64,000 nucleotides of DNA from Gammaproteobacteria bacterium. GTDB taxonomy: Bacteria > Pseudomonadota > Gammaproteobacteria > Steroidobacterales > Woeseiaceae. Within the stretch, counting starts at the first letter, position 1. Every line of letters begins with the position of its first letter. Position numbers and translations under genes: made by a program. Shown in pieces: positions 1 through 64,000 of this stretch. Where the stretch lies: NCBI GenBank assembly GCA_009937615.1, contig JAACFB010000003.1, positions 62,001 to 126,000 of the forward strand, in the 5' to 3' direction. The notes below the pieces were generated by a model that was not told where the DNA came from, made no database searches, and worked only from the letters and a program-made list of their open reading frames with translations.

Positions 1-223
1 AGACCCAGACCATCGGGCCGATGCGCTTGTCGTGCCAGCCCATCAGGCCATCCATGGTCGGCGGGTGGTTCACGACGTCGGCCAACGTCATTCGCGATCC
101 GGCCTCCAGGCAGACGACGTCGATACCCTTCTGCGCCAGCTCGTTGGCGACGGTTCCGCCCCCGGCGCCCGAACCGATGACGACGACGACCGATGAATCA
201 CTGAGCTCGTATTGCCGCGTCAT
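1..223 (-). CDS. GMC-family oxidoreductase, N-terminal part (runs off left edge)
   Basis: Only the first 74 codons are in the window. The protein opens with a short leader and a Rossmann FAD-binding motif, VVIGSGAGGGTVANELA at about residues 14-30, followed by VVCLEAG, the acidic end of the second strand that holds the FAD ribose. This pattern is typical of the large flavoprotein subunit of membrane-bound gluconate/sorbitol-type dehydrogenases (GMC family), which oxidise alcohols and pass electrons to cytochrome c. The ATG overlaps the stop of the upstream gene by 4 bp (ATGA), so the two are translationally coupled; that upstream gene encodes the small subunit usually paired with this flavoprotein. 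The substrate cannot be told from this fragment. Confidence 0.85.
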   Translation of the reverse strand, partial: MTRQYELSDSSVVVVIGSGAGGGTVANELAQKGIDVVCLEAGSRMTLADVVNHPPTMDGLMGWHDKRIGPMVWV

Positions 224-741
224 GATACATCTCCCGGGAGCCAGTCGATGTCGTCGAAGCCCCGGTGCTTGTAGCCGCCGAATTCTTTTGACGAACCGGG
301 ATAGCCGATGTGTTCCCAAACCTGCGGATGGTTGTAGAAGACGCCGCGCACGGCCCCGAGAATCGCCGCGAAGAAGGCCTCGCCCTGTATCTCCGCGACG
401 GCGGCAACCTGGTCGACCTCGCCCAGTTCGACCCAGGGTCTGCCGCGGCGCGCATCCAGCGCCTTTTCGGCCGCGTCGACGAGGCCTGCCGAATCGGGAC
501 TGGCGGCCAGGGCCGCAAGGACATCACCCATTACCGCGCGGTAGGTACTGTCCGGCATGCCGGCATGTGGAAACAGAAGGCGCGCAAGCCGAATCATCGC
601 GGGGCTTGCCGAATCGTCGTCCGCTTTGGCCCAGGCCTCGCTGGATTTCAGCCAGGAGATGCCGGGCATGTTGGTGGCCACTGCAGAAAATGTCAGTGCA
701 GCCACAATAAACCGGCGCCGTGTCGTCTGCTTATCGTTCAT
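220..741 (-). CDS. gluconate 2-dehydrogenase subunit 3-like protein (Tat signal)
   Basis: 173 aa. The N-terminus carries a twin-arginine motif (TTRRRFIVAAL at about residues 6-16) followed by a hydrophobic stretch, so the folded protein is probably exported by Tat. The mature part has ARLLFPHAGMP and a C-terminal YPGSSKEFGGYKHRGF segment, both typical of the small subunit of membrane-bound GMC dehydrogenases (gluconate 2-dehydrogenase subunit 3 family). In this family the small subunit escorts the flavoprotein through Tat and stays in the periplasmic complex. It overlaps the downstream flavoprotein by 4 bp. It faces away from the flavoenzyme gene at 805, leaving about 60 bp for divergent promoters. 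Confidence 0.85.
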   Translation of the reverse strand: MNDKQTTRRRFIVAALTFSAVATNMPGISWLKSSEAWAKADDDSASPAMIRLARLLFPHAGMPDSTYRAVMGDVLAALAASPDSAGLVDAAEKALDARRGRPWVELGEVDQVAAVAEIQGEAFFAAILGAVRGVFYNHPQVWEHIGYPGSSKEFGGYKHRGFDDIDWLPGDVS

Positions 742-804
742 CGGAGAGTACTCCGTTATTATTGGCGGCGAACGGATTCACTATAGCAGTTACAGAGGTC
801 TTCG

Positions 805-2082
805 ATGTCAGCAGGATATCCGCAGAGCTACTATGCCGCGACCGCGTCCGGAATTGCGGATTATCCGAGTCTCCGGGAGAATCTCCGCGCCGACGTCTGC
901 GTCATCGGCGGCGGATTCACGGGACTGTCGGCGGCACTGAACCTCGCGGAACAGGGCATGGACGTCGTTCTTCTCGAGGCCGAGCGCATAGGCTTCGGTG
1001 CGTCCGGGCGCAATGGCGGCCTGATCGGCAGCGGCCAGCGCAAGGACGTACTCGAAATGGAGAAGCAGTTCGGGCTGCAGCGCTCGCGCGACTTCTGGGA
1101 TTTTGCGGAAGCCGGCAAGGCCGAGATTCGCGACCGGGTTGCGCGCCACAATATCCCCTGCGACCTGCAGTACGGCCAGCTCGAAGGTGTGCACAAGAAG
1201 AGCTACGTCGGGATGGCCGCCGAAATTGCCGCCGCGCTTGCGGAGCGTTACGACTATCCACACGCGCGAGCGACCGACAGGGAAGAGACCAGGAGTCTCG
1301 TTGCGACCGATGATTTTCTCGAGGGCTTGTTCGACGAGCAGGCGATGACGATACACCCGTTGAACTATGCGCTTGGCCTGGCCGCGGCGGCGCGCGCAGC
1401 GGGAGTGCGAATATTCGAGGACTCGCGCGTGCTCGGCTACACGCGAACGGATCCGGCGTCGGTCAGGACAGCGACCGGCTCGGTCGATGCGTCATTCATC
1501 GTGCTTGCCTGCAACGGTTATCTCGGCAAGCTCGAGCGGCGCGTCGCCGGCAAAATCATGCCCATTAATAATTTCATGCTCGCGACGGAGCCGCTCGGCG
1601 AGGAGCGCGCCCGGGAGCTGATTGCTGGCCGCTTCGGTGTTCACGACACGCGCTTCGTCGTGAACTACTTCCGGCGCAGCGGCGAGCATCGGCTGCTATA
1701 TGGCGGCGGCGAAAACTACCGCCCGGGATTTCCCAGGAACATCGCGGCTTTTGTACGCCCGTACATGCTCGAGCTGTTTCCGCAGCTGTCCGACGTGCGC
1801 ATCGATTACGCGTGGGGCGGCACTCTGTCGGTGACGGTCAATCGCCTGCCGCACGTCGGCCGTTTGTCACCGAATCTCTATTTCGCGCAGGGATACTCGG
1901 GGCACGGCTTATCCACGGCCAACTTTGCGGGCAAGATCATTGCGGAAGCGATTACCGGAACGGCCTCTCGCTTCGATGTGTTTGCGAGTCTGCCGATTCA
2001 CACCTTCCCCGGCGGGACGTGGTTCCGCTACCCGGGCATGGTGCTGGGCATGCTGTACTACTCGATGAAGGACAAGCTGTAG
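805..2082 (+). CDS. FAD-dependent oxidoreductase, DAO/PuuB-like
   Basis: 425 aa. A dinucleotide-binding motif VCVIGGGFTGLSAALNLAEQG lies near residues 31-51, with VVLLEAERIGFGASGRNGGLIG after it, the classic start of D-amino acid oxidase-type flavoproteins. The C-terminus has WGGTLSVTVNRLPHVGRL and a GYSGHGLSTANFAG segment that closes over FAD. This combination matches gamma-glutamylputrescine oxidoreductase (PuuB) and related amine/glycine oxidases, which oxidise a secondary or primary amine to an imine and make H2O2. The ATG at 805 is followed directly by a plausible N-terminus. No other polyamine genes are adjacent, so the substrate is uncertain. Confidence 0.85.
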   Translation: MSAGYPQSYYAATASGIADYPSLRENLRADVCVIGGGFTGLSAALNLAEQGMDVVLLEAERIGFGASGRNGGLIGSGQRKDVLEMEKQFGLQRSRDFWDFAEAGKAEIRDRVARHNIPCDLQYGQLEGVHKKSYVGMAAEIAAALAERYDYPHARATDREETRSLVATDDFLEGLFDEQAMTIHPLNYALGLAAAARAAGVRIFEDSRVLGYTRTDPASVRTATGSVDASFIVLACNGYLGKLERRVAGKIMPINNFMLATEPLGEERARELIAGRFGVHDTRFVVNYFRRSGEHRLLYGGGENYRPGFPRNIAAFVRPYMLELFPQLSDVRIDYAWGGTLSVTVNRLPHVGRLSPNLYFAQGYSGHGLSTANFAGKIIAEAITGTASRFDVFASLPIHTFPGGTWFRYPGMVLGMLYYSMKDKL

Positions 2083-2096
2083 TTCGGAGTGCGCGC

Positions 2097-2480
2097 CTAG
2101 TCCGTGAGCGCTTCGGGGAACGTCTGGGTCAGCATGTACTCGGCGGCCTTGCTGACGGTGACGTCGTCAACCGATTCGTCGCCGCCCTTGGCCGGCATCG
2201 CGAAAAATCCGCTCTGAGCGTGTTCGAAAAGCACAGCCTCCCACAGCCATGAGCGCCCGGACCAGGCCTCGCGGTCGCCAATTCTTGGAGCGCCGTTGAG
2301 GCCTTCGTCATGGCAGCCCGCGCATACGAGGTCGTAGGCCTCGGGACCCGACAGGGATGCGCTCGGCGCCGGTTCGCTGGCAATTACCTCGTCTTCCGGC
2401 TCCGTCGCAGAGTCCGGGCCTCCGGCATCACAAGCCGCCAGGCTCACCGTGAATAGCAGTGGGAGCAAACAACGCAGCAT
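2097..2480 (-). CDS. lipoprotein c-type cytochrome (c5-like)
   Basis: 127 aa. A lipoprotein signal peptide ends in the lipobox LAAC at about residues 14-17, so the protein should be lipid-anchored at the periplasmic face. A short acidic linker is followed by one haem-binding site, CAGCH, at about residues 53-57, and a distal methionine in FAMPAKGG that is the likely sixth ligand. Size and the NGAPRIGD segment are typical of cytochrome c5-family electron carriers. It converges on the flavoenzyme gene at 805-2082 with a 14-bp gap. It may take electrons from the periplasmic dehydrogenase at the left edge, which is inference. Confidence 0.85.
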   Translation of the reverse strand: MLRCLLPLLFTVSLAACDAGGPDSATEPEDEVIASEPAPSASLSGPEAYDLVCAGCHDEGLNGAPRIGDREAWSGRSWLWEAVLFEHAQSGFFAMPAKGGDESVDDVTVSKAAEYMLTQTFPEALTD

Positions 2481-2589
2481 TGCACCACCTCCTCAGGCTA
2501 CAGTATGTTACCGGCGTTGCCTGATGTGCAAGTGTGGATGGTCCCTATCGGCAGCGTTCCGGGACCTCATTTCAAGGGAATCGATACCA

Positions 2590-3606
2590 GTGCCAGAAAC
2601 CAATAACCAGCAAGTCCGGCTTGCCAGCCGGCCCTCGGGCTGGGTGACGCCCGATAATTTTGAATTCACGGTTGAGCCGGTCGGCGAGCCGGCCCAGGGG
2701 CAGGTTCTCGTGCGGAACCTGTTGATGTCCGTCGACCCGTACATGCGCGGACGCATGAACGATGTGAGGTCTTACGTCCCGCCGTTCAGGCTTGGCGAGG
2801 TGCTGCAGGCGAGCGTCGTGGGCCAGGTCGTCGCGAGCGAATACGACGGTTACGCCGAAGGTGATTACGTCACGGGCATGCTCGGCTGGGAAAACTACTC
2901 GATCTGCGATGGCCGGCAGCTGCGCAAATTGACACCGGGCTCCGAGCCGCTGTCGTGGCATCTCGGGATCCTCGGGATGCCGGGCATGACGGCGTATGTA
3001 GGCCTGATGAAAATTGCCGAGGCAAAGCCGGGCGAGACCGTGTTTGTTTCGGCAGCCTCGGGAGCGGTTGGCAGCGTTGTGGGCCAGCTCGCCAAGCTGC
3101 ACGGTTGCCGCGTGGTCGGCAGTGCCGGGTCCGACGAAAAGGTCGCCCTGCTGAAACAGGAGTTCGGGTACGACGCCGGGCTCAATTACAAAAAGAGCGA
3201 ATCGCTCGTTCGCGACATCAAGTCGCTTTGCCCGAAAGGCATCGACGTCGGCTTCGAAAACGTGGGCGGCGACATCTTCGAGGCCGTGCTCTGGAGCATG
3301 CGGGACTTCGGCCGCATCGCGCTCTGCGGCATGATCTCCAACTACAACGATGCGGAACCGCAGCCCGGTCCGCGCGGCATGATGCTCATCGTCGGCAGGC
3401 GCCTGACGATTCGCGGCTTCATCGTCAGGGATCATCCGGCCGAATGCCAGGAATATGTGACCAAGGCTGCTGCCTGGGTTAAGGAGGGCAAGCTCCGGTA
3501 TCACGAAACCGTAGCCGAAGGCCTCGAGAATGCGCCGAAGGCCTTCATTGACATGCTCAAGGGCGGCAACGTCGGCAAGCAGATCGTGAAGCTTGCCGAC
3601 GCGTAG
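2590..3606 (+). CDS. NADP-dependent oxidoreductase, zinc-independent MDR (CurA/PTGR-like)
   Basis: 338 aa from a GTG start at 2590, preceded by AAGGGA at a suitable distance. A longer reading is open to 2449 but would overlap the start of the opposing cytochrome gene. The protein lacks the zinc-binding cysteines of alcohol dehydrogenases and has the NADP site VFVSAASGAVGSVVGQLAK, MSVDPYMRGRM near the N-terminus and GFENVGGDIF in the centre. These are marks of the prostaglandin reductase/curcumin reductase (CurA, YncB) branch of medium-chain reductases, which reduce alpha,beta-unsaturated ketones or aldehydes with NADPH. Peptide deformylase follows after 17 bp, so the two may share a transcript. 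Confidence 0.85.
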   Translation: MPETNNQQVRLASRPSGWVTPDNFEFTVEPVGEPAQGQVLVRNLLMSVDPYMRGRMNDVRSYVPPFRLGEVLQASVVGQVVASEYDGYAEGDYVTGMLGWENYSICDGRQLRKLTPGSEPLSWHLGILGMPGMTAYVGLMKIAEAKPGETVFVSAASGAVGSVVGQLAKLHGCRVVGSAGSDEKVALLKQEFGYDAGLNYKKSESLVRDIKSLCPKGIDVGFENVGGDIFEAVLWSMRDFGRIALCGMISNYNDAEPQPGPRGMMLIVGRRLTIRGFIVRDHPAECQEYVTKAAAWVKEGKLRYHETVAEGLENAPKAFIDMLKGGNVGKQIVKLADA

Positions 3607-3623
3607 CAAGGCGACAGTCGATC

Positions 3624-4148
3624 ATGGCCGTTAGAACGGTTCTGCGCATTGGTGACCCGCGGTTGCGGCAGGTTTCGGAGCCGGTAACAAGTTTCGATAC
3701 ACCGGAGCTGCACGCGTTGATCGGCGACATGTTTGACACGATGGCGGCAGAGGATGGCGCCGGTCTCGCCGCCCCGCAGATCGGCGTGCTCAAGCGCATC
3801 ATGATTTTCGGCGTCGAATCGACGCCGCGTTATCCCGATGTCGAAGCCGTACCCACGACGGTATTGATCAATCCCGAGTACACGGTCGTGCACGACGCCG
3901 TGCAGGGCTTTTGGGAGGGGTGCCTGTCGGTGCCCGGCATGCGCGGCTACGTCGAACGGCCGGCCGGCATACGCTATCGCGGTCTCGATCAGTTCGGCAA
4001 TCCGGTCGAGCGTGAAGCGAGCGGCTTTCACGCGATCGTCTTTCAGCACGAGTACGACCATCTCGACGGCATCCTGTACCCGGACCGCCTGGCCGACAGG
4101 ACGCAGTTCGGCTATGTCGACGAGCTCGCTGCCGCGGGAATCATCTAG
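3624..4148 (+). CDS. def: peptide deformylase
   Basis: 174 aa. All three family motifs are present: GAGLAAPQIG (motif 1), EGCLSVPG (motif 2, with the metal-binding Cys) and HEYDHLDG (motif 3, two metal-binding His and the catalytic Glu). Peptide deformylase removes the formyl group from the initiator methionine of new proteins. The main housekeeping def usually sits beside fmt; here it lies between an MDR reductase and an SDR, so it is probably a second copy. The SDR gene starts 8 bp downstream, implying an operon. Confidence 0.93.
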   Translation: MAVRTVLRIGDPRLRQVSEPVTSFDTPELHALIGDMFDTMAAEDGAGLAAPQIGVLKRIMIFGVESTPRYPDVEAVPTTVLINPEYTVVHDAVQGFWEGCLSVPGMRGYVERPAGIRYRGLDQFGNPVEREASGFHAIVFQHEYDHLDGILYPDRLADRTQFGYVDELAAAGII

Positions 4149-4155
4149 GCAGCGC

Positions 4156-4980
4156 ATGATTGCTGACGTATCTACAGCAGTCGTGACGGGGGGTGGCCAC
4201 GGCATCGGCCGTTCGCTGTGCCGGCGGCTTCACCGCGATGGCGTGCGTGTCGTCGTTGTCGACATCGATGCGGAGGCGGCAGCCCGGGTGGCTGCGGAGA
4301 TCGACGGAGTTTCAATCTGCGCCGACGTGGGTGACGAGGTCCAGGTTACCGAGGCGATCGACACGGTGGAAAAGGACGTCGGCCCGATAGACTTGTTTAT
4401 CTCCAATGCAGGCGTCGGATTCGGCGACGCCGACGATTACGCCGCGTCCGCTGGTGGCGGCATGCATTCGGTCGCCGATCGCTGGGAGGCCTGCTGGCGA
4501 GTTAACGTCATGGCGCATGTCTATGCGGCACGTTCCCTCGTGCCGCGCATGGTAGCTCGCGGCGGCGGTTACCTCGTGAATGTTGCATCGGCGGCGGGTC
4601 TGCTCGCCCAGATCGGCGACGCTGCTTACACGGCCACCAAGCACGCGGCCGTGGGCTTTGCCGAGTCCCTCGCGATCACGCACGGCGATAACGGCGTCAG
4701 GGTCTCGGTCGTTTGCCCGCAGGCCGTGGCAACTCGCATGATCGGGATCGAAGATGATTCCGGTTCGCTGGAGGGCGGATTCGGCGGCAACGAGATTGAC
4801 GGGATTCTCTCTGCCGACGAAGTTGCCGACCGTGTCGTTGCCGGCGTTGCGGAGGGCCGCTTCCTGATCCTGACGCACCCGCAGGTCTCGACCTATGTTC
4901 AGCGCAAGGCAGCCGATCACGACCGCTGGATCAGCGGCATGCAGCGCTTTCGTCGGCGGCTCGGTGGCGACGGGCAATGA
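4156..4980 (+). CDS. SDR family NAD(P)-dependent oxidoreductase
   Basis: 274 aa from the ATG at 4156, 8 bp after the deformylase stop; an open upstream extension would lie inside def. It has the classical short-chain dehydrogenase signature: cofactor loop TGGGHGIG near residue 12, NAG around residue 83, an active-site Ser in NVASAAG and the catalytic YTATK. VVDIDAEAA after the second strand, with an acidic residue, favours NAD over NADP. It should interconvert an alcohol and a ketone. The substrate is unknown; the neighbourhood of acyl-CoA enzymes suggests a lipid-like hydroxyl compound. Confidence 0.88.
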   Translation: MIADVSTAVVTGGGHGIGRSLCRRLHRDGVRVVVVDIDAEAAARVAAEIDGVSICADVGDEVQVTEAIDTVEKDVGPIDLFISNAGVGFGDADDYAASAGGGMHSVADRWEACWRVNVMAHVYAARSLVPRMVARGGGYLVNVASAAGLLAQIGDAAYTATKHAAVGFAESLAITHGDNGVRVSVVCPQAVATRMIGIEDDSGSLEGGFGGNEIDGILSADEVADRVVAGVAEGRFLILTHPQVSTYVQRKAADHDRWISGMQRFRRRLGGDGQ

Positions 4981-5037
4981 AATCGGTGCGAACAGGGTAG
5001 ACTGGGACTCATCAAGCCGATCGAGACGAGCGAGACC

Positions 5038-6603
5038 GTGGCCACGCCGGAAAATGAAACTCTAACCGCACAGACCGCCATGCCGATACGTACCGGCGCG
5101 GAATACATCGACAGCCTGCGCAACAGGGACCTTACCGTGTACCTGTTAGGCGAGCGGGTGGCCGAGCCCGTCGATCATCCGATCATCCGGCCGTCGATCA
5201 ATGCCGTGGCCGAAACCTACGACCTGGCCGTGCGCGATCCCGAGCTCGGCACCGCGATGTCGCCTTACACGGGCGAGCGCATTAATCGCTTTCTGCACAT
5301 TGCGGGCAGCCCCGAGGATCTCGTCATGCAGAACAAGATGCAGCGGCGCCTCGGGCAGCTGACCGGCACCTGTTTCCAGCGTTGCGTCGGCATGGACGCG
5401 TTCAATGCGCTGCATTCGGTGACGTTCGAGATCGACGAGGCGCACGGCACGCCCTATCACGAGCGCTTCTGCGAATTCGTCAGGATGAGCCAGGAGCATG
5501 GCTATGTCATCGGCGGCGCGATGACCGACGTCAAGGGCGACCGCAGCAAGGCGCCGCACGAGCAGGACGACCCCGACATGTTTGTCAGGGTCGCCAGGCG
5601 TACGGAAGAGGGCGTCTATATCCGGGGGGCGAAGGCGCACCAGACCGGCTGCATCAACTCGCACTGGATGATCGTGATGCCGACGCTGCGGCTCGGGCCG
5701 GACGACAAGGAATTCGCGATTATCGGCGCGCTGCCCGTCGACGCCGAGGGCATCACGTACATATACGGGCGTCAGTCCTGTGACACGCGGGCCATGGAGG
5801 GCGGCGACATCGACCTGGGTAATGCGAAGTTCTCTGGCCAGGAAGCCATGGTCGTTTTCGACGATGTCTTCATCCCGAACGAGCGCATCTTCATGGATGG
5901 CGAGTACGAATTTGCGGCAATGCTCGTGGAGCGGTTTACGTGCTATCACCGCCGCAGCTATGTCTGCAAATCCGGAGTCGGCGATACGCTGATCGGTGCC
6001 GCGGCGACGATCGCCGACTACAACGGCGTCGACAAGGCTTCGCACATTCGCGACAAGCTCGTGGAGATGACGCACCTCAACGAGACGATCTACAGCACGG
6101 GGATCGCGTCCAGCTACCAGGCATCGCAGATGAAATCGGGCGTGTTCATGAACGATGACATGATCGCCAACGTCTGCAAGCATCACGTGACGAAGATGCC
6201 GTATGAAATCGGCCGTCTTGCGCAGGACCTTGCGGGCGGCATCATGGTCACGGCACCCTCGCAAAAAGAGCTCGATCACCCCGAGATCGGCGACATCGTC
6301 CGCAAGTACCTCAAGGGCCGCAAGGAGATCGCTGCCGAAGATCGCCTGCGGATTTTGCGCCTGATCGAAAACATGACGATGGGACGCAACGCGGTCGGCT
6401 ACCTGACCGAGTCAATGCACGGCGCAGGCTCGCCGCAGGCGCAGCGCATCCAGATCGCGCGACAGATGCAGCTCGAGTTCAAGAAGACGCTTGCGAAGAC
6501 GCTCGCCGGAATCCCCGCCGATTCGGCCGAGGAAATCGCCGACGACCTGAGCGGCTACATGCAAAAGGTCTTTGCACCGGTGCCGCGAGCAGGCAAGGAA
6601 TAG
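5038..6603 (+). CDS. 4-hydroxybutyryl-CoA dehydratase / HpaB-family protein
   Basis: 521 aa from a GTG start (an ATG 14 codons in is an alternative). The sequence follows 4-hydroxybutyryl-CoA dehydratase (AbfD) closely: YIDSLR and VYLLGERV at the start, TGTCFQRCVGMDAFNAL, MTDVKGDRS, RGAKAHQTG, GRQSCDTR and TESMHGAGSPQAQR. AbfD uses FAD and a [4Fe-4S] cluster held by C99, C103, H292 and C299 (Clostridium aminobutyricum) to dehydrate 4-hydroxyacyl-CoA. Here C112 and C116 match the first pair. The second pair is H304 and C310, spaced 6 rather than 7 residues. It may be a true dehydratase/vinylacetyl-CoA isomerase acting on a larger substrate, or a flavin hydroxylase relative; the chemistry is unproven. 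Confidence 0.8.
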   Translation: MATPENETLTAQTAMPIRTGAEYIDSLRNRDLTVYLLGERVAEPVDHPIIRPSINAVAETYDLAVRDPELGTAMSPYTGERINRFLHIAGSPEDLVMQNKMQRRLGQLTGTCFQRCVGMDAFNALHSVTFEIDEAHGTPYHERFCEFVRMSQEHGYVIGGAMTDVKGDRSKAPHEQDDPDMFVRVARRTEEGVYIRGAKAHQTGCINSHWMIVMPTLRLGPDDKEFAIIGALPVDAEGITYIYGRQSCDTRAMEGGDIDLGNAKFSGQEAMVVFDDVFIPNERIFMDGEYEFAAMLVERFTCYHRRSYVCKSGVGDTLIGAAATIADYNGVDKASHIRDKLVEMTHLNETIYSTGIASSYQASQMKSGVFMNDDMIANVCKHHVTKMPYEIGRLAQDLAGGIMVTAPSQKELDHPEIGDIVRKYLKGRKEIAAEDRLRILRLIENMTMGRNAVGYLTESMHGAGSPQAQRIQIARQMQLEFKKTLAKTLAGIPADSAEEIADDLSGYMQKVFAPVPRAGKE

Positions 6604-6620
6604 GTCTCAAGAAAAGCGCT

Positions 6621-6636
6621 TGTCTCTTTCGTGACA
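6621..6636. promoter_or_regulatory. Crp-type dyad, site 1
   Basis: TGTCTCTTTCGTGACA, matching the recurring motif TGTCnC-N4-GnGACA. It lies 54 bp upstream of the small gene at 6691. A -10-like TAGACT at 6659-6664 ends 35.5 bp from the dyad centre, one base from the spacing seen at other copies in this window. I infer binding by the Crp-family protein encoded at 20303-21022. Confidence 0.55.
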
Positions 6637-6690
6637 ACGCGGAGCCCTGCTGCCGTAATAGACTCTGGGCAAGCGCGACGAGAGGCAACG

Positions 6691-6831
6691 ATGAACGGCG
6701 GGATTTTCGAAGACGTCAAGCGGTGGGAGTACGAACGCGCAGGAACGAAATTCCTGGTGCCGGCCTCTTACTCGTACAGCCCGCTGATGCAGTCGATCCT
6801 GTTCCCGGGCCGTAACCTCGTCGACAGCTGA
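6691..6831 (+). CDS. small hypothetical protein, 46 aa
   Basis: 46 aa starting at an ATG preceded by GAGAGG at a good distance. The protein (starting MNGGIFEDVKRWEYERAG) has no recognised domain, membrane segment or signal peptide. It sits alone between the dehydratase-like gene and maoC, directly under a Crp-type dyad with a plausible -10 box. It could be a genuine small protein or the 5' end of a larger gene lost by deletion. I favour a real translated product because of the ribosome-binding site and promoter, but function is unknown. Confidence 0.45.
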   Translation: MNGGIFEDVKRWEYERAGTKFLVPASYSYSPLMQSILFPGRNLVDS

Positions 6832-6930
6832 GCGCGCTCCAGTATGGTCGAGCCGGCGGTCGGACGAGCTCTTGATTCCTGGCGTAGACCTGGATGAATC
6901 AACAAGCGCAAATTACGAGGAAAGCGACGA

Positions 6931-7392
6931 ATGGTTACGACGGTTAGTAGAGCGGACATTGACAAATACATAGGCTACGAAGCTGAACCTACTGAGTGGC
7001 ACACGATTAAGCAGGAGCAGATAAACCAGTTTGCGGATTGCACCCTGGATCATCAGTACATTCACGTCGATCCCGAGAGGGCGAAACAGACGCCCTTCGG
7101 TACGACAATTGCGCACGGCTTTCTGAGCCTGTCCATGCTGTCCTACTTCGCCACCCAGTACAGCATCGTCATCGAGGGAATCACGATGGCCATCAATTCG
7201 GGTTTCGACAAGGTGCGTTTCCTGGCGCCCGTGAAGGTCGGCAGCCGCATTCGAGCCGTGGCAAAAGTTGCTGACATTGCGGAGACGAAACCCGGCCAGT
7301 TTCGCATCCAGACGGATGTAACCGTCGAAATCGAGGGTGAGGATACGCCCGCGCTTGTCGCCGAGTGGATCGGCGTGCAGATCGTCGCTTAG
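6931..7392 (+). CDS. MaoC-family (R)-specific enoyl-CoA hydratase
   Basis: 153 aa, a single hot-dog fold. The catalytic hydratase motif is clear: FADCTLDHQYIHVD at about residues 34-47 supplies the Asp/His pair, and FGTTIAHGFLSLS follows. Such enzymes (PhaJ, MaoC, NodN-like) add water to trans-2-enoyl-CoA to give the (R)-3-hydroxyacyl-CoA, which can feed PHA synthesis or a second round of oxidation through an (R)-specific SDR. A GAGGAAAG ribosome-binding site precedes the ATG. It lies between the small gene at 6691 and the dienoyl-CoA isomerase at 7579. Confidence 0.9.
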   Translation: MVTTVSRADIDKYIGYEAEPTEWHTIKQEQINQFADCTLDHQYIHVDPERAKQTPFGTTIAHGFLSLSMLSYFATQYSIVIEGITMAINSGFDKVRFLAPVKVGSRIRAVAKVADIAETKPGQFRIQTDVTVEIEGEDTPALVAEWIGVQIVA

Positions 7393-7578
7393 CCAAATGA
7401 AGATGCGGGATGAGATTTTGTGGCCGGCAGATGGCAAAGTAATGATCGTTTTGAAAAGGGGCTATAAAACCGGATGCGTGGCCCTCCGCGGAGATACCTG
7501 CCGGTAAAGTGCGTCCCGCACCGATGAATTTTTGCAGTAGTTCTGTGTTTTGCTAAATCCTGATCAAGGAGCAGACCC

Positions 7579-8427
7579 GTGTCCTATACCTGTTTTGACA
7601 TAGACATCAGCGACAATGTCGCGCATATCAAGCTCAGCCGGCCGGAAAAACGAAATAGTATGAACCTGAAGTTCTGGGATGAGCTGCCGGAAATCATCGG
7701 CGACATCGACCGGGAGGTAAGGGCTCGCGTCATCGTCATCTCGTCGACGGGACAACATTTCAGCGCGGGGCTCGATGTCCAGGAGTTCTTCAATGTCATC
7801 AACGAACGAGGCGCCGACGAGCGTGCGCACAGAATTACTCGCGGTGCCGATTTCTACCAGACCGTGCAGAAGATGCAGGCGACTTTTTCGGCCCTCGAAA
7901 ATTGTCGAATTCCCGTGATTGCGGCCATACAGGGTGGCTGCATCGGTGCCGGCGTGGACATGGTCACGGCTTGCGACATGCGCTATGCGACCGAAGACGC
8001 CTTCTTTTCGGTCGAGGAGATCAATATCGGCATGACGGCTGACGTCGGCACGTTCCCGCGTCTCGTTAAGTTGATACCGGAGGGGATTGTCCGTGAGATG
8101 TGTTACACGGGCCGGCGAATGCCGGCCGGTGATGCGCAGTCGGCCGGTCTCGTGAACAGGGTGTATGACGACCAGCAGACCATGCTGACCGAGGTCCTGG
8201 CCATCGCCGCCGAGATTGCGGCGAAAGCGCCGTTGGCGGTGCACGGGTGCAAACGCATGATCAACTATTCGCGAGATCATACGACGGCTGACAGCCTGGA
8301 CTATGTCGGTATCTGGAATGCAAGCATGTTTCAGCCAGAGGAAATCATGGAGGCGATAACGGCGCGGGCGCAGAAACGGCCGGGAAATTTCGTCGATCTG
8401 CCGAAAATCAAACCAGCCGTCGGGTAG
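7579..8427 (+). CDS. crotonase family, delta3,5-delta2,4-dienoyl-CoA isomerase-like
   Basis: 282 aa. Crotonase signatures are present: the first oxyanion-hole segment HFSAGLDV and the second IQGGCIGAGVDMVTACDMRYA. Three acidic residues typical of dienoyl-CoA isomerase (ECH1) can be placed: Asp in GVDM, Glu in VEEINIG and Asp in MTADVGTFPRL. Ordinary enoyl-CoA hydratases have Glu/Glu at other positions and lack the last Asp. The reaction moves two double bonds so that odd-position unsaturated acyl-CoAs can continue in beta-oxidation. A strong AAGGAG site precedes the ATG. The 186 bp upstream hold no dyad of the Crp type. Confidence 0.85.
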   Translation: MSYTCFDIDISDNVAHIKLSRPEKRNSMNLKFWDELPEIIGDIDREVRARVIVISSTGQHFSAGLDVQEFFNVINERGADERAHRITRGADFYQTVQKMQATFSALENCRIPVIAAIQGGCIGAGVDMVTACDMRYATEDAFFSVEEINIGMTADVGTFPRLVKLIPEGIVREMCYTGRRMPAGDAQSAGLVNRVYDDQQTMLTEVLAIAAEIAAKAPLAVHGCKRMINYSRDHTTADSLDYVGIWNASMFQPEEIMEAITARAQKRPGNFVDLPKIKPAVG

Positions 8428-8957
8428 TTCGACAATACCCGGGGTTACTTGCATGTCCGCGTCCTGGAACGGGTATTTCCCGGCGGACGCTGCAGCGCAG
8501 GCTCAGAGAGCGCGGCAGCAGATTCCGGCAGGTATTGCAGGGTGTTAAAGCGAGCCTCGCGAGCAGGTATCGACGGGACGGCCGCCTGAGTGTTGTCCAG
8601 TTCGCGGCCCAGCCGGGCCGCAGCGATCACTCGACCTTTTCAGCCGGGTTCAGGTCCTGGATGGGTCAAGCGCCAATATTGAGTATCTAGAGAGGCACTG
8701 CTCCGTTTCACCTTCGCGGGCCGGGGCCCGGGTAAGGGGCCGGAAGCTGCTCACTGACCTGTTGTCAGCATTGGCCTGGGTAAGGCCCGCTCCGGTCCGT
8801 AGCCGAATACATGGGGCGCTTGAGCAGGGTCAGCCTGGTGTCGCCCATGCGACAGGTATTCTTCAGCGTAGTTGCTACGATTATCGCAGCATCGGGTTAT
8901 CCCGGGGGGTTCGTATGCCCGGGGCCCCGGATATCAAGCTCCCAAGGGGGAATCAGG
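8428..8957. other. 530-bp intergenic region upstream of TonB receptor
   Basis: No convincing gene was found on either strand; short open frames here lack coding character and ribosome-binding sites. It is GC-rich with several short palindromes, including CCGGGGCCCCGG near 8921. The right half carries the Crp-type dyad and the predicted promoter of the receptor gene. The left half, just after the isomerase gene, shows nothing that I can name. Confidence 0.5.
8839..8881 (+). promoter_or_regulatory. Crp-type dyad (site 2) with -10 box of the TonB receptor gene
   Basis: TGTCGCCCATGCGACA at 8839-8854 is the most symmetrical copy in the window, with perfect 6-bp arms TGTCGC/GCGACA. A -10-like TACGAT at 8876-8881 ends 34.5 bp from the dyad centre, putting the start of transcription near 8888 and the dyad at -41.5, the class II position for CRP-family activators. 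The leader would then be about 70 nt to the ATG at 8958. No good -35 box is seen, as expected when an activator replaces it. Confidence 0.65.
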
Positions 8958-11468
8958 ATGGACTTTTTACAACGTAGCCTGGCAATTGGCCTGGGTTTGG
9001 TGATGGGCCTCTCGGCCTTCGGCGTACAGGCTCAGGAACAAGAGCTCGTATTTGAAGAAATCATCGTTACGGCGCAGAAGCGCGAGCAGAGCCTGCAGGA
9101 CGTGCCGATTTCGGTTTCGGTCGTTAGTGGCGAGAAACTCACGGAAGCCGGCATTTTTACTCTTGATGACCTGGCGCTCTATGTACCGAATTTCAGCAAA
9201 GGTGAATCGGCAATTGGGCCGATCATCCAGATTCGCGGCATCGCAACGGGCGCGAACCCGGCGTTCGAGCAATCCGTCGTGCTGTACTCCGATGACGTGT
9301 CGCTGAGCCGCGCGCCGCTGGCTCGCATGCCGTTCATGGACCTGGAGCGCGTCGAGGTGTTGCGTGGGCCACAGAACGTGCTGTTCGGTAAGAACAGCAT
9401 CGGTGGCGCAATCTCGATGATCAGCGCCAAGCCGACCGAGGACTTCGAGGGCAGTTTTTCAGTGCGCTACGAACCGGATTATGAGGACAGTGAAGTCACG
9501 GGTGTGATTTCAGGTTCGCTAAACGATAGCGTACGTGCACGCCTTGCCGCGCGCTACGCCGATTTCGGTGGCTATTACGAGAACGAGGCCCTGGATAGAA
9601 ACGAGGAGCAGCGTGAAGAGACCGCGGTACGCTTAACGCTGGACTTTGACGTCGGCGACAACGCCGAGGCGAGTATCAAGTTCGAGCACGACACGGTCGA
9701 CAGTATTGGCGAAGGTAACGAACTCATTTTCGGCTACCCGAATCCAAACGAAACCATCAACTTCGAAGTGGCTCCGGGCATCATTGTCCCTGTCCCGAAT
9801 CCTTTCTTTGGGCTCGATTACACGCAGACAGTTGCTGCGCTGCAAGCCTCGTATAACTTCGGGTTGATCCCGCCGAACCCGTTTTTCCCGCCTCCCGTTG
9901 ACGTCGGCAGTGACACGATCAAGCAGGATCGGATCCGCCGCACGGCATACGACGGCTACCAGGACCTGGACATGACCAATGTCGTGTTGACGTACAACCA
10001 GGACTTCGACGATTTCATGTTTACATCGATTACCAGCTACGTTGATTACCAGGAAGATCGACTTGGCGGAGGCGGCCTGTCCGGCATCGATATCAGTAGC
10101 ATCCTGACCTACGAGGAATACCAGCAAATCAGCCAGGAAATCCGCTTTACGTCGGACACTGGCGGCAGGTTCGAGTGGATCGCCGGCGGGTTTTTCCAGA
10201 GCTGGGATCTCCAGGCTGACGAGAGCACGCTGCTCGACGACATGAACCTGCCGGTCCTGCTGGGCATCACCGGCGGGTTTGCGGGACTGGAGGCTGCGGC
10301 TTTCCTGGACAGCACCCGCTTCTTCACGAGCGATAGCACAACGTACGCCGGTTTCGGCCAGCTGACCTGGAACGCGTCAGACAGCACGCGCGTGATTCTC
10401 GGTGGGCGCTACACGCACGAGGAAAAGACCGCCCGGCGCGTGGTCGATATCGTCAACCAGCTGACCGGGGAGTTCGACGCAATCCAGGCACTCGTTGCGT
10501 CTTGCGGGTTTGGTGTTGATTACAATACGTTGGGATCAATAAATGCGTTTGTCCCGTTACCGAGCTGCGCAAATCTTACGGCGCCAGAGGATACTTGGGA
10601 ATTCGGCATCTACAATACCCACGACACGACCGGCCGGCGCAACGAGGACGCGTTTACGCCGTCTCTGACTTTTGAATTCGATCTGGGCGACAGCCACCTG
10701 TTGTATGCCTCGGCATCGACCGGGTTCAAGGCTGGCGGTTTCGACTCTCGTGCGCCGCGCGAAAAGGCGCTCCAGTACGAGGACGAGGAAGTACTCGGCT
10801 ACGAACTCGGGCTCAAGAGCTCGCTCGCCGGTGGCAGGGCGCAGACGAACATTGCCGTGTTCCACTCGGACTACGATGACCTGCAGGTCAGCACATTCGA
10901 CGGCAGGGCGGGCTTTGTCGTCGGCAACGCCGCCGAGTACAGGGCACAAGGCGTCGAGTTCGACGGCCGCTGGCGGGTTACGGACCACTTCACGTTGTCC
11001 GGCGCGATTGCCTTTATCGATTCGGAATTTACAGACTATGAGAACGCATCGTGTAACGAATACCTGCTGCTAACCGGGCAGGTGACGTTTCCCTGCAGTC
11101 GCACAGGTCTCCCCGCCAGCAACACACCGGAGTGGTCCGCGAACCTGATTGCCGATCTCGTGTTACCGCTGACAGGCAGCATGGATTTCCGGGCGACGCT
11201 GGACGTCATTTACGAGGACGAGTATTTCACGGAGTCAACCAAGGAAATCGGCACGCTCCAGGACGCCTATACGAAGTTCAATCTTCGCGTTGCGCTCGAA
11301 GGCGACAAGTGGACGCTTGCAGTGCTGGGTAAGAACCTCAGTGATGAAGAAGTTATCGAGTTCAGCGGCCCGATTGCCCTGTCGGGTGCGGAGTTGGGCG
11401 CGCCCACCTACTTTGGATTCCTGCAGCCCCCGCGCACGATCGCTGCGCAGTTCGAGTATCGCTTCTAG
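8958..11468 (+). CDS. TonB-dependent outer membrane receptor
   Basis: 836 aa from the ATG at 8958, preceded by AAGGGGG. A signal peptide ends around VQAQ (residue 25). The plug follows: FEEIIVTAQKREQSLQDVPISVSVV is the start typical of receptors in proteobacterial catabolic clusters, and ERVEVLRGPQNVLFGKNSIGGAISM is the conserved plug segment. The rest is a 22-strand barrel ending in the BAM-type C-terminal phenylalanine (FEYRF). Receptors of this subgroup often sit in clusters for hydrophobic or complex organic substrates, so uptake of the island substrate across the outer membrane is likely. A rho-independent terminator follows directly. Confidence 0.93.
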   Translation: MDFLQRSLAIGLGLVMGLSAFGVQAQEQELVFEEIIVTAQKREQSLQDVPISVSVVSGEKLTEAGIFTLDDLALYVPNFSKGESAIGPIIQIRGIATGANPAFEQSVVLYSDDVSLSRAPLARMPFMDLERVEVLRGPQNVLFGKNSIGGAISMISAKPTEDFEGSFSVRYEPDYEDSEVTGVISGSLNDSVRARLAARYADFGGYYENEALDRNEEQREETAVRLTLDFDVGDNAEASIKFEHDTVDSIGEGNELIFGYPNPNETINFEVAPGIIVPVPNPFFGLDYTQTVAALQASYNFGLIPPNPFFPPPVDVGSDTIKQDRIRRTAYDGYQDLDMTNVVLTYNQDFDDFMFTSITSYVDYQEDRLGGGGLSGIDISSILTYEEYQQISQEIRFTSDTGGRFEWIAGGFFQSWDLQADESTLLDDMNLPVLLGITGGFAGLEAAAFLDSTRFFTSDSTTYAGFGQLTWNASDSTRVILGGRYTHEEKTARRVVDIVNQLTGEFDAIQALVASCGFGVDYNTLGSINAFVPLPSCANLTAPEDTWEFGIYNTHDTTGRRNEDAFTPSLTFEFDLGDSHLLYASASTGFKAGGFDSRAPREKALQYEDEEVLGYELGLKSSLAGGRAQTNIAVFHSDYDDLQVSTFDGRAGFVVGNAAEYRAQGVEFDGRWRVTDHFTLSGAIAFIDSEFTDYENASCNEYLLLTGQVTFPCSRTGLPASNTPEWSANLIADLVLPLTGSMDFRATLDVIYEDEYFTESTKEIGTLQDAYTKFNLRVALEGDKWTLAVLGKNLSDEEVIEFSGPIALSGAELGAPTYFGFLQPPRTIAAQFEYRF

Positions 11469-11481
11469 GCCTATGCAAACC

Positions 11482-11521
11482 GGGCGTGGCACCTTTAACC
11501 GGGTGCCGCGCCCTTTTTTTT
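11482..11521 (+). terminator. rho-independent terminator after the TonB receptor
   Basis: A 12-bp stem, GGGCGTGGCACC at 11482-11493 with GGTGCCGCGCCC at 11502-11513 (one G-U pair), an 8-nt loop and a run of eight T. It ends the receptor transcript. Confidence 0.9.
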
Positions 11522-11568
11522 GGTGTCTAATGAACGCTGCCGTTTAGCTGACGATCAGAGGCGCCGGA

Positions 11569-13035
11569 TTGCCAACGACACTGCAAAGCGCCGGTAAGCC
11601 CAGCCAGGCGAGATCCGTGCCCGTAAGGATCAAAGCGGCTTACGGCTTTGGTTCCGTTGCTTATGGCGTCAATAACGGCGGCTTCGATTACTTCCTGCTC
11701 TTGTTCTACAGCCAGGTCATCGGCCTGGACGCGCGTCTCGTCGGGATCGCGATCATCGCTGCGCTGGTCATCGATGCATTGAGCGACCCCGTTGTCGGCT
11801 ACTGGTCCGACAACCTGCGCTCGCGCTGGGGCCGGAGGCACCCGTTCATGCTCGCTGCGGCCCTGCCGGTTACCCTGAGCTATTTCCTGCTGTGGAATCC
11901 GCCCGCCGCCTGGTCGCAAGCCGGCATCTTCTGGTACCTGCTGCTCCTGGCCGTCGTCATTCGTACGTCGATGACATTCTACGAAACTCCCAGCGCTGCG
12001 CTTGTGCCGGAGCTGACCGACGACTACGTCGAGCGCAGCTCGCTGATCAGCTACCGCTCGTATTTCGGCTGGACGGGCGGCAACGCCGTGACGGTGCTGA
12101 TGTTCTTCTTCCTGTTCCCGGCGATGGCGACAGAGACGATCGCTGACGGACGCTTCAACCGCGGTAGCTATGAGCTCATGGGCATCATTGCATCCGCGCT
12201 GATCTTCACATCCATCCTCGTGTGCGTCATCGGCACAAGGTCCCGCATCAAATACCTCAAGCAGCCGCCACCGCCGCGGCGGATAACTGTGGCGATGGTT
12301 TTTCGAGAGATCTTCGAAACGCTCGCGAATCGATCTTTCCTGGCCCTGTTCATCGCCGCATTGCTTGGTGCGCTTGCCACGGGGCTGGCGGCCTCGCTGG
12401 CGTTTTATTTCTATACCTACTTCTGGGAATTTACGTCAGTCCAGACCGGACTGATCACGATGGGGGTTTTCATTGCCGCGATAATCGGCTTCATTCTGGC
12501 GCCGATCGTGACGCGCCGCGTCGGCAAGAAGCGCGGTGCGATGGTCATCGGCATCATCGCTTTTGCAGGGGCACCTTTGCCGATCATGTTGCGACTCGCG
12601 GATGTACTGCCCGAAAACGGCACGCCGTTCGTCTTCTGGTTCGTATTCACCGCTGGCGTCATCGACCTCGGACTGATTATCTGCTTCCAGATTCTGTACA
12701 CGTCGATGATGGCGGACCTCGTCGAGCAGAGTGAACTGAAGACGGGGCGTCGCTCCGAAGGGGTTTTCTTTTCGTCGGTCACGTTTATCCGCAAGAGCGT
12801 GCAGGGATTCGGCCTGCTGCTGGCATCTTTCGTATTGCACCTGGCGCAGTTCCCGGCAGGTGCCGCGGTCGGGCAGGTGTCGGACGAGGCCGTGTGGCGG
12901 CTCGGCGCCTATTATGTCCCGGCGATTCTGACGATCTGGATGTTGATGATGGCCGTGATCTCTGCGTATCAGCTCGATCGTGCCGGGCATGAGGAAAACC
13001 TGCGCAAGCTGGCTGCGGGCCGCTTGCCCGATTGA
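11569..13035 (+). CDS. MFS transporter, GPH (MelB-like) family
   Basis: 488 aa from a TTG start preceded by AGAGG; a GTG 16 codons in (11617) is an alternative. About 12 hydrophobic segments are visible. The family marks are an early FDYFLLLFYSQVIGL helix, DALSDPVVGYWSDNLRSRWGRRHPFML between helices 2 and 3, and an EGVFFS segment in the C-half. GPH symporters move glycosides or other organic solutes with a cation across the inner membrane. A paralogue of the same type is encoded at 18786-20204. Being next to the receptor, it could complete uptake of the same compound, although a terminator separates the two genes. Confidence 0.9.
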   Translation: MPTTLQSAGKPSQARSVPVRIKAAYGFGSVAYGVNNGGFDYFLLLFYSQVIGLDARLVGIAIIAALVIDALSDPVVGYWSDNLRSRWGRRHPFMLAAALPVTLSYFLLWNPPAAWSQAGIFWYLLLLAVVIRTSMTFYETPSAALVPELTDDYVERSSLISYRSYFGWTGGNAVTVLMFFFLFPAMATETIADGRFNRGSYELMGIIASALIFTSILVCVIGTRSRIKYLKQPPPPRRITVAMVFREIFETLANRSFLALFIAALLGALATGLAASLAFYFYTYFWEFTSVQTGLITMGVFIAAIIGFILAPIVTRRVGKKRGAMVIGIIAFAGAPLPIMLRLADVLPENGTPFVFWFVFTAGVIDLGLIICFQILYTSMMADLVEQSELKTGRRSEGVFFSSVTFIRKSVQGFGLLLASFVLHLAQFPAGAAVGQVSDEAVWRLGAYYVPAILTIWMLMMAVISAYQLDRAGHEENLRKLAAGRLPD

Positions 13036-13037
13036 AA

Positions 13038-13063
13038 GCCCGAGGGTCAGACCAGACCCGGGC
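13038..13063. terminator. candidate bidirectional terminator
   Basis: GCCCG-A-GGGTC at 13038-13048 can pair with GACCCGGGC at 13055-13063, leaving one bulged base and a 6-nt loop. It lies between the converging genes ending at 13035 and 13069. No T-run follows. Confidence 0.4.
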
Positions 13064-13068
13064 CAAAC

Positions 13069-13323
13069 TCAGTTCACCAGGTAGACCTCGTCGTTTTCCC
13101 TGGTGTGTTCGACGACTTTGAGCCCGATATCGTCGCCCGGCTTTGCGACGTCGATCGTCGCATGGTCGATCTCCATCGAATTCACCGTCTGCTCGAAGTC
13201 CGAGGTATGGCCCCGGATGTGAATCTTGTCGCCGATGTGCAGTTCACCGTCGGTAACCAGGACGCCGGCTACGTGCAGGTGATTGTAGTAGTGAGTCACT
13301 GTGCCAATCTGTTTCTCAGTCAT
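13069..13323 (-). CDS. stand-alone elongation factor Tu domain 2-like protein
   Basis: 84 aa. The sequence reads like the second, beta-barrel domain of translational GTPases: IGTVTHYYNHLHVAGVLV, GELHIGDKIHIRG and an ending DDIGLKVVEHTRENDEVYLV, but no GTPase domain is attached. Small proteins of this kind are known as translation elongation factor-like proteins, often encoded far from ribosomal genes. The molecular role is not known to me. The gene converges on the symporter gene, and 143 bp separate it from the oxygenase-like gene at 13467. Confidence 0.75.
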   Translation of the reverse strand: MTEKQIGTVTHYYNHLHVAGVLVTDGELHIGDKIHIRGHTSDFEQTVNSMEIDHATIDVAKPGDDIGLKVVEHTRENDEVYLVN

Positions 13324-13466
13324 GTCAGTCTCCTAACACGCTCCCAGCATCACCCGTGCTTTCCGGCGCCGTCAATTCTGGGAATTACTTAGTTGCTCGG
13401 CGATGCGGCGGTTGCCGTGCCCTGGCGGAGTTGTCGCCTGTCGCCCGATACCGGGCTCGACCAAGG

Positions 13467-14501
13467 TTAAGGCGGGGGCAGATCCGCAGGAGAACCGGAG
13501 CCGGCGCGGGGAAAGCGCACGAAGTTTTCGACCATCATGAGCGCGAATTGCGTCGGCTCGGGGCGGGCGCCGTCGAGAACGCCGCGCTCGCGCAGTGCGG
13601 CTTCGAGCCGGTCGAGGATGAATTCGACCGTCAGGTTATCGCTGCCTTCAGCCCATAACGCTTCCTCGGCCGCGTCGCTGAAGCAATAGGCTTTCCAGGA
13701 TATCGAGTAGCGCAAGTCCGGCCAGCCATAGCCAGCCAGGGCGCGCTCGCCGTTACGCAGCTGCCACTGGTCCTGCCCCAGAAAATGCAGCCTGGTTTCC
13801 CGGTCGATCCCGGGCAAATCGGGCTGCACCTCAACCACTCGTTCGACACCGTGAAAAACCGCGTCGGTATCGAGCAGGATGGCCGAATTATGGGTGGCCG
13901 GAATCGATTCACGGGTGGCCTCCGGCCCGTCCGGATAAAACGTAAAAGCGCCGCCCCGGGCTGCTCCAAACCAGGATACGCAGGTCACTATCGGGATACG
14001 CCATTGATCGAAAAGCCCGGAGTGCAGCATGGTCACCAGGAGCCACTGGGGCAGCTCCTTGCGATTGGCGCCGCGAAACTCCGGCACGTCGGTGTGTATG
14101 GCCAGCTCCTGGCCCGGTACCAGGATGTTGGCATAGACGATCGCCGGGACGATGATGTTGCGGCCCGAGATTTGCTGCGCGGCCTGCTTGATCGCCGGGT
14201 GTTCCATGAAAGATTCGATACCCGCCGCCTGGACGTCGCTGCCGTAAGCATACGTTTCGCGAAAATAATTGGTTCGCTGGATGGCCGTGCCGGGGTCGTC
14301 GGGATTGCCGCTGCCATCGATGCCGGCCGTTATATAGTGAAACGCCGCATCGAAGCGCTGCGGCAGCTGCTCGCCGAGGCCCTCGTTCGACCCTTCGTCA
14401 GCGTAGGTACCGAAGGAGCCGAATGACTCGGCGATACGCAGCATGTTGTCGGCGTCCCCGGTCGACAGGAACGGGGCGATATGCTGGAAGTTTGCGCGCA
14501 T
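13467..14501 (-). CDS. putative 2-oxoglutarate/Fe(II)-type oxygenase-like protein
   Basis: 344 aa. I do not recognise a close family, but the spacing of possible iron ligands is that of a cupin-fold dioxygenase: H136-x-D138 in LAIHTDVPEF and H217 in AVFHGVERV, with Arg221 close behind, and a run of beta-strand-like sequence between. The region around 174-190 (CVSWFGAARGGAFTFYP) would form the core barrel. It is the last gene of the phasin, wax-synthase and oxygenase string reading leftward, 140 bp after the acyltransferase, and so is probably expressed with lipid storage genes. It could hydroxylate a lipid-derived substrate; that is inference. Confidence 0.5.
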   Translation of the reverse strand: MRANFQHIAPFLSTGDADNMLRIAESFGSFGTYADEGSNEGLGEQLPQRFDAAFHYITAGIDGSGNPDDPGTAIQRTNYFRETYAYGSDVQAAGIESFMEHPAIKQAAQQISGRNIIVPAIVYANILVPGQELAIHTDVPEFRGANRKELPQWLLVTMLHSGLFDQWRIPIVTCVSWFGAARGGAFTFYPDGPEATRESIPATHNSAILLDTDAVFHGVERVVEVQPDLPGIDRETRLHFLGQDQWQLRNGERALAGYGWPDLRYSISWKAYCFSDAAEEALWAEGSDNLTVEFILDRLEAALRERGVLDGARPEPTQFALMMVENFVRFPRAGSGSPADLPPP

Positions 14502-14641
14502 ACCGAGAGTTCAACTCAGTCCGGGCAAAAGCGCAACCCATCGGAACGGCGCCCCCGGCGGTGGTAAGCATTCCGGCGATCGGAACGTGCGCCGGTCATC
14601 GATGGCGCCGCGAAGCCGCCCGGCCGGTCCGTGCCAGAACT

Positions 14642-16075
14642 TCAGGCACTTAGTTTTGCTGGCTCGTCTTCGGCATAAGCCGCTTTTAGCTCATCGAACG
14701 ATTCGCGCAGGTACGTCGCGTAGGTCGCCGGGTCCGGAATCATGTCGCGGCAGCAGGTAATGCTGATGGTCAGCCGTCCAGCGTAACTCGTTACAGCATG
14801 GAACAGCCCATTGCCATCGGCGCTCAGGCCGAGTCCGAACGAATTGAGCAACTTCGCTCCGTTGCTGTAGATCGGCGTAGGCGATCCCGGGACGTTGGTA
14901 ATGACCGTATTGAAGACCGGCTGTACGTGATTGGCCAGGCCTTGCTCCGCCGCAACGCGCGCGCCGAGGGCGGCGAGCTGCGTCGGCATGAAGTTGGCCA
15001 TCTCGACCATGGTTTTTGCGCCGATCGCGTGGGTGAGCGCCTTGGCATTGCGTGTTTCGGTAATGATTGCCGCCAGTCGTCCGGCCGCATCGGCGACGTT
15101 GGTGTGCAGAGGCACGGCCATGGCCGTGACTTCGTTGCCGCCTCTGGCCGTGGCGTTCGGATCGCGGACGCTGATCGGGCACATGCTGACGAGGCTGCGC
15201 CGGGGAAGTTCGTCGTTAGCCTCGAGATAGCGGCGCAAGGCGCCCGCGCAGATTGCGAGCACGACGTCGTTGACGGTGCCGCCGGCCTCGTTCTTGACGG
15301 CGCGGATCTCGTCGAGCGAGTAATCCACGCCTTCGAAAACGCGGTGCGCCGATACCGTGCCGTTGAACCGTGTCCGGGGGACCGGCCGCTGGATGTCGAG
15401 CGCACGATCAGCCAGCGCCTGCAGACTGCCGCTCCAGCCGGCGAGCGCTTTCTGCATGAATTCCATGTAGCGCAGCGGCTTGAGTGCGTTGTTTTGAAAA
15501 GCCAGGATCGCCAGTTCCGCTGCAGTCGGCACCGGGTCGGGCTGCCACTCTTCGGATCCCGGAACATCGCGAATTTCGGGCGTCGGGTCGCAAAGCGCGG
15601 TACCGATATCTGCAACAGATTTACCGTCGATCGCCGCGTGGTGAGTTTTTGTCAGCGTTGCGAAAGAGCCCCGCGGAAAGCCTTTTACGTTGTCCAGGCC
15701 CTCTATTACATATAGCTCCCAGAGTGGCCTGGACCGGTCAAGCGGCCGCGCATACAGGCGCGCAACCTGGATACACAGCTGCCGCCAGTCGCCCGGCTTG
15801 GGCAGCGCGATGTGGCGAATATGGAATTCCGGATCGAACGAATGGTCGCGTACCCAGTATGGGAAGTCTGCGTTGAACGGCACTTCGAACACCCGTTCCC
15901 TGAGATACGGAGCCAGGTGGGCGCGATCCTGCATCGTCTGGATGACGCGCTTGAAGCGGACAATGCCGCCCGGTGCCGTGGACGGGTCAAAAATGGATAA
16001 CGTGCCGACGTGCATCGGCTGCGCCGGTGTCTCCTGGAACAGGAACAGTGAATCAATGCCGCTTAGTTGTCGCAT
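14642..16075 (-). CDS. wax ester synthase / diacylglycerol acyltransferase (WS/DGAT) 1
   Basis: 477 aa, the usual length for the family. The catalytic HHxxxDG motif is HHAAIDG at residues 145-151; the second conserved segment, NDVVLAICAGALRRYL, is in the C-terminal half, followed by PLHTN and NVPGSP. The enzyme esterifies fatty alcohols or diacylglycerol with acyl-CoA to make storage wax or triacylglycerol at the inner membrane. It lies 76 bp downstream of a phasin gene on the same strand. A close paralogue with the same motif numbering is encoded at 33887-35425, also next to a phasin. Confidence 0.93.
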   Translation of the reverse strand: MRQLSGIDSLFLFQETPAQPMHVGTLSIFDPSTAPGGIVRFKRVIQTMQDRAHLAPYLRERVFEVPFNADFPYWVRDHSFDPEFHIRHIALPKPGDWRQLCIQVARLYARPLDRSRPLWELYVIEGLDNVKGFPRGSFATLTKTHHAAIDGKSVADIGTALCDPTPEIRDVPGSEEWQPDPVPTAAELAILAFQNNALKPLRYMEFMQKALAGWSGSLQALADRALDIQRPVPRTRFNGTVSAHRVFEGVDYSLDEIRAVKNEAGGTVNDVVLAICAGALRRYLEANDELPRRSLVSMCPISVRDPNATARGGNEVTAMAVPLHTNVADAAGRLAAIITETRNAKALTHAIGAKTMVEMANFMPTQLAALGARVAAEQGLANHVQPVFNTVITNVPGSPTPIYSNGAKLLNSFGLGLSADGNGLFHAVTSYAGRLTISITCCRDMIPDPATYATYLRESFDELKAAYAEDEPAKLSA

Positions 16076-16151
16076 GACCCGGGCTTCCTCGATTGCGAAT
16101 CCCGGGCAGCTAAACAGCTACCCGGGATCTGCGGTTCCTGCCGACGTTAAT

Positions 16152-16523
16152 CTAGGCTGCTTTTTCTTTCTTTTTTGGAGCAGCAGTGTCGGCAGCTTTG
16201 TCACCGGAAGCCGGCGCGTAGATCGTCTTGAGCTCGCTCTGCAGCACTTCCCATGACTTCTTGTTTTCTTCATAAAGGTTCTGCAACGCGCTGCGGACGG
16301 TTTCTTCATAGGCGACGTTGGCTTCGAATGCTTCGTTAAACGTCTTGGATTCGCTGATCTTCTTGAGGCTCTCGACGCGAGAATCGGTCAGCGCTGCGAA
16401 AGAGGCCACGTTGCGTTTTACGAGGTCGTCGAAATACTTGCTCTGGGCGACCCAGGCAGACGTGTTGCTCTTGATTGCTGATTCCAACAAATCCTTGATC
16501 TTGTCCGGTGTCATGTCGTTCAT
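16152..16523 (-). CDS. phasin family protein 1
   Basis: 123 aa. A helical, amphipathic protein with no membrane span: DLLESAIKSNTSAWVAQSKYFDDLVKRN, then ESKTFNEAFEANVAYEETVRSALQNLYEENKKSWEVL, and a short Ala/Lys-rich tail. Phasins coat PHA or lipid granules. It resembles the phasin at 35546-36061 in the core (RTFNQAFEAN versus KTFNEAFEAN) but lacks that protein's long repeat tail. The gene heads an operon with WS/DGAT 1. Its predicted promoter has a Crp-type dyad at -41.5. Confidence 0.85.
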   Translation of the reverse strand: MNDMTPDKIKDLLESAIKSNTSAWVAQSKYFDDLVKRNVASFAALTDSRVESLKKISESKTFNEAFEANVAYEETVRSALQNLYEENKKSWEVLQSELKTIYAPASGDKAADTAAPKKKEKAA

Positions 16524-16565
16524 TTGAGTAGCTCCTGATTGATGACTTAGTAACGACTGGACACC

Positions 16566-16608
16566 AATTTACGCATTGGAAGTGGGCCTGTCTGTCACTC
16601 GGGAGACA
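16566..16608 (-). promoter_or_regulatory. Crp-type dyad (site 3) with phasin 1 promoter
   Basis: TGTCACTCGGGAGACA at 16593-16608. Reading leftward, TAAATT (16571 to 16566) ends 34.5 bp from the dyad centre, so the dyad would be at -41.5 of the phasin 1 transcript. It lies 69 bp before the phasin ATG. Confidence 0.65.
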
Positions 16609-16614
16609 GGCACT

Positions 16615-16657
16615 TGTCGCGGAGGAGACAGCTATCGATAGCCTGCCGGCATAGTAT
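16615..16657 (+). promoter_or_regulatory. Crp-type dyad (site 4) with rightward promoter
   Basis: TGTCGCGGAGGAGACA at 16615-16630, centred exactly 22 bp (two helical turns) from site 3. Reading rightward, TAGTAT at 16652-16657 ends 34.5 bp from its centre, again the -41.5 layout. It would drive the monooxygenase remnant, hydrolase and SDR genes that start at 16694. Confidence 0.65.
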
Positions 16658-16693
16658 CTGTGCCATCCGATATCCCCGGCCCGACCCTGAATA

Positions 16694-16863
16694 ATGACCC
16701 AAACCGCACATAGCGAAACGGTCGCTGCGGCTGCGCAAGCCGATACCAAAAAAGTACTCGATGTACTGGTGATCGGCACGGGCTTCGCGGGCGTCTGCTG
16801 GCCAAAACCAGGTGGAGCGATTTCGAGGTCTCGGAGCCTGTCCGAATGGACAGGGCCGCCTGA
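16694..16863 (+). pseudogene. flavin-containing monooxygenase remnant, internal deletion
   Basis: The first 35 or so codons read as the start of a Baeyer-Villiger or other flavin monooxygenase: a short leader, then VLDVLVIGTGFAG, the FAD-binding motif. The open frame then becomes meaningless. From 16801 a different frame reads AKTRWSDFEVSEPVRMDRAA and stops at 16861-16863, which looks like the natural C-terminus of such an enzyme, 9 bp before the next start codon. The normal length is about 500 aa, so roughly 1.3 kb appears to be missing between the two ends, with a frame change. A perfect 7-bp stem lies inside the tail at 16837-16854. The promoter in front still looks intact. Confidence 0.6.
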
Positions 16864-16872
16864 GGTTCCCGC

Positions 16873-17805
16873 ATGCCTGCAATAACCGCCAACGGGATTG
16901 AAATCGCGTACGAGGAATTCGGCGACGCGAAGAATCCCGTGATGCTACTCGTGCAGGGCCTCGGCATGCCGCTCGCGGCATGGCCGCCGATGCTGATCGA
17001 ATCGCTCGTGGCCGAGGGATTTCGCGTCATCGCAATGGACAATCGCGACATTGGTTGCTCGCAGCTGCTCAGTGAGCTAAAAGTGCCCAACATGCTTGTG
17101 CAGACGCTGCGCCGGAAAATCGGGATGAAGGTGAAAGCGCCTTACCGGCTCACCGACATGATGCGCGACGTTGTTGGCCTGTTGGATGCTCTCGATATTA
17201 AATCCGCGCACGTTGTCGGCGTGTCGATGGGCGGCATGATCTCGCAGATACTGGCACTGCGCGAGCCGGATCGTGTCACGAGCCTCACGTCCATCATGTC
17301 GACGACCAACGACCGCAAGCTGCCCGGTCCCACCAGGGCGGTTACCAGGCACATCGTGCGTGGCCCGAAGGCCCCGACCGCCGAGGCGAGGCTCGACTAT
17401 CACCGGCAACTGTGGCGCCTGCTCGGTAGTCCCGGCTACCCGCTCCCCGAGAAGGAGCTCGAGCGATTCCTGCAGCGGATATTTGCGCGCGGCATGACGG
17501 CGGCGGGCACGATGCGTCAAACGCTGGCTATTTTCGCCGCGGCGAGCCGGGCGACCTCGCTCAGGAAACTCGACATTCCGACGCTTGTCATACACGGCGA
17601 CGCCGATCCGCTGATCCCGATCGAATGCGGAATTGCAACAGCGAAGGCAATACCCGGGGCAAGAATGACGACGATTGCCGGCATGGGTCACGACCTGCCC
17701 GAAGCGCTGGTTCCGCGGCTCACGCGGCTGATTGCCCAGCACGCGAAGGCCGTCGATTCGGCCGGCGATCAGCAGGTTCGCCCGGCGAGCCCGAGCGAAG
17801 CATGA
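16873..17805 (+). CDS. alpha/beta hydrolase (esterase-like)
   Basis: 310 aa. Full catalytic triad context is visible: nucleophile Ser118 in GVSMGGM, Asp in HGDADPLIPIE and His in GMGHDLPEAL. The HG-like oxyanion segment is VQGLGMPLAAW. No signal peptide. It starts 9 bp after the stop of the monooxygenase remnant and overlaps the SDR start by 4 bp. Monooxygenase, hydrolase and SDR together form the usual set for opening a cyclic ketone to a lactone and then to a hydroxy acid, so an ester or lactone hydrolase role is likely. A paralogue of similar length with the same Ser position is at 43825-44730. Confidence 0.85.
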   Translation: MPAITANGIEIAYEEFGDAKNPVMLLVQGLGMPLAAWPPMLIESLVAEGFRVIAMDNRDIGCSQLLSELKVPNMLVQTLRRKIGMKVKAPYRLTDMMRDVVGLLDALDIKSAHVVGVSMGGMISQILALREPDRVTSLTSIMSTTNDRKLPGPTRAVTRHIVRGPKAPTAEARLDYHRQLWRLLGSPGYPLPEKELERFLQRIFARGMTAAGTMRQTLAIFAAASRATSLRKLDIPTLVIHGDADPLIPIECGIATAKAIPGARMTTIAGMGHDLPEALVPRLTRLIAQHAKAVDSAGDQQVRPASPSEA

Positions 17806-18650
17806 AGATACGGCCAGGGAAAGTCGCCGCAATAACCGGTGCCGGGTCCGGGATCGGGCGCGCGCTTGCCGTCAAGTTGGCCGGGCGCGGCTGCAACCTC
17901 GCACTGGCGGACGTTAATGCGGACGGGCTTGAGGAAACGAAGGCGCTCGCAGTCGCGGCAGGTGTGGCATGCAGCACGCACGTCGTCGACGTCGCAGACC
18001 GCGCGGCAGTCGATGCCTTCGCGGAGGCCGTGCTTCGCGAGCATGGTGCCGTTCATCTCGTCATAAACAATGCCGGGGTGACGCTGGTCGAGCGTGTGGA
18101 GCAGCTCACCAGCAAAGACTTCGAATGGATCATGAATATCAACTTCTGGGGCGTTGTTCACGGCACCAAGGCGTTTCTGCCGTACCTGGTCAAGGCTGAT
18201 GAAGGGCACATCGTCAATGTCTCGAGCCTGTTCGGGCTCGTGGCCGTGCCGCTGCAGTCGGCCTACAACGCCTCCAAGTTCGCCGTCAGGGGTTTTACCG
18301 AGGCGCTGAAGATCGAGCTCGCGGCCACTTCCATTGGCGTGAGCTGCGTCCATCCGGGCGGTATCAAAACGAGCATTGGCGCAAACTCGCGTGTTGGCGA
18401 AGATGCAATCTCGATTAACAAAGAAGAACTCGTTGCCGAATTCGAGAGAGCCGCGCGCACGTCTCCCGAACAGGCGGCCGCCGTGATCATCCGCGGGATC
18501 GAGAAGAACAAGCGGCGCGTGCTGATCGGGCTTGACGCGAAAATCGTCGACTTCATTGCGCGACTGTTTCCCGCGAGCTACGAAAAGATACTGGGTATGG
18601 AGAAGAGGGTCCGTCTCCGGGCCGGGGAGCGCGCCGCATCAAAAGAATAG
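17802..18650 (+). CDS. SDR family oxidoreductase
   Basis: 282 aa from an ATG overlapping the hydrolase stop (ATGA). Classical SDR motifs: TGAGSGIG near residue 12, NNAG, Ser in NVSSLFGLV and YNASK. The C-terminal 50 residues extend beyond a minimal SDR (IEKNKRRVLIGLDAKIVDFIARLFP), a tail seen in acyl-CoA or steroid-like SDRs of proteobacteria. It probably oxidises or reduces the alcohol/ketone of the island substrate together with the hydrolase. Acidic residue D in ADVNADG favours NAD. Confidence 0.87.
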   Translation: MKIRPGKVAAITGAGSGIGRALAVKLAGRGCNLALADVNADGLEETKALAVAAGVACSTHVVDVADRAAVDAFAEAVLREHGAVHLVINNAGVTLVERVEQLTSKDFEWIMNINFWGVVHGTKAFLPYLVKADEGHIVNVSSLFGLVAVPLQSAYNASKFAVRGFTEALKIELAATSIGVSCVHPGGIKTSIGANSRVGEDAISINKEELVAEFERAARTSPEQAAAVIIRGIEKNKRRVLIGLDAKIVDFIARLFPASYEKILGMEKRVRLRAGERAASKE

Positions 18651-18702
18651 CCGGGCGATTCCTGTCGCTTTCTCACCGCGGCCCGCATACAGCAGGGACA
18701 TT

Positions 18703-18777
18703 TTACCGCAGCGAGGCGACGATTGCCGCGAGGGTGACGAGCAGAATCAGGATACCAGTCAGCAAGACCTTGCCCAC
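18703..18777 (-). CDS. possible 24-aa membrane peptide
   Basis: A GTG 8 bp after the symporter stop opens a 24-codon frame that is almost entirely hydrophobic (VLLTGILILLVTLAAIVA), ending in SLR and TAA. This is one transmembrane helix with a positive tail. It could be a small partner of the symporter encoded just upstream on the same strand, or chance. No strong ribosome-binding site is visible beyond AAGGCG in the end of the symporter gene. Confidence 0.3.
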   Translation of the reverse strand: MGKVLLTGILILLVTLAAIVASLR

Positions 18778-18785
18778 CGCGAGCG

Positions 18786-20204
18786 TCAGGCGCCTTCGAC
18801 TTTCATATCATGGATAGCCCGCAATATTCGAGCGTGTTCAGCCTGGTCGATGGGGTATGGCCGGATGATCAGGGCGCTCGCGATCAACGCGATCATCATG
18901 AGCGGCCCCGCAAAAATCGCGAAGTTCGTCAGTACCTCCATGGGAACGTCGCCGACTGCAGCGCCCTTCGGGAACTTGATCACGTCGAGACCGACGCCGG
19001 CAACGAGGGCGCCGAGACCAAAGCTTGCCTTCTGCGCGAATGAGCTGGCCGCGAAGTAGAGACCTTCTTCGCGACGCCCGGTATTGAGCTCGTGCTGATC
19101 GATCGTGTCGCTGAGCATCGAGTCCATGACGATGTAGAGGCCGATAAAAAAGATTTGAGACAGGCCATTCATCGTAAAGACGAAAATAAGCCGGTTGTCG
19201 ACGCTCATGGGTTCGAGAATACCCGCCAGGAAAGCAATCTGCGTCGAGAAGCCGAAGATCGAGCCCCAAAACAGGCAGATCATCATCGATTTCTTCTTGT
19301 CATAGGTTCGCGACAGGCGCTTCACGGCTGCCGGACCGAACAGCACCCCGAGAATGGGCGACGCCGCGGCAATCGCGAGCTGTTCCGGGGAGAAGCCGAA
19401 CAAATAGGTGCCGGTGTATATGATCAGCGTCTGGGTTACGCCAACGATGGTTGTAAAGACCAGCATGGTCAGGAACAGTTTTCTGAATGCGAACAGCCGC
19501 AGCGTCTGGAAGACGGTAATGAAGCCGAGCAGCGGGTGCCCCGCGTCGGGGTCAGGTATCGGGTCGGATAGCTGCGGTATCGTAGAACGCGTTGCGAAAA
19601 TCGACCACAGCATTGCAACGGTGCCCAGCGTGCCGGCAAAAATTGCAAAGCCGGGGTAGCTCGCCGCATTGAGCATGCCGTTCGAATATGCTTCGCTGGG
19701 CGGAAAGAATACGACGAGGCCGACCATCGAAACGAACAGTCCGCCGCCCATCTGGAAAAAGGTCCGGTAGCCGATCAGGGTAGTACGTTCATGGTAGTCG
19801 CGAACTATTTCGGCGCCCAGGGACAGGTGTGGCACGAAGAAAAAGGTCAGCAGCACCCGGACCGTGATCGCGAACCCGAGCAGCCACGCAAACAGTTGGT
19901 ACTCATCCAGGCCGGCCGGGGGCGCGAACAGCAGGTAAATCGCCAGTCCGAATGGCGTGGCACCGATCAGCATGAAGGGGTGGCGGCGTCCCCAGCGGGA
20001 TTTGAACCGGTCCGACAGCTGGCCAACCATCGGGTCTGTGATCGCGTCAATGATCAGCGCTAGTAACGAAGCGGCGCCCGCCAGGCTTCCGGGTACGCCG
20101 AGAACCTGGTTGTAATAGAAAAACAGAAAAATGCTGAACGCCGTGTTCTTTACACCGGTGCCGATCTGGCCGATGCCGTAACCCAGCTTGATCGATGTCC
20201 GCAT
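18786..20204 (-). CDS. MFS transporter, GPH (MelB-like) family, second copy
   Basis: 472 aa with about 12 hydrophobic segments. It shares with the 11569 gene the family signatures FLFFYYNQVLGVP, DAITDPMVGQLSDRFKSRWGRRHPFML and EGLYFAASS. The fold and likely cation symport are the same; amino-acid divergence suggests a different substrate or stage, for example uptake of a partly degraded product. It ends just before a possible membrane peptide. A near-match Crp-type dyad lies 77 bp upstream of its start with a -10-like box in the standard place. Confidence 0.9.
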   Translation of the reverse strand: MRTSIKLGYGIGQIGTGVKNTAFSIFLFFYYNQVLGVPGSLAGAASLLALIIDAITDPMVGQLSDRFKSRWGRRHPFMLIGATPFGLAIYLLFAPPAGLDEYQLFAWLLGFAITVRVLLTFFFVPHLSLGAEIVRDYHERTTLIGYRTFFQMGGGLFVSMVGLVVFFPPSEAYSNGMLNAASYPGFAIFAGTLGTVAMLWSIFATRSTIPQLSDPIPDPDAGHPLLGFITVFQTLRLFAFRKLFLTMLVFTTIVGVTQTLIIYTGTYLFGFSPEQLAIAAASPILGVLFGPAAVKRLSRTYDKKKSMMICLFWGSIFGFSTQIAFLAGILEPMSVDNRLIFVFTMNGLSQIFFIGLYIVMDSMLSDTIDQHELNTGRREEGLYFAASSFAQKASFGLGALVAGVGLDVIKFPKGAAVGDVPMEVLTNFAIFAGPLMMIALIASALIIRPYPIDQAEHARILRAIHDMKVEGA

Positions 20205-20254
20205 AAGCCTAAATCCGCAGGTGATTATCGCTGTTCGTCATCAACAGCATCGAC

Positions 20255-20297
20255 ACAGTACATGGACAGGATTCAGGAGGCTGTCTCCTGCGCGACT
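20255..20297 (-). promoter_or_regulatory. Crp-type dyad (site 5) with symporter promoter
   Basis: TGTCTCCTGCGCGACT at 20282-20297 differs from the consensus only in the last base. Reading leftward, TACTGT (20260 to 20255) ends 34.5 bp from the dyad centre, the -41.5 layout again. It sits between the regulator gene's stop and the symporter's start. Confidence 0.55.
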
Positions 20298-20302
20298 CAG
20301 GC

Positions 20303-21022
20303 TCAGTCGTCAGTGTCCTTCAGCTCGAGCTCTTTCTGCAGCGCCTCGACATCGCGGATCAGGTAGCGGTTCGACTCGAGCTCGAGAATACCCTGATCGC
20401 GCCATTCGCCCAGAATCTTGTTAATTCGCTGACGTGAACCGAGGCTGAGCTGGGCGAAGTCGTTCTGACTCAAGTGGACGTCGAGATAAACGCCCTCGTC
20501 GCTTTCCTGGCCATGCTTTTCAATGAGTTCGATGAACCAGCCGGCGAGCCGTGAGCGGAGCGGATAAAACGCCATGCCCTGTAACAACACCAGGACGCCT
20601 GCCAGTCGCGCCATCGTGTCGGAAAAAAGCCGCCGATACATCTTCGGATGCTCCCTGCCGACGTCCATGACCGTGGCCCTGGGTATCACGAGCACCGTCG
20701 CATTCTCGTTGACCTGCACGTCAAGCCCTGACGGATTGTCGCCGGCCAGGAACTCCCCGCCCAGCCATGCTTCCGGCTCGAAGTCGCTGATCGCATATTC
20801 TTGACCGATAGCGCTCGTCAGCAGCATTCGAACCCGTCCTTCCAGGATGCAATAGATCTCGGTGCTTTTTTCACCCGTCGTGTACAGGTAGCTGTTCTTC
20901 CGATACGAACGAATGCGGGCGGATTCGGCGAGACGCTCGTGCGCCTGCCCCGGAAGTTTCCTGAACCAGGGCGAACGCGATACGACCCCGACGATGTCAT
21001 GGTCTTTGATGTCAGCACTCAT
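20303..21022 (-). CDS. Crp/Fnr-family transcriptional regulator
   Basis: 239 aa. The N-terminal cyclic-nucleotide-type beta roll spans about residues 15-115 (GEKSTEIYCILEGRVRML), the long dimer helix about 125-170, and the HTH about 184-205 with recognition helix SRQRINKIL. Only one cysteine is present, so no FNR-type iron-sulfur cluster. The phosphate-binding Arg-Ser/Thr pair of cAMP receptors is not seen after GGEFLAGDN, so the effector may not be cAMP. It is the only Crp-family gene here and a TGTCnC-N4-GnGACA dyad lies 73 bp before its start. I infer it binds that dyad at all nine positions and controls the catabolic island, perhaps also itself. Confidence 0.88.
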   Translation of the reverse strand: MSADIKDHDIVGVVSRSPWFRKLPGQAHERLAESARIRSYRKNSYLYTTGEKSTEIYCILEGRVRMLLTSAIGQEYAISDFEPEAWLGGEFLAGDNPSGLDVQVNENATVLVIPRATVMDVGREHPKMYRRLFSDTMARLAGVLVLLQGMAFYPLRSRLAGWFIELIEKHGQESDEGVYLDVHLSQNDFAQLSLGSRQRINKILGEWRDQGILELESNRYLIRDVEALQKELELKDTDD

Positions 21023-21094
21023 TCGATTTTTTTGCTCGGCCGCCTGCTAAGGATCGTGGACCAGAAACCAAGGATGTTCAAGCACTTATGTTCG

Positions 21095-21137
21095 TGTCGC
21101 TCGCGTGACAGAATAAGCGGGTCAACTGCTGCAAGAT
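21095..21137. promoter_or_regulatory. Crp-type dyad (site 6) between regulator and CoA ligase genes
   Basis: TGTCGCTCGCGTGACA at 21095-21110. Reading rightward, CAAGAT at 21132-21137 ends 34.5 bp from the centre, which would start transcription near 21144 and rule out the ATG at 21136 as start of the ligase. Reading leftward no good -10 box is found, so autoregulation of the crp-type gene is possible but less clear. Confidence 0.6.
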
Positions 21138-21171
21138 GGCAAGCGTCACGAAAACCGGCGGAATCGGACGG

Positions 21172-22782
21172 ATGCATACAAAAACAGAGGCTTACATACT
21201 CGACTCTCTTCGTCGGCTGGAGCGGCAGGAGGTGCCGAATCTGATTGCGGCGTTCCACGAATCGAGCCGGAAAAACGCTGCCGAACAGGCGTTCAAATGC
21301 CTGGGCCAGTCGATCACGTATGGCGAGGTCGAGTCCCTGAGCCGTGATTTCGCGGCATTTCTGGTTGGCGAGTGCGGCCTGGTCAAGGGCGATCGTATTG
21401 CCATCCAGTTGCCGAACATCCTGCAGTACCCGATCGTCGCTTGGGGAGCACTGCAGGCCGGGCTGGTTGTCGTCAACACCAATCCGCTCTATACCAGGCG
21501 CGAGTTGATCTACCAGTTCAACGATTCAGGAGCCAGCGCCGCCATTGTCCTGGATGCCAGTTTGCCGATGCTGGAGCAGGTCGTTCCGGAAACCGGCGTT
21601 GGCGTCGTCATCTCGACCGGCGTGATCGACCTGATGCAGCCCCAGCCGTTGCCCGAGACCACGCTGGAACGACTGATTTCATTGCCGGATGCTCTCGCCC
21701 AGGGGCGGGACCTGGAATTGCCGGACAGCGATATCAGCCTCGATGACACTGCGCTGCTGCAGTACACGGGCGGCACAACCGGTGAACCGAAGGCCGCGGT
21801 GCTCAGTCACGGCAACGTCATGTCGGCGGCGCTCATGTCGCGGTTGTCGTTCGGTGCGGATCTGAGCGAACGCGAAATCGGCATCGCACCGATGCCGCTG
21901 TATCACATATACGGATTTGTGGTGAACCTTATCTCGGGTTACCTGAACGGTGGATTATCGGTATTGATTCCCAACCCGCGCGATGGCGACGCCCTGATCC
22001 AGGCTATGAAGGCACAGCCGTTCACCTCGTTCGCGGGCGTCAACACGCTGTTCACCTCGCTGATGCAGCACCCGGATTTCGACTCTGTCGATTTCAGCCA
22101 TCTCAAATGGACGATAGCTGGCGGAGCTGCGACCGTGCCCGAGATCGCCGAAGCGTGGCAGCGCCGCACGGGATCAAAAATTCACGAAGGGTATGGCCTG
22201 TCAGAGACCGCGAGCAGCGCGACGGTCAATACACTGGAGCAGCGGCGCCTCGGCACGATCGGCCCGCCGATGATCGGCACCGAGCTCAAAGTCGTCGACG
22301 GCGACGGCCATGAGTTACCAGCGGGCAGCGAAGGCGAACTGCTGATCCGCGGCCCCCAGGTCATGCAGGGTTACTGGCAACGGGAAGAGGCGACTGCCGA
22401 GGTTCTGGACGGCGACGGCTGGTTCCGAACCGGCGACATCGCAATTATCGAAGACGATGGCTACGTGCGGATAGTCGATCGGCTGAAGGACATGGTGCTC
22501 GTTTCCGGCTTCAACGTTTACCCCAATGAAATCGAAAATGTCGTCTTTACTCATCCGGATGTCATCGAGTGCGCAGCCGTAGGCGTACCCGACCCGAAAA
22601 CCGGTGAAGCCGTGAAGCTTTTTGTCGTTTCGAAGAACCCGGATCTCACGGGCGAAGAACTGCGCCAGTTTTGCCGCAAGGGTCTGGCCGCTTACAAGGT
22701 ACCGAAGTACGTCGAGTTCCGTGACGAACTGCCCAAGTCCAACGTTGGCAAGATCCTTCGACGCGAGCTGCGCGAGCAGTAA
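21172..22782 (+). CDS. long-chain fatty-acid--CoA ligase (FadD-like)
   Basis: 536 aa from the ATG at 21172 (an in-frame ATG at 21136 lies upstream of the predicted transcript start). Adenylate-forming motifs: YTGGTTGEPKAAVLSHGN (P-loop), YGLSETAS, TGDIAIIEDDGYVRIVDRLKDMV with the hinge, and the catalytic Lys in NVGKILRREL near the end. The sequence LKDMVLVSGFNVYPNEIE is typical of FadD. It activates a fatty or similar carboxylic acid to its CoA thioester with ATP. It is under the Crp-type dyad shared with the regulator gene. Confidence 0.88.
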   Translation: MHTKTEAYILDSLRRLERQEVPNLIAAFHESSRKNAAEQAFKCLGQSITYGEVESLSRDFAAFLVGECGLVKGDRIAIQLPNILQYPIVAWGALQAGLVVVNTNPLYTRRELIYQFNDSGASAAIVLDASLPMLEQVVPETGVGVVISTGVIDLMQPQPLPETTLERLISLPDALAQGRDLELPDSDISLDDTALLQYTGGTTGEPKAAVLSHGNVMSAALMSRLSFGADLSEREIGIAPMPLYHIYGFVVNLISGYLNGGLSVLIPNPRDGDALIQAMKAQPFTSFAGVNTLFTSLMQHPDFDSVDFSHLKWTIAGGAATVPEIAEAWQRRTGSKIHEGYGLSETASSATVNTLEQRRLGTIGPPMIGTELKVVDGDGHELPAGSEGELLIRGPQVMQGYWQREEATAEVLDGDGWFRTGDIAIIEDDGYVRIVDRLKDMVLVSGFNVYPNEIENVVFTHPDVIECAAVGVPDPKTGEAVKLFVVSKNPDLTGEELRQFCRKGLAAYKVPKYVEFRDELPKSNVGKILRRELREQ

Positions 22783-22826
22783 GCATCTCGACAAAGCCGT
22801 TACCGGCTGCCCATGTCCCTCGATTT

Positions 22827-22952
22827 CGATTGCTCAACCTGCAGCAGCCGAACAGCGGGTTCGACGCGACGACCAGCGCCCTGCGGCACGGCAATACGCT
22901 GTTTATCGGCAGCCTCGGTACGGACGCTATTGGGGTCCTGGATCTGCACTAG
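22827..22952 (+). pseudogene. C-terminal fragment of a beta-propeller-like protein
   Basis: In one frame this stretch reads RLLNLQQPNSGFDATTSALR then HGNTLFIGSLGTDAIGVLDL and stops at 22950-22952. The pattern, an HGNTLFIGS strand followed by a D-x-I-x-V strand, is like the last blade of SMP-30/gluconolactonase-type or other beta-propeller proteins. No start codon or earlier part is present: the upstream sequence is the end of the ligase gene. I read it as the 3' stump of a deleted gene. The remaining 96 bp to 23049 hold nothing recognisable. Confidence 0.35.
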
Positions 22953-23048
22953 AGATCGGTCGCCCATCGAAGCAACGGAGCCGCGCGCCCTGTTCTCTGC
23001 CGGATCGCGGCCTTCGGGCAGAAGTTCGTCGCATCGACGTATGCAGCG

Positions 23049-23672
23049 TCAGATCTTTCCGGAAACACGGTCCCAGAATTCGGCGCGATCATTGGTACGG
23101 GGAAACGGCTCGTCGGGAGCCGGCACGCCAAGGAACTCGCAGAGCGGACCCCATCCCTCTTTTACCTCGAAGACGAGCAGCTGACTGGCCGGGATCGTTT
23201 CCTTGACCGCTTCATTATGCGCCACGAAGGCTTCGATCAACCTGTCGCGGTCGAGGCCGGCCGGAAATCCTGTCTTGGCAATAACCCCGTCGGCCATTTC
23301 CAGCCACGCTTTCATTTCCGGTGGTGCCTCATCTTTTCCGGCAAGCAGCTTGTATATCGTCGTAGCAAAACTGTCCGCCCAGTTTTCCGGATTGCGGCCG
23401 GTCAATACAAACTTCGCAGATGGATAGGCTGCATACAGTTCGCGAAAAAAACCGGCAGTGGGCCAGTCAACGGCGCTTTCGAAACCGCTGTATATCGCCT
23501 GCCAGTCCGGGTCGCCGTTCAATGCGTCGGACCATAGCGGGACCTGCGCTTCCATGTTTTGCAGCACCGCTTCCATGTGGTGACATGGGCCGAATCCGAG
23601 CTGATTGATGGCAAGCTTCAAAGAGTAGGTGCCGGTGCGTCCAACGCCACTGCCGATGACACGAACAGACAT
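23049..23672 (-). CDS. sulfotransferase family protein
   Basis: 207 aa. The N-terminus VIGSGVGRTGTYSLKLAINQLGFGPCHHM carries a P-loop-like PAPS-binding site (GRTGTYSLK), and the second binding element is AKFVLTGRNPENWADS. This arrangement is that of the sulfotransferase_4 group, sometimes mislabelled as NAD-dependent epimerases. These enzymes transfer sulfate from PAPS to a hydroxyl group; substrates of bacterial members are largely unknown. No obvious operon partner. A long perfect inverted repeat lies upstream of its start. Confidence 0.8.
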   Translation of the reverse strand: MSVRVIGSGVGRTGTYSLKLAINQLGFGPCHHMEAVLQNMEAQVPLWSDALNGDPDWQAIYSGFESAVDWPTAGFFRELYAAYPSAKFVLTGRNPENWADSFATTIYKLLAGKDEAPPEMKAWLEMADGVIAKTGFPAGLDRDRLIEAFVAHNEAVKETIPASQLLVFEVKEGWGPLCEFLGVPAPDEPFPRTNDRAEFWDRVSGKI

Positions 23673-23715
23673 TCGCTGTTTCCCGCAAAAGCGTCGAGAA
23701 TATAGGCTCCACGTG

Positions 23716-23759
23716 CTTGCGGCAATCTCCGGCTTTAGGCGGCTGGAGATTGCCGCAAG
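23716..23759. repeat. perfect 15-bp inverted repeat (hairpin)
   Basis: CTTGCGGCAATCTCC at 23716-23730 and its exact complement GGAGATTGCCGCAAG at 23745-23759 flank a 14-nt loop. No T-run follows on either side, so it is not a normal terminator. It lies 44 bp upstream of the sulfotransferase start. It may be a REP-like element or an RNA structure. Confidence 0.75.
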
Positions 23760-23941
23760 GCCTAAGTCCTGGAGGCAAGCTGACGGTTATCGACGGCATG
23801 CCAACACTGCAAATCCGTGGGCGAAGTTCAGTGCCAGAGGCTGTGCCTGATCCGCTTCACTGACATTTGTACGGTTTCCCCGGCGTCGCGCAAGCAGACC
23901 TGCGCTCGGAAAAGTCAGTCAGATAAGGCAGCCGAAGAAAT

Positions 23942-24017
<76 letters not shown>

Positions 24018-24273
24018 ACGCGGCGCAACAAGTCTACATCCGGCGTGGCGGTTTGGCACTAATTCCGGGCCATCAGATGAGCGGATACCGTGCCCGCTTC
24101 AAATCTTATTCGACAACTCGAAAAGCCAGGAGCGACGCACATGCGCGAGCCGGCATCGCGATGCATTTTGACCAAACGTTGGGGCCTTTAGACCGGACTG
24201 GCACGAGGTGCTCCGGCACTCTGTGGTTACCACGTCGGGGGACCTGATTACGACGGTCCGGAAGGAGAGCAAC

Positions 24274-24369
24274 ATGTCCGCAGAAAAATCCGTCCAGAAC
24301 AAGTCAGCTTTGTACTACATCACGCTCACGATAATGATCACGGGCTTTGCGGCCGTGGTGCTCTCATGA
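24274..24369 (+). CDS. small membrane protein, 31 aa
   Basis: An ATG with a strong GAAGGAG site 6 bp upstream opens 31 codons: a polar, charged start (MSAEKSVQNKSALYY) followed by one hydrophobic helix (ITLTIMITGFAAVVLS). This is the shape of known bacterial small membrane proteins, inserted with a cytoplasmic N-terminus. It stands alone between the tRNA gene and a hairpin at 24466, so it may be its own transcript. The 256 bp between the tRNA and this start hold no other feature. Function unknown. Confidence 0.55.
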   Translation: MSAEKSVQNKSALYYITLTIMITGFAAVVLS

Positions 24370-24465
24370 ATCGGCCGTATCCGCCTGGGGGTCGTGCCAC
24401 GTCGTTCGACACCATAAGCCGAGAGCCTGCTGACAGCGGGAAGAAAAGCGTCCAACCATGGTTAA

Positions 24466-24485
24466 CCCCGCCCGTCACGGCGGGG
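24466..24485 (+). terminator. hairpin, probable terminator
   Basis: CCCCGCC at 24466-24472 pairs exactly with GGCGGGG at 24479-24485 around a 6-nt loop and is followed by TGTTT. It could end the transcript of the 31-aa gene; the T-run is weak. It is also just past the 3' end of the opposing gene at 24516. Confidence 0.5.
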
Positions 24486-24515
24486 TGTTTACTACCGGAT
24501 CAAGATTCCGTCGTA

Positions 24516-25052
24516 TTACTTGACCGGAATCATCAGGTGAGCGTAGTCAGTGTCTTTCCACATGACATATGGGCCACCTGACGACGGGTCGTCTGTCATG
24601 CCTTCGAGCAGTTCCTTTGGAACGATCAGCATCAGGTGAGGGCCGGTCTCCACATAGTCATCGGCATTCGTGGGATCTTCATGATAGGGATCAGAGTTGC
24701 TGACACCACCTCCGGGCGGTTCACCCAGCAGCATGTATGAAAGACCGACGCCGGATGCCGAAAATGGCGCCTTCGCGCCGACTGCCGCCATCATTTCTCC
24801 CCAGACAGCGTCGATGCAGACCGCAGCTCCGTCACCGGGCATAACTTCGGGCATACAGGTCCAGCCGTTACTGCCTTCGGCGACGACTTCGCCGTTGACC
24901 ATTACCGTCGCATCTGCGCCGATCGCAGCCGGCGCAGCGGCTCGGGAATGCGCGATTAGCTCATCGAGGTTTTCCGCGGCAGCGGCGGTGCCAAAACCGG
25001 CGGACAAGATCGCCAGTGCCGTTACAGGTCCAAGTAGACTATTCACTTTCAT
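24516..25052 (-). CDS. secreted hypothetical protein
   Basis: 178 aa. A clear Sec signal peptide (positively charged start, hydrophobic core, cleavage likely after GTAAAA near residue 25). The mature part is soluble and acidic with two Cys that could form a disulfide (GWTCMPEVMPGDGAAVCID at about 63-81) and an HLMLIVPKELLEGM segment. I do not recognise the family. The mature protein does not look like an enzyme with an obvious active site. A 23-codon, very basic frame (MAKMAGKLRQKLKNRHRKK...) ends on this gene's start codon by an ATGA overlap, possibly a leader peptide. Confidence 0.75.
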   Translation of the reverse strand: MKVNSLLGPVTALAILSAGFGTAAAAENLDELIAHSRAAAPAAIGADATVMVNGEVVAEGSNGWTCMPEVMPGDGAAVCIDAVWGEMMAAVGAKAPFSASGVGLSYMLLGEPPGGGVSNSDPYHEDPTNADDYVETGPHLMLIVPKELLEGMTDDPSSGGPYVMWKDTDYAHLMIPVK

Positions 25053-25329
25053 TGTTTGTCCTTAATTGTTTTTTTACGGTGACGATTCTTTAGCTTTTGT
25101 CTCAATTTGCCGGCCATTTTCGCCATACAGGCAGGCATGCCGTTAACTACAGTATAGACGGCTAATTGAGTAATGATAGGAGATAGTCTCTGGAGATGAG
25201 TCGGCGAACAGACCGAACTGTCAATTGTCGTGACAATACGCGGGGCGTTGTCGCCGTCAGGCACCGGGCAGCTACACGCAGGATCGATGCGCGCCTCAAT
25301 AAACACCCGGCATCAAAAGCAATAAGACT

Positions 25330-26481
25330 ATGCGCGCCGCCGGAGATACAATTGCGCTGGTGACGACGCCAAACGCAGAAAATTTCAGGACGATCTGGCT
25401 CAAGCCGGATGATCCCGCGATCGTGCAGATCATCGATCAGACCAGGCTGCCCCATGAGTTCGTTGTTCAGGATTTGAGGAACTATCGCGACGGCGCCCGC
25501 GCGATCACGGAAATGCTCGTACGTGGCGCACCCCTGATCGGTGCGACCGCGGCGTGGAGCCTTTACCTGGCGGCTCTCGAGGGCAGCAATACGCGCGACC
25601 CTGCCGGCTTCGTGACCCGGGCAGCCGCCGAGCTCGGCGAGACGAGACCTACCGCCATTAACCTGCGGTGGGCGCTGGACAGGGTGCTCGGCGTCATTCG
25701 AGAGTCTGGCAAGAACCCGGATCTTGTTTCCCTGCTGCGCCGCGAGGCACAAGCCATCTGCGACGAGGACGTCGAGATCTGCCGCAACATCGGTGTGCAT
25801 GGCTGCGGGTTGATTGAGGAGATGTCGAGAAAGAAATCGGGCGCGGCAGTCAATGTACTGACACACTGCAACGCCGGTGCACTGGCAACGATCAACTGGG
25901 GCACGGCGACAGCGCCCGTCTATGCCGCCAGGCAAAAGGGTATCAATGTTCATGTCTGGGTCGACGAAACCCGACCAAGAAACCAGGGCTCCCAGTTGAC
26001 CTGCTGGGAATTGGCAAGAAATGAAGTGCCTCACACCCTTATCGTCGATAACGCGGGCGGCCACCTGATGCAGAAGGGTCAGGTTGACCTGTGCATTACA
26101 GGCACCGATCGGACGACGCGCAGCGGCGATGTCGCCAACAAAATCGGTACGTACCTGAAAGCGCTCGCCGCGAAGGATAACGGCATCCCGTTCTTTGTTG
26201 CGCTGCCCTCGACCACGATCGACTGGACCATACGCGACGGGTTGACCGAAATCCCGATCGAAGAACGCGATGCCCGCGAGGTGTCTCACGTTCGCGGCAA
26301 GCATGGCAACGAGGTTCTTGACGTGAATACAGTGGCCGAAGGCTCGGCAATCAGCAATTACGCGTTCGACGTCACGCCGGCGCGCCTGATCAGCGGACTG
26401 ATCACCGAAAGGGGCATCTGCAAAGCCACCGAGGACGATCTCGCGCGCCTGTTTCCCGATCTTGCCGGGCGCGTATCATGA
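25330..26481 (+). CDS. mtnA: S-methyl-5-thioribose-1-phosphate isomerase
   Basis: 383 aa. The eIF2B-like fold motifs are clear: RGAPLIGATAAWSLYLA, NLRWALDRV, and the active-site Cys180 in LTHCNAGALATINWGTA and Asp260 in ITGTDRTTRSGDVANKIGTY. The enzyme turns methylthioribose-1-phosphate into methylthioribulose-1-phosphate in methionine salvage. No other mtn genes are next to it, so the rest of the pathway must be elsewhere. Because related isomerases accept other pentose phosphates, another substrate cannot be excluded. The 277 bp upstream contain a short palindrome ATTGTCGTGACAAT but no clear regulator site. Confidence 0.93.
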   Translation: MRAAGDTIALVTTPNAENFRTIWLKPDDPAIVQIIDQTRLPHEFVVQDLRNYRDGARAITEMLVRGAPLIGATAAWSLYLAALEGSNTRDPAGFVTRAAAELGETRPTAINLRWALDRVLGVIRESGKNPDLVSLLRREAQAICDEDVEICRNIGVHGCGLIEEMSRKKSGAAVNVLTHCNAGALATINWGTATAPVYAARQKGINVHVWVDETRPRNQGSQLTCWELARNEVPHTLIVDNAGGHLMQKGQVDLCITGTDRTTRSGDVANKIGTYLKALAAKDNGIPFFVALPSTTIDWTIRDGLTEIPIEERDAREVSHVRGKHGNEVLDVNTVAEGSAISNYAFDVTPARLISGLITERGICKATEDDLARLFPDLAGRVS

Positions 26482-26552
26482 TCAGTAACGGTCGTATCGA
26501 GTTCGACCGCAGCTCGACGATGCGGGTTGCCGGCAGCTGCCCAAAACATGGC

Positions 26553-27026
26553 CTAGAGTTCTATTTTTAGAATGACCTCGCCGTCTTCGACGGCGCCCGT
26601 CGGCTCAAATCCGAATCCGGTATAGAATCCTTCGGGGCTGCCCTCGCCAGGCACGAACGACACGTACAGGCAGGAGAAGATTTTGCGGCGTCGGGCCTGG
26701 TCCACTACGAGGTGAAGGGCCTGCCGGCCGATGCCGCGATTCTGATAGTTCTTATCGATCATGAAACGCCAGATCATGATCTCGGGGGCTTCGGGTACGG
26801 GATCGCTCGCCGACTCGTCGGACAGCATGACAAATCCTGCGGGTTCCTCATCCGAATAGATGGCCCGGAACCATGCGTCCGGTGCGAACAATGCCTGGGC
26901 GAGCGAAATCGCGTTCGAAGCAACGAATCGTCTTTGTGACTCCTCGACGTCGAGCCTGATGATCTTGCCAACGGTTTCGGCGGTGATTTCGCGGAGGCTT
27001 ACGTTCAATAGCTTACTGTTCGGCAC
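26553..27026 (-). CDS. GNAT-family N-acetyltransferase
   Basis: 157 aa. The acetyl-CoA-binding motif A is IWRFMIDKNYQNRGIGRQALHLVV (about residues 85-108, R/Q-x-x-G-x-G/A core NRGIGR), followed by a beta-bulge and YTGFGFEPTG near the end. The N-terminal VSLREITAETVGKIIRLDVEESQRRFVASN and the overall layout resemble spermidine/diamine acetyltransferases (PaiA/BltD type). Substrate unproven. It is 11 bp downstream of the DUF900 lipoprotein gene on the same strand. Confidence 0.85.
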   Translation of the reverse strand: MPNSKLLNVSLREITAETVGKIIRLDVEESQRRFVASNAISLAQALFAPDAWFRAIYSDEEPAGFVMLSDESASDPVPEAPEIMIWRFMIDKNYQNRGIGRQALHLVVDQARRRKIFSCLYVSFVPGEGSPEGFYTGFGFEPTGAVEDGEVILKIEL

Positions 27027-27037
27027 TGTTCATGGCC

Positions 27038-28393
27038 TTACTCACACGAATCCTTTCCGGTCAAAGCGTCATCATCGCACCGCGTCGGTTCAATGAGTGC
27101 CCAGGATGCGCCAATCTCGCGACGGGCGGCGTTGCGCGCTTCTTCCGGGTATTCGTCGGGAAGAAAGAACACACCGTCATAGCCCGCCGGCTTGAGGCCG
27201 CGGCGCGGCGGCGGCAGGTCGGTACGCATCAGCAGCAGGATGTCGCTGCTGGCCCAGGGGTGCCGGTACCAGTAGTGATGGCCGATGATGTCGAAACCAC
27301 GGTTCTGCTGGCCCAGCGAAACGTCGACGACATGAAAGTTCGTGATTCCCAGCGACTTTACGAGGGTTTCCTCTTCCTCGACGGCAGCCTCCGTGCCGGC
27401 CCTTGCACCATGGCCCATAAATCGTTCCGCGGCGGCCAGCGCGGGGTCGTGGTCGGACACCATGACCGATACCTCCTGGCCAATGTCCGTAATCGCGGGC
27501 AGGCGCTCGAGAAATTTCTCCACCGGCACATCGGCGGCGGCAAAAACGACGTCGCCGATGCGAAGCCGGCGCCTGAGTGCTGCCGCATCGAGATCGGCGT
27601 GCGCGTTTCGCAGCTTGAATAGCGCTGTTGACGTTACCCGACCGCCGGCACTGTAAGCCAACAGGTTGATGCGCTTCGCCGTCGTGTGCGCTGCCAGGAA
27701 CTCCAGTAAATTCTGCAGCGCATCGCTTGATTTCAGTGCACGTCGCACATCGGCCCGGCCAAGGTAGTACAGGATGTTTTGGTGTGACGGCCAGGCAAAC
27801 GCGATGCCGACAAAGTCTCGCCCGGCAAAATGGTCGATCTCCGCGGTCATCGCCACCGAGTTCAGAAAGTCCACCTTGGTACCGTGCACGTAGACCATGA
27901 GCTCGGGATCCCTGGCTGCCGCAAGCTGAGCATTGATGGCCGCCACCCACTGCCGCTGTCCTGGCGTCAACTGCTGCTCGCCCGGAATAGGGCTGCCGAT
28001 TTCCAGAGAGGCGTATTTTCGCGAGTCCGACAGTGTCAGGGGCACATCGATCTCTCGATCCGCCGAGATCGACGCCGTGTAAAGGCCCTCCCAGGAGAAC
28101 GAGTCGTCGCCGAACTTCACACTGGCCTCGCCGAGGCTGATGTCATCAGCCATGCCGTTGCCGTAAGGCAAATGATCCCCGGCATTCGATCGATCGGGCT
28201 TGCGATTTGTGGCGTAAAAAACCGATACCGTTGTCGTCTGGCTGGCCTGGTCAAGGTGTGAAAACGGGTCTAATGCCGCGCCGTGATAGATCGCGGGCGT
28301 CTCCATCAGGTATTCCACTGGCGGCCCGTTGCTTGCGCATCCGGAGAGCATCACCGCGGCAGCAAAAACGGTTGATCGGATGTTCAGAGTCAT
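27038..28393 (-). CDS. DUF900-type alpha/beta hydrolase lipoprotein
   Basis: 451 aa from the ATG at 28393; an upstream extension adds a non-signal N-terminus and is less likely. A lipoprotein signal ends in the lipobox LSGC near residue 18. The mature protein has VFYATNRKPD, then MVYVHGTKVDFLNS (oxyanion region), and the nucleophile Ser in LLAYSAGGRVTSTAL, the layout of DUF900 hydrolases. A late His occurs in GHHYWYRHPW. It is probably an envelope-anchored hydrolase of unknown substrate. A promoter for it would lie in the 111 bp shared with the converging end of the MDR gene at 28505; both genes point the same way. Confidence 0.82.
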   Translation of the reverse strand: MTLNIRSTVFAAAVMLSGCASNGPPVEYLMETPAIYHGAALDPFSHLDQASQTTTVSVFYATNRKPDRSNAGDHLPYGNGMADDISLGEASVKFGDDSFSWEGLYTASISADREIDVPLTLSDSRKYASLEIGSPIPGEQQLTPGQRQWVAAINAQLAAARDPELMVYVHGTKVDFLNSVAMTAEIDHFAGRDFVGIAFAWPSHQNILYYLGRADVRRALKSSDALQNLLEFLAAHTTAKRINLLAYSAGGRVTSTALFKLRNAHADLDAAALRRRLRIGDVVFAAADVPVEKFLERLPAITDIGQEVSVMVSDHDPALAAAERFMGHGARAGTEAAVEEEETLVKSLGITNFHVVDVSLGQQNRGFDIIGHHYWYRHPWASSDILLLMRTDLPPPRRGLKPAGYDGVFFLPDEYPEEARNAARREIGASWALIEPTRCDDDALTGKDSCE

Positions 28394-28504
28394 TAAGCGA
28401 TCCTGTCCCCACGCTCTTGATTCGCAGGTTGTTACGGCCACGATGCTACACCGTCTCCCGAAGAGCGACCACCGGCGCCTTGCGGGGGCGTGGTCATCCA
28501 AACC

Positions 28505-29488
28505 TCAGGACATCCGCAGGATGACCTTGCCGCGGGCCCGCCGCTCTGTGATCGCCTTGAACGCGTCAACGTACTCGTCCAGCGCATAGGATTCGGTAAC
28601 GCGCGGCGTGAGCGTACCTTCCTTTATGAGCTGAGCCATCGCCAGCATATTCTGAATCTGCAGCTGCGGATTCTTCATCGCCCAGGTTCCCCACCAGACG
28701 CCGATAATGCTCGCTTCCTTGAGCAGCGCGATATTTGCCGGAAATTTCGGAATGTCGCCGCAGGCAAAACCGATTACGAGATAGCGGCCGTGCCAGGCCG
28801 TCGCACGGAAAGCCTGCTCGGCCAGTTCGCCCCCGACCGGGTCGTAAACGACATCGGCACCCTCACCACCGGTCAGTTCCTTGACCGCTTCCTTGAGCGG
28901 GACATCGGAATAATTGATCAGTTCATCCGCCCCGGCGGAGCGCGCGAATTCGAGCTTCTCGTCACTGCTGGCCGCAGCGATCACGCGCGCGCCCATCGCC
29001 TTGGCGATCTCGACGGCCGTAATTCCGACGCCACCCGCGGCGCCAAGAACGAGGACGGTTTCTCCGGGCTGCAGGTTCGCGCTCTGCTTTAACGCGTGGT
29101 AGCTCGTGCCGTAGGTGACCGTGAAACCGGCACCCTGCTCGAAGCTGAGATCCTCGGGTAACGGCGCTGTTGCGCTCGCGTCCGCGATGCACTTCTCAGC
29201 GAACGCGCCGCCGCGCGTGTTGATGATGACCGAGTCACCGACAGCGAACTGAGTGACGCCGGGACCGATCGCCGAAACCACGCCGGCCCCTTCGTTGCCG
29301 GGCACGAACGGTGGCGGCACCTTGACCTGGTACTTGCCGGCAATCACCAGCACGTCGGGAAAGTTGATTCCTGCTGCCGCAATATCAACAAGCAGCTGGC
29401 CCTCACCGGGCGCGGGGTCGTCGCGTTCCTCGATGACGAGCGTGTCCGGCTCGGGCGGGCCGTATGCCTTGCAGACCAAAGCCCGCAT
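28505..29488 (-). CDS. NADPH:quinone oxidoreductase-like MDR enzyme
   Basis: 327 aa. The ATG at 29488 shares one base with the stop of the thiolase gene (TAATG), showing tight coupling. Zinc ligands are missing, and the cofactor site is VLVLGAAGGVGITAVEIAKAMGARVIAA, as in quinone oxidoreductase/enoyl reductase members. VPGNEGAGVVSAIGPGV near residue 60 is the usual N-domain signature. It likely reduces a conjugated double bond or a quinone-like carbonyl with NADPH. It is the last gene of the operon ACAD, SDR, thiolase, MDR read from 32932 leftward. Confidence 0.9.
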   Translation of the reverse strand: MRALVCKAYGPPEPDTLVIEERDDPAPGEGQLLVDIAAAGINFPDVLVIAGKYQVKVPPPFVPGNEGAGVVSAIGPGVTQFAVGDSVIINTRGGAFAEKCIADASATAPLPEDLSFEQGAGFTVTYGTSYHALKQSANLQPGETVLVLGAAGGVGITAVEIAKAMGARVIAAASSDEKLEFARSAGADELINYSDVPLKEAVKELTGGEGADVVYDPVGGELAEQAFRATAWHGRYLVIGFACGDIPKFPANIALLKEASIIGVWWGTWAMKNPQLQIQNMLAMAQLIKEGTLTPRVTESYALDEYVDAFKAITERRARGKVILRMS

Positions 29489-30672
29489 TACACGATCTCG
29501 AACAGTGACGCCGCACCCTGGCCTCCGCCGACGCACATCGTGCAGACGACATACTTGACGCCTCGGCGTTTACCTTCGATCAGGGCGTGGCCGACCATGC
29601 GCGCACCGGACATGCCGTAAGGGTGACCGATGGAAATCGCGCCGCCGTCGACATTGAGAATCTCATTCGGAATGCCCAGCGTGTCGCGGCAATAGAGCAC
29701 CTGCACTGCGAATGCTTCGTTGAGCTCCCAAAGGCCGATGTCGTCCATCTTCAGGCTGGTGCGTTCGAGCAGCTTCGGTATTGCGAACACCGGGCCGATG
29801 CCCATTTCGTCCGGTTCGCACCCGGCAACCGCCGTCCCCCGGTAAATCCCCATCGGTTCGAGGCCGCGCTTCTCGGCAACGCTTGCTTCCATGACGACCG
29901 AAGCAGACGCGCCGTCCGACAGCTGGCTGGCGTTGCCCGCCGTTATGAACCCGTTTTCGCGCACTGTTTTCAGTCCCGCGAGGCCCTCGAGCGTCGTTGA
30001 CGGGCGATTGCCTTCATCTTTCTCGAGGACGACGTCATGGAAACTGATCTCCTTGGTTTCCTTGTCCATCACGCCCATGTTCGACGGCAGCGGCACGATC
30101 TCGTCGTCAAACCTGCCGGCGTCCTGGCCCGCCGCGGTACGCTGCTGACTCTGCAGCGCATACTCGTCCTGAGCGTCGCGGCTCACCGAATAACGTTTGG
30201 CAACAACTTCCGCCGTGTCGATCATCGGCATCAGGATGTGTGGATGCACGGCGACTAACTTCGGATCAGCCGCACGGAAGACGTTTTGATGCTCGTTCTG
30301 CACGAGGCTGATCGACTCGAGGCCGCCGCCAACCATGATGTCCACGTTATCGCAGACCACTGTCTTTGCAGCGAGCGCGATTGCCATCATCCCCGACGAA
30401 CATTGGCGGTCGACCGTCATGCCGGCGGTCGTAACCGGCAGCCCGGCCGCAAGTGCGATCTGTCGCCCGACGTTCTGGCCTTGCGAGCCCTGCGGCAGCG
30501 CGCAACCCATCATGACGTCATCGACTTCCGCCGGATCAAGACCGGCACGTTCGACAGCGTGTTTTACGGCATGTCCCCCGAGCGTCGGTGCTTCGGTGTT
30601 GTTGAACGCGCCGCGGTAGGCTTTGCCGATCGGCGTGCGTGCGGTCGATACGATAACTGCTTGTCTCATCAT
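29488..30672 (-). CDS. acetyl-CoA acyltransferase (thiolase)
   Basis: 394 aa with the full thiolase triad: nucleophile Cys91 in DRQCSSGM, His350 in [11 protein letters not shown] and Cys380 in [10 protein letters not shown], plus NEAFAVQ. Degradative thiolases split 3-ketoacyl-CoA with CoA into acetyl-CoA (or propionyl-CoA) and a shorter acyl-CoA. Unlike E. coli FadA it has no FadB partner; instead an SDR (16 bp upstream) would supply the ketone and an acyl-CoA dehydrogenase the double bond. All genes of this operon lie close together on one strand. Confidence 0.93.
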
Positions 30673-30688
30673 TGCTTCCTCTGCTGGT

Positions 30689-31600
30689 CTAGCCGGTCAG
30701 TTTCAGGCCAAGCTTTTTGGCCGCCTGTTCCGCAAATTTGCCAGGCTGCTCGAATCCGGCCTGGAGTTCCGTCATGCCCGCCTGGTCGTTTAGCTGCTCC
30801 CATACGGCGGCGATGCCTTCCGGCGACACCTCGTCAGGAAGCAGGCTCATGCCGTTTGTCTCGAATCCCTTGAAAATCGCAAAACTGCCGCCGCCGGCGC
30901 ACAGAACCTTGCGGCTTGGCGCTTCCGGCCCGGAGAGAAATACGACAGCGGGGCTCACGGCGTCGGGCGACATGAGTTTGAACACGGGTTCAGGGAACAG
31001 GCCTTCGGTCATCGCCGTACCGGCGGTCGGTGCCAGGCAATTGACGTGGATATTGTGCTTGGCACCTTCGAGATGCAGCGTATTCATGAGGCCTACCATC
31101 GCCATCTTCGCCGCACCGTAGTTGGATTGGCCAAAGTTGCCGTAGAGGCCCGAGCTCGAACTCGTGAAAATGATCCGGCCGTAATCCTGTTCGCGCATGA
31201 TGTCCCAGACTGCCTTGGTGCAGTTGACCGTGCCCATCAGGTGTACTTCGACGACGAGCCGGAAGTCGTCGAGCGGCATCTTCGCAAAGGTTTTGTCACG
31301 CAGGATGCCGGCATTGTTGACCAGGATATCAACTCGGCCCCATGCGTCCATGGCCTGGCGCACCATGTCCTCCACCTGCGAGTAGTCGGCGACATTGGCG
31401 CCATGCGCAATCGCCTCGCCGCCAGCCGCCTTGATTTCATCAACAACGGCATTTGCATTGGCGGACTGCGCGTCGTCGCCGCCAAGGTCGTTGACGACAA
31501 CCTTCGCGCCGCGATCGGCCAGCGCCAGAGCGTGACAGCGCCCAAGCCCCTGGCCCGCACCGGTAACTATGGCCACCTGGCCATCGAGTCTGATACTCAT
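30689..31600 (-). CDS. SDR, 3-hydroxyacyl-CoA dehydrogenase type (HSD17B4-like)
   Basis: 303 aa. Motifs: [29 protein letters not shown] (an N-terminus typical of the (R)-hydroxyacyl-CoA dehydrogenase domain of the peroxisomal multifunctional enzyme), [11 protein letters not shown], Ser in [14 protein letters not shown] and YGAAK. The enzyme should oxidise (R)-3-hydroxyacyl-CoA to 3-ketoacyl-CoA with NAD. That fits with a MaoC-type (R)-specific hydratase (6931) and the thiolase 16 bp downstream. An unusual C-terminal segment of about 60 residues follows the SDR fold ([15 protein letters not shown]...), as in such hydroxyacyl-CoA dehydrogenases. Confidence 0.9.
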
Positions 31601-31702
31601 TTTTTGCCTCTCTTTAGTTGCTGGATTTCTTGTTCATCGAGACCGATCAGGGACAGAACGCGGACAATTGATGGCGGTTTTGCCTCAACCGGTCGTTTGC
31701 CG

Positions 31703-32932
31703 CTATGCCTGCGCGGCCTTTACATAGGGGCGCAATTCGTTTCGTGCGACGACCATTCGGTGCACCTCGTCCGGGCCGTCTGCAAATCGCAAGGTGCGTG
31801 CGTTCGTGTACATGGCGGCAAGCGGGAAGTCCTGCGAGATGCCGGCCGCACCATGCATCTGAATTGCGTCGTCAATGACGTCAAGCGCGACGTTGGGAAC
31901 CGTCGCCTTGATCTTCGAAATCCAGACCTGAGACTCCTGCACGCCGCGGGTATCGATGATATGCGCGGTCTGCAGGGTCAGCAGCCGTGCCATATCGATA
32001 TTCATGCGCGCGTTGGCGATCTTGTCATAGTTGCCGCCGAGCTTGGCCAGCGGCCGGCCGAAGGCCGTACGAGACACGGCGCGCTCGCACATCAGTTTCA
32101 GTGCGCGCTCAGCCGAGCCGATAGCTCGCATGCAGTGGTGCACGCGGCCCGGGCCCAGCCGGCCCTGGGCAATTTCAAAACCGCGCCCCGGGCCGAGAAT
32201 CATGTTGTCCTCGGGAACGCGCACATCTGTAAGCCGAATATGCATATGGCCGTGAGGCGCATCGTCGTTAGCAAACACGTTCATCGGCCGCACGATCTCG
32301 ACACCGGGCGCATCGATGGGCACCAGGATCTGTGAGTGCTGCTGATGGCGGCCGTTTTCCGGGTTCGACTTCACCATGCAGATCATGATTTTGCAGCGCG
32401 GGTCGCCGGCGCCGGAGATATAGGTTTTCTCGCCGTTAATGACCCACTCGCCGTTCTCGAGCACTGCCGACGTCGAAATATTGGTCGCGTCGGACGAGGC
32501 TACGGCTGGTTCGCTCATGGCATACGCCGAGCGGATTTCACCGGCAAGCAGCGGCTCGAGCCACTGCTTCTTCTGTGTCTCTGTGCCGTAACGTTCGAGG
32601 ACTTCCATGTTGCCCGTATCGGGGGCGCTGCAGTTGAACGCCTCTGCTGCAAGGTACGCACGACCGGTCTCTTCGGCGAGGTAGGCGTACTCAACCGTGC
32701 TCAGGCCATAACCGCGCTCGCTGTCGGTCAGCCAGAAGTTCCACAGGTTCTGCTCGCGAGCAGCAGATTTGAGGCTGCCGAGAATCTCCTGTTGGCGATC
32801 CGTCAACGTCCATCGGTCACCGCGATCGATCTCGGCAATAAATTCTTCGTCGACCGGCAGGACGCGCTCGTCGATAAAGGTTATCACGGCATCGAGCAGC
32901 GGGCGGAGACGATCAGTTATGCCAATATTCAT
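31703..32932 (-). CDS. acyl-CoA dehydrogenase (ACAD10/11-like)
   Basis: 409 aa from the ATG at 32932, preceded by AAGGGA; a further ATG 10 codons upstream has no such site. Acyl-CoA dehydrogenase landmarks: YAMSEPAVASSDATN (FAD/substrate loop), WVINGEKTYISGAG, GPGRVHHCMRAIGSAERAL and FADGPDEVHRMVVARNEL at the end. The last motif, GPDEVH, replaces the EGTSEIQ of classic short- and medium-chain enzymes and is the hallmark of the ACAD10/11 branch, which accepts long or 4-hydroxy acyl-CoAs. It heads the operon with SDR, thiolase and MDR. A Crp-type dyad sits 136 bp upstream. Confidence 0.9.
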   Translation of the reverse strand: MNIGITDRLRPLLDAVITFIDERVLPVDEEFIAEIDRGDRWTLTDRQQEILGSLKSAAREQNLWNFWLTDSERGYGLSTVEYAYLAEETGRAYLAAEAFNCSAPDTGNMEVLERYGTETQKKQWLEPLLAGEIRSAYAMSEPAVASSDATNISTSAVLENGEWVINGEKTYISGAGDPRCKIMICMVKSNPENGRHQQHSQILVPIDAPGVEIVRPMNVFANDDAPHGHMHIRLTDVRVPEDNMILGPGRGFEIAQGRLGPGRVHHCMRAIGSAERALKLMCERAVSRTAFGRPLAKLGGNYDKIANARMNIDMARLLTLQTAHIIDTRGVQESQVWISKIKATVPNVALDVIDDAIQMHGAAGISQDFPLAAMYTNARTLRFADGPDEVHRMVVARNELRPYVKAAQA

Positions 32933-33027
32933 GGGTTGATTCCCTTGCTCATGTGGGTTCATCGCGCGTCAATTTTTCGTGCGCACCGGCAGCTTGCGAT
33001 TGGCAATGTCTACAGGCGCTCGGGCAG

Positions 33028-33084
33028 GTTATAGCTGGACATGCTGACACAGATGCCGCCGCAACGCCTGTCACCTGCGTGACG
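33028..33084 (-). promoter_or_regulatory. Crp-type dyad (site 7) with -10 box of the ACAD operon
   Basis: TGTCACCTGCGTGACG at 33069-33084 matches the consensus except in the last base. Reading leftward a good -10-like TATAAC occurs at 33033 to 33028, placing the dyad centre at about -55 rather than -41.5. This copy therefore either uses another arrangement or a different -10 box. Confidence 0.45.
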
Positions 33085-33107
33085 CGCCCGCGAGGCTGCG
33101 CTGTTGC

Positions 33108-33890
33108 TTAAGCTGCACCTGCAGCAAAACCGAAGTAGCGGCCGATGTTAAACGGCTGCCACTGATTTCTGCGCTGCGACAGGCGATCGGCAATCACGAA
33201 GAGCGACTGCGCATTGACGCCCATGCCCGTGTGGCTGCCCAGCACTTCGATATTCTCAACCTGGTCGTGGCCAGCGTGTTGTATGCAGGCGCGCCAATGA
33301 CATACGCCATCGAACCTGCTGTAAATCGACGTCGTCGGAACCGGAGGCGCGGCACTGATTTCCCAATGCTCCTTCAGGAACTGCTCCGGCTTCGTCGCAT
33401 GTTCCGGGTTGAACATTTTGTACAGCTTGGTCACCTTGGAGGCGTCGCCGTCCGGGTCGTTAAACGGGCTGCCGAGCGTAATGACCTGGCGTACCGCGTC
33501 TGGCAGATGTTTCGCCAATTCGCGCGCGTAAATGCCGCCGAGGCTCTGTCCGACGATACTGATCCTGCAATCGTACTCCGCGTGCAGTCCCTGCAGCAGT
33601 TCCCCGACACCTTCGAACAGTTCGCGTCGCGCGCCGAAGTTCACGCCCTGTTTCCAGCCGCAGGGCAGATAACCGAGCCTCGAAAGAAAATGCCGCAGCA
33701 ACGCCGTCGACCGGTCGCCTGCGGTAAAGCCCGGTATCACGAGAACCGGATGACCATCACCGCCCTTCAATGAGTTCAGCCACGGCTCGGACAAATGCAG
33801 CGTTGCGAGCTCGAAAATTGCGCGAAAAGGCTCGGTCAAATACAGCGTTTCACTCGGCGGCCGGAACTTCTCTCTCAGAATGTAGCTCAT
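33108..33890 (-). CDS. alpha/beta hydrolase, lipase-like
   Basis: 260 aa. The lipase order is visible: oxyanion segment VLVIPGFTAGD, nucleophile Ser116 in GQSLGGIYAREL, Asp in YSRFDGVCHWR and His in GSHTGMGVN. No signal peptide, so a cytoplasmic enzyme. The start overlaps the WS/DGAT 2 stop by 4 bp (ATGA). Being coupled to a wax/triacylglycerol synthase and a phasin, it probably hydrolyses or remodels the stored lipid, which is inference. Its 3' end is followed by the dyad for the ACAD operon. Confidence 0.85.
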   Translation of the reverse strand: MSYILREKFRPPSETLYLTEPFRAIFELATLHLSEPWLNSLKGGDGHPVLVIPGFTAGDRSTALLRHFLSRLGYLPCGWKQGVNFGARRELFEGVGELLQGLHAEYDCRISIVGQSLGGIYARELAKHLPDAVRQVITLGSPFNDPDGDASKVTKLYKMFNPEHATKPEQFLKEHWEISAAPPVPTTSIYSRFDGVCHWRACIQHAGHDQVENIEVLGSHTGMGVNAQSLFVIADRLSQRRNQWQPFNIGRYFGFAAGAA

Positions 33891-35425
33891 GTCGTTCCTC
33901 TGGCAACGGACCGTTTGCCGCCTGTTTTACCGACAGGTTTTTTGCGCGGCCCCGCTTTAGGCTGGTGCGCGGCCTTCCTGGCTCCGCGTTTCGATGTGGC
34001 TTTCGCCGGCGCCGCTTTCTTTCGCGAAGCAACTTCAAGCTCCGCGAACGATTCCTCGAGAAGTTCAGCGTAGTGTGCCGGGTCGGGCATCATGACACGG
34101 CAGCAGGTCACGCCGATATTCAATTCTCCGCAATAGCTTCCGACCGCGTGGAACAGACCGTTGCCGTCGGCGCAGGGGCCGAGACCCCAGCCGCGAATAT
34201 GCTTGGCGCCGTTGCTGTAAAACGGTACCGGGCTGCCGGGTACATTCGTAATCACGGTGTTGAAACTCGGTGTAACGAAGTTGGCCAAACCCTGTTCCGC
34301 AGCAACCCGTGATCCGAGTATCCCGAGTTCCATTGGAATGAAATCCGCCATCGCCATCATTGACTTGGCACCGATGGCGTTGGTGTACTCCTTCGCCTCC
34401 CGGGTCGACGCGCATATCGCCTGCAGGCGCTCCCGTGGATCGGCAATATCGGTGTGCAGTGGCACAGACATGGACACAACCTGATTACCGCCAACCGCGG
34501 CTACGCTTGGGTCGCGGACGTTGATCGGGCACATGCTTACAAGGCTGATGTCCGGAAGTTCGTCTTTCTCCAGCAAATACTTGCGTAACGCGCCTGCACA
34601 GATCGCGAGTACGGCGTCATTGACCGTGCCGCCTGCGTCGTTTTTGATCTGTTTGATCTTTTCCAGCGGGAACGTAACGCCCTCGAAAACCCGGTGTGGT
34701 GATACGGTCCCGTTGAAGCGCGTACGCGGCACGCTCGGCGGCAGGGTCAGGGCGCCGCTGATCGCCGCTTCAATCGCCTTGGTCCAGGTGGGAACCGATT
34801 CTTGCAGGAACTCGAGATAGCGCAGTGGCCGTGTGACGCTGTGCTCGATTGCCATGGCCGTTAACTCGAACGCCGATGGCACGCTGTCAGCCTGCCACTG
34901 TTCCGCGCCTTCGATCTGGCGAACTTCAGGCGTCGGGTCGCAGAGGGCGGTGGCGATGGCCTGGCTTGACGCACCGTCGATTGCTGCATGATGTATCTTC
35001 GCAAACAGCGCAAAACACCCCGGCGGAATGCCTGCTACATTATCGAGTCCCTCGATGACGTAAAGCTCCCAAAGTGGCCGTGCACGATCCAGCGTACGCG
35101 CATGCAGCCGGGCAATCTGAATACACAATTGCCTCCAGTCGCCGGGCTTGGGCAAGGCGACGTGGCGAATGTGAAACTCCGGGTCGAACGACTCGTCCCG
35201 GACCCAATAGGGGAAGTCGGCATTGAACGGGACCTCGACAAGCCGTTGTCTGAGATAGGGCGCAACGTGGGCCCGTTCCATCACCGTCTGGATAATGCGC
35301 TTGAAACGAACGCTGCCACCGGGGGCGGTTGACGGGTCGAAAATGCCAACCGAGGCAATATGCATGGGTGCATTCGGTGTTTCCATGAACAGGAATGCAG
35401 CATCAAGTCCGCTTGTTTGTTGCAT
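33887..35425 (-). CDS. wax ester synthase / diacylglycerol acyltransferase (WS/DGAT) 2
   Basis: 512 aa from the ATG at 35425; an open upstream extension is not conserved in the paralogue. HHAAIDG again falls at residues 145-151, and NDAVLAICAGALRKYL and NVPGSPVPFY are in the C-half. The first 450 residues align closely with WS/DGAT 1 (for example DPSTAPGG, EVPFNADFPYWVRD, LPKPGDWRQL in both). The last 45 residues are a Lys/Ala/Pro-rich tail absent from the other copy, similar in style to the tail of the adjacent phasin, which might tether both to DNA or a granule. It is 120 bp downstream of phasin 2 and overlaps the lipase. Confidence 0.93.
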   Translation of the reverse strand: MQQTSGLDAAFLFMETPNAPMHIASVGIFDPSTAPGGSVRFKRIIQTVMERAHVAPYLRQRLVEVPFNADFPYWVRDESFDPEFHIRHVALPKPGDWRQLCIQIARLHARTLDRARPLWELYVIEGLDNVAGIPPGCFALFAKIHHAAIDGASSQAIATALCDPTPEVRQIEGAEQWQADSVPSAFELTAMAIEHSVTRPLRYLEFLQESVPTWTKAIEAAISGALTLPPSVPRTRFNGTVSPHRVFEGVTFPLEKIKQIKNDAGGTVNDAVLAICAGALRKYLLEKDELPDISLVSMCPINVRDPSVAAVGGNQVVSMSVPLHTDIADPRERLQAICASTREAKEYTNAIGAKSMMAMADFIPMELGILGSRVAAEQGLANFVTPSFNTVITNVPGSPVPFYSNGAKHIRGWGLGPCADGNGLFHAVGSYCGELNIGVTCCRVMMPDPAHYAELLEESFAELEVASRKKAAPAKATSKRGARKAAHQPKAGPRKKPVGKTGGKRSVARGTT

Positions 35426-35545
35426 ATCTCGCCCGCGTCCACCAACCAAATCAGTATAAAAAGCGCATATCGGGCGCCTGGTCAAGGCCGCTATGCGCTG
35501 CTGACAGGCCGCCGTGGCGCCAGGCCTGTCAGCCCGTGTGCAAAC

Positions 35546-36061
35546 TCAGGCGGCTTTCTTGGCCTCCGGAGCCGTTTTGGCTTTCGCGGTCTTCCTGGCC
35601 GGCGGTTTGGCTTTTGCGGTTTTCCTGGCCGGCGCTTTGGCTTTCGCGGTCTTCCTGGCCGGCGCTTTGGCTTTCGCGGTCTTCCTGGCCGGCGGTTTCG
35701 CCTTCGCGGTCTTCTTGACCGGCGGTTTCGCCGTCGGTGCTGCGCTGGCCGGCGTGTATATTGCCTTCAGATTCTCGACCAGGGACTCCCATGACCGGGT
35801 GTTGTCTTCCTGCAAAGCAACGAGTTCCTCACGGACCTTCTCTTCAAAAGCCAGGTTGGCTTCAAAAGCCTGATTGAACGTGCGCGACTCGCGCATTTCC
35901 TTGAAGCTCTCTATACGAGCATCCGCCAGCTCGGTCCACGCCTTGGTATTGCGCCGGAGCAGGCCTTCGTAATATTCGGCCTGAGCCTTCCAGGCGTCGC
36001 CGTAGGCGGCTGCTGCCTGCCCGACGAATTTCCGGATGTTTTCGGATGTTACCTGTGCCAT
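35546..36061 (-). CDS. phasin family protein 2 with Lys/Ala/Pro repeat tail
   Basis: 171 aa. The first 100 residues are a phasin core (NTKAWTELADARIESFKEMRESRTFNQAFEAN...), without membrane spans. Residues about 110-160 are five 10-residue repeats of the type KAPARKTAKA, strongly basic, like the histone H1-like tail of PhaF in Pseudomonas. PhaF binds granules with its core and DNA with its tail to spread granules at cell division; the same is likely here. The tail is much longer than that of phasin 1. The promoter lies in an AT-rich region together with a PhaR-type dyad. Confidence 0.88.
   Translation of the reverse strand: MAQVTSENIRKFVGQAAAAYGDAWKAQAEYYEGLLRRNTKAWTELADARIESFKEMRESRTFNQAFEANLAFEEKVREELVALQEDNTRSWESLVENLKAIYTPASAAPTAKPPVKKTAKAKPPARKTAKAKAPARKTAKAKAPARKTAKAKPPARKTAKAKTAPEAKKAA
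35581..35730 (-). repeat. five 30-bp tandem repeats in the phasin 2 tail
   Basis: Units start at 35581, 35611, 35641, 35671 and 35701 and share the core CTTCCTGGCCGGCG with a few changes. Each encodes a decapeptide of the KxPARKTAKA type. Such coding repeats can vary in number by slippage. Confidence 0.9.
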
Positions 36062-36103
36062 TGTCTCCTCTCCTGTTTTTTGCGGTGCAAAATATCTATA
36101 ATC

Positions 36104-36131
36104 AATCTATCAGATAATCTTCCAATGTCAA
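36104..36131 (-). promoter_or_regulatory. sigma-70-type promoter of phasin 2
   Basis: Reading leftward, TTGACA (36131 to 36126) and TAGATT (36109 to 36104) are separated by 16 bp. Transcription would start near 36097, about 36 nt before the phasin 2 ATG. Confidence 0.6.
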
Positions 36132-36137
36132 GGTTTT

Positions 36138-36167
36138 TTTGCAATCGCAAATTATTGTTTATATAAT
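36138..36167 (+). promoter_or_regulatory. PhaR-type operator overlapping the phaR promoter
   Basis: The dyad TTTGC-AATC-GCAAA at 36138-36151 has the TGC-N4-GCA layout reported for PhaR of Paracoccus and relatives. It overlaps the -35 box TTGCAA (36139-36144) of a rightward promoter whose -10 is TATAAT (36162-36167, 17-bp spacing), and lies 6 bp upstream of the phasin 2 -35. One operator could thus repress phaR and adjust phasin 2. A second TGCAGTGCA element is at 36207-36215. Confidence 0.6.
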
Positions 36168-36279
36168 AAATACAGGTAGATAAGTATAAATACATAGAGA
36201 GTTTTATGCAGTGCACTTATTTTTTGCCAGGCACGCGGCCGGCCGCCGGCCCGGGGCCTGAACGACCGGGAGGGTCGCC

Positions 36280-36789
36280 ATGAGGTTGCTCAAGAAATAC
36301 CCGAACCGACGCATCTACGACGCCGAAACCAGCAGCTTCGTGTCCTTGCCGGAAATTCGCAAGATGATCATCGACCGGCAATCGATACGCGTCGTGCACT
36401 CGAAAACCGGCAAAGACCTCACGCGCAGCGTGCTGCTCCAGATCATTACCGAGATGGAGACCGAGGGTCACGAATCCCTGCTCACGAACCGGATTCTCGA
36501 GGAGCTGATCCGCTTTTACGGCGACAAGATCGTGGCGATGATCGGGCCGTACATCGAGCAGCAGATTCTGCAGTCGCTTGCGGCCCAGGACCGGATGCGG
36601 GATCAGCTGACGAAAGTGTTTACCCAGCCGTATCCCACCCCGGACCAGGCGATCAGGCAAATGCTGGAGCAGTACCAGAAGCTGACGGGGCAGCATGTCC
36701 CCGGCGCCGGTCAGAATGAAAATGATGTGCCGGCCGCTGAAAACCCGGATGACGCGCCGGAGCAGAAGGAGCCGCCGAAAGACGCCTGA
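36280..36789 (+). CDS. phaR: polyhydroxyalkanoate synthesis repressor
   Basis: 169 aa. The first half is the PHA-accumulation regulator DNA-binding domain: LKKYPNRRIYDAETSSFVSLPEIRKMI, nearly the family consensus, then SVLLQIITEMETEGHESLLTNRILEELIRFYG. The C-terminal half (QYQKLTGQHVPGAG...) is variable in the family. PhaR senses free PHA polymer and, when granules are absent, represses phasin genes and its own. Here it is divergent from phasin 2 with a matching dyad between them. No PHA synthase gene is in the window; storage enzymes nearby are WS/DGATs, so PhaR may here answer to lipid droplets or to a distant phaC. Confidence 0.93.
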   Translation: MRLLKKYPNRRIYDAETSSFVSLPEIRKMIIDRQSIRVVHSKTGKDLTRSVLLQIITEMETEGHESLLTNRILEELIRFYGDKIVAMIGPYIEQQILQSLAAQDRMRDQLTKVFTQPYPTPDQAIRQMLEQYQKLTGQHVPGAGQNENDVPAAENPDDAPEQKEPPKDA

Positions 36790-36812
36790 GCTTCCTTGCC
36801 GCAGTCGATCGA

Positions 36813-36828
36813 TGTCGCGCGAGTGACA
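36813..36828. promoter_or_regulatory. Crp-type dyad, site 8
   Basis: TGTCGCGCGAGTGACA, exact match to TGTCnC-N4-GnGACA, 79 bp upstream of the acyl-CoA dehydrogenase operon that starts at 36908. The hexamer at the standard distance (36850-36855) is CAAGGT, a weak -10 box. Confidence 0.55.
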
Positions 36829-36907
36829 GACAAAAGGGGCTGTTCGGTTCAAGGTTGGGATCTTCAACCGAAAATCCCGTCACGAGACCGTTCCGGAGGA
36901 TGCCAAG

Positions 36908-38083
36908 GTGTCAGACGCCGACACATTTCGACAAGAGACCCGCGCCTGGCTGGAAGAGAATTGCCCGGCCTCGATGCGACGGGCGGTCAAGTCCGATAAG
37001 GACCAGTGCTGGGGCGGGCGCAACTGGGTGTTCGAGAGTGAGGACCAGAAAATCTGGCTCGAACGCATGGCCGAGCGCGGCTGGACCGCGCCGCAATGGC
37101 CGGTCGAGTATGGCGGTGGAGGTCTGTCCAGGCAGGAAGCCAAGATTCTGCAAGAAGAGATGGCGAGCATCGTTGCGCGGCGACCGCTCGAGAGTTTCGG
37201 CATCGACATGCTCGGTCCCGCGCTATTCAAATTCGCGAGCGAAGAGCAAAAGCAGCGATTTATCCCGCCGATCGTTCGCGGCGAGATTCGCTGGTGCCAG
37301 GGCTATAGTGAACCCAATGCCGGCTCCGACCTGGCCAGCCTGCAGACCCGCGCAGACGATCAGGGCGATCACTATCTCGTCAACGGCTCGAAGATATGGA
37401 CGTCCTATGCGGACAAGTCGGACTGGATCTTTTGCCTGGTGCGCACTGATTTCGACGCACCGAAACACCAGGGCATCAGTTTCCTGTTGTTCGATATGGC
37501 GTCGCCGGGCGTCTCCACGAATCCGATCAAACTGATCAGTGGCAACTCGCCGTTTTGCGAAACGGTTTTCGAGAACGTCAGAGTTCCCAAGGAGAACCTG
37601 GTCGGCGAGCTGAACAAGGGCTGGGATATTGCCAAGTATCTGCTGACGCACGAGCGCCAGATGATCGGCGGATTCGGCCTGTCCAGAGCGGGTTCGAAAT
37701 CGACCGGCCGGACCGCGGCGCAGGTGATCGGAACCAGCGATGGGCGCCTTGCCGACGGCGGGCTTAGAGCCGATATTGCCGCGTTCGAGATCGACGAGAT
37801 GGCATTTGCACTGACGGTGGAGCGAGTTGTCGATGAAGCGAAGGCCGGGCAGGGCACGGGCGCGGCCTCGTCCGTGCTGAAACTGTACGGCACCGAGCTC
37901 AATAAGCTTCGCAACGAGCTATTGATGTCGATAGGCGGTAGCGGTGCGCTGCCCTGGGGCAGCGAGGAAAATGCCACGTTGGCACAGCACTGGCTGCGCA
38001 GCAAAGGCAACTCCATCGAGGGGGGTAGCTCGGAAATCCAGCTGAACATTATTGCGAAACGAATTCTCGGCCTGCCGGCCTGA
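36908..38083 (+). CDS. acyl-CoA dehydrogenase, catalytic subunit of a pair
   Basis: 391 aa from a GTG start with GGAGGA nearby. Landmarks: WPVEYGGGGLSRQEA, CQGYSEPNAGSDLASLQT (FAD loop), LVNGSKIWTSYA and the C-terminal SIEGGSSEIQLNIIAKRILGLP, where the Glu of IEGG is the usual catalytic base. Directly followed by a second, non-canonical ACAD. Such side-by-side pairs form alpha2beta2 enzymes in steroid side-chain degradation (ChsE1-E2, FadE28-29 of Mycobacterium), where one subunit supplies the base. It opens a six-gene operon with ligase, decarboxylase-like, dehydrogenase and SDR. Confidence 0.9.
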   Translation: MSDADTFRQETRAWLEENCPASMRRAVKSDKDQCWGGRNWVFESEDQKIWLERMAERGWTAPQWPVEYGGGGLSRQEAKILQEEMASIVARRPLESFGIDMLGPALFKFASEEQKQRFIPPIVRGEIRWCQGYSEPNAGSDLASLQTRADDQGDHYLVNGSKIWTSYADKSDWIFCLVRTDFDAPKHQGISFLLFDMASPGVSTNPIKLISGNSPFCETVFENVRVPKENLVGELNKGWDIAKYLLTHERQMIGGFGLSRAGSKSTGRTAAQVIGTSDGRLADGGLRADIAAFEIDEMAFALTVERVVDEAKAGQGTGAASSVLKLYGTELNKLRNELLMSIGGSGALPWGSEENATLAQHWLRSKGNSIEGGSSEIQLNIIAKRILGLPA

Positions 38084-38110
38084 GTCACGGGTGAGAACAG
38101 GGAGTACAGC

Positions 38111-39244
38111 ATGGCCTTGGTACTGAACGAAGAGCAGCAGATGCTCCGCGACTCGGCGAAGTCTTTTATCCAGGAGAGTTCACCCGTCAGTTTGTTGCGC
38201 GAGCTGCGCGACCGTGGCGAGGAATGGTCACCCGAACTGTGGGGCGGAATGGCCGATATGGGATGGACCGGTATTGCTATCCCGGAGGAGCATGGCGGGC
38301 TTGAGTTTGGGTACGTCGGTGCAGGGCTTGTATTCGAGGAGTGCGGCCGGACGCTTGCGTCATCACCGCTACTGTCATCATCGTTCGTCTGTTCCGCGCT
38401 CATCGCCGAGCTCGGCGATGATGAGCAAAAGGCCGCGTTACTGCCGGCGATCGCCAGCGGCGAAACGATATGGGCGCTGGCGCTCAGTGAAACAGATCGG
38501 TTCGACCCTGCGGCAACAGCGTTGACGGCAGCCGCCGATGACGAAGGGTACCTGCTCAGTGGAAACAAGCTGCACGTAGCTGACGGGGCCATCGCAAACA
38601 AGCTGATCGTCGTAGCCAGGACCGATGCCGAGCCAGGGACTGAAAGCGGTCTCTCGGTGTTCATCGTGGACAGAGACGCCAAAGGTCTCTCTATCGCCGC
38701 TTCGCCTAACCTCGATACGCGCCTCGTCGCCAAGCTGCAATTCGATTCCGTGCGAGTGGCCGCCGCCGACCGGCTCGGCGATGCCGGGGCAGCGTGGCGC
38801 GCGCTGGAGCGGGCGCTGGACATAGGCGCTGTTCTCTCGGCGGCGGAATTGCTGGGTATCTCCCAGGAAGCCTTCGAACGGACACTGGGATACCTCAGGG
38901 AGCGCAAGCAGTTCGGTGTTCCGGTCGGGAGTTTCCAGGCCCTGCAGCATCGGGCAGCGCAGCTTTTTTGCGAGCTCGAGCTGTGCAGGTCCGCGGTTCT
39001 CAAAGCGCTGCAGGCCATTGACGCAAATGCGCCCGAGCGATCGCGGCTCGCGAGCATGGCCAAGGCGAAGATGGCAAGGACGGCCAAGCTTGCTGTCAAC
39101 GAAGCCGTGCAAATGCACGGCGGCATCGGCATGACCGATGAATTCGACATCGGCTTTTTCATGAAGCGCGCGGCGGCGGCGAGCCAGGAATACGGCGATT
39201 ATTACTACCATGCCGATCGCTTCGGCCGCCTCGGCGGGTACTAG
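38111..39244 (+). CDS. acyl-CoA dehydrogenase, non-catalytic partner subunit
   Basis: 377 aa. The fold is that of an ACAD (FIQESSPVSLLRELRDRG, GWTGIAIPEEHGGLEFG, ALSETDRFDPAA in place of the T/S-E loop, RKQFGVPVGSFQALQHRAAQ, AVQMHGGIGMTDEFDIGFFMKRA). At the C-terminus, where a catalytic subunit would have the EGTS-type segment, it has YGDYYYHADRFGRLGGY, so no catalytic Glu is visible there. I infer that it pairs with the upstream ACAD in a heteromeric dehydrogenase, giving a wider active site for a bulky CoA ester. It begins 27 bp after the first gene. Confidence 0.85.
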   Translation: MALVLNEEQQMLRDSAKSFIQESSPVSLLRELRDRGEEWSPELWGGMADMGWTGIAIPEEHGGLEFGYVGAGLVFEECGRTLASSPLLSSSFVCSALIAELGDDEQKAALLPAIASGETIWALALSETDRFDPAATALTAAADDEGYLLSGNKLHVADGAIANKLIVVARTDAEPGTESGLSVFIVDRDAKGLSIAASPNLDTRLVAKLQFDSVRVAAADRLGDAGAAWRALERALDIGAVLSAAELLGISQEAFERTLGYLRERKQFGVPVGSFQALQHRAAQLFCELELCRSAVLKALQAIDANAPERSRLASMAKAKMARTAKLAVNEAVQMHGGIGMTDEFDIGFFMKRAAAASQEYGDYYYHADRFGRLGGY

Positions 39245-39247
39245 ACC

Positions 39248-40945
39248 GTGCGCTACCCCGAGGTCGACGCGGCCGTCGCTGGCATCACCGGCGAAGGCGG
39301 CCCGTTCCCGCTGGTTACGGCGACAGTCAACGGCGAAACGCGGCAGGTTTTCGGCGGCCTGCCGGGGAACCTGCGCGACTACTATGGGCTGATCGCGAAC
39401 CACGGTGACAAGGACTGCATCGTTGACGCAGAGCGACGTTTTTCCTTTGCGGAAGTGTTGCGTCAAACGGCGGCGCTGAGCGCGGCGCTCTCGGAACGCT
39501 GTGGCGTGCAAAAAGGTGACCGTGTCGCGATCGCGATGCGTAACTCGCCCGAATGGTGCATCAGTTTCATGGCGATAACGTCGATCGGCGCGGTGGCCGT
39601 GCCGATGAATTCCTGGTGGCAGGGTGAGGAGCTGGCCTACGGTCTGCAGGACTGCGAGGCGAAGCTGATTATTCTGGACGGCACCCGCTACGCCCGGCTG
39701 GCGGACTGGCTTCCAGGTTCGGGCCTGTCGGTGATCGGCATGGGCAACGACAAAGTGGCGCTGCCCGCTCATGTCGATCGGCTCGAAAGCCTGCTGGCCG
39801 GCACCGGGAATCCGGATGTTCCGGCCGTCGAAATCGATCCCGAGGACCCGGCGCTCATTCTCTATACGTCCGGCAGCACCGGCAGACCGCGTGGCGTGCT
39901 GTCGACGCAACGGAACGTGCTCTCGGCCATAGGCACCTGGCTGGTCGCGGTGACCGCGGTAGGTGTCGTCGAGGGGACCATCGGCCAGGAGCCCGAGATA
40001 CAGCCTGCAATCCTGCTGACCGTGCCGCTGTTCCACGTATCCGGTCTCAACAACATGCTCCTGCTGTCGCTCGCCTGGGGCCGCAAGATCGTCATGATGC
40101 ACAAGTGGGATATCGATGCGGCGCTGGAGCTGCTGCAGGCCGAGCGCATAACGCATTTTAACGGCGTGCCGACAATGTCGATGGAGCTCGTCAACCACCC
40201 GCGGCTCGACGAGTATGACCTGTCGGCGCTCGTCGACATCGGCTCCGGTGGCGCCGCGCGCCCGTCGGAGCAGGTGGCCAGGATTATGAAGCGCTTTCCC
40301 GGCGCGTGGGCCTCCGAGGGCTACGGACTGACTGAAACGAATGCCATAGGCTGTGTCATCGGCCGGGAAGACTACGTGGAAAGACCGGAGTCCGTCGGCC
40401 GACCCACGGCCCCACTCGTCGAAATTCGCATCATCGATGCGGCCGGCAATACCCTCCCACAGGGACAGCACGGCGAACTTTGCATTCGGTCGCCGGCGGT
40501 TGCGACCGGGTATTGGAAGCAGCCGGAAGCCACGGCCGAAGTTTTCCGCGACGGCTGGTTCCACACGGGAGATGTCGGATACGTCGATGACGAGGGATTC
40601 ATCTACATTGTCGATCGGCTCAAGAGCATCATCATTCGCGGCGGCGAAAACATCGGCTGTCCCGAAGTCGAAGAAGCGATGTACGCCCATCCGGACGTTG
40701 TCGAGGCGGCAGTTTTTGCGCTGCCCGACGAACGGCTCGGCGAGATCGTCGGTGCGGCCGTTTCGGCGCGGGCGGGCAGCAGCCTCGATGCGGAACAGCT
40801 GCAGGCGTTCCTGGCAGATCATCTTGCCGCGTTCAAGGTGCCGCAGCACATCTGGTTCGTCGCTGGCAGCCTGCCGCGAATCGCATCGGGAAAAATCGAC
40901 AAGCAGAGAATTCGCAGCGATTTCATTGAACGTTTGGGACTGTAA
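39248..40945 (+). CDS. acyl-CoA synthetase, class I adenylate-forming
   Basis: 565 aa from a GTG start 3 bp after the previous stop. Motifs: LILYTSGSTGRPRGVLSTQRN (P-loop), EGYGLTETNAIG, TGDVGYVDDEGFIYIVDRLKSIIIRGGENI (hinge) and the catalytic Lys in RIASGKIDKQRIRS. It differs from the fadD-like ligase at 21172 in a longer N-terminal part and overall sequence and is closer to ligases for cyclic, branched or aromatic acids. It should activate the substrate acid, or a degradation product of it, for the ACAD pair in front. Confidence 0.9.
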   Translation: MRYPEVDAAVAGITGEGGPFPLVTATVNGETRQVFGGLPGNLRDYYGLIANHGDKDCIVDAERRFSFAEVLRQTAALSAALSERCGVQKGDRVAIAMRNSPEWCISFMAITSIGAVAVPMNSWWQGEELAYGLQDCEAKLIILDGTRYARLADWLPGSGLSVIGMGNDKVALPAHVDRLESLLAGTGNPDVPAVEIDPEDPALILYTSGSTGRPRGVLSTQRNVLSAIGTWLVAVTAVGVVEGTIGQEPEIQPAILLTVPLFHVSGLNNMLLLSLAWGRKIVMMHKWDIDAALELLQAERITHFNGVPTMSMELVNHPRLDEYDLSALVDIGSGGAARPSEQVARIMKRFPGAWASEGYGLTETNAIGCVIGREDYVERPESVGRPTAPLVEIRIIDAAGNTLPQGQHGELCIRSPAVATGYWKQPEATAEVFRDGWFHTGDVGYVDDEGFIYIVDRLKSIIIRGGENIGCPEVEEAMYAHPDVVEAAVFALPDERLGEIVGAAVSARAGSSLDAEQLQAFLADHLAAFKVPQHIWFVAGSLPRIASGKIDKQRIRSDFIERLGL

Positions 40946-40974
40946 TTCCGTCGTCCGGGCAGGAGGAGAGAAAC

Positions 40975-41784
40975 GTGTTCGAGTTTGACCCCAAAGCCAG
41001 GTACATGATGCCGGCTCACTTCGGATCCCCGCGTATCGACGGACCACCTTCGGGCTGGTACCACGACGTTACGACGATGATCGTGACGTACGTGACGGAC
41101 CGCGACAAGTTGAGCGCCTATCTGCCGGAGCCGTTTGCGGTTGCGAATGAACCGCTGATTACCGTTATGTATGCCCGCAGTCGAAAGGTCGACTGGTTGG
41201 CGGGGCGTGGCTACAACTTGATCGGCGTGAGTGCGGCGGCTGTCTTTAACGGTGAGCACGACGAGCTCGAAGGCTCGTTTGCCCTGGTCATCTGGGAGAA
41301 CCTTACCGACCCTATCCTCAGCGGCCGGGAGATGACGGGCATACCGAAGATATTTGCAGATATACCGGACCACACGATAGAGGACGGCGAATGGCGTTCC
41401 GGCGCAAGCCATTTCGGCAGCAAGATTGTCGACCTGTCGATTCGAAATCTGCGCGCCCCTTCAGCTGAGGAGATAGCTGCTGCGCAGGCCGCGCGGGAGG
41501 GCAAGGACAACCCGATGGGCTGGCGTTACATACCGGCAGTAGGAGGGTTCGGTGCAGCGCTCAGCGAACCGACGACGTTTCCGTCAGAAGATATCGTTAC
41601 GGAGGCCTATGTCGGCGAAGGCTCGATCGAGTGGCACGAACTCACGTGGGAGCAGAATCCGACCCAGTTTCACATCGTGAATGCGCTCGCGGGTCTGCCA
41701 ATTCTCGAATACCGTTCGGCGTTAGTGACAAAAGGAAGCACCAACCTGTTCATTCCCGAGCGTTGGCCGCGCGCGTTGCGATGA
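40975..41784 (+). CDS. acetoacetate decarboxylase-family protein
   Basis: 269 aa with a GTG start after GGAGGAGAG. The family marks are present: VTYVTDRDKLSAYLPEPF, YNLIGVSAAAVF and the Schiff-base motif REMTGIPKIFADI with Lys125 in place of the catalytic lysine of acetoacetate decarboxylase. Family members remove CO2 from beta-keto acids, or carry out related aldol/hydratase steps. Placed between a CoA ligase and a hydroxyacyl-CoA dehydrogenase, it probably handles a beta-keto acid of the pathway. Glu in the active site (EGS, about residue 99) fits too. The exact substrate is unknown. Confidence 0.82.
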   Translation: MFEFDPKARYMMPAHFGSPRIDGPPSGWYHDVTTMIVTYVTDRDKLSAYLPEPFAVANEPLITVMYARSRKVDWLAGRGYNLIGVSAAAVFNGEHDELEGSFALVIWENLTDPILSGREMTGIPKIFADIPDHTIEDGEWRSGASHFGSKIVDLSIRNLRAPSAEEIAAAQAAREGKDNPMGWRYIPAVGGFGAALSEPTTFPSEDIVTEAYVGEGSIEWHELTWEQNPTQFHIVNALAGLPILEYRSALVTKGSTNLFIPERWPRALR

Positions 41785-41803
41785 GATTCGGACAGCACAG
41801 CGC

Positions 41804-42982
41804 ATGACGATCGAGGAAATCAAAACAGTCTGCTATGTCGGCGCCGGAACAATGGGATGCTTCAATGCCCTGGTTGCCGCGGTCTCTGGCTACGACGCCG
41901 TCATGCACGATCTGTCGGACGAGCAGCTTGAGCAGGTTCAGAAGACGCAGGCAGAGATAGGCGCGTTCCTGGTCGCCAGCGGGTATTGTTCGGAGCCGGA
42001 CCTCAGGGCCGGAATCCAGCGCGTAAGCTGTGAGGGCGACCTTGCCGCGGCGACCTCCAAGGCCGACCTGGTCAGCGAATCGGTGATCGAGGAGCTGGGC
42101 GTAAAGCGTGAAGTGCATGCAAGACTTGACCGGCTCTGCCCCGAACGGACCATTCTGACCACCAATACGTCAGGGTTGCTCGTCTCGGACATCGAAGATG
42201 CGGTGAGGCGTGGTGACCGTTTCGCCGCGTTGCATTCGCATCTCGGCTCGCCGCTCATTGATATCGTCGCCGGCCCGCGCACCAGCTCGGCGACCATCGG
42301 TATTTTGACGCGTTATGTGAGAAGCCTGAATGCCGCGCCGCTGGTACTGCACAAGGAGAACCGCGGCTACGTCCTGAACGCGATGCTGGGCCCGGTATTG
42401 ACGATGGCGCTGATGCTGGTAATAGAGGGGGGCGTCAGCAAGGAAGCAGTCGACGCCGCCTGGATGAAACATCGCCATGCGCCAATGGGCCCTTTCGGCA
42501 TGATGGACCTGTTCGGTCTCAACGTCGTTTATGACGGCTGGCAGCACCGCGAAGCCGATCCCGTTGTCGATACACTCAAGCCGAGAGTGCTTGCCGGCTT
42601 GCAGCCGTATATCGATCGTGGCGACCTGGGAATGAAAACGGGAAAGGGTTTTTACGAGTACCCGAATCCCGCCTACGAGCGCCCGGATTTTTCCAAGCTA
42701 CATGGCGATGACGATGCTCCAAATTTCGCCATGACGGCGGTGTTGCTTGGCAATGCGATCATACTTGCCTGCAACGATGTCGCAGATCCTGCCGAGATCG
42801 ACTACGCGTGGACGGTCGGCATGAGTCTTGAAGCCGGGCCATTCGCACTCCTTGATGAGATGGGCATCACTGCTGCACGCCAGCTGATCGCTGCGTCGGG
42901 AGACTTTTTCTCGGCCGAGGAAAGCCGGATGATCGGGCTTTTCCTGGGCCAACGGGAGGTAGGCGATCGTGTCAGCCTCTAG
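41804..42982 (+). CDS. 3-hydroxyacyl-CoA dehydrogenase (FadB C-domain/PaaH type)
   Basis: 392 aa. Rossmann motif VCYVGAGTMGCFNALVAAVSGYDAVMHD at the start, ESVIEELGVKREVHARLD, TTNTSGLLVSDI, HSHLGSP (catalytic His region, a change from the usual HFFNP), and DLFGLNVVYDGW and GMKTGKGFYEYP in the C-domain. The enzyme oxidises an (S)-3-hydroxyacyl-CoA with NAD. The H-x-x-x-P replacement HSHLGSP suggests an altered substrate pocket. Overlaps the next gene by 14 bp. Confidence 0.88.
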   Translation: MTIEEIKTVCYVGAGTMGCFNALVAAVSGYDAVMHDLSDEQLEQVQKTQAEIGAFLVASGYCSEPDLRAGIQRVSCEGDLAAATSKADLVSESVIEELGVKREVHARLDRLCPERTILTTNTSGLLVSDIEDAVRRGDRFAALHSHLGSPLIDIVAGPRTSSATIGILTRYVRSLNAAPLVLHKENRGYVLNAMLGPVLTMALMLVIEGGVSKEAVDAAWMKHRHAPMGPFGMMDLFGLNVVYDGWQHREADPVVDTLKPRVLAGLQPYIDRGDLGMKTGKGFYEYPNPAYERPDFSKLHGDDDAPNFAMTAVLLGNAIILACNDVADPAEIDYAWTVGMSLEAGPFALLDEMGITAARQLIAASGDFFSAEESRMIGLFLGQREVGDRVSL

Positions 42983-43778
42983 CCTCGATATTCAAACCTT
43001 GTTCAACCTGGACGGCAAGATCGCGCTGGTCACCGGCGGCTCGCGCGGCATCGGCCGCATGATGGCGCAGGGCCTGCTGCAGGCGGGCGCCAGGGTCTAC
43101 GTCACGGCACGCAGTGCCGATGTCTGCGAGCAGACCGCGACCGAGCTGAGCCAGTACGGCGCCTGCGAGGCTCTGCCGGCGGATATCAATGACGAAGAAG
43201 CGCGCCAGCGCCTGGTAGCGGATATCGACGTTCGCGATGGCAGGCTCGATATTCTCATCAATAATGCGGGCAAAGCCTGGGGCGACAGCTTCGAGAACTA
43301 TACGGCCGAGGCGTTCGAAAAAGTCCTGCAACTCAATGTCACGACACTGTTTGCGATGACCCGGGACTGCACGCCACTGCTGGAGAAAGCGGCTAGCGCA
43401 AGAGACCCTGCGCGCGTCATCAACATTGGCTCTATCGACGGCCTGCATATTCCGAGAGTGCACGGAATCGGAACTTACGCCTACTCGGCCAGCAAAGCGG
43501 CCGTCCACCACCTGACCCGGCACCTGGCAGTGGAGCTCGGTTCGAGACACATTACCGTCAACGCGATTGCGCCAGGATTTTTCCCCAGCACCATGACGGA
43601 AAAGATATTCGAGCACTTTGGCGACAAACTCGCGAGCAATAGCCTGCTTGGACGCGTCGGCGAGCCGGAGGACATTGCTGGTATCGCGATCTACCTGAGT
43701 TCACGCGCCGGCGCCTACGTGCATGGCGCAGTCATTCCCGTCGACGGCGGCACGATCATCAACCATCGCCACACCTGA
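42969..43778 (+). CDS. SDR family oxidoreductase
   Basis: 269 aa from a GTG start inside the end of the previous gene. SDR signatures: TGGSRGIGRMM near residue 19, NNAGKAWGD, Ser in NIGSIDGLHIPRVHGIGTYAYSASK (Y-x-x-x-K), and IPVDGGTI at the end. TARSAD after strand two (Arg, no acidic residue) favours NADP. Together with the dehydrogenase in front it would give the operon two alcohol/ketone steps of different stereochemistry. Last gene of the operon. Confidence 0.88.
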   Translation: MSASSLDIQTLFNLDGKIALVTGGSRGIGRMMAQGLLQAGARVYVTARSADVCEQTATELSQYGACEALPADINDEEARQRLVADIDVRDGRLDILINNAGKAWGDSFENYTAEAFEKVLQLNVTTLFAMTRDCTPLLEKAASARDPARVINIGSIDGLHIPRVHGIGTYAYSASKAAVHHLTRHLAVELGSRHITVNAIAPGFFPSTMTEKIFEHFGDKLASNSLLGRVGEPEDIAGIAIYLSSRAGAYVHGAVIPVDGGTIINHRHT

Positions 43779-43824
43779 AGTCCTTTCCTGCCGATGCTGG
43801 CAGCAGCGGCGTAAAAAGGCATCT

Positions 43825-44730
43825 CTAGGCTACGTTCCGCTCTACGGATCGGCGCGTGTGGCCGGCGATCATCGAGGTCAGTCTATCGACCAGCTGGGGC
43901 GGGATGTCATGACCCATTCCGTCGATGAGCTCGAGCCTGGCGCCCTTGATGTGTTTCGCCGTGTCGATCCCGCATTCGAGCGGGATCAAAGGGTCTTCCT
44001 TGCCGTGAATGACCAGCGTCGGTTTGTCGATCGTCGCGAGCCGCTTTACGCGGCTGCCGTCTGCGACCACCGCGGCAACGTGGCGCCTGAAGCCCTGCGG
44101 ATAAAAGCTTCTCTGCAATGACATTGAAATGAGGTGGCGCCATTCCTCTTCGCTCCTCGGGTAGCCCGGGCTGCTGATGAGCTTTATCGACTTGATGGCG
44201 TGTTTGAGCATGACCTCGGGATCGCCGGTATCGGGGCGCCTGATGAAAATATGCTGCAGGACATCGCTACGTGGTGGCGGCAAGCGCGGATTGCCGCTGC
44301 TCGACATCAGCGACGTCAGCGACTTCACACGATGTGGATGCCCAACCGTCAGCAGCTGCGCGATCATGCCGCCCATCGATGCCCCGACGACGTGCGCTGC
44401 CTCTATGTCGAGCGCTTCGAGTACGCCCGCCGCGTCGGCCGCCATGTCCTCGAGCGTATAGGGCGCATTGAGCGGCGCGCTCAGCAGATGATTCAGAACG
44501 TAGTTCAGCCGGCCGGGCGCCTTGGCGCCCTCGAACTTGGTCGACAGACCAACGTCGCGGTTGTCGAAGCGGATGACATAGTGGCCGTGAGCAACGAGTG
44601 CATTGCAGAATTCGGGCGACCACGCCGTCATCTGCGTACCGAGACCCATGATCAGCAATACCGGATCGGCGCCCGGGTCCCCAAACGTGTCGTATTCGAT
44701 TTCCAGATCTTTTACCTGCAGCGTTGCCAT
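43825..44730 (-). CDS. alpha/beta hydrolase (esterase-like), second copy
   Basis: 301 aa. Paralogue of the hydrolase at 16873: Ser118 in GASMGGM, Asp in HGKEDPLIPLECG and His in GMGHDIPPQL, with FDNRDVGLSTKF near residue 55 in both. No signal peptide. It is 5 bp downstream of the DUF3089 hydrolase on the same strand, so the two are probably co-transcribed from the promoter with the Crp-type dyad at 45989. Likely acts on an ester or lactone intermediate. Confidence 0.85.
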   Translation of the reverse strand: MATLQVKDLEIEYDTFGDPGADPVLLIMGLGTQMTAWSPEFCNALVAHGHYVIRFDNRDVGLSTKFEGAKAPGRLNYVLNHLLSAPLNAPYTLEDMAADAAGVLEALDIEAAHVVGASMGGMIAQLLTVGHPHRVKSLTSLMSSSGNPRLPPPRSDVLQHIFIRRPDTGDPEVMLKHAIKSIKLISSPGYPRSEEEWRHLISMSLQRSFYPQGFRRHVAAVVADGSRVKRLATIDKPTLVIHGKEDPLIPLECGIDTAKHIKGARLELIDGMGHDIPPQLVDRLTSMIAGHTRRSVERNVA

Positions 44731-44735
44731 AGCGA

Positions 44736-45920
44736 TTACTTCCTGTCTCGGTCGAGACTCAGGTAGGCGTTCACGCGCTCGACCGCGTTGTCCCGAATAT
44801 TCATGTAGAAAAGGCTGTAGTCGTGAACGTGATAATTCTCGCCGGGCATCTTGCCGAACTCGTAGATCGGCGACGTCGGCTTCGAGATGTAAAGGTAGCC
44901 ATCGTCGGCGCAGCGGGCCGAGACGTCCTTCGTCATCAGTGGCGCCAGTTTTGACCGCAAGGAGAAATTGAGAATCCCGGGCGCCTCGACATAGGTAGCG
45001 CCCTTGTGCAGCTCGCGTCCGGCTCGACCGTGGCCGGCAGACCAGGACAGCGGGTTGACGCAGGTTGCGATCTTCCTGCTGCGACGTTCCCAGCGTCTGC
45101 CGTTTGCGGCGCCGTAATAATGCTCACTCTGGTCGCCGAGGTGTATCGGACCCCCTGCCTCGCCATAGGTATCCCAGGCGATCAGGCAGCGGGTATCTGC
45201 CGCCGTCCCGCACACGGGCAGCCAGCGCAACGTCGACCCAAGCTTGTCCCGCGGCAGCGAGAAACCCGGTACGTACGCGGCAATCATGCGTTTTCGAAAG
45301 TCAGCCGGGCCGATCACCTCTTCGAGGAGTCGAATGGCATGCAGTGTGCCCTGGCTGTGGCCGGCGAGGATAAATGGCCGGCCTTTGTTATGCGTGGTCA
45401 TGTAATGCTCGAAGGCGCGGCGCACATCGTCAAAGGCCGCCTCCAGCGCCAATCGTCCGCTCGGACTGGCGTCCATAAACACGTGAAACGTCGCCTGCCG
45501 GTATCGGGGCGCATAGATTCGGCAGCAGCCGCTGAATACCGACACCTGTGACGGGACAACGAAGTTCTCGACGAGCATGTTCGCGGTCCACTTGCCAGGA
45601 TCGGCATTCCAGTTCTCATTGCCGAAGTAGGTCGTCGGATGGATGAAGAACACGTCGGCCCGGGCAGCGGCGGACGGCGCCGGCTGCGCCGAGCCCGGTG
45701 AAACGCCGGACAAGCCCGGAGACTCGGGCGTAACGACCCACGCGGATTCACGGCTGTAGTCGGGCGCGGCGGGCAGATGCGCCGCATCGAATTCCTCCGC
45801 TGGCCGGACCGTATTCACATACGCCCGCCACGCAAGCCACGTTGCGAGGAAATTCGCTGCCACGACGACAACAACAAAGATTGCGACGCCGATCAGCAGT
45901 TTTCCAAGCGGCTTTCTCAA
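44736..45920 (-). CDS. DUF3089-type alpha/beta hydrolase with N-terminal membrane helix
   Basis: 394 aa from a TTG start at 45920 (TAGG 8 bp before). One transmembrane helix is at about residues 8-30 (LLIGVAIFVVVVVAANFLATW), then a periplasmic hydrolase domain: ADVFFIHPTTYF near 85, the nucleophile Ser in ILAGHSQGTLHAIRLLEE and VPGFSLPRDKL. DUF3089 proteins are lipase/esterase-like. Membrane anchoring on the periplasmic side would allow it to split an incoming ester before uptake. The start could also be read further upstream, but that adds no conserved sequence and would overlap the regulatory dyad. Confidence 0.82.
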   Translation of the reverse strand: MRKPLGKLLIGVAIFVVVVVAANFLATWLAWRAYVNTVRPAEEFDAAHLPAAPDYSRESAWVVTPESPGLSGVSPGSAQPAPSAAARADVFFIHPTTYFGNENWNADPGKWTANMLVENFVVPSQVSVFSGCCRIYAPRYRQATFHVFMDASPSGRLALEAAFDDVRRAFEHYMTTHNKGRPFILAGHSQGTLHAIRLLEEVIGPADFRKRMIAAYVPGFSLPRDKLGSTLRWLPVCGTAADTRCLIAWDTYGEAGGPIHLGDQSEHYYGAANGRRWERRSRKIATCVNPLSWSAGHGRAGRELHKGATYVEAPGILNFSLRSKLAPLMTKDVSARCADDGYLYISKPTSPIYEFGKMPGENYHVHDYSLFYMNIRDNAVERVNAYLSLDRDRK

Positions 45921-45960
45921 CTCGAGCCTACCCGCTGCGCTGAATATCCAGCCAATCGCG

Positions 45961-46004
45961 ATGATGGCAGGAACAGGACCGGGAGGCCCGTCACCTCGGT
46001 GACA
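45961..46004 (-). promoter_or_regulatory. Crp-type dyad (site 9) before the hydrolase pair
   Basis: CGTCACCTCGGTGACA at 45989-46004, consensus except for the first base. Reading leftward, a -10-like CATCAT (45966 to 45961) ends 35.5 bp from the centre. The TTG start of the hydrolase lies 68 bp from the dyad, consistent with the other sites. Confidence 0.5.
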
Positions 46005-46026
46005 GTTCTGCGCATCGGGGAGCCGG

Positions 46027-47592
46027 CTAGCTTGCGCTTTGCAATAACAGCGAGTCGCGTATCTGATCGATCTGCGGCTTGAGCTTCGGTTTGGTCCTGC
46101 CGAGACAGGGCTTGTCGCGCGGGCAGCCCGAGCTGCGCGGACAAATAATCGTCGCGTCCTTGCCCGAGCCTTCGGCGATCCAGCCAATGTTGAGTATTTT
46201 GCTGATGCTTTCGAGCTGCCGGCGTGCTTCGAGCGGAATCGCACCCGACCCGCCGCCCGCGTTGCAGCTTTGCTCGATCGCACTGATCGTCTCGAACGGA
46301 TCAATGTTCTGCGCGCGCAGCGCAGGCGCGAGATCGACGCCCGCGCACAGCACGTGCGGGTTACCGGCCGCGTCTTTGCTGCGAATCGACTGGCAGCAGT
46401 AGAGGCGCTTGTCGTCCCCGGAACGCAGCACCGAAATCTGTGAAGACGGTTTGGTCGAGCGCGTGTTCAACATCCGGAACACGGCCCAGTGCTGGCAGGG
46501 GTCGGAGACCATGGTCATGTTGCCCCAGGGCAGGGGGATGCCGTTGCCGCGGTACACGGCGCGCAGATTGCCGGGCGGGTATGCATCGAAGTAATGCCAG
46601 TGCGGGTAGGGGCTGACGCTCGACATACGGCGCATTACCAGCGTGGTTGTTAGCCCTATCCTGTCGCCGGCATTAATGGCATGTGCATGTCTGGCCAGGA
46701 ACTGGCGAAACGGGGTCTTGGGAGCTAACAGCGCGGCTGCGAAATAGCTGCATTCAAAATCTCGCCAGGCGAACAGGATATCCTGCGCATCGACATTCGG
46801 TGAATCGGCGTCATGCCGCCGGCCGGATACGCGGCCGCCGGACACCTGCGGGGCCCTCGCGCCGTCGCCATCATGCAGGACCTTGTGGGCGATGTGATTG
46901 GCGAGATCGTATTTGAGCCTGGACGGTGTGTCGCGCAGAGAGTTGTTCAGGTAAATGATGTTGGGTGCATCGTAGAAAGACCGCACGATCATATTGAGCG
47001 GTGCGTCTGTGTCCCCGCGATCTTTGAACGGCGACTTGTCGAACCACCTGACTTCGAGAGCGAGTTCGTTCGCAATATCGAAAACGTCTTCGACATCCAG
47101 GGGAAATCGTTTTCGCCCTACGGTCTCGGCCGCGCGTTCGATATCCGGAAAGCGGTTGCGGTTTGACTCCTGGTGGGCGCGGATCAGCAGGTGCGCGAAC
47201 TGGCGGCCGGTCGTGCCGGTTTGTGCAAGCAGTTCCGGGATCGCAAGCTGCAAGAGGTTCTCCGAGAACAGGAAACCGGGCTCGAGCGGAATGCCGCTGA
47301 CCGCTGATTCAAGCGGAGCAGGATCGATCGCCGGGCTGTCGAGAGACTCGTCGTAAAACCAGTTGACGTCTTTCTGAAAAATCTCGGCCACGATTTGCAG
47401 CAACCGTTCCGACGGAACCCGCTTGCCGTTTTCGATCATCGACAGGTAGGAGACCGACGGGCCCGCCTCGGCATCGATCTGGATGCAGCGAACCGACAGG
47501 TCCTCGAGTGTCAGGTTATTGCGCTTGCGCAGCGACTTGATCTTCGTGCCGAGGAAGTGCGCCTTACGTTTCAGCCCTTGCCTGTTTGTCAT
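46027..47592 (-). CDS. XRE-type regulator with IrrE-like and DUF3612-like C-domain (RamB/ScfR-like)
   Basis: 521 aa. HTH_3 at about residues 12-75 (LRKRNNLTLEDLSVRCIQIDAEAGPSVSYLSMIENGKRVPS). A middle part resembles ImmA/IrrE metallopeptidases, but the zinc motif reads NHIAHKVLHDG: the HExxH glutamate is missing, so it is probably only a sensor fold. The last third has conserved Cys (CCQSI, CAGVDL, CPRSSGCPRDKPCLG). This layout is that of short-chain acyl-CoA-responding regulators of the glyoxylate or propionate pathway (RamB, ScfR, DUF3612). It is divergent from aceA, so regulation of aceA and itself is likely. Confidence 0.85.
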   Translation of the reverse strand: MTNRQGLKRKAHFLGTKIKSLRKRNNLTLEDLSVRCIQIDAEAGPSVSYLSMIENGKRVPSERLLQIVAEIFQKDVNWFYDESLDSPAIDPAPLESAVSGIPLEPGFLFSENLLQLAIPELLAQTGTTGRQFAHLLIRAHQESNRNRFPDIERAAETVGRKRFPLDVEDVFDIANELALEVRWFDKSPFKDRGDTDAPLNMIVRSFYDAPNIIYLNNSLRDTPSRLKYDLANHIAHKVLHDGDGARAPQVSGGRVSGRRHDADSPNVDAQDILFAWRDFECSYFAAALLAPKTPFRQFLARHAHAINAGDRIGLTTTLVMRRMSSVSPYPHWHYFDAYPPGNLRAVYRGNGIPLPWGNMTMVSDPCQHWAVFRMLNTRSTKPSSQISVLRSGDDKRLYCCQSIRSKDAAGNPHVLCAGVDLAPALRAQNIDPFETISAIEQSCNAGGGSGAIPLEARRQLESISKILNIGWIAEGSGKDATIICPRSSGCPRDKPCLGRTKPKLKPQIDQIRDSLLLQSAS

Positions 47593-47607
47593 AATCAGCC
47601 CGTATCT

Positions 47608-47689
47608 GTGAAATTAACATTGTAAAATTTTTTGTGTGAAATTTCATATTAATTGGTCGTACTATAACCGTCAGCAACAATGGTTTCAC
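47608..47689. promoter_or_regulatory. divergent control region of the regulator and aceA
   Basis: GTGAAATT is repeated at 47608-47615 and 47636-47643 (28 bp apart) and occurs inverted as GGTTTCAC at 47682-47689. A leftward promoter ATGAAA (47647 to 47642), 17-bp spacer and TACAAT (47624 to 47619) would drive the regulator; its -35 overlaps the second repeat. A rightward -10-like TATAAC is at 47663-47668. These repeats are candidate operators. Confidence 0.5.
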
Positions 47690-47726
47690 GGTTTTTACAC
47701 GGGATACGGGCAGGAGGCAGGTCAGC

Positions 47727-49025
<1,299 letters not shown>

Positions 49026-49040
49026 GCAGGAGGATTCGTA

Positions 49041-49481
49041 ATGGCGAAGTCGATAATTGAATACCTCGCGAGAGACAATCTCAGAGCGAAGTTCCTTGAC
49101 CGGACGATCCCGTTGCAGGGCGCAAGCCACGTCGATGTCACCGGGTACTCGATCGACGTTCCGATGCGGTACACGGAATTTTTTGCCACGCTCGTCGACG
49201 GCCGCACGGTAAGACTCAAGGACCCACGGCAGTTCGTCGCCTGGTCCGGTCGGGCGAGCAAACGCAATTATCTTTTCAAGGGCCGTCACGGTCGCATCGA
49301 AGTGCAGACCGAAACGGAGCAGACGACCAGGATTGTCCGGACGGCCACGACCGAACGTTCGTTCGTCGCGCGGGACGGAAGCCAGCTTGTCGTGCATCGC
49401 TGGGGCCGGGTCTTCCCCGTGAGCATGGTCGCGCCGAGTCGTGATTATGAAGCGGATGGGATGTATGCTTTCACCCAATAG
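49041..49481 (+). CDS. stand-alone malate synthase G insert-domain protein
   Basis: 146 aa with AGGAGG before the ATG. Residues about 17-95 (FLDRTIPLQGASHVDVTGYSI ... DPRQFVAWSGRASKRNYLFKGRHGRIEVQTE) align with residues about 183-265 of the malate synthase G encoded just downstream (FLDRTIPLDGASHAEVTAYEV ... DPDKFIGHSHQRDRCSLLFRNNGLHIEIQT), the beta-rich domain inserted into the TIM barrel. No catalytic barrel is present. The last residues, YEADGMYAFTQ, match a stretch near the end of isocitrate lyase ([11 protein letters not shown]). It may bind or regulate one of its neighbours. Function unknown. Confidence 0.7.
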   Translation: MAKSIIEYLARDNLRAKFLDRTIPLQGASHVDVTGYSIDVPMRYTEFFATLVDGRTVRLKDPRQFVAWSGRASKRNYLFKGRHGRIEVQTETEQTTRIVRTATTERSFVARDGSQLVVHRWGRVFPVSMVAPSRDYEADGMYAFTQ

Positions 49482-49504
49482 CGCTAGCAGGCCATGATGA
49501 GTAC

Positions 49505-51709
49505 ATGACCGCGAGGAGTTTGCCGGTGGCGTCCAGGGAGTTGCGACAAATCGGTAATCTTCAGGTCGACCCGCTCTTTGCCGGCTTTATCGAGCACGAG
49601 CTGTTGCCGGCGATCGGGTTCGGGGCGGCGGAATTCTGGAGCGGCCTTGAATCACTGCTGGACGACCTGACGCCGGTCAACCGGGGGCTGCTGCAAAAAA
49701 GGGCTTCGCTGCAGGCACAAATCGATGCATGGCACGTGGCCAGGAACGGCTCCGCGTGGGACCAGGCAGAGTATGTCGGTTTCCTGAGAGACATCGGTTA
49801 TCTCGGTGAAGCCGGCGAGCCTTTTCAAATTACGACCGACGGCGTGGACCCCGAGATCGCCTCGATCGCAGGCCCACAGCTCGTTGTTCCCGTAAGCAAT
49901 GCGCGTTTTGCGCTGAACGCGGCAAATGCCCGCTGGGGCAGCCTCTACGATGCGCTGTATGGGACCGATGTCCTTTCCGAACAGGACGGGTGCGAGCGCG
50001 GCTCGACATACAATCCGCGGCGCGGCGCCGCCGTGATCCGCTATGCAATCGATTTTCTGGACCGGACGATTCCGTTGGACGGCGCAAGCCATGCCGAGGT
50101 GACGGCCTACGAAGTGGCGTCGACGTCGGGCAGCGCCGCCTGTACTGCGATGTTGGCGAGCGGCGGGCACCGCGCCTTTGCAGACCCCGACAAGTTCATC
50201 GGCCATTCGCACCAGCGAGATCGTTGCTCCCTGTTATTTCGCAACAACGGGCTGCACATAGAGATCCAGACGAATCCCGAGCATCCGGTGGGCCGGGATG
50301 CGCCCGGAAACGTCAGTGATGTGGTGCTCGAGTCCGCGCTAACGACGATCCAGGATTGCGAGGATTCGGTCGCCGCCGTCGACGCCGGGGACAAGGTGGG
50401 CGTTTACCGCAACTGGCTCGGACTCATGCAGGGCACGCTCGAAGCGCAGTTCGACAAAGGCGACCAGACCGTCATGCGTCGTCTGAACAGGGACCGAGTT
50501 TTTCAGGCTGCACAAGGCGGTGAAATCGCGCTTTCGGGCCGCAGCCTGATGCTGGTGCGAAACGTTGGTCACCTGATGACGACGGATGCGGTGCTGGACA
50601 GGAGTGGCAATGAGACCTTCGAGGGTATACTCGACGCGGTCGTGACCTCGGCCTGTGCGATGGCCAACGCCCGCCAGTCCGAACGCCAACCGAACAGCCG
50701 CAGCCATAGCGTCTACATCGTCAAGCCTAAGATGCACGGTCCCGAGGAGGCGGCGTTCACGAATACGCTTTTCGACCGCGTCGAGGACATGCTGGGGATG
50801 GCGCGACATACGCTGAAGGTCGGCGTCATGGACGAGGAGCGGCGCACGACCGTCAACCTGCACGAATGCATTCGCGCAGTTCGCGACCGCCTCGTCTTTA
50901 TCAATACCGGCTTCCTTGATCGTACCGGCGATGAAATTCATACGAGCATGCACGCGGGCCCCGTGTTACCGAAGGAGTCGATCAAAGCGCAACCATGGAT
51001 TCATGCCTACGAAGACTGGAACGTCGACATCGGAATCCGCTGTGGATTGCCGGGCCGTGCGCAGATCGGCAAAGGCATGTGGCCGAAGCCCGATGAAATG
51101 CGCCAAATGATGGACACTAAAAGCGCCCACCCCGAAGCGGGCGCCAATTGCGCCTGGGTGCCATCGCCAACGGCAGCCACACTGCACGCAATGCACTACC
51201 ATGCCGTTGACGTCCGCCGGCGGCAGCAGGAGCTCGCGACGCGAGAACTGGCAAGCCTGGACAGCATCCTGACGCCGCCGCTCTGCGATCCGTCGACGCT
51301 GGATGCGGAGACGATTCAGGCGGAGCTCGACAACAACGCCCAGGGCATTCTCGGCTACGTTGTGCGCTGGATAGACCAGGGCATTGGCTGCTCCAAGGTT
51401 CCCGATATCAACGACGTCGGTCTCATGGAGGATCGTGCAACGCTGCGGATCTCGAGTCAGCATATCGCCAACTGGCTGCTTCACGGAGTGACGAGTGAGA
51501 GCGCTGTGCGGCAGACATTCCGGCGCATGGCCAGGGTCGTGGACGAACAGAATGCCGGCGATCCGGGTTACCTGCGCATGAGCGACAACTTCGAGACCAG
51601 CATTGCATTCCAGGCGGCCTGCGACCTTGTCTTCAAAGGTTGCGAGCAGCCGAACGGCTACACCGAGCCATTGCTGCACGCTTACCGGCGACTCCGCAAG
51701 AGGCTGTAA
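49505..51709 (+). CDS. glcB: malate synthase G
   Basis: 734 aa, a typical length for the G isoform. Landmarks: EDSVAAVDAGDKVGVYRNWLGLMQGTL, the active-site Arg in SLMLVRNVGHLM, HGPEEAAFT, LKVGVMDEERRTTVNL, STKAQP-like KESIKAQPWIHAYEDWN, and CAWVPSPTAATLHAMHYH. The beta insert (about residues 180-270) is intact. The enzyme condenses glyoxylate and acetyl-CoA to malate, completing the glyoxylate shunt with aceA. Starting ATG 23 bp after the insert-domain gene. Confidence 0.97.
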   Translation: MTARSLPVASRELRQIGNLQVDPLFAGFIEHELLPAIGFGAAEFWSGLESLLDDLTPVNRGLLQKRASLQAQIDAWHVARNGSAWDQAEYVGFLRDIGYLGEAGEPFQITTDGVDPEIASIAGPQLVVPVSNARFALNAANARWGSLYDALYGTDVLSEQDGCERGSTYNPRRGAAVIRYAIDFLDRTIPLDGASHAEVTAYEVASTSGSAACTAMLASGGHRAFADPDKFIGHSHQRDRCSLLFRNNGLHIEIQTNPEHPVGRDAPGNVSDVVLESALTTIQDCEDSVAAVDAGDKVGVYRNWLGLMQGTLEAQFDKGDQTVMRRLNRDRVFQAAQGGEIALSGRSLMLVRNVGHLMTTDAVLDRSGNETFEGILDAVVTSACAMANARQSERQPNSRSHSVYIVKPKMHGPEEAAFTNTLFDRVEDMLGMARHTLKVGVMDEERRTTVNLHECIRAVRDRLVFINTGFLDRTGDEIHTSMHAGPVLPKESIKAQPWIHAYEDWNVDIGIRCGLPGRAQIGKGMWPKPDEMRQMMDTKSAHPEAGANCAWVPSPTAATLHAMHYHAVDVRRRQQELATRELASLDSILTPPLCDPSTLDAETIQAELDNNAQGILGYVVRWIDQGIGCSKVPDINDVGLMEDRATLRISSQHIANWLLHGVTSESAVRQTFRRMARVVDEQNAGDPGYLRMSDNFETSIAFQAACDLVFKGCEQPNGYTEPLLHAYRRLRKRL

Positions 51710-51744
51710 ATGACAAATGTCGCGGTCGCGGCTATCGTGGACAG

Positions 51745-52497
51745 ATGCCTTGCTTCCGCTTTCTCATGCTCTTCTTGTCAGTGTCGTCGTTGGCACATGC
51801 CGACACGCTCCTCATTGCGGTTGCAAGTAATTTCAGGGCCCCGGCCGATGAGCTGGTGCAGGAGTTTGCACAGCGCACGGGTCACGACGTTCGCATCAGT
51901 TCGGCCTCGACTGGAAAGCTTTACGCGCAGATCACGAACGGTGCTCCGTACGACGTGTTCCTCGCGGCGGACAGCGAACATCCCCGCTTACTCGAAGATG
52001 CAGGACTGGGGGTGTCGGGCACGCGGGTCAGCTATGCCTTGGGCGCCCTGGTTCTCTGGTCGCGACATTCAGACTTTGTCAACGGCGGGTGTCGCGAGGC
52101 GCTCGACAATCTCGGTGACCGGCACCTTGCGATCGCTAACCCGGATATCGCGCCATACGGAGCGGCGGCCAGGCAGTTTTTGATTCGAGCCGGCCTTTGG
52201 ACCGAGGTCAATCGGCGTCTCGTCTACGGCGAAAGCATCGCGCAGGCGCTGCACTTCGTCGCGACCGGAAACGCACAGCTGGGAGTGATCGCGCGCTCGC
52301 AGGTGCTCGACGCGCGCCTGCCCGCAGGGACCTGCACGTGGCCCGTGCCGGCGGAACTGCACGACCCGATCGAGCAGCAGGCCGTGGTTTTGCAGCGCGC
52401 TGCCGGCAATGCGGCGGCTGCAGCCTTCATCGACTACCTTGCCGGCGCGGCCGCGGCTGATATCGTTAGGCGTTTCGGATACGGGGCGCCTGAATGA
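51745..52497 (+). CDS. modA: molybdate ABC transporter, periplasmic binding protein
   Basis: 250 aa from the ATG at 51745; a longer reading overlaps glcB. A signal peptide (FLMLFLSVSSLAHA) is cleaved before DTLLIAVASNF, the ModA start. Oxyanion contacts are the Ser/Thr-rich SSASTGKLYAQI and the PYDVFLAADSEHP and IANPDIAPYGAAARQ segments. It captures molybdate or tungstate for ModBC. The last codons overlap modB by 4 bp. Only 35 bp from glcB, and no terminator seen in between. Confidence 0.93.
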   Translation: MPCFRFLMLFLSVSSLAHADTLLIAVASNFRAPADELVQEFAQRTGHDVRISSASTGKLYAQITNGAPYDVFLAADSEHPRLLEDAGLGVSGTRVSYALGALVLWSRHSDFVNGGCREALDNLGDRHLAIANPDIAPYGAAARQFLIRAGLWTEVNRRLVYGESIAQALHFVATGNAQLGVIARSQVLDARLPAGTCTWPVPAELHDPIEQQAVVLQRAAGNAAAAAFIDYLAGAAAADIVRRFGYGAPE

Positions 52498-53156
52498 ATC
52501 TGGGTCCGCTGTGGCTCTCGGTGCAGCTTGCAGCGATCACGATGCTGCTGCTCCTCGTGATCTGCACGCCGCTCAGCTGGTGGCTGGCGCGCACTGCGTC
52601 GCGCATGAAGCCGGCGGCGCAGGCGATCGTCGCCCTGCCGATCGTGCTGCCGCCCACCGTGATGGGTTTCTACCTGCTGATTCTGCTCGGGCCGAGTGGC
52701 GCGATCGGCGCGTGGTGGGTGAGGCTGACCGGCGATGCGCTGACTTTTACGTTCGGAGGCCTCGTCATCGCCTCGTGCCTGTACAGCCTGCCGTTCGCCG
52801 TCCAGCCGTTGATGAACGCCTTCGAATCGGTTGACAAGCGTAACCTCGAGGCTGCCTGGACTCTCGGCGCCACCCGGCGCGACGCGTTTTTCAGCGTCGC
52901 CTTGCCGCAGTCGACGCGGGGTTATTTTGCGGCCGCGGTGCTGAGTTTCGCGCACACGCTGGGCGAATTCGGCGTCGTGCTGATGGTAGGCGGCAACATT
53001 CCGGGCGAGACTCGGGTCATATCGATCGCCATCTACGACCAGGTCGAGTCGCTCAATTATGCGGCTGCCCACCAGCTGTCGGGCGTGCTGCTCGTGCTCG
53101 CGTTCGTCATGCTGCTCGCGATGTTCGTCATGAATCGCCGGTGGCAGCGGCAATGA
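52494..53156 (+). CDS. modB: molybdate ABC transporter, permease
   Basis: 220 aa with about five membrane helices. The EAA loop is EAAWTLGATRRDAFFSVALPQ, the contact to the ATPase, and ALPIVLPPTVMGFYLLILLG is the ModB signature near the start. Overlaps modA and modC by 4 bp each (ATGA), so the three are co-translated. Confidence 0.95.
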   Translation: MNLGPLWLSVQLAAITMLLLLVICTPLSWWLARTASRMKPAAQAIVALPIVLPPTVMGFYLLILLGPSGAIGAWWVRLTGDALTFTFGGLVIASCLYSLPFAVQPLMNAFESVDKRNLEAAWTLGATRRDAFFSVALPQSTRGYFAAAVLSFAHTLGEFGVVLMVGGNIPGETRVISIAIYDQVESLNYAAAHQLSGVLLVLAFVMLLAMFVMNRRWQRQ

Positions 53157-54238
53157 GCCACGATACCCTGTCCATTCAATTCGCACTGTCGCGGCCCGGG
53201 TTTTCGCTCGACGTTTCGCTCGATGTCCCGATGCGGGGCGTTACGGGTTTATTCGGCGCATCCGGAGCCGGTAAAACGACGCTCCTGCGCTGCATCGCGG
53301 GACTGGAGCGGCCGGAGTCGGGACGGCTGGTCGTTGCCGGGCAGACCTGGCAGGACGATGAGGCCCACGTGTCACGCCCGGTTCATGCGCGTGATATCGG
53401 TTACGTGTTCCAGGAGCCGCGCCTGTTCGCTCATCTCGACGTTCGCGGCAATCTTCAATATGGCCGGCAACGCTCGAGCGCGAATGGCCGCAGGCTTGAG
53501 CTCGACGCAGTCGTCGAGTTGCTCGGACTGCAGGGTTTGCTCGATCGACAGACTGCGGGACTGTCGGGGGGCGAAGCGCAGCGCGTCGCGATCGCGCGTG
53601 CATTACTGCGTGCGCCACGTCTTATCCTGATGGATGAACCGCTGGCATCGCTCGATGCCGCGAGAAAAGACGAAATCCTGCCGTTTCTGGATCGACTGCA
53701 CGCGGAACTGGCAACGCCGATCCTTTACGTGAGCCACAATATCGACGAGGTCTGCCGGCTTTGCGATCACCTGGTCGTCATCGAAGGCGGTCGCGTGGTC
53801 GCGGACGGCGAATTGCAGTCAGTGCTTGTCCGCATGGATGTGCCGTCACTGTCTGGCGAGGAGGCAGGCTCGGTCATTGCCGGCTCGGTTTCGGGCTATG
53901 ACGCGGAGTACGACCTGACCAGCATCCGGTTCTCAGGCGGCGAGTTCCGCGTGCCCGGCCACCATGCCGGCACCGGTTCGCCGCTGCGACTGCGCATCCG
54001 GGCCAGCGACATCAGCCTGTGCCGCGGCAAGCCCGCGCAGTCGACGATTCTGAATATTCTGAGCGCGACGATCGACGAGATCGAGGACGCGCAGGGCGCG
54101 ACCCGGTTGCTGCGCTTGCGAGTGGGTGAAGAGCGGATGCTGGCGCGGATAACGCGGCGTTCCTGCGACGAACTCGAGCTCCGCCAAGGTGATCGGGTAG
54201 AGGCACAGATCAAGGCTGTCGCGGTGCGCGGCTTCTAG
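53153..54238 (+). CDS. modC: molybdate ABC transporter, ATPase
   Basis: 361 aa from the ATG at 53153. Walker A GASGAGKTT, signature LSGGEAQRVAIARALL, Walker B LILMDEPLASLDA and the switch His in YVSHNIDEV. The C-terminal 70 residues form a TOBE/Mop-like domain (LRLRIRASDISLCRGKPAQSTILN...), which binds molybdate in ModC and related proteins and can inhibit transport. Complete operon modABC. No Mo-box-like palindrome was found upstream of modA. Confidence 0.95.
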   Translation: MSHDTLSIQFALSRPGFSLDVSLDVPMRGVTGLFGASGAGKTTLLRCIAGLERPESGRLVVAGQTWQDDEAHVSRPVHARDIGYVFQEPRLFAHLDVRGNLQYGRQRSSANGRRLELDAVVELLGLQGLLDRQTAGLSGGEAQRVAIARALLRAPRLILMDEPLASLDAARKDEILPFLDRLHAELATPILYVSHNIDEVCRLCDHLVVIEGGRVVADGELQSVLVRMDVPSLSGEEAGSVIAGSVSGYDAEYDLTSIRFSGGEFRVPGHHAGTGSPLRLRIRASDISLCRGKPAQSTILNILSATIDEIEDAQGATRLLRLRVGEERMLARITRRSCDELELRQGDRVEAQIKAVAVRGF

Positions 54239-54280
54239 CAGCGAGCCCGTGCTGTCACCCATGCGGAACTCGGCAACGAT

Positions 54281-55942
54281 TCAGTCGCCGGATTCCGGCA
54301 GGTCCATCACAAACTCAGAGTCGAGGCCGTCTTCGATACGCTGGTCGCGTTCGTAAATATCCTGGTAGAAGTGCACGTCGCCGCCAGGATCGACCTGGGC
54401 GGTCCAGTAAAGAAGCATGACCGGCATCGGCTTGGATAAGAAAACGGTTTTAATTTCGCCGCTGTCCAGCACCTCCTGAAACCGATCCTGCGTCCAGCCG
54501 TCGGCGCCGAGCAAGATCTCCGCAAACTCGAATGGATGTTCTACCCGAATGCAGCCGTGACTGAACGCGCGTTCAGCTCTGCCGAACAGGGACTTGCTCG
54601 GCGTGTCATGCAGGTACACGGCGTGCTCGTTCGGGAACATGAATTTGACGCGCCCGAGCGCATTGTTCGGCCCGGGTCGCTGCACGAGCGTGTACGGAAA
54701 GTTGCGTCTAGACAGCTCCGACCATTCTATGGACTCAGGATCGACAAGCTTGCCGTTTCTGTCTTTGACATCGAAGTCCCGTTTGGCGAAGTAATCGGGC
54801 TCGCTCTGAATTTGCGGCAATATTTCTTTGGTCGCAATGCTGTAGGGAACGGTCCACGTCGGGTTGAGAACGAGATACTTCATTTCATCCCGGAACACCG
54901 GTGACTGGTGGTAGGTACTTCCAACCTGCACCCGGGTTTGCCAGACGACTTCACGGTCGCGAACGACGTACGCAGTAAACCCGGCAATGTTGACGATGAT
55001 GAAGTTGTCGGTAATGTCGTCGAATACCCAGCGCGCTCGCTCGAGATTGATCTCGAGCTGGCGGACGCGACGCGAGACTGGAACGTTAAGTACCCTGGCC
55101 GTCGTCGGGCCGATGACTCCGTCTACATCGATGCCGTGTCGCTTCTGAAAGCGGCGCACGCCAGCCTCGATTATCTCGGTGTAGGTTGTGTCGGCCGCCG
55201 CGACCGCGTCTGTGTCCAGGTCGCCCGTCACTGCGAGTCGCCGTGCGAGCACGGGCACCCTGTTATCGACCATGCCGGGCTTCAGTGTCGGACCCTCAGG
55301 AAATTCGGGCCAGCCGCCATTTGCCTCTATTTCACGGTACCGGGCCAGGCTCTGACGCAGCTGCTCATAGAACCGGCCGCGCGGAAACAAGGATTGCAGC
55401 CGGTAGAGCAATGAATCGGCATCGATCATGGATTGAATCGCGGCGGCCGCAGACACGCCGTCGAGGTCGCGCCGAAAATTCCATTGAGGGTCCAGCGTGT
55501 AAGGGTTGAGCTTGCCGAAACGCTGGTGGTACACGAGGCGGATCAGGCTGTCCGTGAACAGCACGTCGAGTTCTGCGCGCGCGATCGCCGTCGTGACATC
55601 GCCGGCGAGCAGCTGTCGATAGCCGGTCCGGACCTGCTCGAGGTGATAGTCGGCCGGGTCTAGCCCGTCAGCGGCTGTCGTTTCGATCGCGGTCAGCAGT
55701 TCGTCGACCTGGTCAAGGTCTGTCCACGCCGGCCTGAACCGGCGATTTTCATAGATTTCGACCAGCAGATTACCGGAGGCGACCTCGATACCCCTGAAAT
55801 GGAGGTGACCGGATGACGAGAGCAGTTCGATCTCGAGCCTCACTGTCTCCTGGACAACGTTGTCCTGGGCCACGTTTACGCCGGTAGAAAGCAACAGCCC
55901 GAACCCCAAAATCAGGCTTGTTTTTGTTATTTTTGGAGCCAT
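54281..55942 (-). CDS. L,D-transpeptidase, YcbB/LdtD-like
   Basis: 553 aa from the ATG at 55942. A signal sequence (LILGFGLLLSTGVNVAQ) leads to the periplasm. The order of domains is that of LdtD/YcbB: scaffold part, peptidoglycan-binding domain around residues 270-310 (GVRRFQKRHGIDVDGVIGPTTARVLN), and the YkuD catalytic domain with SHGCIRVEHPFEFAEILL, catalytic Cys464. The enzyme makes 3-3 cross-links between meso-DAP residues. It is divergent from the DUF882 gene with a 43-bp gap, the same pair as ycbB-ycbK in E. coli. Confidence 0.93.
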   Translation of the reverse strand: MAPKITKTSLILGFGLLLSTGVNVAQDNVVQETVRLEIELLSSSGHLHFRGIEVASGNLLVEIYENRRFRPAWTDLDQVDELLTAIETTAADGLDPADYHLEQVRTGYRQLLAGDVTTAIARAELDVLFTDSLIRLVYHQRFGKLNPYTLDPQWNFRRDLDGVSAAAAIQSMIDADSLLYRLQSLFPRGRFYEQLRQSLARYREIEANGGWPEFPEGPTLKPGMVDNRVPVLARRLAVTGDLDTDAVAAADTTYTEIIEAGVRRFQKRHGIDVDGVIGPTTARVLNVPVSRRVRQLEINLERARWVFDDITDNFIIVNIAGFTAYVVRDREVVWQTRVQVGSTYHQSPVFRDEMKYLVLNPTWTVPYSIATKEILPQIQSEPDYFAKRDFDVKDRNGKLVDPESIEWSELSRRNFPYTLVQRPGPNNALGRVKFMFPNEHAVYLHDTPSKSLFGRAERAFSHGCIRVEHPFEFAEILLGADGWTQDRFQEVLDSGEIKTVFLSKPMPVMLLYWTAQVDPGGDVHFYQDIYERDQRIEDGLDSEFVMDLPESGD

Positions 55943-55985
55943 ATCTGGTCTCGTGCGTGATTGTCGCGCGTATAATTTTCTGTCT

Positions 55986-56531
55986 ATGCAATCGAAAAGA
56001 CGACTTTCCACACATCGCTTCAATCTGCCTGTCGCGATCGCACTGGTCGCTGGGCTGACGATTCCACTCGACCAGGCGTTCAGTGTCGATGAGCGTCGGC
56101 TGACGTTTTATCACACTCACACCCAGAAAACTCTCGAGGTCACGTACGCTGTCGGCGGTGGATACGTTGATGCCGCGCTTGATGAACTCAACGAGTTCCT
56201 GTCGGATTTCCGCACCGGGGATACGACGACAATCGACCCGGAGCTGCTCGACCTGATTTATGAAGTGCGTGAATCACTGGGCAGCAACGCGGCCTTCGAA
56301 GTTATCTCGGCGTATCGGTCCCCGAGGACCAACGAGATGTTGCGCAGCAAAAGCAGTGGCGTCGCCAGGAACAGCCAGCACCTGCTCGGCAAGGCGATTG
56401 ACGTACGTCTGCGCGGGGTACCGACTCGCACGCTGCGCGATGCGGCGATCGATCTGCAAAAGGGCGGGGTTGGTTACTATGAGCAATCCGACTTCGTGCA
56501 CATGGATACAGGTCGCGTACGACGCTGGTAA
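55986..56531 (+). CDS. DUF882 / YcbK-like murein peptidase family protein
   Basis: 181 aa from the ATG at 55986. A twin-basic N-terminus (SKRRLSTHRF) precedes a hydrophobic stretch, a possible Tat or Sec signal. The domain is M15-like: EVISAYRSPRTNEML, the metal motif SQHLLGKAIDVRL (HxxxxxxD) and DFVHMDTGRVR with the second His. In E. coli the homologue ycbK/mepK is a murein endopeptidase that cuts 3-3 cross-links made by L,D-transpeptidases, so the two divergent genes have opposed functions. Confidence 0.9.
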   Translation: MQSKRRLSTHRFNLPVAIALVAGLTIPLDQAFSVDERRLTFYHTHTQKTLEVTYAVGGGYVDAALDELNEFLSDFRTGDTTTIDPELLDLIYEVRESLGSNAAFEVISAYRSPRTNEMLRSKSSGVARNSQHLLGKAIDVRLRGVPTRTLRDAAIDLQKGGVGYYEQSDFVHMDTGRVRRW

Positions 56532-56674
56532 TCGCGATTAGCGGCGCCATCAGCTAGAGCCTCTGGAATAGCGTGGGGTGCCGAGCCGCGCACACGGCCT
56601 CAGCATCGTTATAATAGACCGCTGCCCAAAGCCAACGGACCCACCCCTTCGTGAATCCATTCATCCGCCTTGCC

Positions 56675-59600
56675 ATGAAACCATCGCAATTCATTACCGG
56701 CTTGCTGATAGCCGTGTGCCTGTCAATTTCCCTAGCCGTAAAGGCACAGGATATTTCGCTATCCGGGATCGCCACCGACGGCAGCGCGACGGCCGAGCAG
56801 CTCGAGTCGGCAATCCGATCGATCGAGGCGCGCGACGGGCTCGAGGAGGAGACCCAGGTCAAAGTGCTCGAGCAGCTTCGCGATGCCGCGGCTCAGCTGC
56901 AAAACAGGCTCAGTGCTGAAGCTGCCGCACAGGCCTTTACCGAGGCGCTGAACGAGGCTCCCGCGGAATCCGACGCGCTGCGCGACAAACTGGATACGGA
57001 AGCGGCGCCGCCGACGCTCGAAAGTTTCGGGGTTAACGAAAGCACGGACCTTGTCGAACTCGAGCAGGTACTGACGAAGGAGATGGCGGAGCTGGCCGCC
57101 GTCGAGTCCAGGCTGGTCGAGCTCGAGGCACGGGTTGAAACCCAGGAAGATCGGCCTGCCGCGGCAAGGACACGCATTGATCAACTGCGGCGGAGCAGAG
57201 AGGAACTCGCTGCGGTTGTCGATACGCCGGCAGCCCCCGGCGAACCGCCGATCCTGACAGAGGCGCGCATTATTGCGGCGTCCCTTCGGCGTGCTGCCCA
57301 GGGCGCCGAAATAAGCAGGCTCGAGCAGGAATTACTGAGTCACGGCGTGCGCCTGACCTTGCTGAAAGCGCAAAGGGACGTCGAGGCACGGGCGCGCGTT
57401 GAAGGCCAGCGCCGCGTCGAGCTGTTGCGCGGGTTCGTCAACGAGAAGCGTCAGGCTGCGGCAATGACGGCGCAAAAAGCCGCGGTTGCCGCCGAACTGG
57501 CTTCTGCGGACAAGCATCCGGTTGTGCGCTCCCTTGCCGAGGGTAACGCCGGTCTGACGCGCGAGTTACCGGCGGTAACGGCAGACATCGAGCGCGTAAC
57601 CGCGCTGCTTGACCAGATCAGGCGTGAGGCAACGGATATCGAGCAGAGGCTCGCGCGATCCAGGCAGCGCCTGGAAATCGCCGGCTTGAGCCGGGCGATC
57701 GGGCAGCTGTTGGTAGAAGAGCGAAGGAATTTGCCGCAGGTATCCCAGTATCGAGCGCAGGTACGCGCGCGCAGCAGCGCGCTGGCCGAAATTGGTCTTG
57801 CGCAGGTGCGTATCCAGGAGCAGCGCCGTGAAATGACGCCGTTGGACGCGCGTGTCGAGGAATTGGTGGCAGAGCTTGCCAATGACGTTGCGGGTCAGGA
57901 GGAACTCGACGCGATTCGAAGTGAGATCCGGCTGTTGCTGCAGGATAGAAGAGAACTCCTCGCCCAGGCCGATAGTACTTACAGAAGTTACCTCCAGGCG
58001 CTTGGTGATCTGGATGTTGCGCAGCGGAGGCTGCTGGGCGCAGCCGCGGAATATCAGGAATTTCTCGGCCAGAACCTGTTGTGGATTCCGAGCGCACCGA
58101 TAGCCTTTACGGGTGACTTTGCAAACATGGCCCCGGCTTTCCTGAAAGCGGTTTCGCCGGAGCTCTGGTTGGCTGCGGGCGCCGATCTTGCCGCCTCTGT
58201 TCGCGAGCATGCCACGGAAGCCGTTTTATGCCTGCTGGTACTGACGATACTTTTGGCGTTGCGGCGACCGCTGATGCGACGTCACGAGGCAATGAACCGA
58301 CTGGTCGGGAGCCTGTCAACCGACCACATTGGCCTGACGATCGCCGCGCTTGCGATTGCAGTTACCCGTGCTTTGCCGATGTCGCTGCTGCTGGCAATGA
58401 TCGCCTGGTTCCTGGAAAACAATCCTGAGCAATCGATGTTTTCGTCAGCAGTCGCGCGCTCGCTATTCGGGGTAGCCCCGTTCCTTTACAACGTGCTGCT
58501 ATTCAGGGTGTTGAGTGCCCGAAACGGCGTGCTGAGCATCCATCTGGGGTGGAGCGATGACAATCTGAAGATCATTCGGCGTCAGCTGGATAGGCTTGTC
58601 GCGGTCGGCGCTCCGCTCGTCTTCGCTACTATCTTTTTCTTTTCGTCGGAGATAGCCGGTGATCGCGCGACGATGGGGCGGCTCACGTTTCTTGCGCTGA
58701 TGCTCCTGATCGCCCTGGTGGTCCGGCCGCTCGCGCACCCGGAGTCGGGTGTTGTCACGACGTATTACGAGCGAAACCCGGACCGATGGATCAGCAGACT
58801 ACGCTGGTTCTGGTATGCGCTGTCGGCCGGTGGGCCCGTGTTGCTCGCTCTGATTTCGATGCTGGGATATCTGTACACCTCGCTCATCCTCACAGGTCAA
58901 CTCATCAACACGCTCTGGCTGGCCCTGAGCCTGATCGTCGTGAACCTGGTCGTGCTGCGCTGGCTGGCACTGACTCGCCGCAAGCTTGCCATGCAGATCG
59001 CGCTTCAGGAGCGTGAGGCCAAGCTGGCGGACAGAGGCAAGGAAGCGAACCTGGCCGAGGAAACCGAGCTGCCGGTTGCTGCCCCGAAGCCGATGGACTT
59101 CGAAGCAGTCGATCAGCAGACCCGGAGACTCCTGCGATCTGTCTTGTTCTTCGTCGCAGTGATTGCGGGTTGGGGCATCTGGGCTGATGTGTTACCGGCA
59201 TTCAATTTGTTGGACCAGGTTGCGCTGTGGTCGCAAACGGTCATGGTCGATGGTGTGGAGACCATCGTGCCCGTAACCCTGGCGGACATACTGCTGGCGC
59301 TGGTCGTTGCGGCGGTTACCGCGGTCGCCTCGAGGAACCTGCCCGGCCTGATGGAAATTGCGATCCTGCAGCGTCTCACGCTGCAGCCCGGAAGCCGCTA
59401 TGCGATCAACACGCTGGTTCGATATTTCGTCGTCACGATCGGCGCGGTTTCCGTGCTTAACATCGTCGGCTGGAACTGGTCGCAGATCCAGTGGCTTGTT
59501 GCGGCACTCAGTGTGGGTCTTGGTTTCGGCCTGCAGGAGATCGTCGCCAATTTCGTTTCGGGCCTGGTTATCCTGTTCGAACGGCCGGTGCGGGTCGGGG

Positions 59601-60067
59601 ATACGGTTACGGTCGGTCAGTTGACGGGCACCGTGTCGCGGGTCCGCATCCGGGCGACCACGATCACCGATTGGGACCGCAAAGAGATCATCGTGCCGAA
59701 CAAGTCGTTCATCACCGAGCAGGTGGTCAACTGGACGCTGTCCGACCCGATCACGCGTCTCGTGATTCCTGTTGGCATTTCGTATGGCTCGGATGTCGAG
59801 CTTGCGCACAAGGTTATGGAAGACACGGTGCAGTCCCTGCCGCTCGTGCTCGACGAACCACCACCGAAAGTCTACTTCATCGGTTTTGGCGAGAGCTCGC
59901 TCGACTTCAAGCTGTACATCTATTCGCGGGAGCTGTCGGACAGATTGCCGCTCATGCACGCGGTTCACGGAGAGATACTGAAAGCGCTGCGCAAAAACGG
60001 TATCGAGATCCCGTTCCCGCAGCGGGACCTCCACATTCGCTCGACCGTCGAAGGCAAAGATGACTAG
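56675..60067 (+). CDS. mechanosensitive channel, MscK/MscM (YjeP)-like
   Basis: 1130 aa from the ATG at 56675, which puts the signal peptide (FITGLLIAVCLSISLAVKAQ) at the start; a GTG at 56651 gives 8 more residues. The first 480 residues are a periplasmic, coiled-coil domain rich in Glu/Arg/Ala. About 11 membrane helices follow. The last three and the pore-lining segment before NFVSGLVILFERPVRVGDTVTVG are of the MscS type, with the beta domain SRVRIRATTITDWDRKEIIVPNKSF. The channel should open at high membrane tension to release solutes and protect from osmotic shock. Confidence 0.93.
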   Translation: MKPSQFITGLLIAVCLSISLAVKAQDISLSGIATDGSATAEQLESAIRSIEARDGLEEETQVKVLEQLRDAAAQLQNRLSAEAAAQAFTEALNEAPAESDALRDKLDTEAAPPTLESFGVNESTDLVELEQVLTKEMAELAAVESRLVELEARVETQEDRPAAARTRIDQLRRSREELAAVVDTPAAPGEPPILTEARIIAASLRRAAQGAEISRLEQELLSHGVRLTLLKAQRDVEARARVEGQRRVELLRGFVNEKRQAAAMTAQKAAVAAELASADKHPVVRSLAEGNAGLTRELPAVTADIERVTALLDQIRREATDIEQRLARSRQRLEIAGLSRAIGQLLVEERRNLPQVSQYRAQVRARSSALAEIGLAQVRIQEQRREMTPLDARVEELVAELANDVAGQEELDAIRSEIRLLLQDRRELLAQADSTYRSYLQALGDLDVAQRRLLGAAAEYQEFLGQNLLWIPSAPIAFTGDFANMAPAFLKAVSPELWLAAGADLAASVREHATEAVLCLLVLTILLALRRPLMRRHEAMNRLVGSLSTDHIGLTIAALAIAVTRALPMSLLLAMIAWFLENNPEQSMFSSAVARSLFGVAPFLYNVLLFRVLSARNGVLSIHLGWSDDNLKIIRRQLDRLVAVGAPLVFATIFFFSSEIAGDRATMGRLTFLALMLLIALVVRPLAHPESGVVTTYYERNPDRWISRLRWFWYALSAGGPVLLALISMLGYLYTSLILTGQLINTLWLALSLIVVNLVVLRWLALTRRKLAMQIALQEREAKLADRGKEANLAEETELPVAAPKPMDFEAVDQQTRRLLRSVLFFVAVIAGWGIWADVLPAFNLLDQVALWSQTVMVDGVETIVPVTLADILLALVVAAVTAVASRNLPGLMEIAILQRLTLQPGSRYAINTLVRYFVVTIGAVSVLNIVGWNWSQIQWLVAALSVGLGFGLQEIVANFVSGLVILFERPVRVGDTVTVGQLTGTVSRVRIRATTITDWDRKEIIVPNKSFITEQVVNWTLSDPITRLVIPVGISYGSDVELAHKVMEDTVQSLPLVLDEPPPKVYFIGFGESSLDFKLYIYSRELSDRLPLMHAVHGEILKALRKNGIEIPFPQRDLHIRSTVEGKDD

Positions 60068-60126
60068 GCTGAATCGTAATACCGTGGCTATTTCTTTGGC
60101 GAAGTCAGGTCGGTAAGATCGCGATC

Positions 60127-61644
60127 ATGAGTGCGTCAGGTTTTATAAAAGTTCGCCGCATCGGAGAGCCGACGGCTAAACCCGCGTGCACGGCGGCGAT
60201 AAGTATTGGCCTGTTGATTCTGTCGGGCCTTGCCGCGGCCGGACCTGTCTACCAGCCTCCCGGAGCAAACCTGGTTCTTGGTGAGGTTACCCATGGCGGA
60301 CGAGTTCAGTCGGTCACCAGTAACCCGGCCGCTGCTGCGGCCGAGCGTGCCCGGCGCAAGGACAAACCGGTTCGTGGCACCGCGATTTCGGGCGCGGCCG
60401 GGCTGGAATACGGCAATATTCAAAATCTTTTCGATTACTACGACTCGGTGACCGGTGCCTACAAGCCCAGCGACCCCGATGAGGGCGGTGGCGGCCCCAG
60501 CCAGCTGCCCGAGAACAAACCGGGCGGGATCGACCTCGGTCAGATCTGGGACAACCTCGATCCTGATGTCCAGGCCGCGGTAGAAGCGGTGGCAACCGAG
60601 GTGGCGACGCAGACGGCGCTGCTCCTCGCGATACGGGAAGAGGGTTACGGCAAGGCGTGGCTGGCCGCAGATGCACCGTTCGTGGTCGGTAGCGAATACC
60701 TCGGTGGCGCCTGGACGTTTGGAGTCAGCTGGTACGGAAGTACCAAGGCATTCGGCCTCGCCACGGATATACAATTCGACAAGGCTGCGGCACGGGAAGC
60801 GCTTGAAGACTGGTTTAATACCTCGCCGATCAACCGACCGACGCTGCTTCCAGTCAGTGATCACATTCTCCTGACCGTCGAACCTGAAAGCAACGGAGTT
60901 TTGCTGTCAATCGACAACGACAGCTCGATCATCAGCAAGGCGACCCGAACCACGGAATTGAACGCAGGCTACAGCCGCCCGGTTGGAGCGTACAAATCCG
61001 GCAGCCTCTTCCTGGGCGCCGAAGCCCGGCTTTATGTCAAGGAGCTATCGCGGCTGAGCGTGCGGTTTGGTGACATTACCGATTCCGAGGAGTTGTTCGA
61101 CGCGATTCGCGACAGCGACTTTCGTTCTGACACGGGTGTGGGTATCGACGTCGGTGCGCTTTGGGTCGGCCAGAACTTCCAGCTCGGCGCCCAGGTAACG
61201 AACCTGAATGAGCCAACATTCAAGTTTCCGGATGTAAACCTGGACCCGTACACGGACGACGACGTTATCCGCTTCCTGCGCAGCGACAAGAAATACAAAG
61301 CAGATCGCCAGCTGAAGCTTGAGGCCTCGGTATTCAACCAGGACCGCCGCTGGTCGGCGCACCTCGGCTACGATGTCGATCCGGTGACCGATCCAATGGG
61401 GGATCGTTTCCAGTGGTTGACCCTGAGCGCCGGTTTCACTACTGACAGCTGGTGGTTGCCAAGCTGGCGTATCGGTTACCGGCGCAATCTTTCCGGCACC
61501 GAGCTCAGCTATGTTGGCATCGGCGTGACGGCGTTCAAGTTCCTTAACATCGATGTTTCGTCCGCGCTCGATACAACAATAATTGACGGAACCAAGCTGC
61601 CGCAGGGACTGATGGGCAGCATCGGCTTCCAGATCGCCTGGTAG
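60127..61644 (+). CDS. TraF-like outer membrane protein
   Basis: 505 aa. After a signal region (ISIGLLILSGLAAA) the protein starts with PVYQPPGANLVLGEVTHGGRVQSVTSNPAAAA, a beginning known from proteins labelled conjugal transfer TraF, followed by a long stretch of amphipathic beta strands. It ends in the aromatic residue of a BAM signal (GSIGFQIAW). No other conjugation gene is around, so the name reflects similarity only. It is a probable outer-membrane barrel of FadL-like size, role unknown. Starts 59 bp after the channel gene. Confidence 0.75.
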   Translation: MSASGFIKVRRIGEPTAKPACTAAISIGLLILSGLAAAGPVYQPPGANLVLGEVTHGGRVQSVTSNPAAAAAERARRKDKPVRGTAISGAAGLEYGNIQNLFDYYDSVTGAYKPSDPDEGGGGPSQLPENKPGGIDLGQIWDNLDPDVQAAVEAVATEVATQTALLLAIREEGYGKAWLAADAPFVVGSEYLGGAWTFGVSWYGSTKAFGLATDIQFDKAAAREALEDWFNTSPINRPTLLPVSDHILLTVEPESNGVLLSIDNDSSIISKATRTTELNAGYSRPVGAYKSGSLFLGAEARLYVKELSRLSVRFGDITDSEELFDAIRDSDFRSDTGVGIDVGALWVGQNFQLGAQVTNLNEPTFKFPDVNLDPYTDDDVIRFLRSDKKYKADRQLKLEASVFNQDRRWSAHLGYDVDPVTDPMGDRFQWLTLSAGFTTDSWWLPSWRIGYRRNLSGTELSYVGIGVTAFKFLNIDVSSALDTTIIDGTKLPQGLMGSIGFQIAW

Positions 61645-61864
61645 ACAAGAGGGCGTGCAGCCTCGCAGCACTTTGTATCGTACAGCCGTTCGCGACGACA
61701 CTTCTTGTGAATTGACGCACTAGCGATCGGCATCGGGATGCGGTTTTCGTCTTGCGACGAGCGGCCTTGTTGACCGATACTCTGGCCCCGCATTGCCCGG
61801 TCGTCACGGCCCGAATCATGATTGCGTGACGATTGCCTCTTTAGTCGAATGAGCGTTGATACCG

Positions 61865-62689
61865 ATGATCAGATTTGCGAGAACCGCGCTTTTGGCCTGG
61901 TTGCTAACCCCATCATTGGCCGCAGCACAAGACGTGCACCCGATAATGTCGAGCAAAGTCTGGATCAAGGTGGGCGCTTTCTTTTCAGCACACGAGTTCG
62001 ATGCGTCGGCGAGAGTGTCGGCAGTCGGTATCGAAAAGGAAATAGACTTCGAAAAGACGTTTTCCCTCGATGAGCACCCAGAGCTGTTCATGGCAGAACT
62101 CGGCTGGCAGTTCGGCGAAAGGTGGAGTTTCGGCCTGCAGTATTTCGGCTCCGAGCGAAAAACCGACAGGGTCATCGAAGAAACATTCGAGTGGGAAGAT
62201 CTGACTTTTAATGCCGGCGTCAGTATTCGGGCCGGGACGGAAATCAAAATTACCCGGCTGTTTTTTTCGCGTGAGTTCTTGACTGAGGACCACCATAGCC
62301 TTCACGTTGGAGCCGGAATTCACTGGCTGGACCTGGGCGCCAACCTTGCCGGTGAGGCGACGTTGAACGATCTTTCAAAGGAATTTCGCAAAAGCGTCGT
62401 GACCGCCTCCGCACCCGTGCCTAATTTAGGGGCCTCGTATTCCTTTTCTCCGTCGAAGCGCTGGCTGCTCAATGCGAGGGTGGACTGGCTGTCCGCGGAC
62501 GTCAGTGACATTTCAGGTCGCATCTGGAACGCGGCCGGTGGCGCCAACTATCAGCTGACGAAGAATCTGGGTGTCGGACTAAGCTACCAGTTCTTTCAGA
62601 TCGATGGTTCGACGGGGAGTTCGAACTGGCGCGGCGATATCCGGATGGGTTTCACGGGCCCGGTCCTCAATTTTACGGGCGCCTGGTAA
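61865..62689 (+). CDS. outer membrane beta-barrel protein, hypothetical
   Basis: 274 aa from the ATG at 61865; a TTG three codons earlier is less likely. A signal peptide (LLAWLLTPSLAAA) is cleaved before QDVHP. The rest alternates in the way of a 10- to 12-strand barrel (WSFGLQYFGSERKTDR, LTFNAGVSIRAGTEIKITRLFFSREF, HSLHVGAGIHWLDLG) and ends in LNFTGAW. No recognised family. The 220 bp upstream show no clear element. Runs in the same direction as the TraF-like gene. Confidence 0.75.
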   Translation: MIRFARTALLAWLLTPSLAAAQDVHPIMSSKVWIKVGAFFSAHEFDASARVSAVGIEKEIDFEKTFSLDEHPELFMAELGWQFGERWSFGLQYFGSERKTDRVIEETFEWEDLTFNAGVSIRAGTEIKITRLFFSREFLTEDHHSLHVGAGIHWLDLGANLAGEATLNDLSKEFRKSVVTASAPVPNLGASYSFSPSKRWLLNARVDWLSADVSDISGRIWNAAGGANYQLTKNLGVGLSYQFFQIDGSTGSSNWRGDIRMGFTGPVLNFTGAW

Positions 62690-62757
62690 GCAGATACTGC
62701 GTTTCCCGGAACGCCTCCCGGTTTACGATCGGTCAGAAAGCCGGGTCGTCACGCGCA

Positions 62758-63144
62758 CTAACCGATATAGGTGATCGCGAGTCCGTTGATGACGACGTGC
62801 AGGACATTGTCGACGATGATCACGAGCCAGCCGGCCAGCCACGGTGCAGTGTCAGGATGGAATCCAGTCTTCGAACACTCGGACCACGGCGCGCTGCCTG
62901 GCCACGGACGGTTCTTGATCCACGCAACATGACGCGCAAGATGCCAGCGGTCGAGCACGAAATGCGTGCCCGCGATCACCGCAAGGGTGTACGGGTTGCG
63001 GGTGATGAACAGGAACGGAATCAGGTAAGTCAGACTGTGCACGAGTGCCGGCAGCGAACGGCGGGATTTTTGAGTCGCCATCCACTCGCTTTGCAGAATG
63101 TAGTCTCCGACTACATGGGCTACCAGTTGATCCGCTGTAAACAT
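62758..63144 (-). CDS. DUF3307-type membrane protein
   Basis: 128 aa. FTADQLVAHVVGDYILQSEWMATQKSRRSLPALVHSLTYLIPFLF near the start and THFVLDRWHLARHVAWIKN are the DUF3307 marks, with two or three helices. The family is found in phages and plasmids as well as chromosomes; its function is not known. It is the only sign of possible mobile ancestry in this end of the window. No neighbours share its direction closely. Confidence 0.75.
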   Translation of the reverse strand: MFTADQLVAHVVGDYILQSEWMATQKSRRSLPALVHSLTYLIPFLFITRNPYTLAVIAGTHFVLDRWHLARHVAWIKNRPWPGSAPWSECSKTGFHPDTAPWLAGWLVIIVDNVLHVVINGLAITYIG

Positions 63145-63514
63145 AGTTTTTCCATTTGTTCAGGCACCGCGGCGCATTCGGGTGCCGCTTGCACGCCGTC
63201 TACCGTGGTCACCCCGGGGTTGCTGCTTCGGGTCAACCGGTTTCCTGCCGACGGCGCCGAGTATAGACCAGGATAGGCCGTGCGCCACAGCACCGTTGTG
63301 AGCAACGGGGTCCGTTTCCGTGGCCGTTGCCGAGTGGCTGCAGCGCCGGTTGCCCGGTTGCTGTCCGAAACCTTACCAGCCGCGCCGCCCGTCAGTGGGC
63401 TGCGGTTTGTTCACGGCGAACGAGAAAGGCCGGGAGGTTTCTCTCCCGGCCTGGTTGCATTTATCTCCTTTCTCGAGTTTCGGCGGGCCCGAAGGCCCGC
63501 CTTTCTGACTCCAC
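63145..63514. other. 370-bp intergenic region with two perfect hairpins
   Basis: No gene is supported. A first hairpin at 63427-63452 has 10-bp arms AGGCCGGGAG/CTCCCGGCCT around a 6-nt loop. A second is at 63482-63501 (next entry). The left part up to 63420 shows no clear promoter. A segment at 63321 recalls the start of a Leu/Ser tRNA but does not fold as one. Confidence 0.5.
63482..63501 (-). terminator. hairpin terminator of the cytochrome gene
   Basis: GGCGGGCC at 63482-63489 and GGCCCGCC at 63494-63501 form an 8-bp stem. On the minus strand the loop is UUCG closed by C-G, a very stable tetraloop, 13 bp past the stop of the cytochrome gene. No T-run follows on that strand, though TTTCT follows on the plus strand. 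Confidence 0.6.
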
Positions 63515-64000
63515 TTACTCGAACATGCTCATGATCTTGTCGATGATGCCGAACAAGACCGCGTCTTCAACGGCGTCTTCGCCTTCGACCGGCTTATATT
63601 GATTCACGACATAGGTGCCGCCGGACTTCGTGTGCTCATTGAAGGCCGCGAGACCACCCGCATCATCAGCTTTTATCAGCATGGCCCGGTGACATCCGCC
63701 GCAGGATCTTGAGGCAGGGCCGGTTACATACTCAGGTATGGAGCCGCTGATCTTTCTGCCTGCTGAATCCTCGATCGCGATCGTTTCGGGGATACATGGT
63801 TCATCTTCAATGCAATCACCGGTTGCTTCCCTGTCCTTCATCGTGTACCACGTAAGTGGATTATCGGATCTCGATAATAAGCCAGGCATCGATGCGGACT
63901 GATCAGGCACGTTATAAACGACCGGGTAGGTTCCTCCCGTTGGCGTTTTCCCGCCGGCCTCTACGTGGCAACCCTCGCAGTTCCTGATCGTGAACCGCGG
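63515..64000 (-). CDS. OmcA/MtrC-like multihaem c-type cytochrome, C-terminal part
   Basis: 161 codons are present and the frame stays open to the right edge. Two haem-binding sites are seen: RNCEGCHVE about 8 residues into the fragment and SCGGCHRAM about 90 residues on. Between them are YNVPDQSASMPGLLS and a loop with two further Cys (GDCIEDEPC). NCEGCH followed by VPDQS-like sequence is typical of the end of OmcA/MtrC-family decahaem cytochromes, the outer-surface electron-transfer proteins. The rest, including signal and other haems, lies outside. Direct role in extracellular respiration is inference. Confidence 0.75.
   Translation of the reverse strand, partial: PRFTIRNCEGCHVEAGGKTPTGGTYPVVYNVPDQSASMPGLLSRSDNPLTWYTMKDREATGDCIEDEPCIPETIAIEDSAGRKISGSIPEYVTGPASRSCGGCHRAMLIKADDAGGLAAFNEHTKSGGTYVVNQYKPVEGEDAVEDAVLFGIIDKIMSMFE

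Follow-up and report, generated by a model that had tools for sequence, protein, structure and literature searches.

A likely bidirectional operator for a local Crp/Fnr-family regulator between storage-granule and lipid degradation genes

Two perfect palindromes stand back to back in the space from which a phasin gene and a lipid degradation gene set leave in opposite directions. The question that this locus raises is whether one regulator serves both directions and, if so, whether the two palindromes act as separate activator sites or as one unit. The window, i.e., the whole stretch of 64,000 nucleotides that was analyzed, was considered together with genomes of the same genus, family, and order.

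Two abutting palindromes and their conservation

Site 3 (TGTCACTCGGGAGACA, positions 16593-16608, centre 16600.5) and site 4 (TGTCGCGGAGGAGACA, positions 16615-16630, centre 16622.5) are both perfect TGTC-N8-GACA dyads with centres 22 bp apart, just as a preliminary description of this DNA had stated. A -10-like hexamer, TAAATT, is located at 16566-16571 on the minus strand, and another, TAGTAT, at 16652-16657 on the plus strand; each matches TATAAT at four of six positions and lies exactly 29.5 bp outside the centre of the nearer dyad. With the -10 hexamers set to -12 to -7, transcription starts are predicted from the sequence at 16559 (leftward, phasin) and 16664 (rightward), 105 bp apart. 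Site 3 would thereby become a putative operator at -41.5 of the phasin promoter and at -63.5 of the rightward promoter, and site 4 a putative operator at -41.5 of the rightward and at -63.5 of the leftward promoter. The placement at -41.5 on both sides, also part of the preliminary description, is borne out, and the hexamers are kept in the relatives G195 and G305 and, on the phasin side, also in G012. Judged by sequence only, the locus thus shows the class II arrangement of a dyad centred at -41.5 with a -10 hexamer at fixed distance. At the -35 place of the rightward promoter there is no useful hexamer (CAGCTA), and a generic sigma-70 scan of 16400-16900, which requires a -35 hexamer, returned no promoter.

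The pair is not a product of chance. Six exact single dyads are present in the window versus a mean of 0.81 in shuffled sequences, with six or more in none of 100 shuffles, and the paired pattern, with up to two mismatches allowed, was found a single time in the window and never in 100 shuffles. One-mismatch dyads (24 in the window, giving 30 with the six exact ones versus a shuffle mean of 22.3) were left aside because their number is near background; among 15 that were inspected, only the one at 20282 has YANNNT at 29.5 (TACTGT, leftward).

Exact pairs are found in the genome of the window (G000) and in three relatives of the same genus (G012, G195, and G305), while G008, also of this genus, has a pair with one mismatch. 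All 16 core columns are invariant among the four exact genomes, versus 19 of 88 flank columns; with G008 added, the numbers are 15 of 16 and 11 of 88. Flank identity among these four is 0.35 to 0.43 (0.35 for G000 and G195), excepting G195 and G305 with 0.88, and 0.27 to 0.40 in comparisons with G008. Since G195 and G305 are close relatives, the four exact pairs represent about three independent lineages. The 22-bp spacing is free of indels in all five genomes, though most flank columns differ. Of 107 genomes of the family, eight contain exact pairs whose spacer measures 0 to 30 bp, versus two for the reversed control pattern; a spacer of 6 (centres 22 bp apart) is found in four of the eight, in each case at this locus, and spacers of 19, 20, 24, and 26 in the others. 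In a sample of 296 order genomes, the exact 22-bp pair is present in G000, G012, and G195 and a one-mismatch pair in G005 and G013, with the reversed control pattern with one mismatch in 4 of the 296.

In G195 and G305, the pair lies between the hydrolase and phasin genes, with TAGTAT on the hydrolase side and TAGATT on the phasin side, both at 29.5. In G012, it precedes the phasin gene and both dyads are exact, with TAGATT on the phasin side and TTGTAT on the other side, from which no gene leaves. In G008, the pair is located before a monooxygenase gene with no phasin gene adjoining; site 4 is exact, the phasin-side dyad has one mismatch, TAGATT stands at the phasin-side offset, and the -10 hexamer of the monooxygenase side (TANNNT) is 1 bp off. 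In G217, the stretch L070:12381-12450 comprises a single dyad flanked at 29.5 by two -10-like hexamers, TAGTAT toward the hydrolase gene and TAATTT in the opposite direction. No exact dyad precedes the hydrolase gene of G272, and the contig of G184 ends before this locus. By this comparison, both palindromes and the predicted promoter on each side are conserved.

Genes on the storage side and the degradation side

The leftward side begins with a gene for a phasin of 123 amino acids (16152-16523, minus strand; Pfam Phasin_2, E 5.8e-06), for which a leader of 36 nt is predicted in the window and of 36 to 37 nt across the window, G012, G195, and G305. The gene of a wax ester synthase/diacylglycerol acyltransferase (WS/DGAT) follows 76 bp downstream (14642-16075, minus strand; assigned by Pfam and by TIGR02946, 430 bits versus a cut-off of 310). 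Phasins at least 55% identical to that of G195 are encoded in the same four of 73 genomes, each beside the pair; the G195 phasin is 55% identical to the window phasin over 107 residues and has no Pfam match, and a 45% match in G201 was left unplaced in this count. A 14-bp hairpin without a T run is found between the phasin and WS/DGAT genes (16098-16129, minus strand); its 80-nt stretch has a z value of -2.55, 1 of 200 shuffles being as good, and it may control the proportion in which the two proteins are made.

On the rightward side, the preliminary description had placed a monooxygenase at the head of the transcript, a reading that needs correction: what is left is an ORF of 63 codons (16694-16885, plus strand) with an N-terminal GTGFAG motif, most of the gene being absent. 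By its N-terminal nucleotide-binding motif, this remnant is of the flavin-binding (Baeyer-Villiger) type; the Pfam scan of the ORF gave no match of its own, and a short stretch in another frame of the region may be the monooxygenase C terminus. An intact counterpart stands at the same place in G008 (L052:17237-18739, FMO-like, 500 amino acids). Searching with it in eight genomes including G008 gave elsewhere only matches of up to 42% identity, and hence no intact orthologue in the other seven assemblies; the gap in the window may be a real loss or an assembly gap. The first intact rightward gene is consequently that of an alpha/beta hydrolase (16873-17805, plus strand; Pfam Abhydrolase_1), 70% identical to the hydrolase beside the pair in G195, and it is followed by a short-chain dehydrogenase (SDR) gene (17802-18650, plus strand; Pfam adh_short). 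The division into a storage side (phasin and WS/DGAT) and a degradation side (hydrolase and SDR) is sound in that the named families are all found.

Reach of the motif and its candidate reader

Hexamers were counted at offsets of 12.5 to 59.5 from the dyad centre for 22 exact sites (44 orientations) from eight sources, i.e., the window and seven loci picked because of the regulator or the phasin; sites that correspond to each other between genomes are not independent in these counts. TANNNT stands at 29.5 in 10 of the 44 orientations and 0 to 3 times at each other offset, except for 51.5 with 6, because these are the hexamers at 29.5 of the partner dyad. YANNNT is present at 29.5 in 16 of the 44, with loci L110-L113 left out. 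When these loci are added, TANNNT reaches 12 of 54 (mean of the other offsets, 0.46) and YANNNT 21 of 54 (other offsets, mean 1.31, largest 5); as L110-L113 were chosen by a dyad with YANNNT at 29.5, their share of the 54-orientation count is circular. Sites without YANNNT at 29.5 include that at 6621 in the window, those at 681 and 15056 in L050, 2258 in L051, 18774 in L052, and 14805 in L071. Sequence and comparison together establish both dyads, their 22-bp spacing, the -10 hexamers at fixed distance, and the conservation of these features.

Among the further exact dyads of the window, that at 21095-21110 lies between the regulator gene described below and an acyl-CoA synthetase gene, with CAAGAT at 29.5 on the synthetase side (CATAAT at the equivalent in G008, L052:13216). 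The dyad at 8839-8854 precedes the likely start (8958) of a TonB-dependent receptor gene, with TACGAT at 29.5 and equivalents in G012 (L050:14904) and G217 (L070:16514), and that at 36813-36828 precedes an acyl-CoA dehydrogenase gene, with a weak CAAGGT at 29.5 and equivalents with CATAGT in G012, G184, and G217. The dyad at 6621-6636, between an HpaB-type gene and the ORF 6931-7392, has no -10 hexamer at 29.5. Note that gene calls for dyad placement were codon-usage ORF picks with the longest ORF taken, a rule that puts the dyad at 8839 inside the TonB receptor ORF; the start at 8958 was read from the signal peptide. With this start, all six window dyads lie between genes; by the strict rule, five of six do (one-sided Fisher test, 0.0009). 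The whole genome contains 47 exact dyads, 6 in the window and 41 outside, compared with 31 copies of the reversed control pattern. A genome-wide regulon was rejected, since 36 of the 41 outside dyads are inside predicted genes and the 5 between genes all lack TANNNT at 29.5. The motif seems to operate inside this island of 30 kb, as part of a local regulon. As a separate observation, a second storage block (33887-36828) comprises a WS/DGAT-like ORF (judged from its position and the start of its sequence), a further phasin-like protein, PhaR, and the dyad before the acyl-CoA dehydrogenase gene. In G245, three near-identical copies of a 43-base stretch resembling a dyad with a -10 hexamer occur on contigs C34, C37, and C121, perhaps as a repeat element.

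The proposed reader of the dyads is a Crp/Fnr-family regulator encoded at 20303-21022 on the minus strand; the dyad at 21095 adjoins it, in the space before its own gene. The protein features a cNMP-binding-type domain followed by a Crp-type helix-turn-helix (Pfam cNMP_binding, 2.4e-12; HTH_Crp_2, 7.8e-12) with the recognition helix S-R-Q-R-I-N-K. Its best PDB matches are Clr, GlxR, and MtCrp by profile and GlxR and MtCrp by fold, and its structure model (pLDDT 77) agrees with these in the Crp fold only, the domain arrangement fitting poorly (TM approximately 0.4 to 0.5, rmsd approximately 10). Ten NCBIfam models match the regulator, the best with 39.7 bits versus a cut-off of 300, and the CRP model gives 32.9 bits versus a cut-off of 266. 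In Crp, an Arg-Ser pair in the phosphate-binding cassette binds cAMP. At positions 98 and 99, which align to Arg-Ser of Clr, the seven orthologues have SG, AR, TA, AR, TA, TM, and KM, and assignment as a cAMP-responsive Crp was rejected for this reason; cAMP is an unlikely effector, as Arg-Ser is not conserved in the orthologues.

Orthologues of the regulator are present in 6 of 73 genus genomes, its own included (E 1e-40), and in 12 of 296 order genomes (E 1e-25), and all three exact pairs of the 296-genome sample fall in genomes with an orthologue. Genomes with an orthologue (n = 6) contain on average 4.0 dyads with YANNNT at 29.5, and those without (n = 67) contain 0.91 (Mann-Whitney, 0.0002); the reversed control with YANNNT occurs 7 times in the six orthologue genomes. 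The helix S-R-Q-R-x-N-K (x = I or V) is invariant in the seven orthologues, while GlxR and Mycobacterium tuberculosis Crp have S-R-E-T-V-N-K, and six more distant homologues (in G063, G098, G165, G210, G141, and G216) all have R-Q at the same place. At the loci of these homologues, 60 kb in total, all six exact dyads lie within approximately 450 bp of the regulator gene, at four of six loci; from the dyad density in the genome of the window, approximately 0.8 dyads would be expected in 60 kb. Specifically, G210 and G216 have dyads 72 and 104 bp ahead of the match start, G098 and G141 have dyad pairs approximately 300 to 430 bp beyond the match end, and the G063 and G165 loci have no exact dyad. 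Dyad pairs of the form TGTC-N8-GACA, with 38 bp between the two dyads in L073 (5853 and 5891) and 40 bp in L076 (4931 and 4971), lie near more distant Crp/Fnr genes with the same R-Q helix, which suggests a TGTC half-site common to a wider Crp/Fnr group.

CooA has Gln at the Q/E position of the helix; searches with single helix parts gave no CooA alignments. Base contacts of E. coli CRP are made by Arg180, Glu181, and Arg185 (PMC12531629), and in CprK and FNR the matching Q/E position determines the recognized base (PMC2610375). By co-occurrence, nearness, and helix residues, the reader of the dyads is most likely the regulator encoded at 20303-21022.

Mode of action and comparison with known systems

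Our preferred explanation, which we consider likely, is a bidirectional operator in which two abutting sites bind a local Crp/Fnr-family activator, each dimer acting in the class II manner on its own promoter. We infer that the regulator would bind both dyads, that its binding would activate, and that both promoters would fire jointly. A dimer at -41.5 of each promoter would permit class II activation, with phasin and WS/DGAT as leftward output and hydrolase and SDR as rightward output, so that one local regulator probably controls both a storage-granule and a degradation gene. The same signal would switch on both sides. The idea of one switch for storage and degradation, put forward in the preliminary description, therefore fits as co-activation only; nothing in the sequence makes the two sides exclusive. 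The fixed distance between dyad and -10 hexamer at many promoters is in accordance with class II activation; a repressor would tolerate other positions.

RNA polymerase has a footprint reaching approximately -55, and the alpha CTD docks in the region of about -63.5. With 105 bp between the starts, the two polymerases would overlap by approximately 6 bp; given this distance and the 22-bp offset, they would nearly fit, and both sides could be on. Each dimer would also occupy -63.5 of the opposite promoter, near the expected docking place of the alpha CTD. At a single shared dyad such as that of G217, with 83 bp between starts, two class II polymerases would overlap by approximately 28 bp and exclude each other. 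A duplication of dyad and spacer could give rise to the 22-bp step, leaving the starts 105 bp apart. It is a speculative thought, and a rather doubtful one, that the pair converts a bidirectional promoter of the either-or kind into one that can be on in both directions, its two sides being coupled by each other's dimers.

A reading compatible with the preferred one, which we regard as possible but do not favour, is that the dimers bind cooperatively as one unit, each dyad serving the far promoter from -63.5. The preliminary description had set both dimers on the same DNA face: 22 bp is indeed close to two turns, yet at 10.5 bp per turn it amounts to 2.1 turns and leaves the dimers approximately 34 degrees off. 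The indel-free spacing in five genomes agrees with cooperative binding; the leader length of 36 to 37 nt, however, varies hardly more, and there no phasing is required. Both dyads are still exact in G012, whose hydrolase side has no gene and TTGTAT as -10 hexamer, but this loss could be recent, and G008, without a phasin gene beside the pair, has its mismatch in the phasin-side dyad. Moreover, the promoters of the acyl-CoA synthetase, the acyl-CoA dehydrogenase, and the TonB receptor each have just one dyad, likewise at 29.5, and the single dyad of G217 apparently serves both directions; two dimers thus do not look necessary for activation. The far dimer may help or hinder the other promoter: the spacing and the intact G012 dyad would favour some help, the single-dyad promoters and the damaged G008 dyad independence of the dimers.

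It is unlikely that the regulator is a repressor, its dimers blocking both promoters over the -35 regions until an inducer releases them. Some Crp-type proteins do act negatively, and each dyad spans -49 to -34 of its own promoter. On the phasin side, CAGACA (four of six matches to TTGACA) lies 17 bp from the -10 hexamer in G000, G012, G195, and G305, and binding at this place might thus be repressing instead of activating. The rightward CAGCTA, in contrast, would be useless as a -35 hexamer, and the fixed 29.5-bp distance is what a class II activator needs. We think it decidedly improbable that another Crp/Fnr-type protein reads the dyads. At E 1e-40, no orthologue was detected in G305 (62% complete) despite its pair or in G211 (94% complete) and G270 (73%) despite a dyad with CATAGT; against this stand the low completeness of G305, the evidence given above for the regulator encoded at 20303-21022, and the dyads beside its distant homologues. 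That the palindromes arose by chance or form a structural element unrelated to transcription has next to no probability, for although TGTC-N8-GACA is short and its copies outside the window lie mostly in genes, the shuffles, the conserved spacing, and the conserved -10 position speak against it.

Retaining two class II sites for a local activator as the preferred explanation, the locus can be compared with known systems. In CRP/FNR class II promoters of the E. coli type, the dyad is centred at -41.5 and the half-sites are TGTGA or TTGAT. The promoters described here share the 16-bp dyad at -41.5, the fixed -10 distance and, rightward, the lack of a good -35 hexamer, but differ in the TGTC half-site and in that two promoters stand back to back with abutting dyads. 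For the CooA regulon of Rhodospirillum and Desulfovibrio, the published consensus is TGTCGGCNNGCCGACA, with TGTC half-sites (PMC545781). The TGTC half-site, the 16-bp dyad, and the geometry resemble those of CooA, which is also among the matched solved structures of the regulator; the inner bases differ, and whereas CooA senses CO and has CO oxidation targets, the genes scanned here are for lipid, storage, and transport functions. No CO oxidation genes were found among the scanned genes beside dyads, part of the window's genes having been scanned. The MrpC motif of Myxococcus xanthus, TGTYN8RAC (PMC4320627), covers these dyads, but MrpC has hundreds of putative targets, whereas the motif here appears to act in a single island. 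ThnR of tetralin degradation is likewise a catabolic regulator, and its divergent promoters are transcribed co-operatively (PMC6563040); it is a LysR-type protein, unlike the Crp/Fnr regulator here. E. coli fucPIK/fucAO are divergent catabolic operons with paired Crp sites (PMC11011485), but have four Crp sites plus FucR and other factors rather than two abutting class II sites.

Altogether, the dyads outline a candidate regulon of a Crp/Fnr group outside the coverage of the NCBIfam models, in which granule proteins and a set of lipid-degrading genes would be linked through a single local regulator. Searches of the open-access literature brought up no report of divergent promoters with two class II Crp-type sites at a distance of 22 bp; E. 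coli malX-malI may come close to this arrangement. The relatives of the window's genome provide a ready-made series, comprising the pair with both genes, with one dead promoter, or with one damaged dyad, as well as a single shared dyad, and this series allows a direct test of the question if class II activators at abutting sites assist or impede one another.
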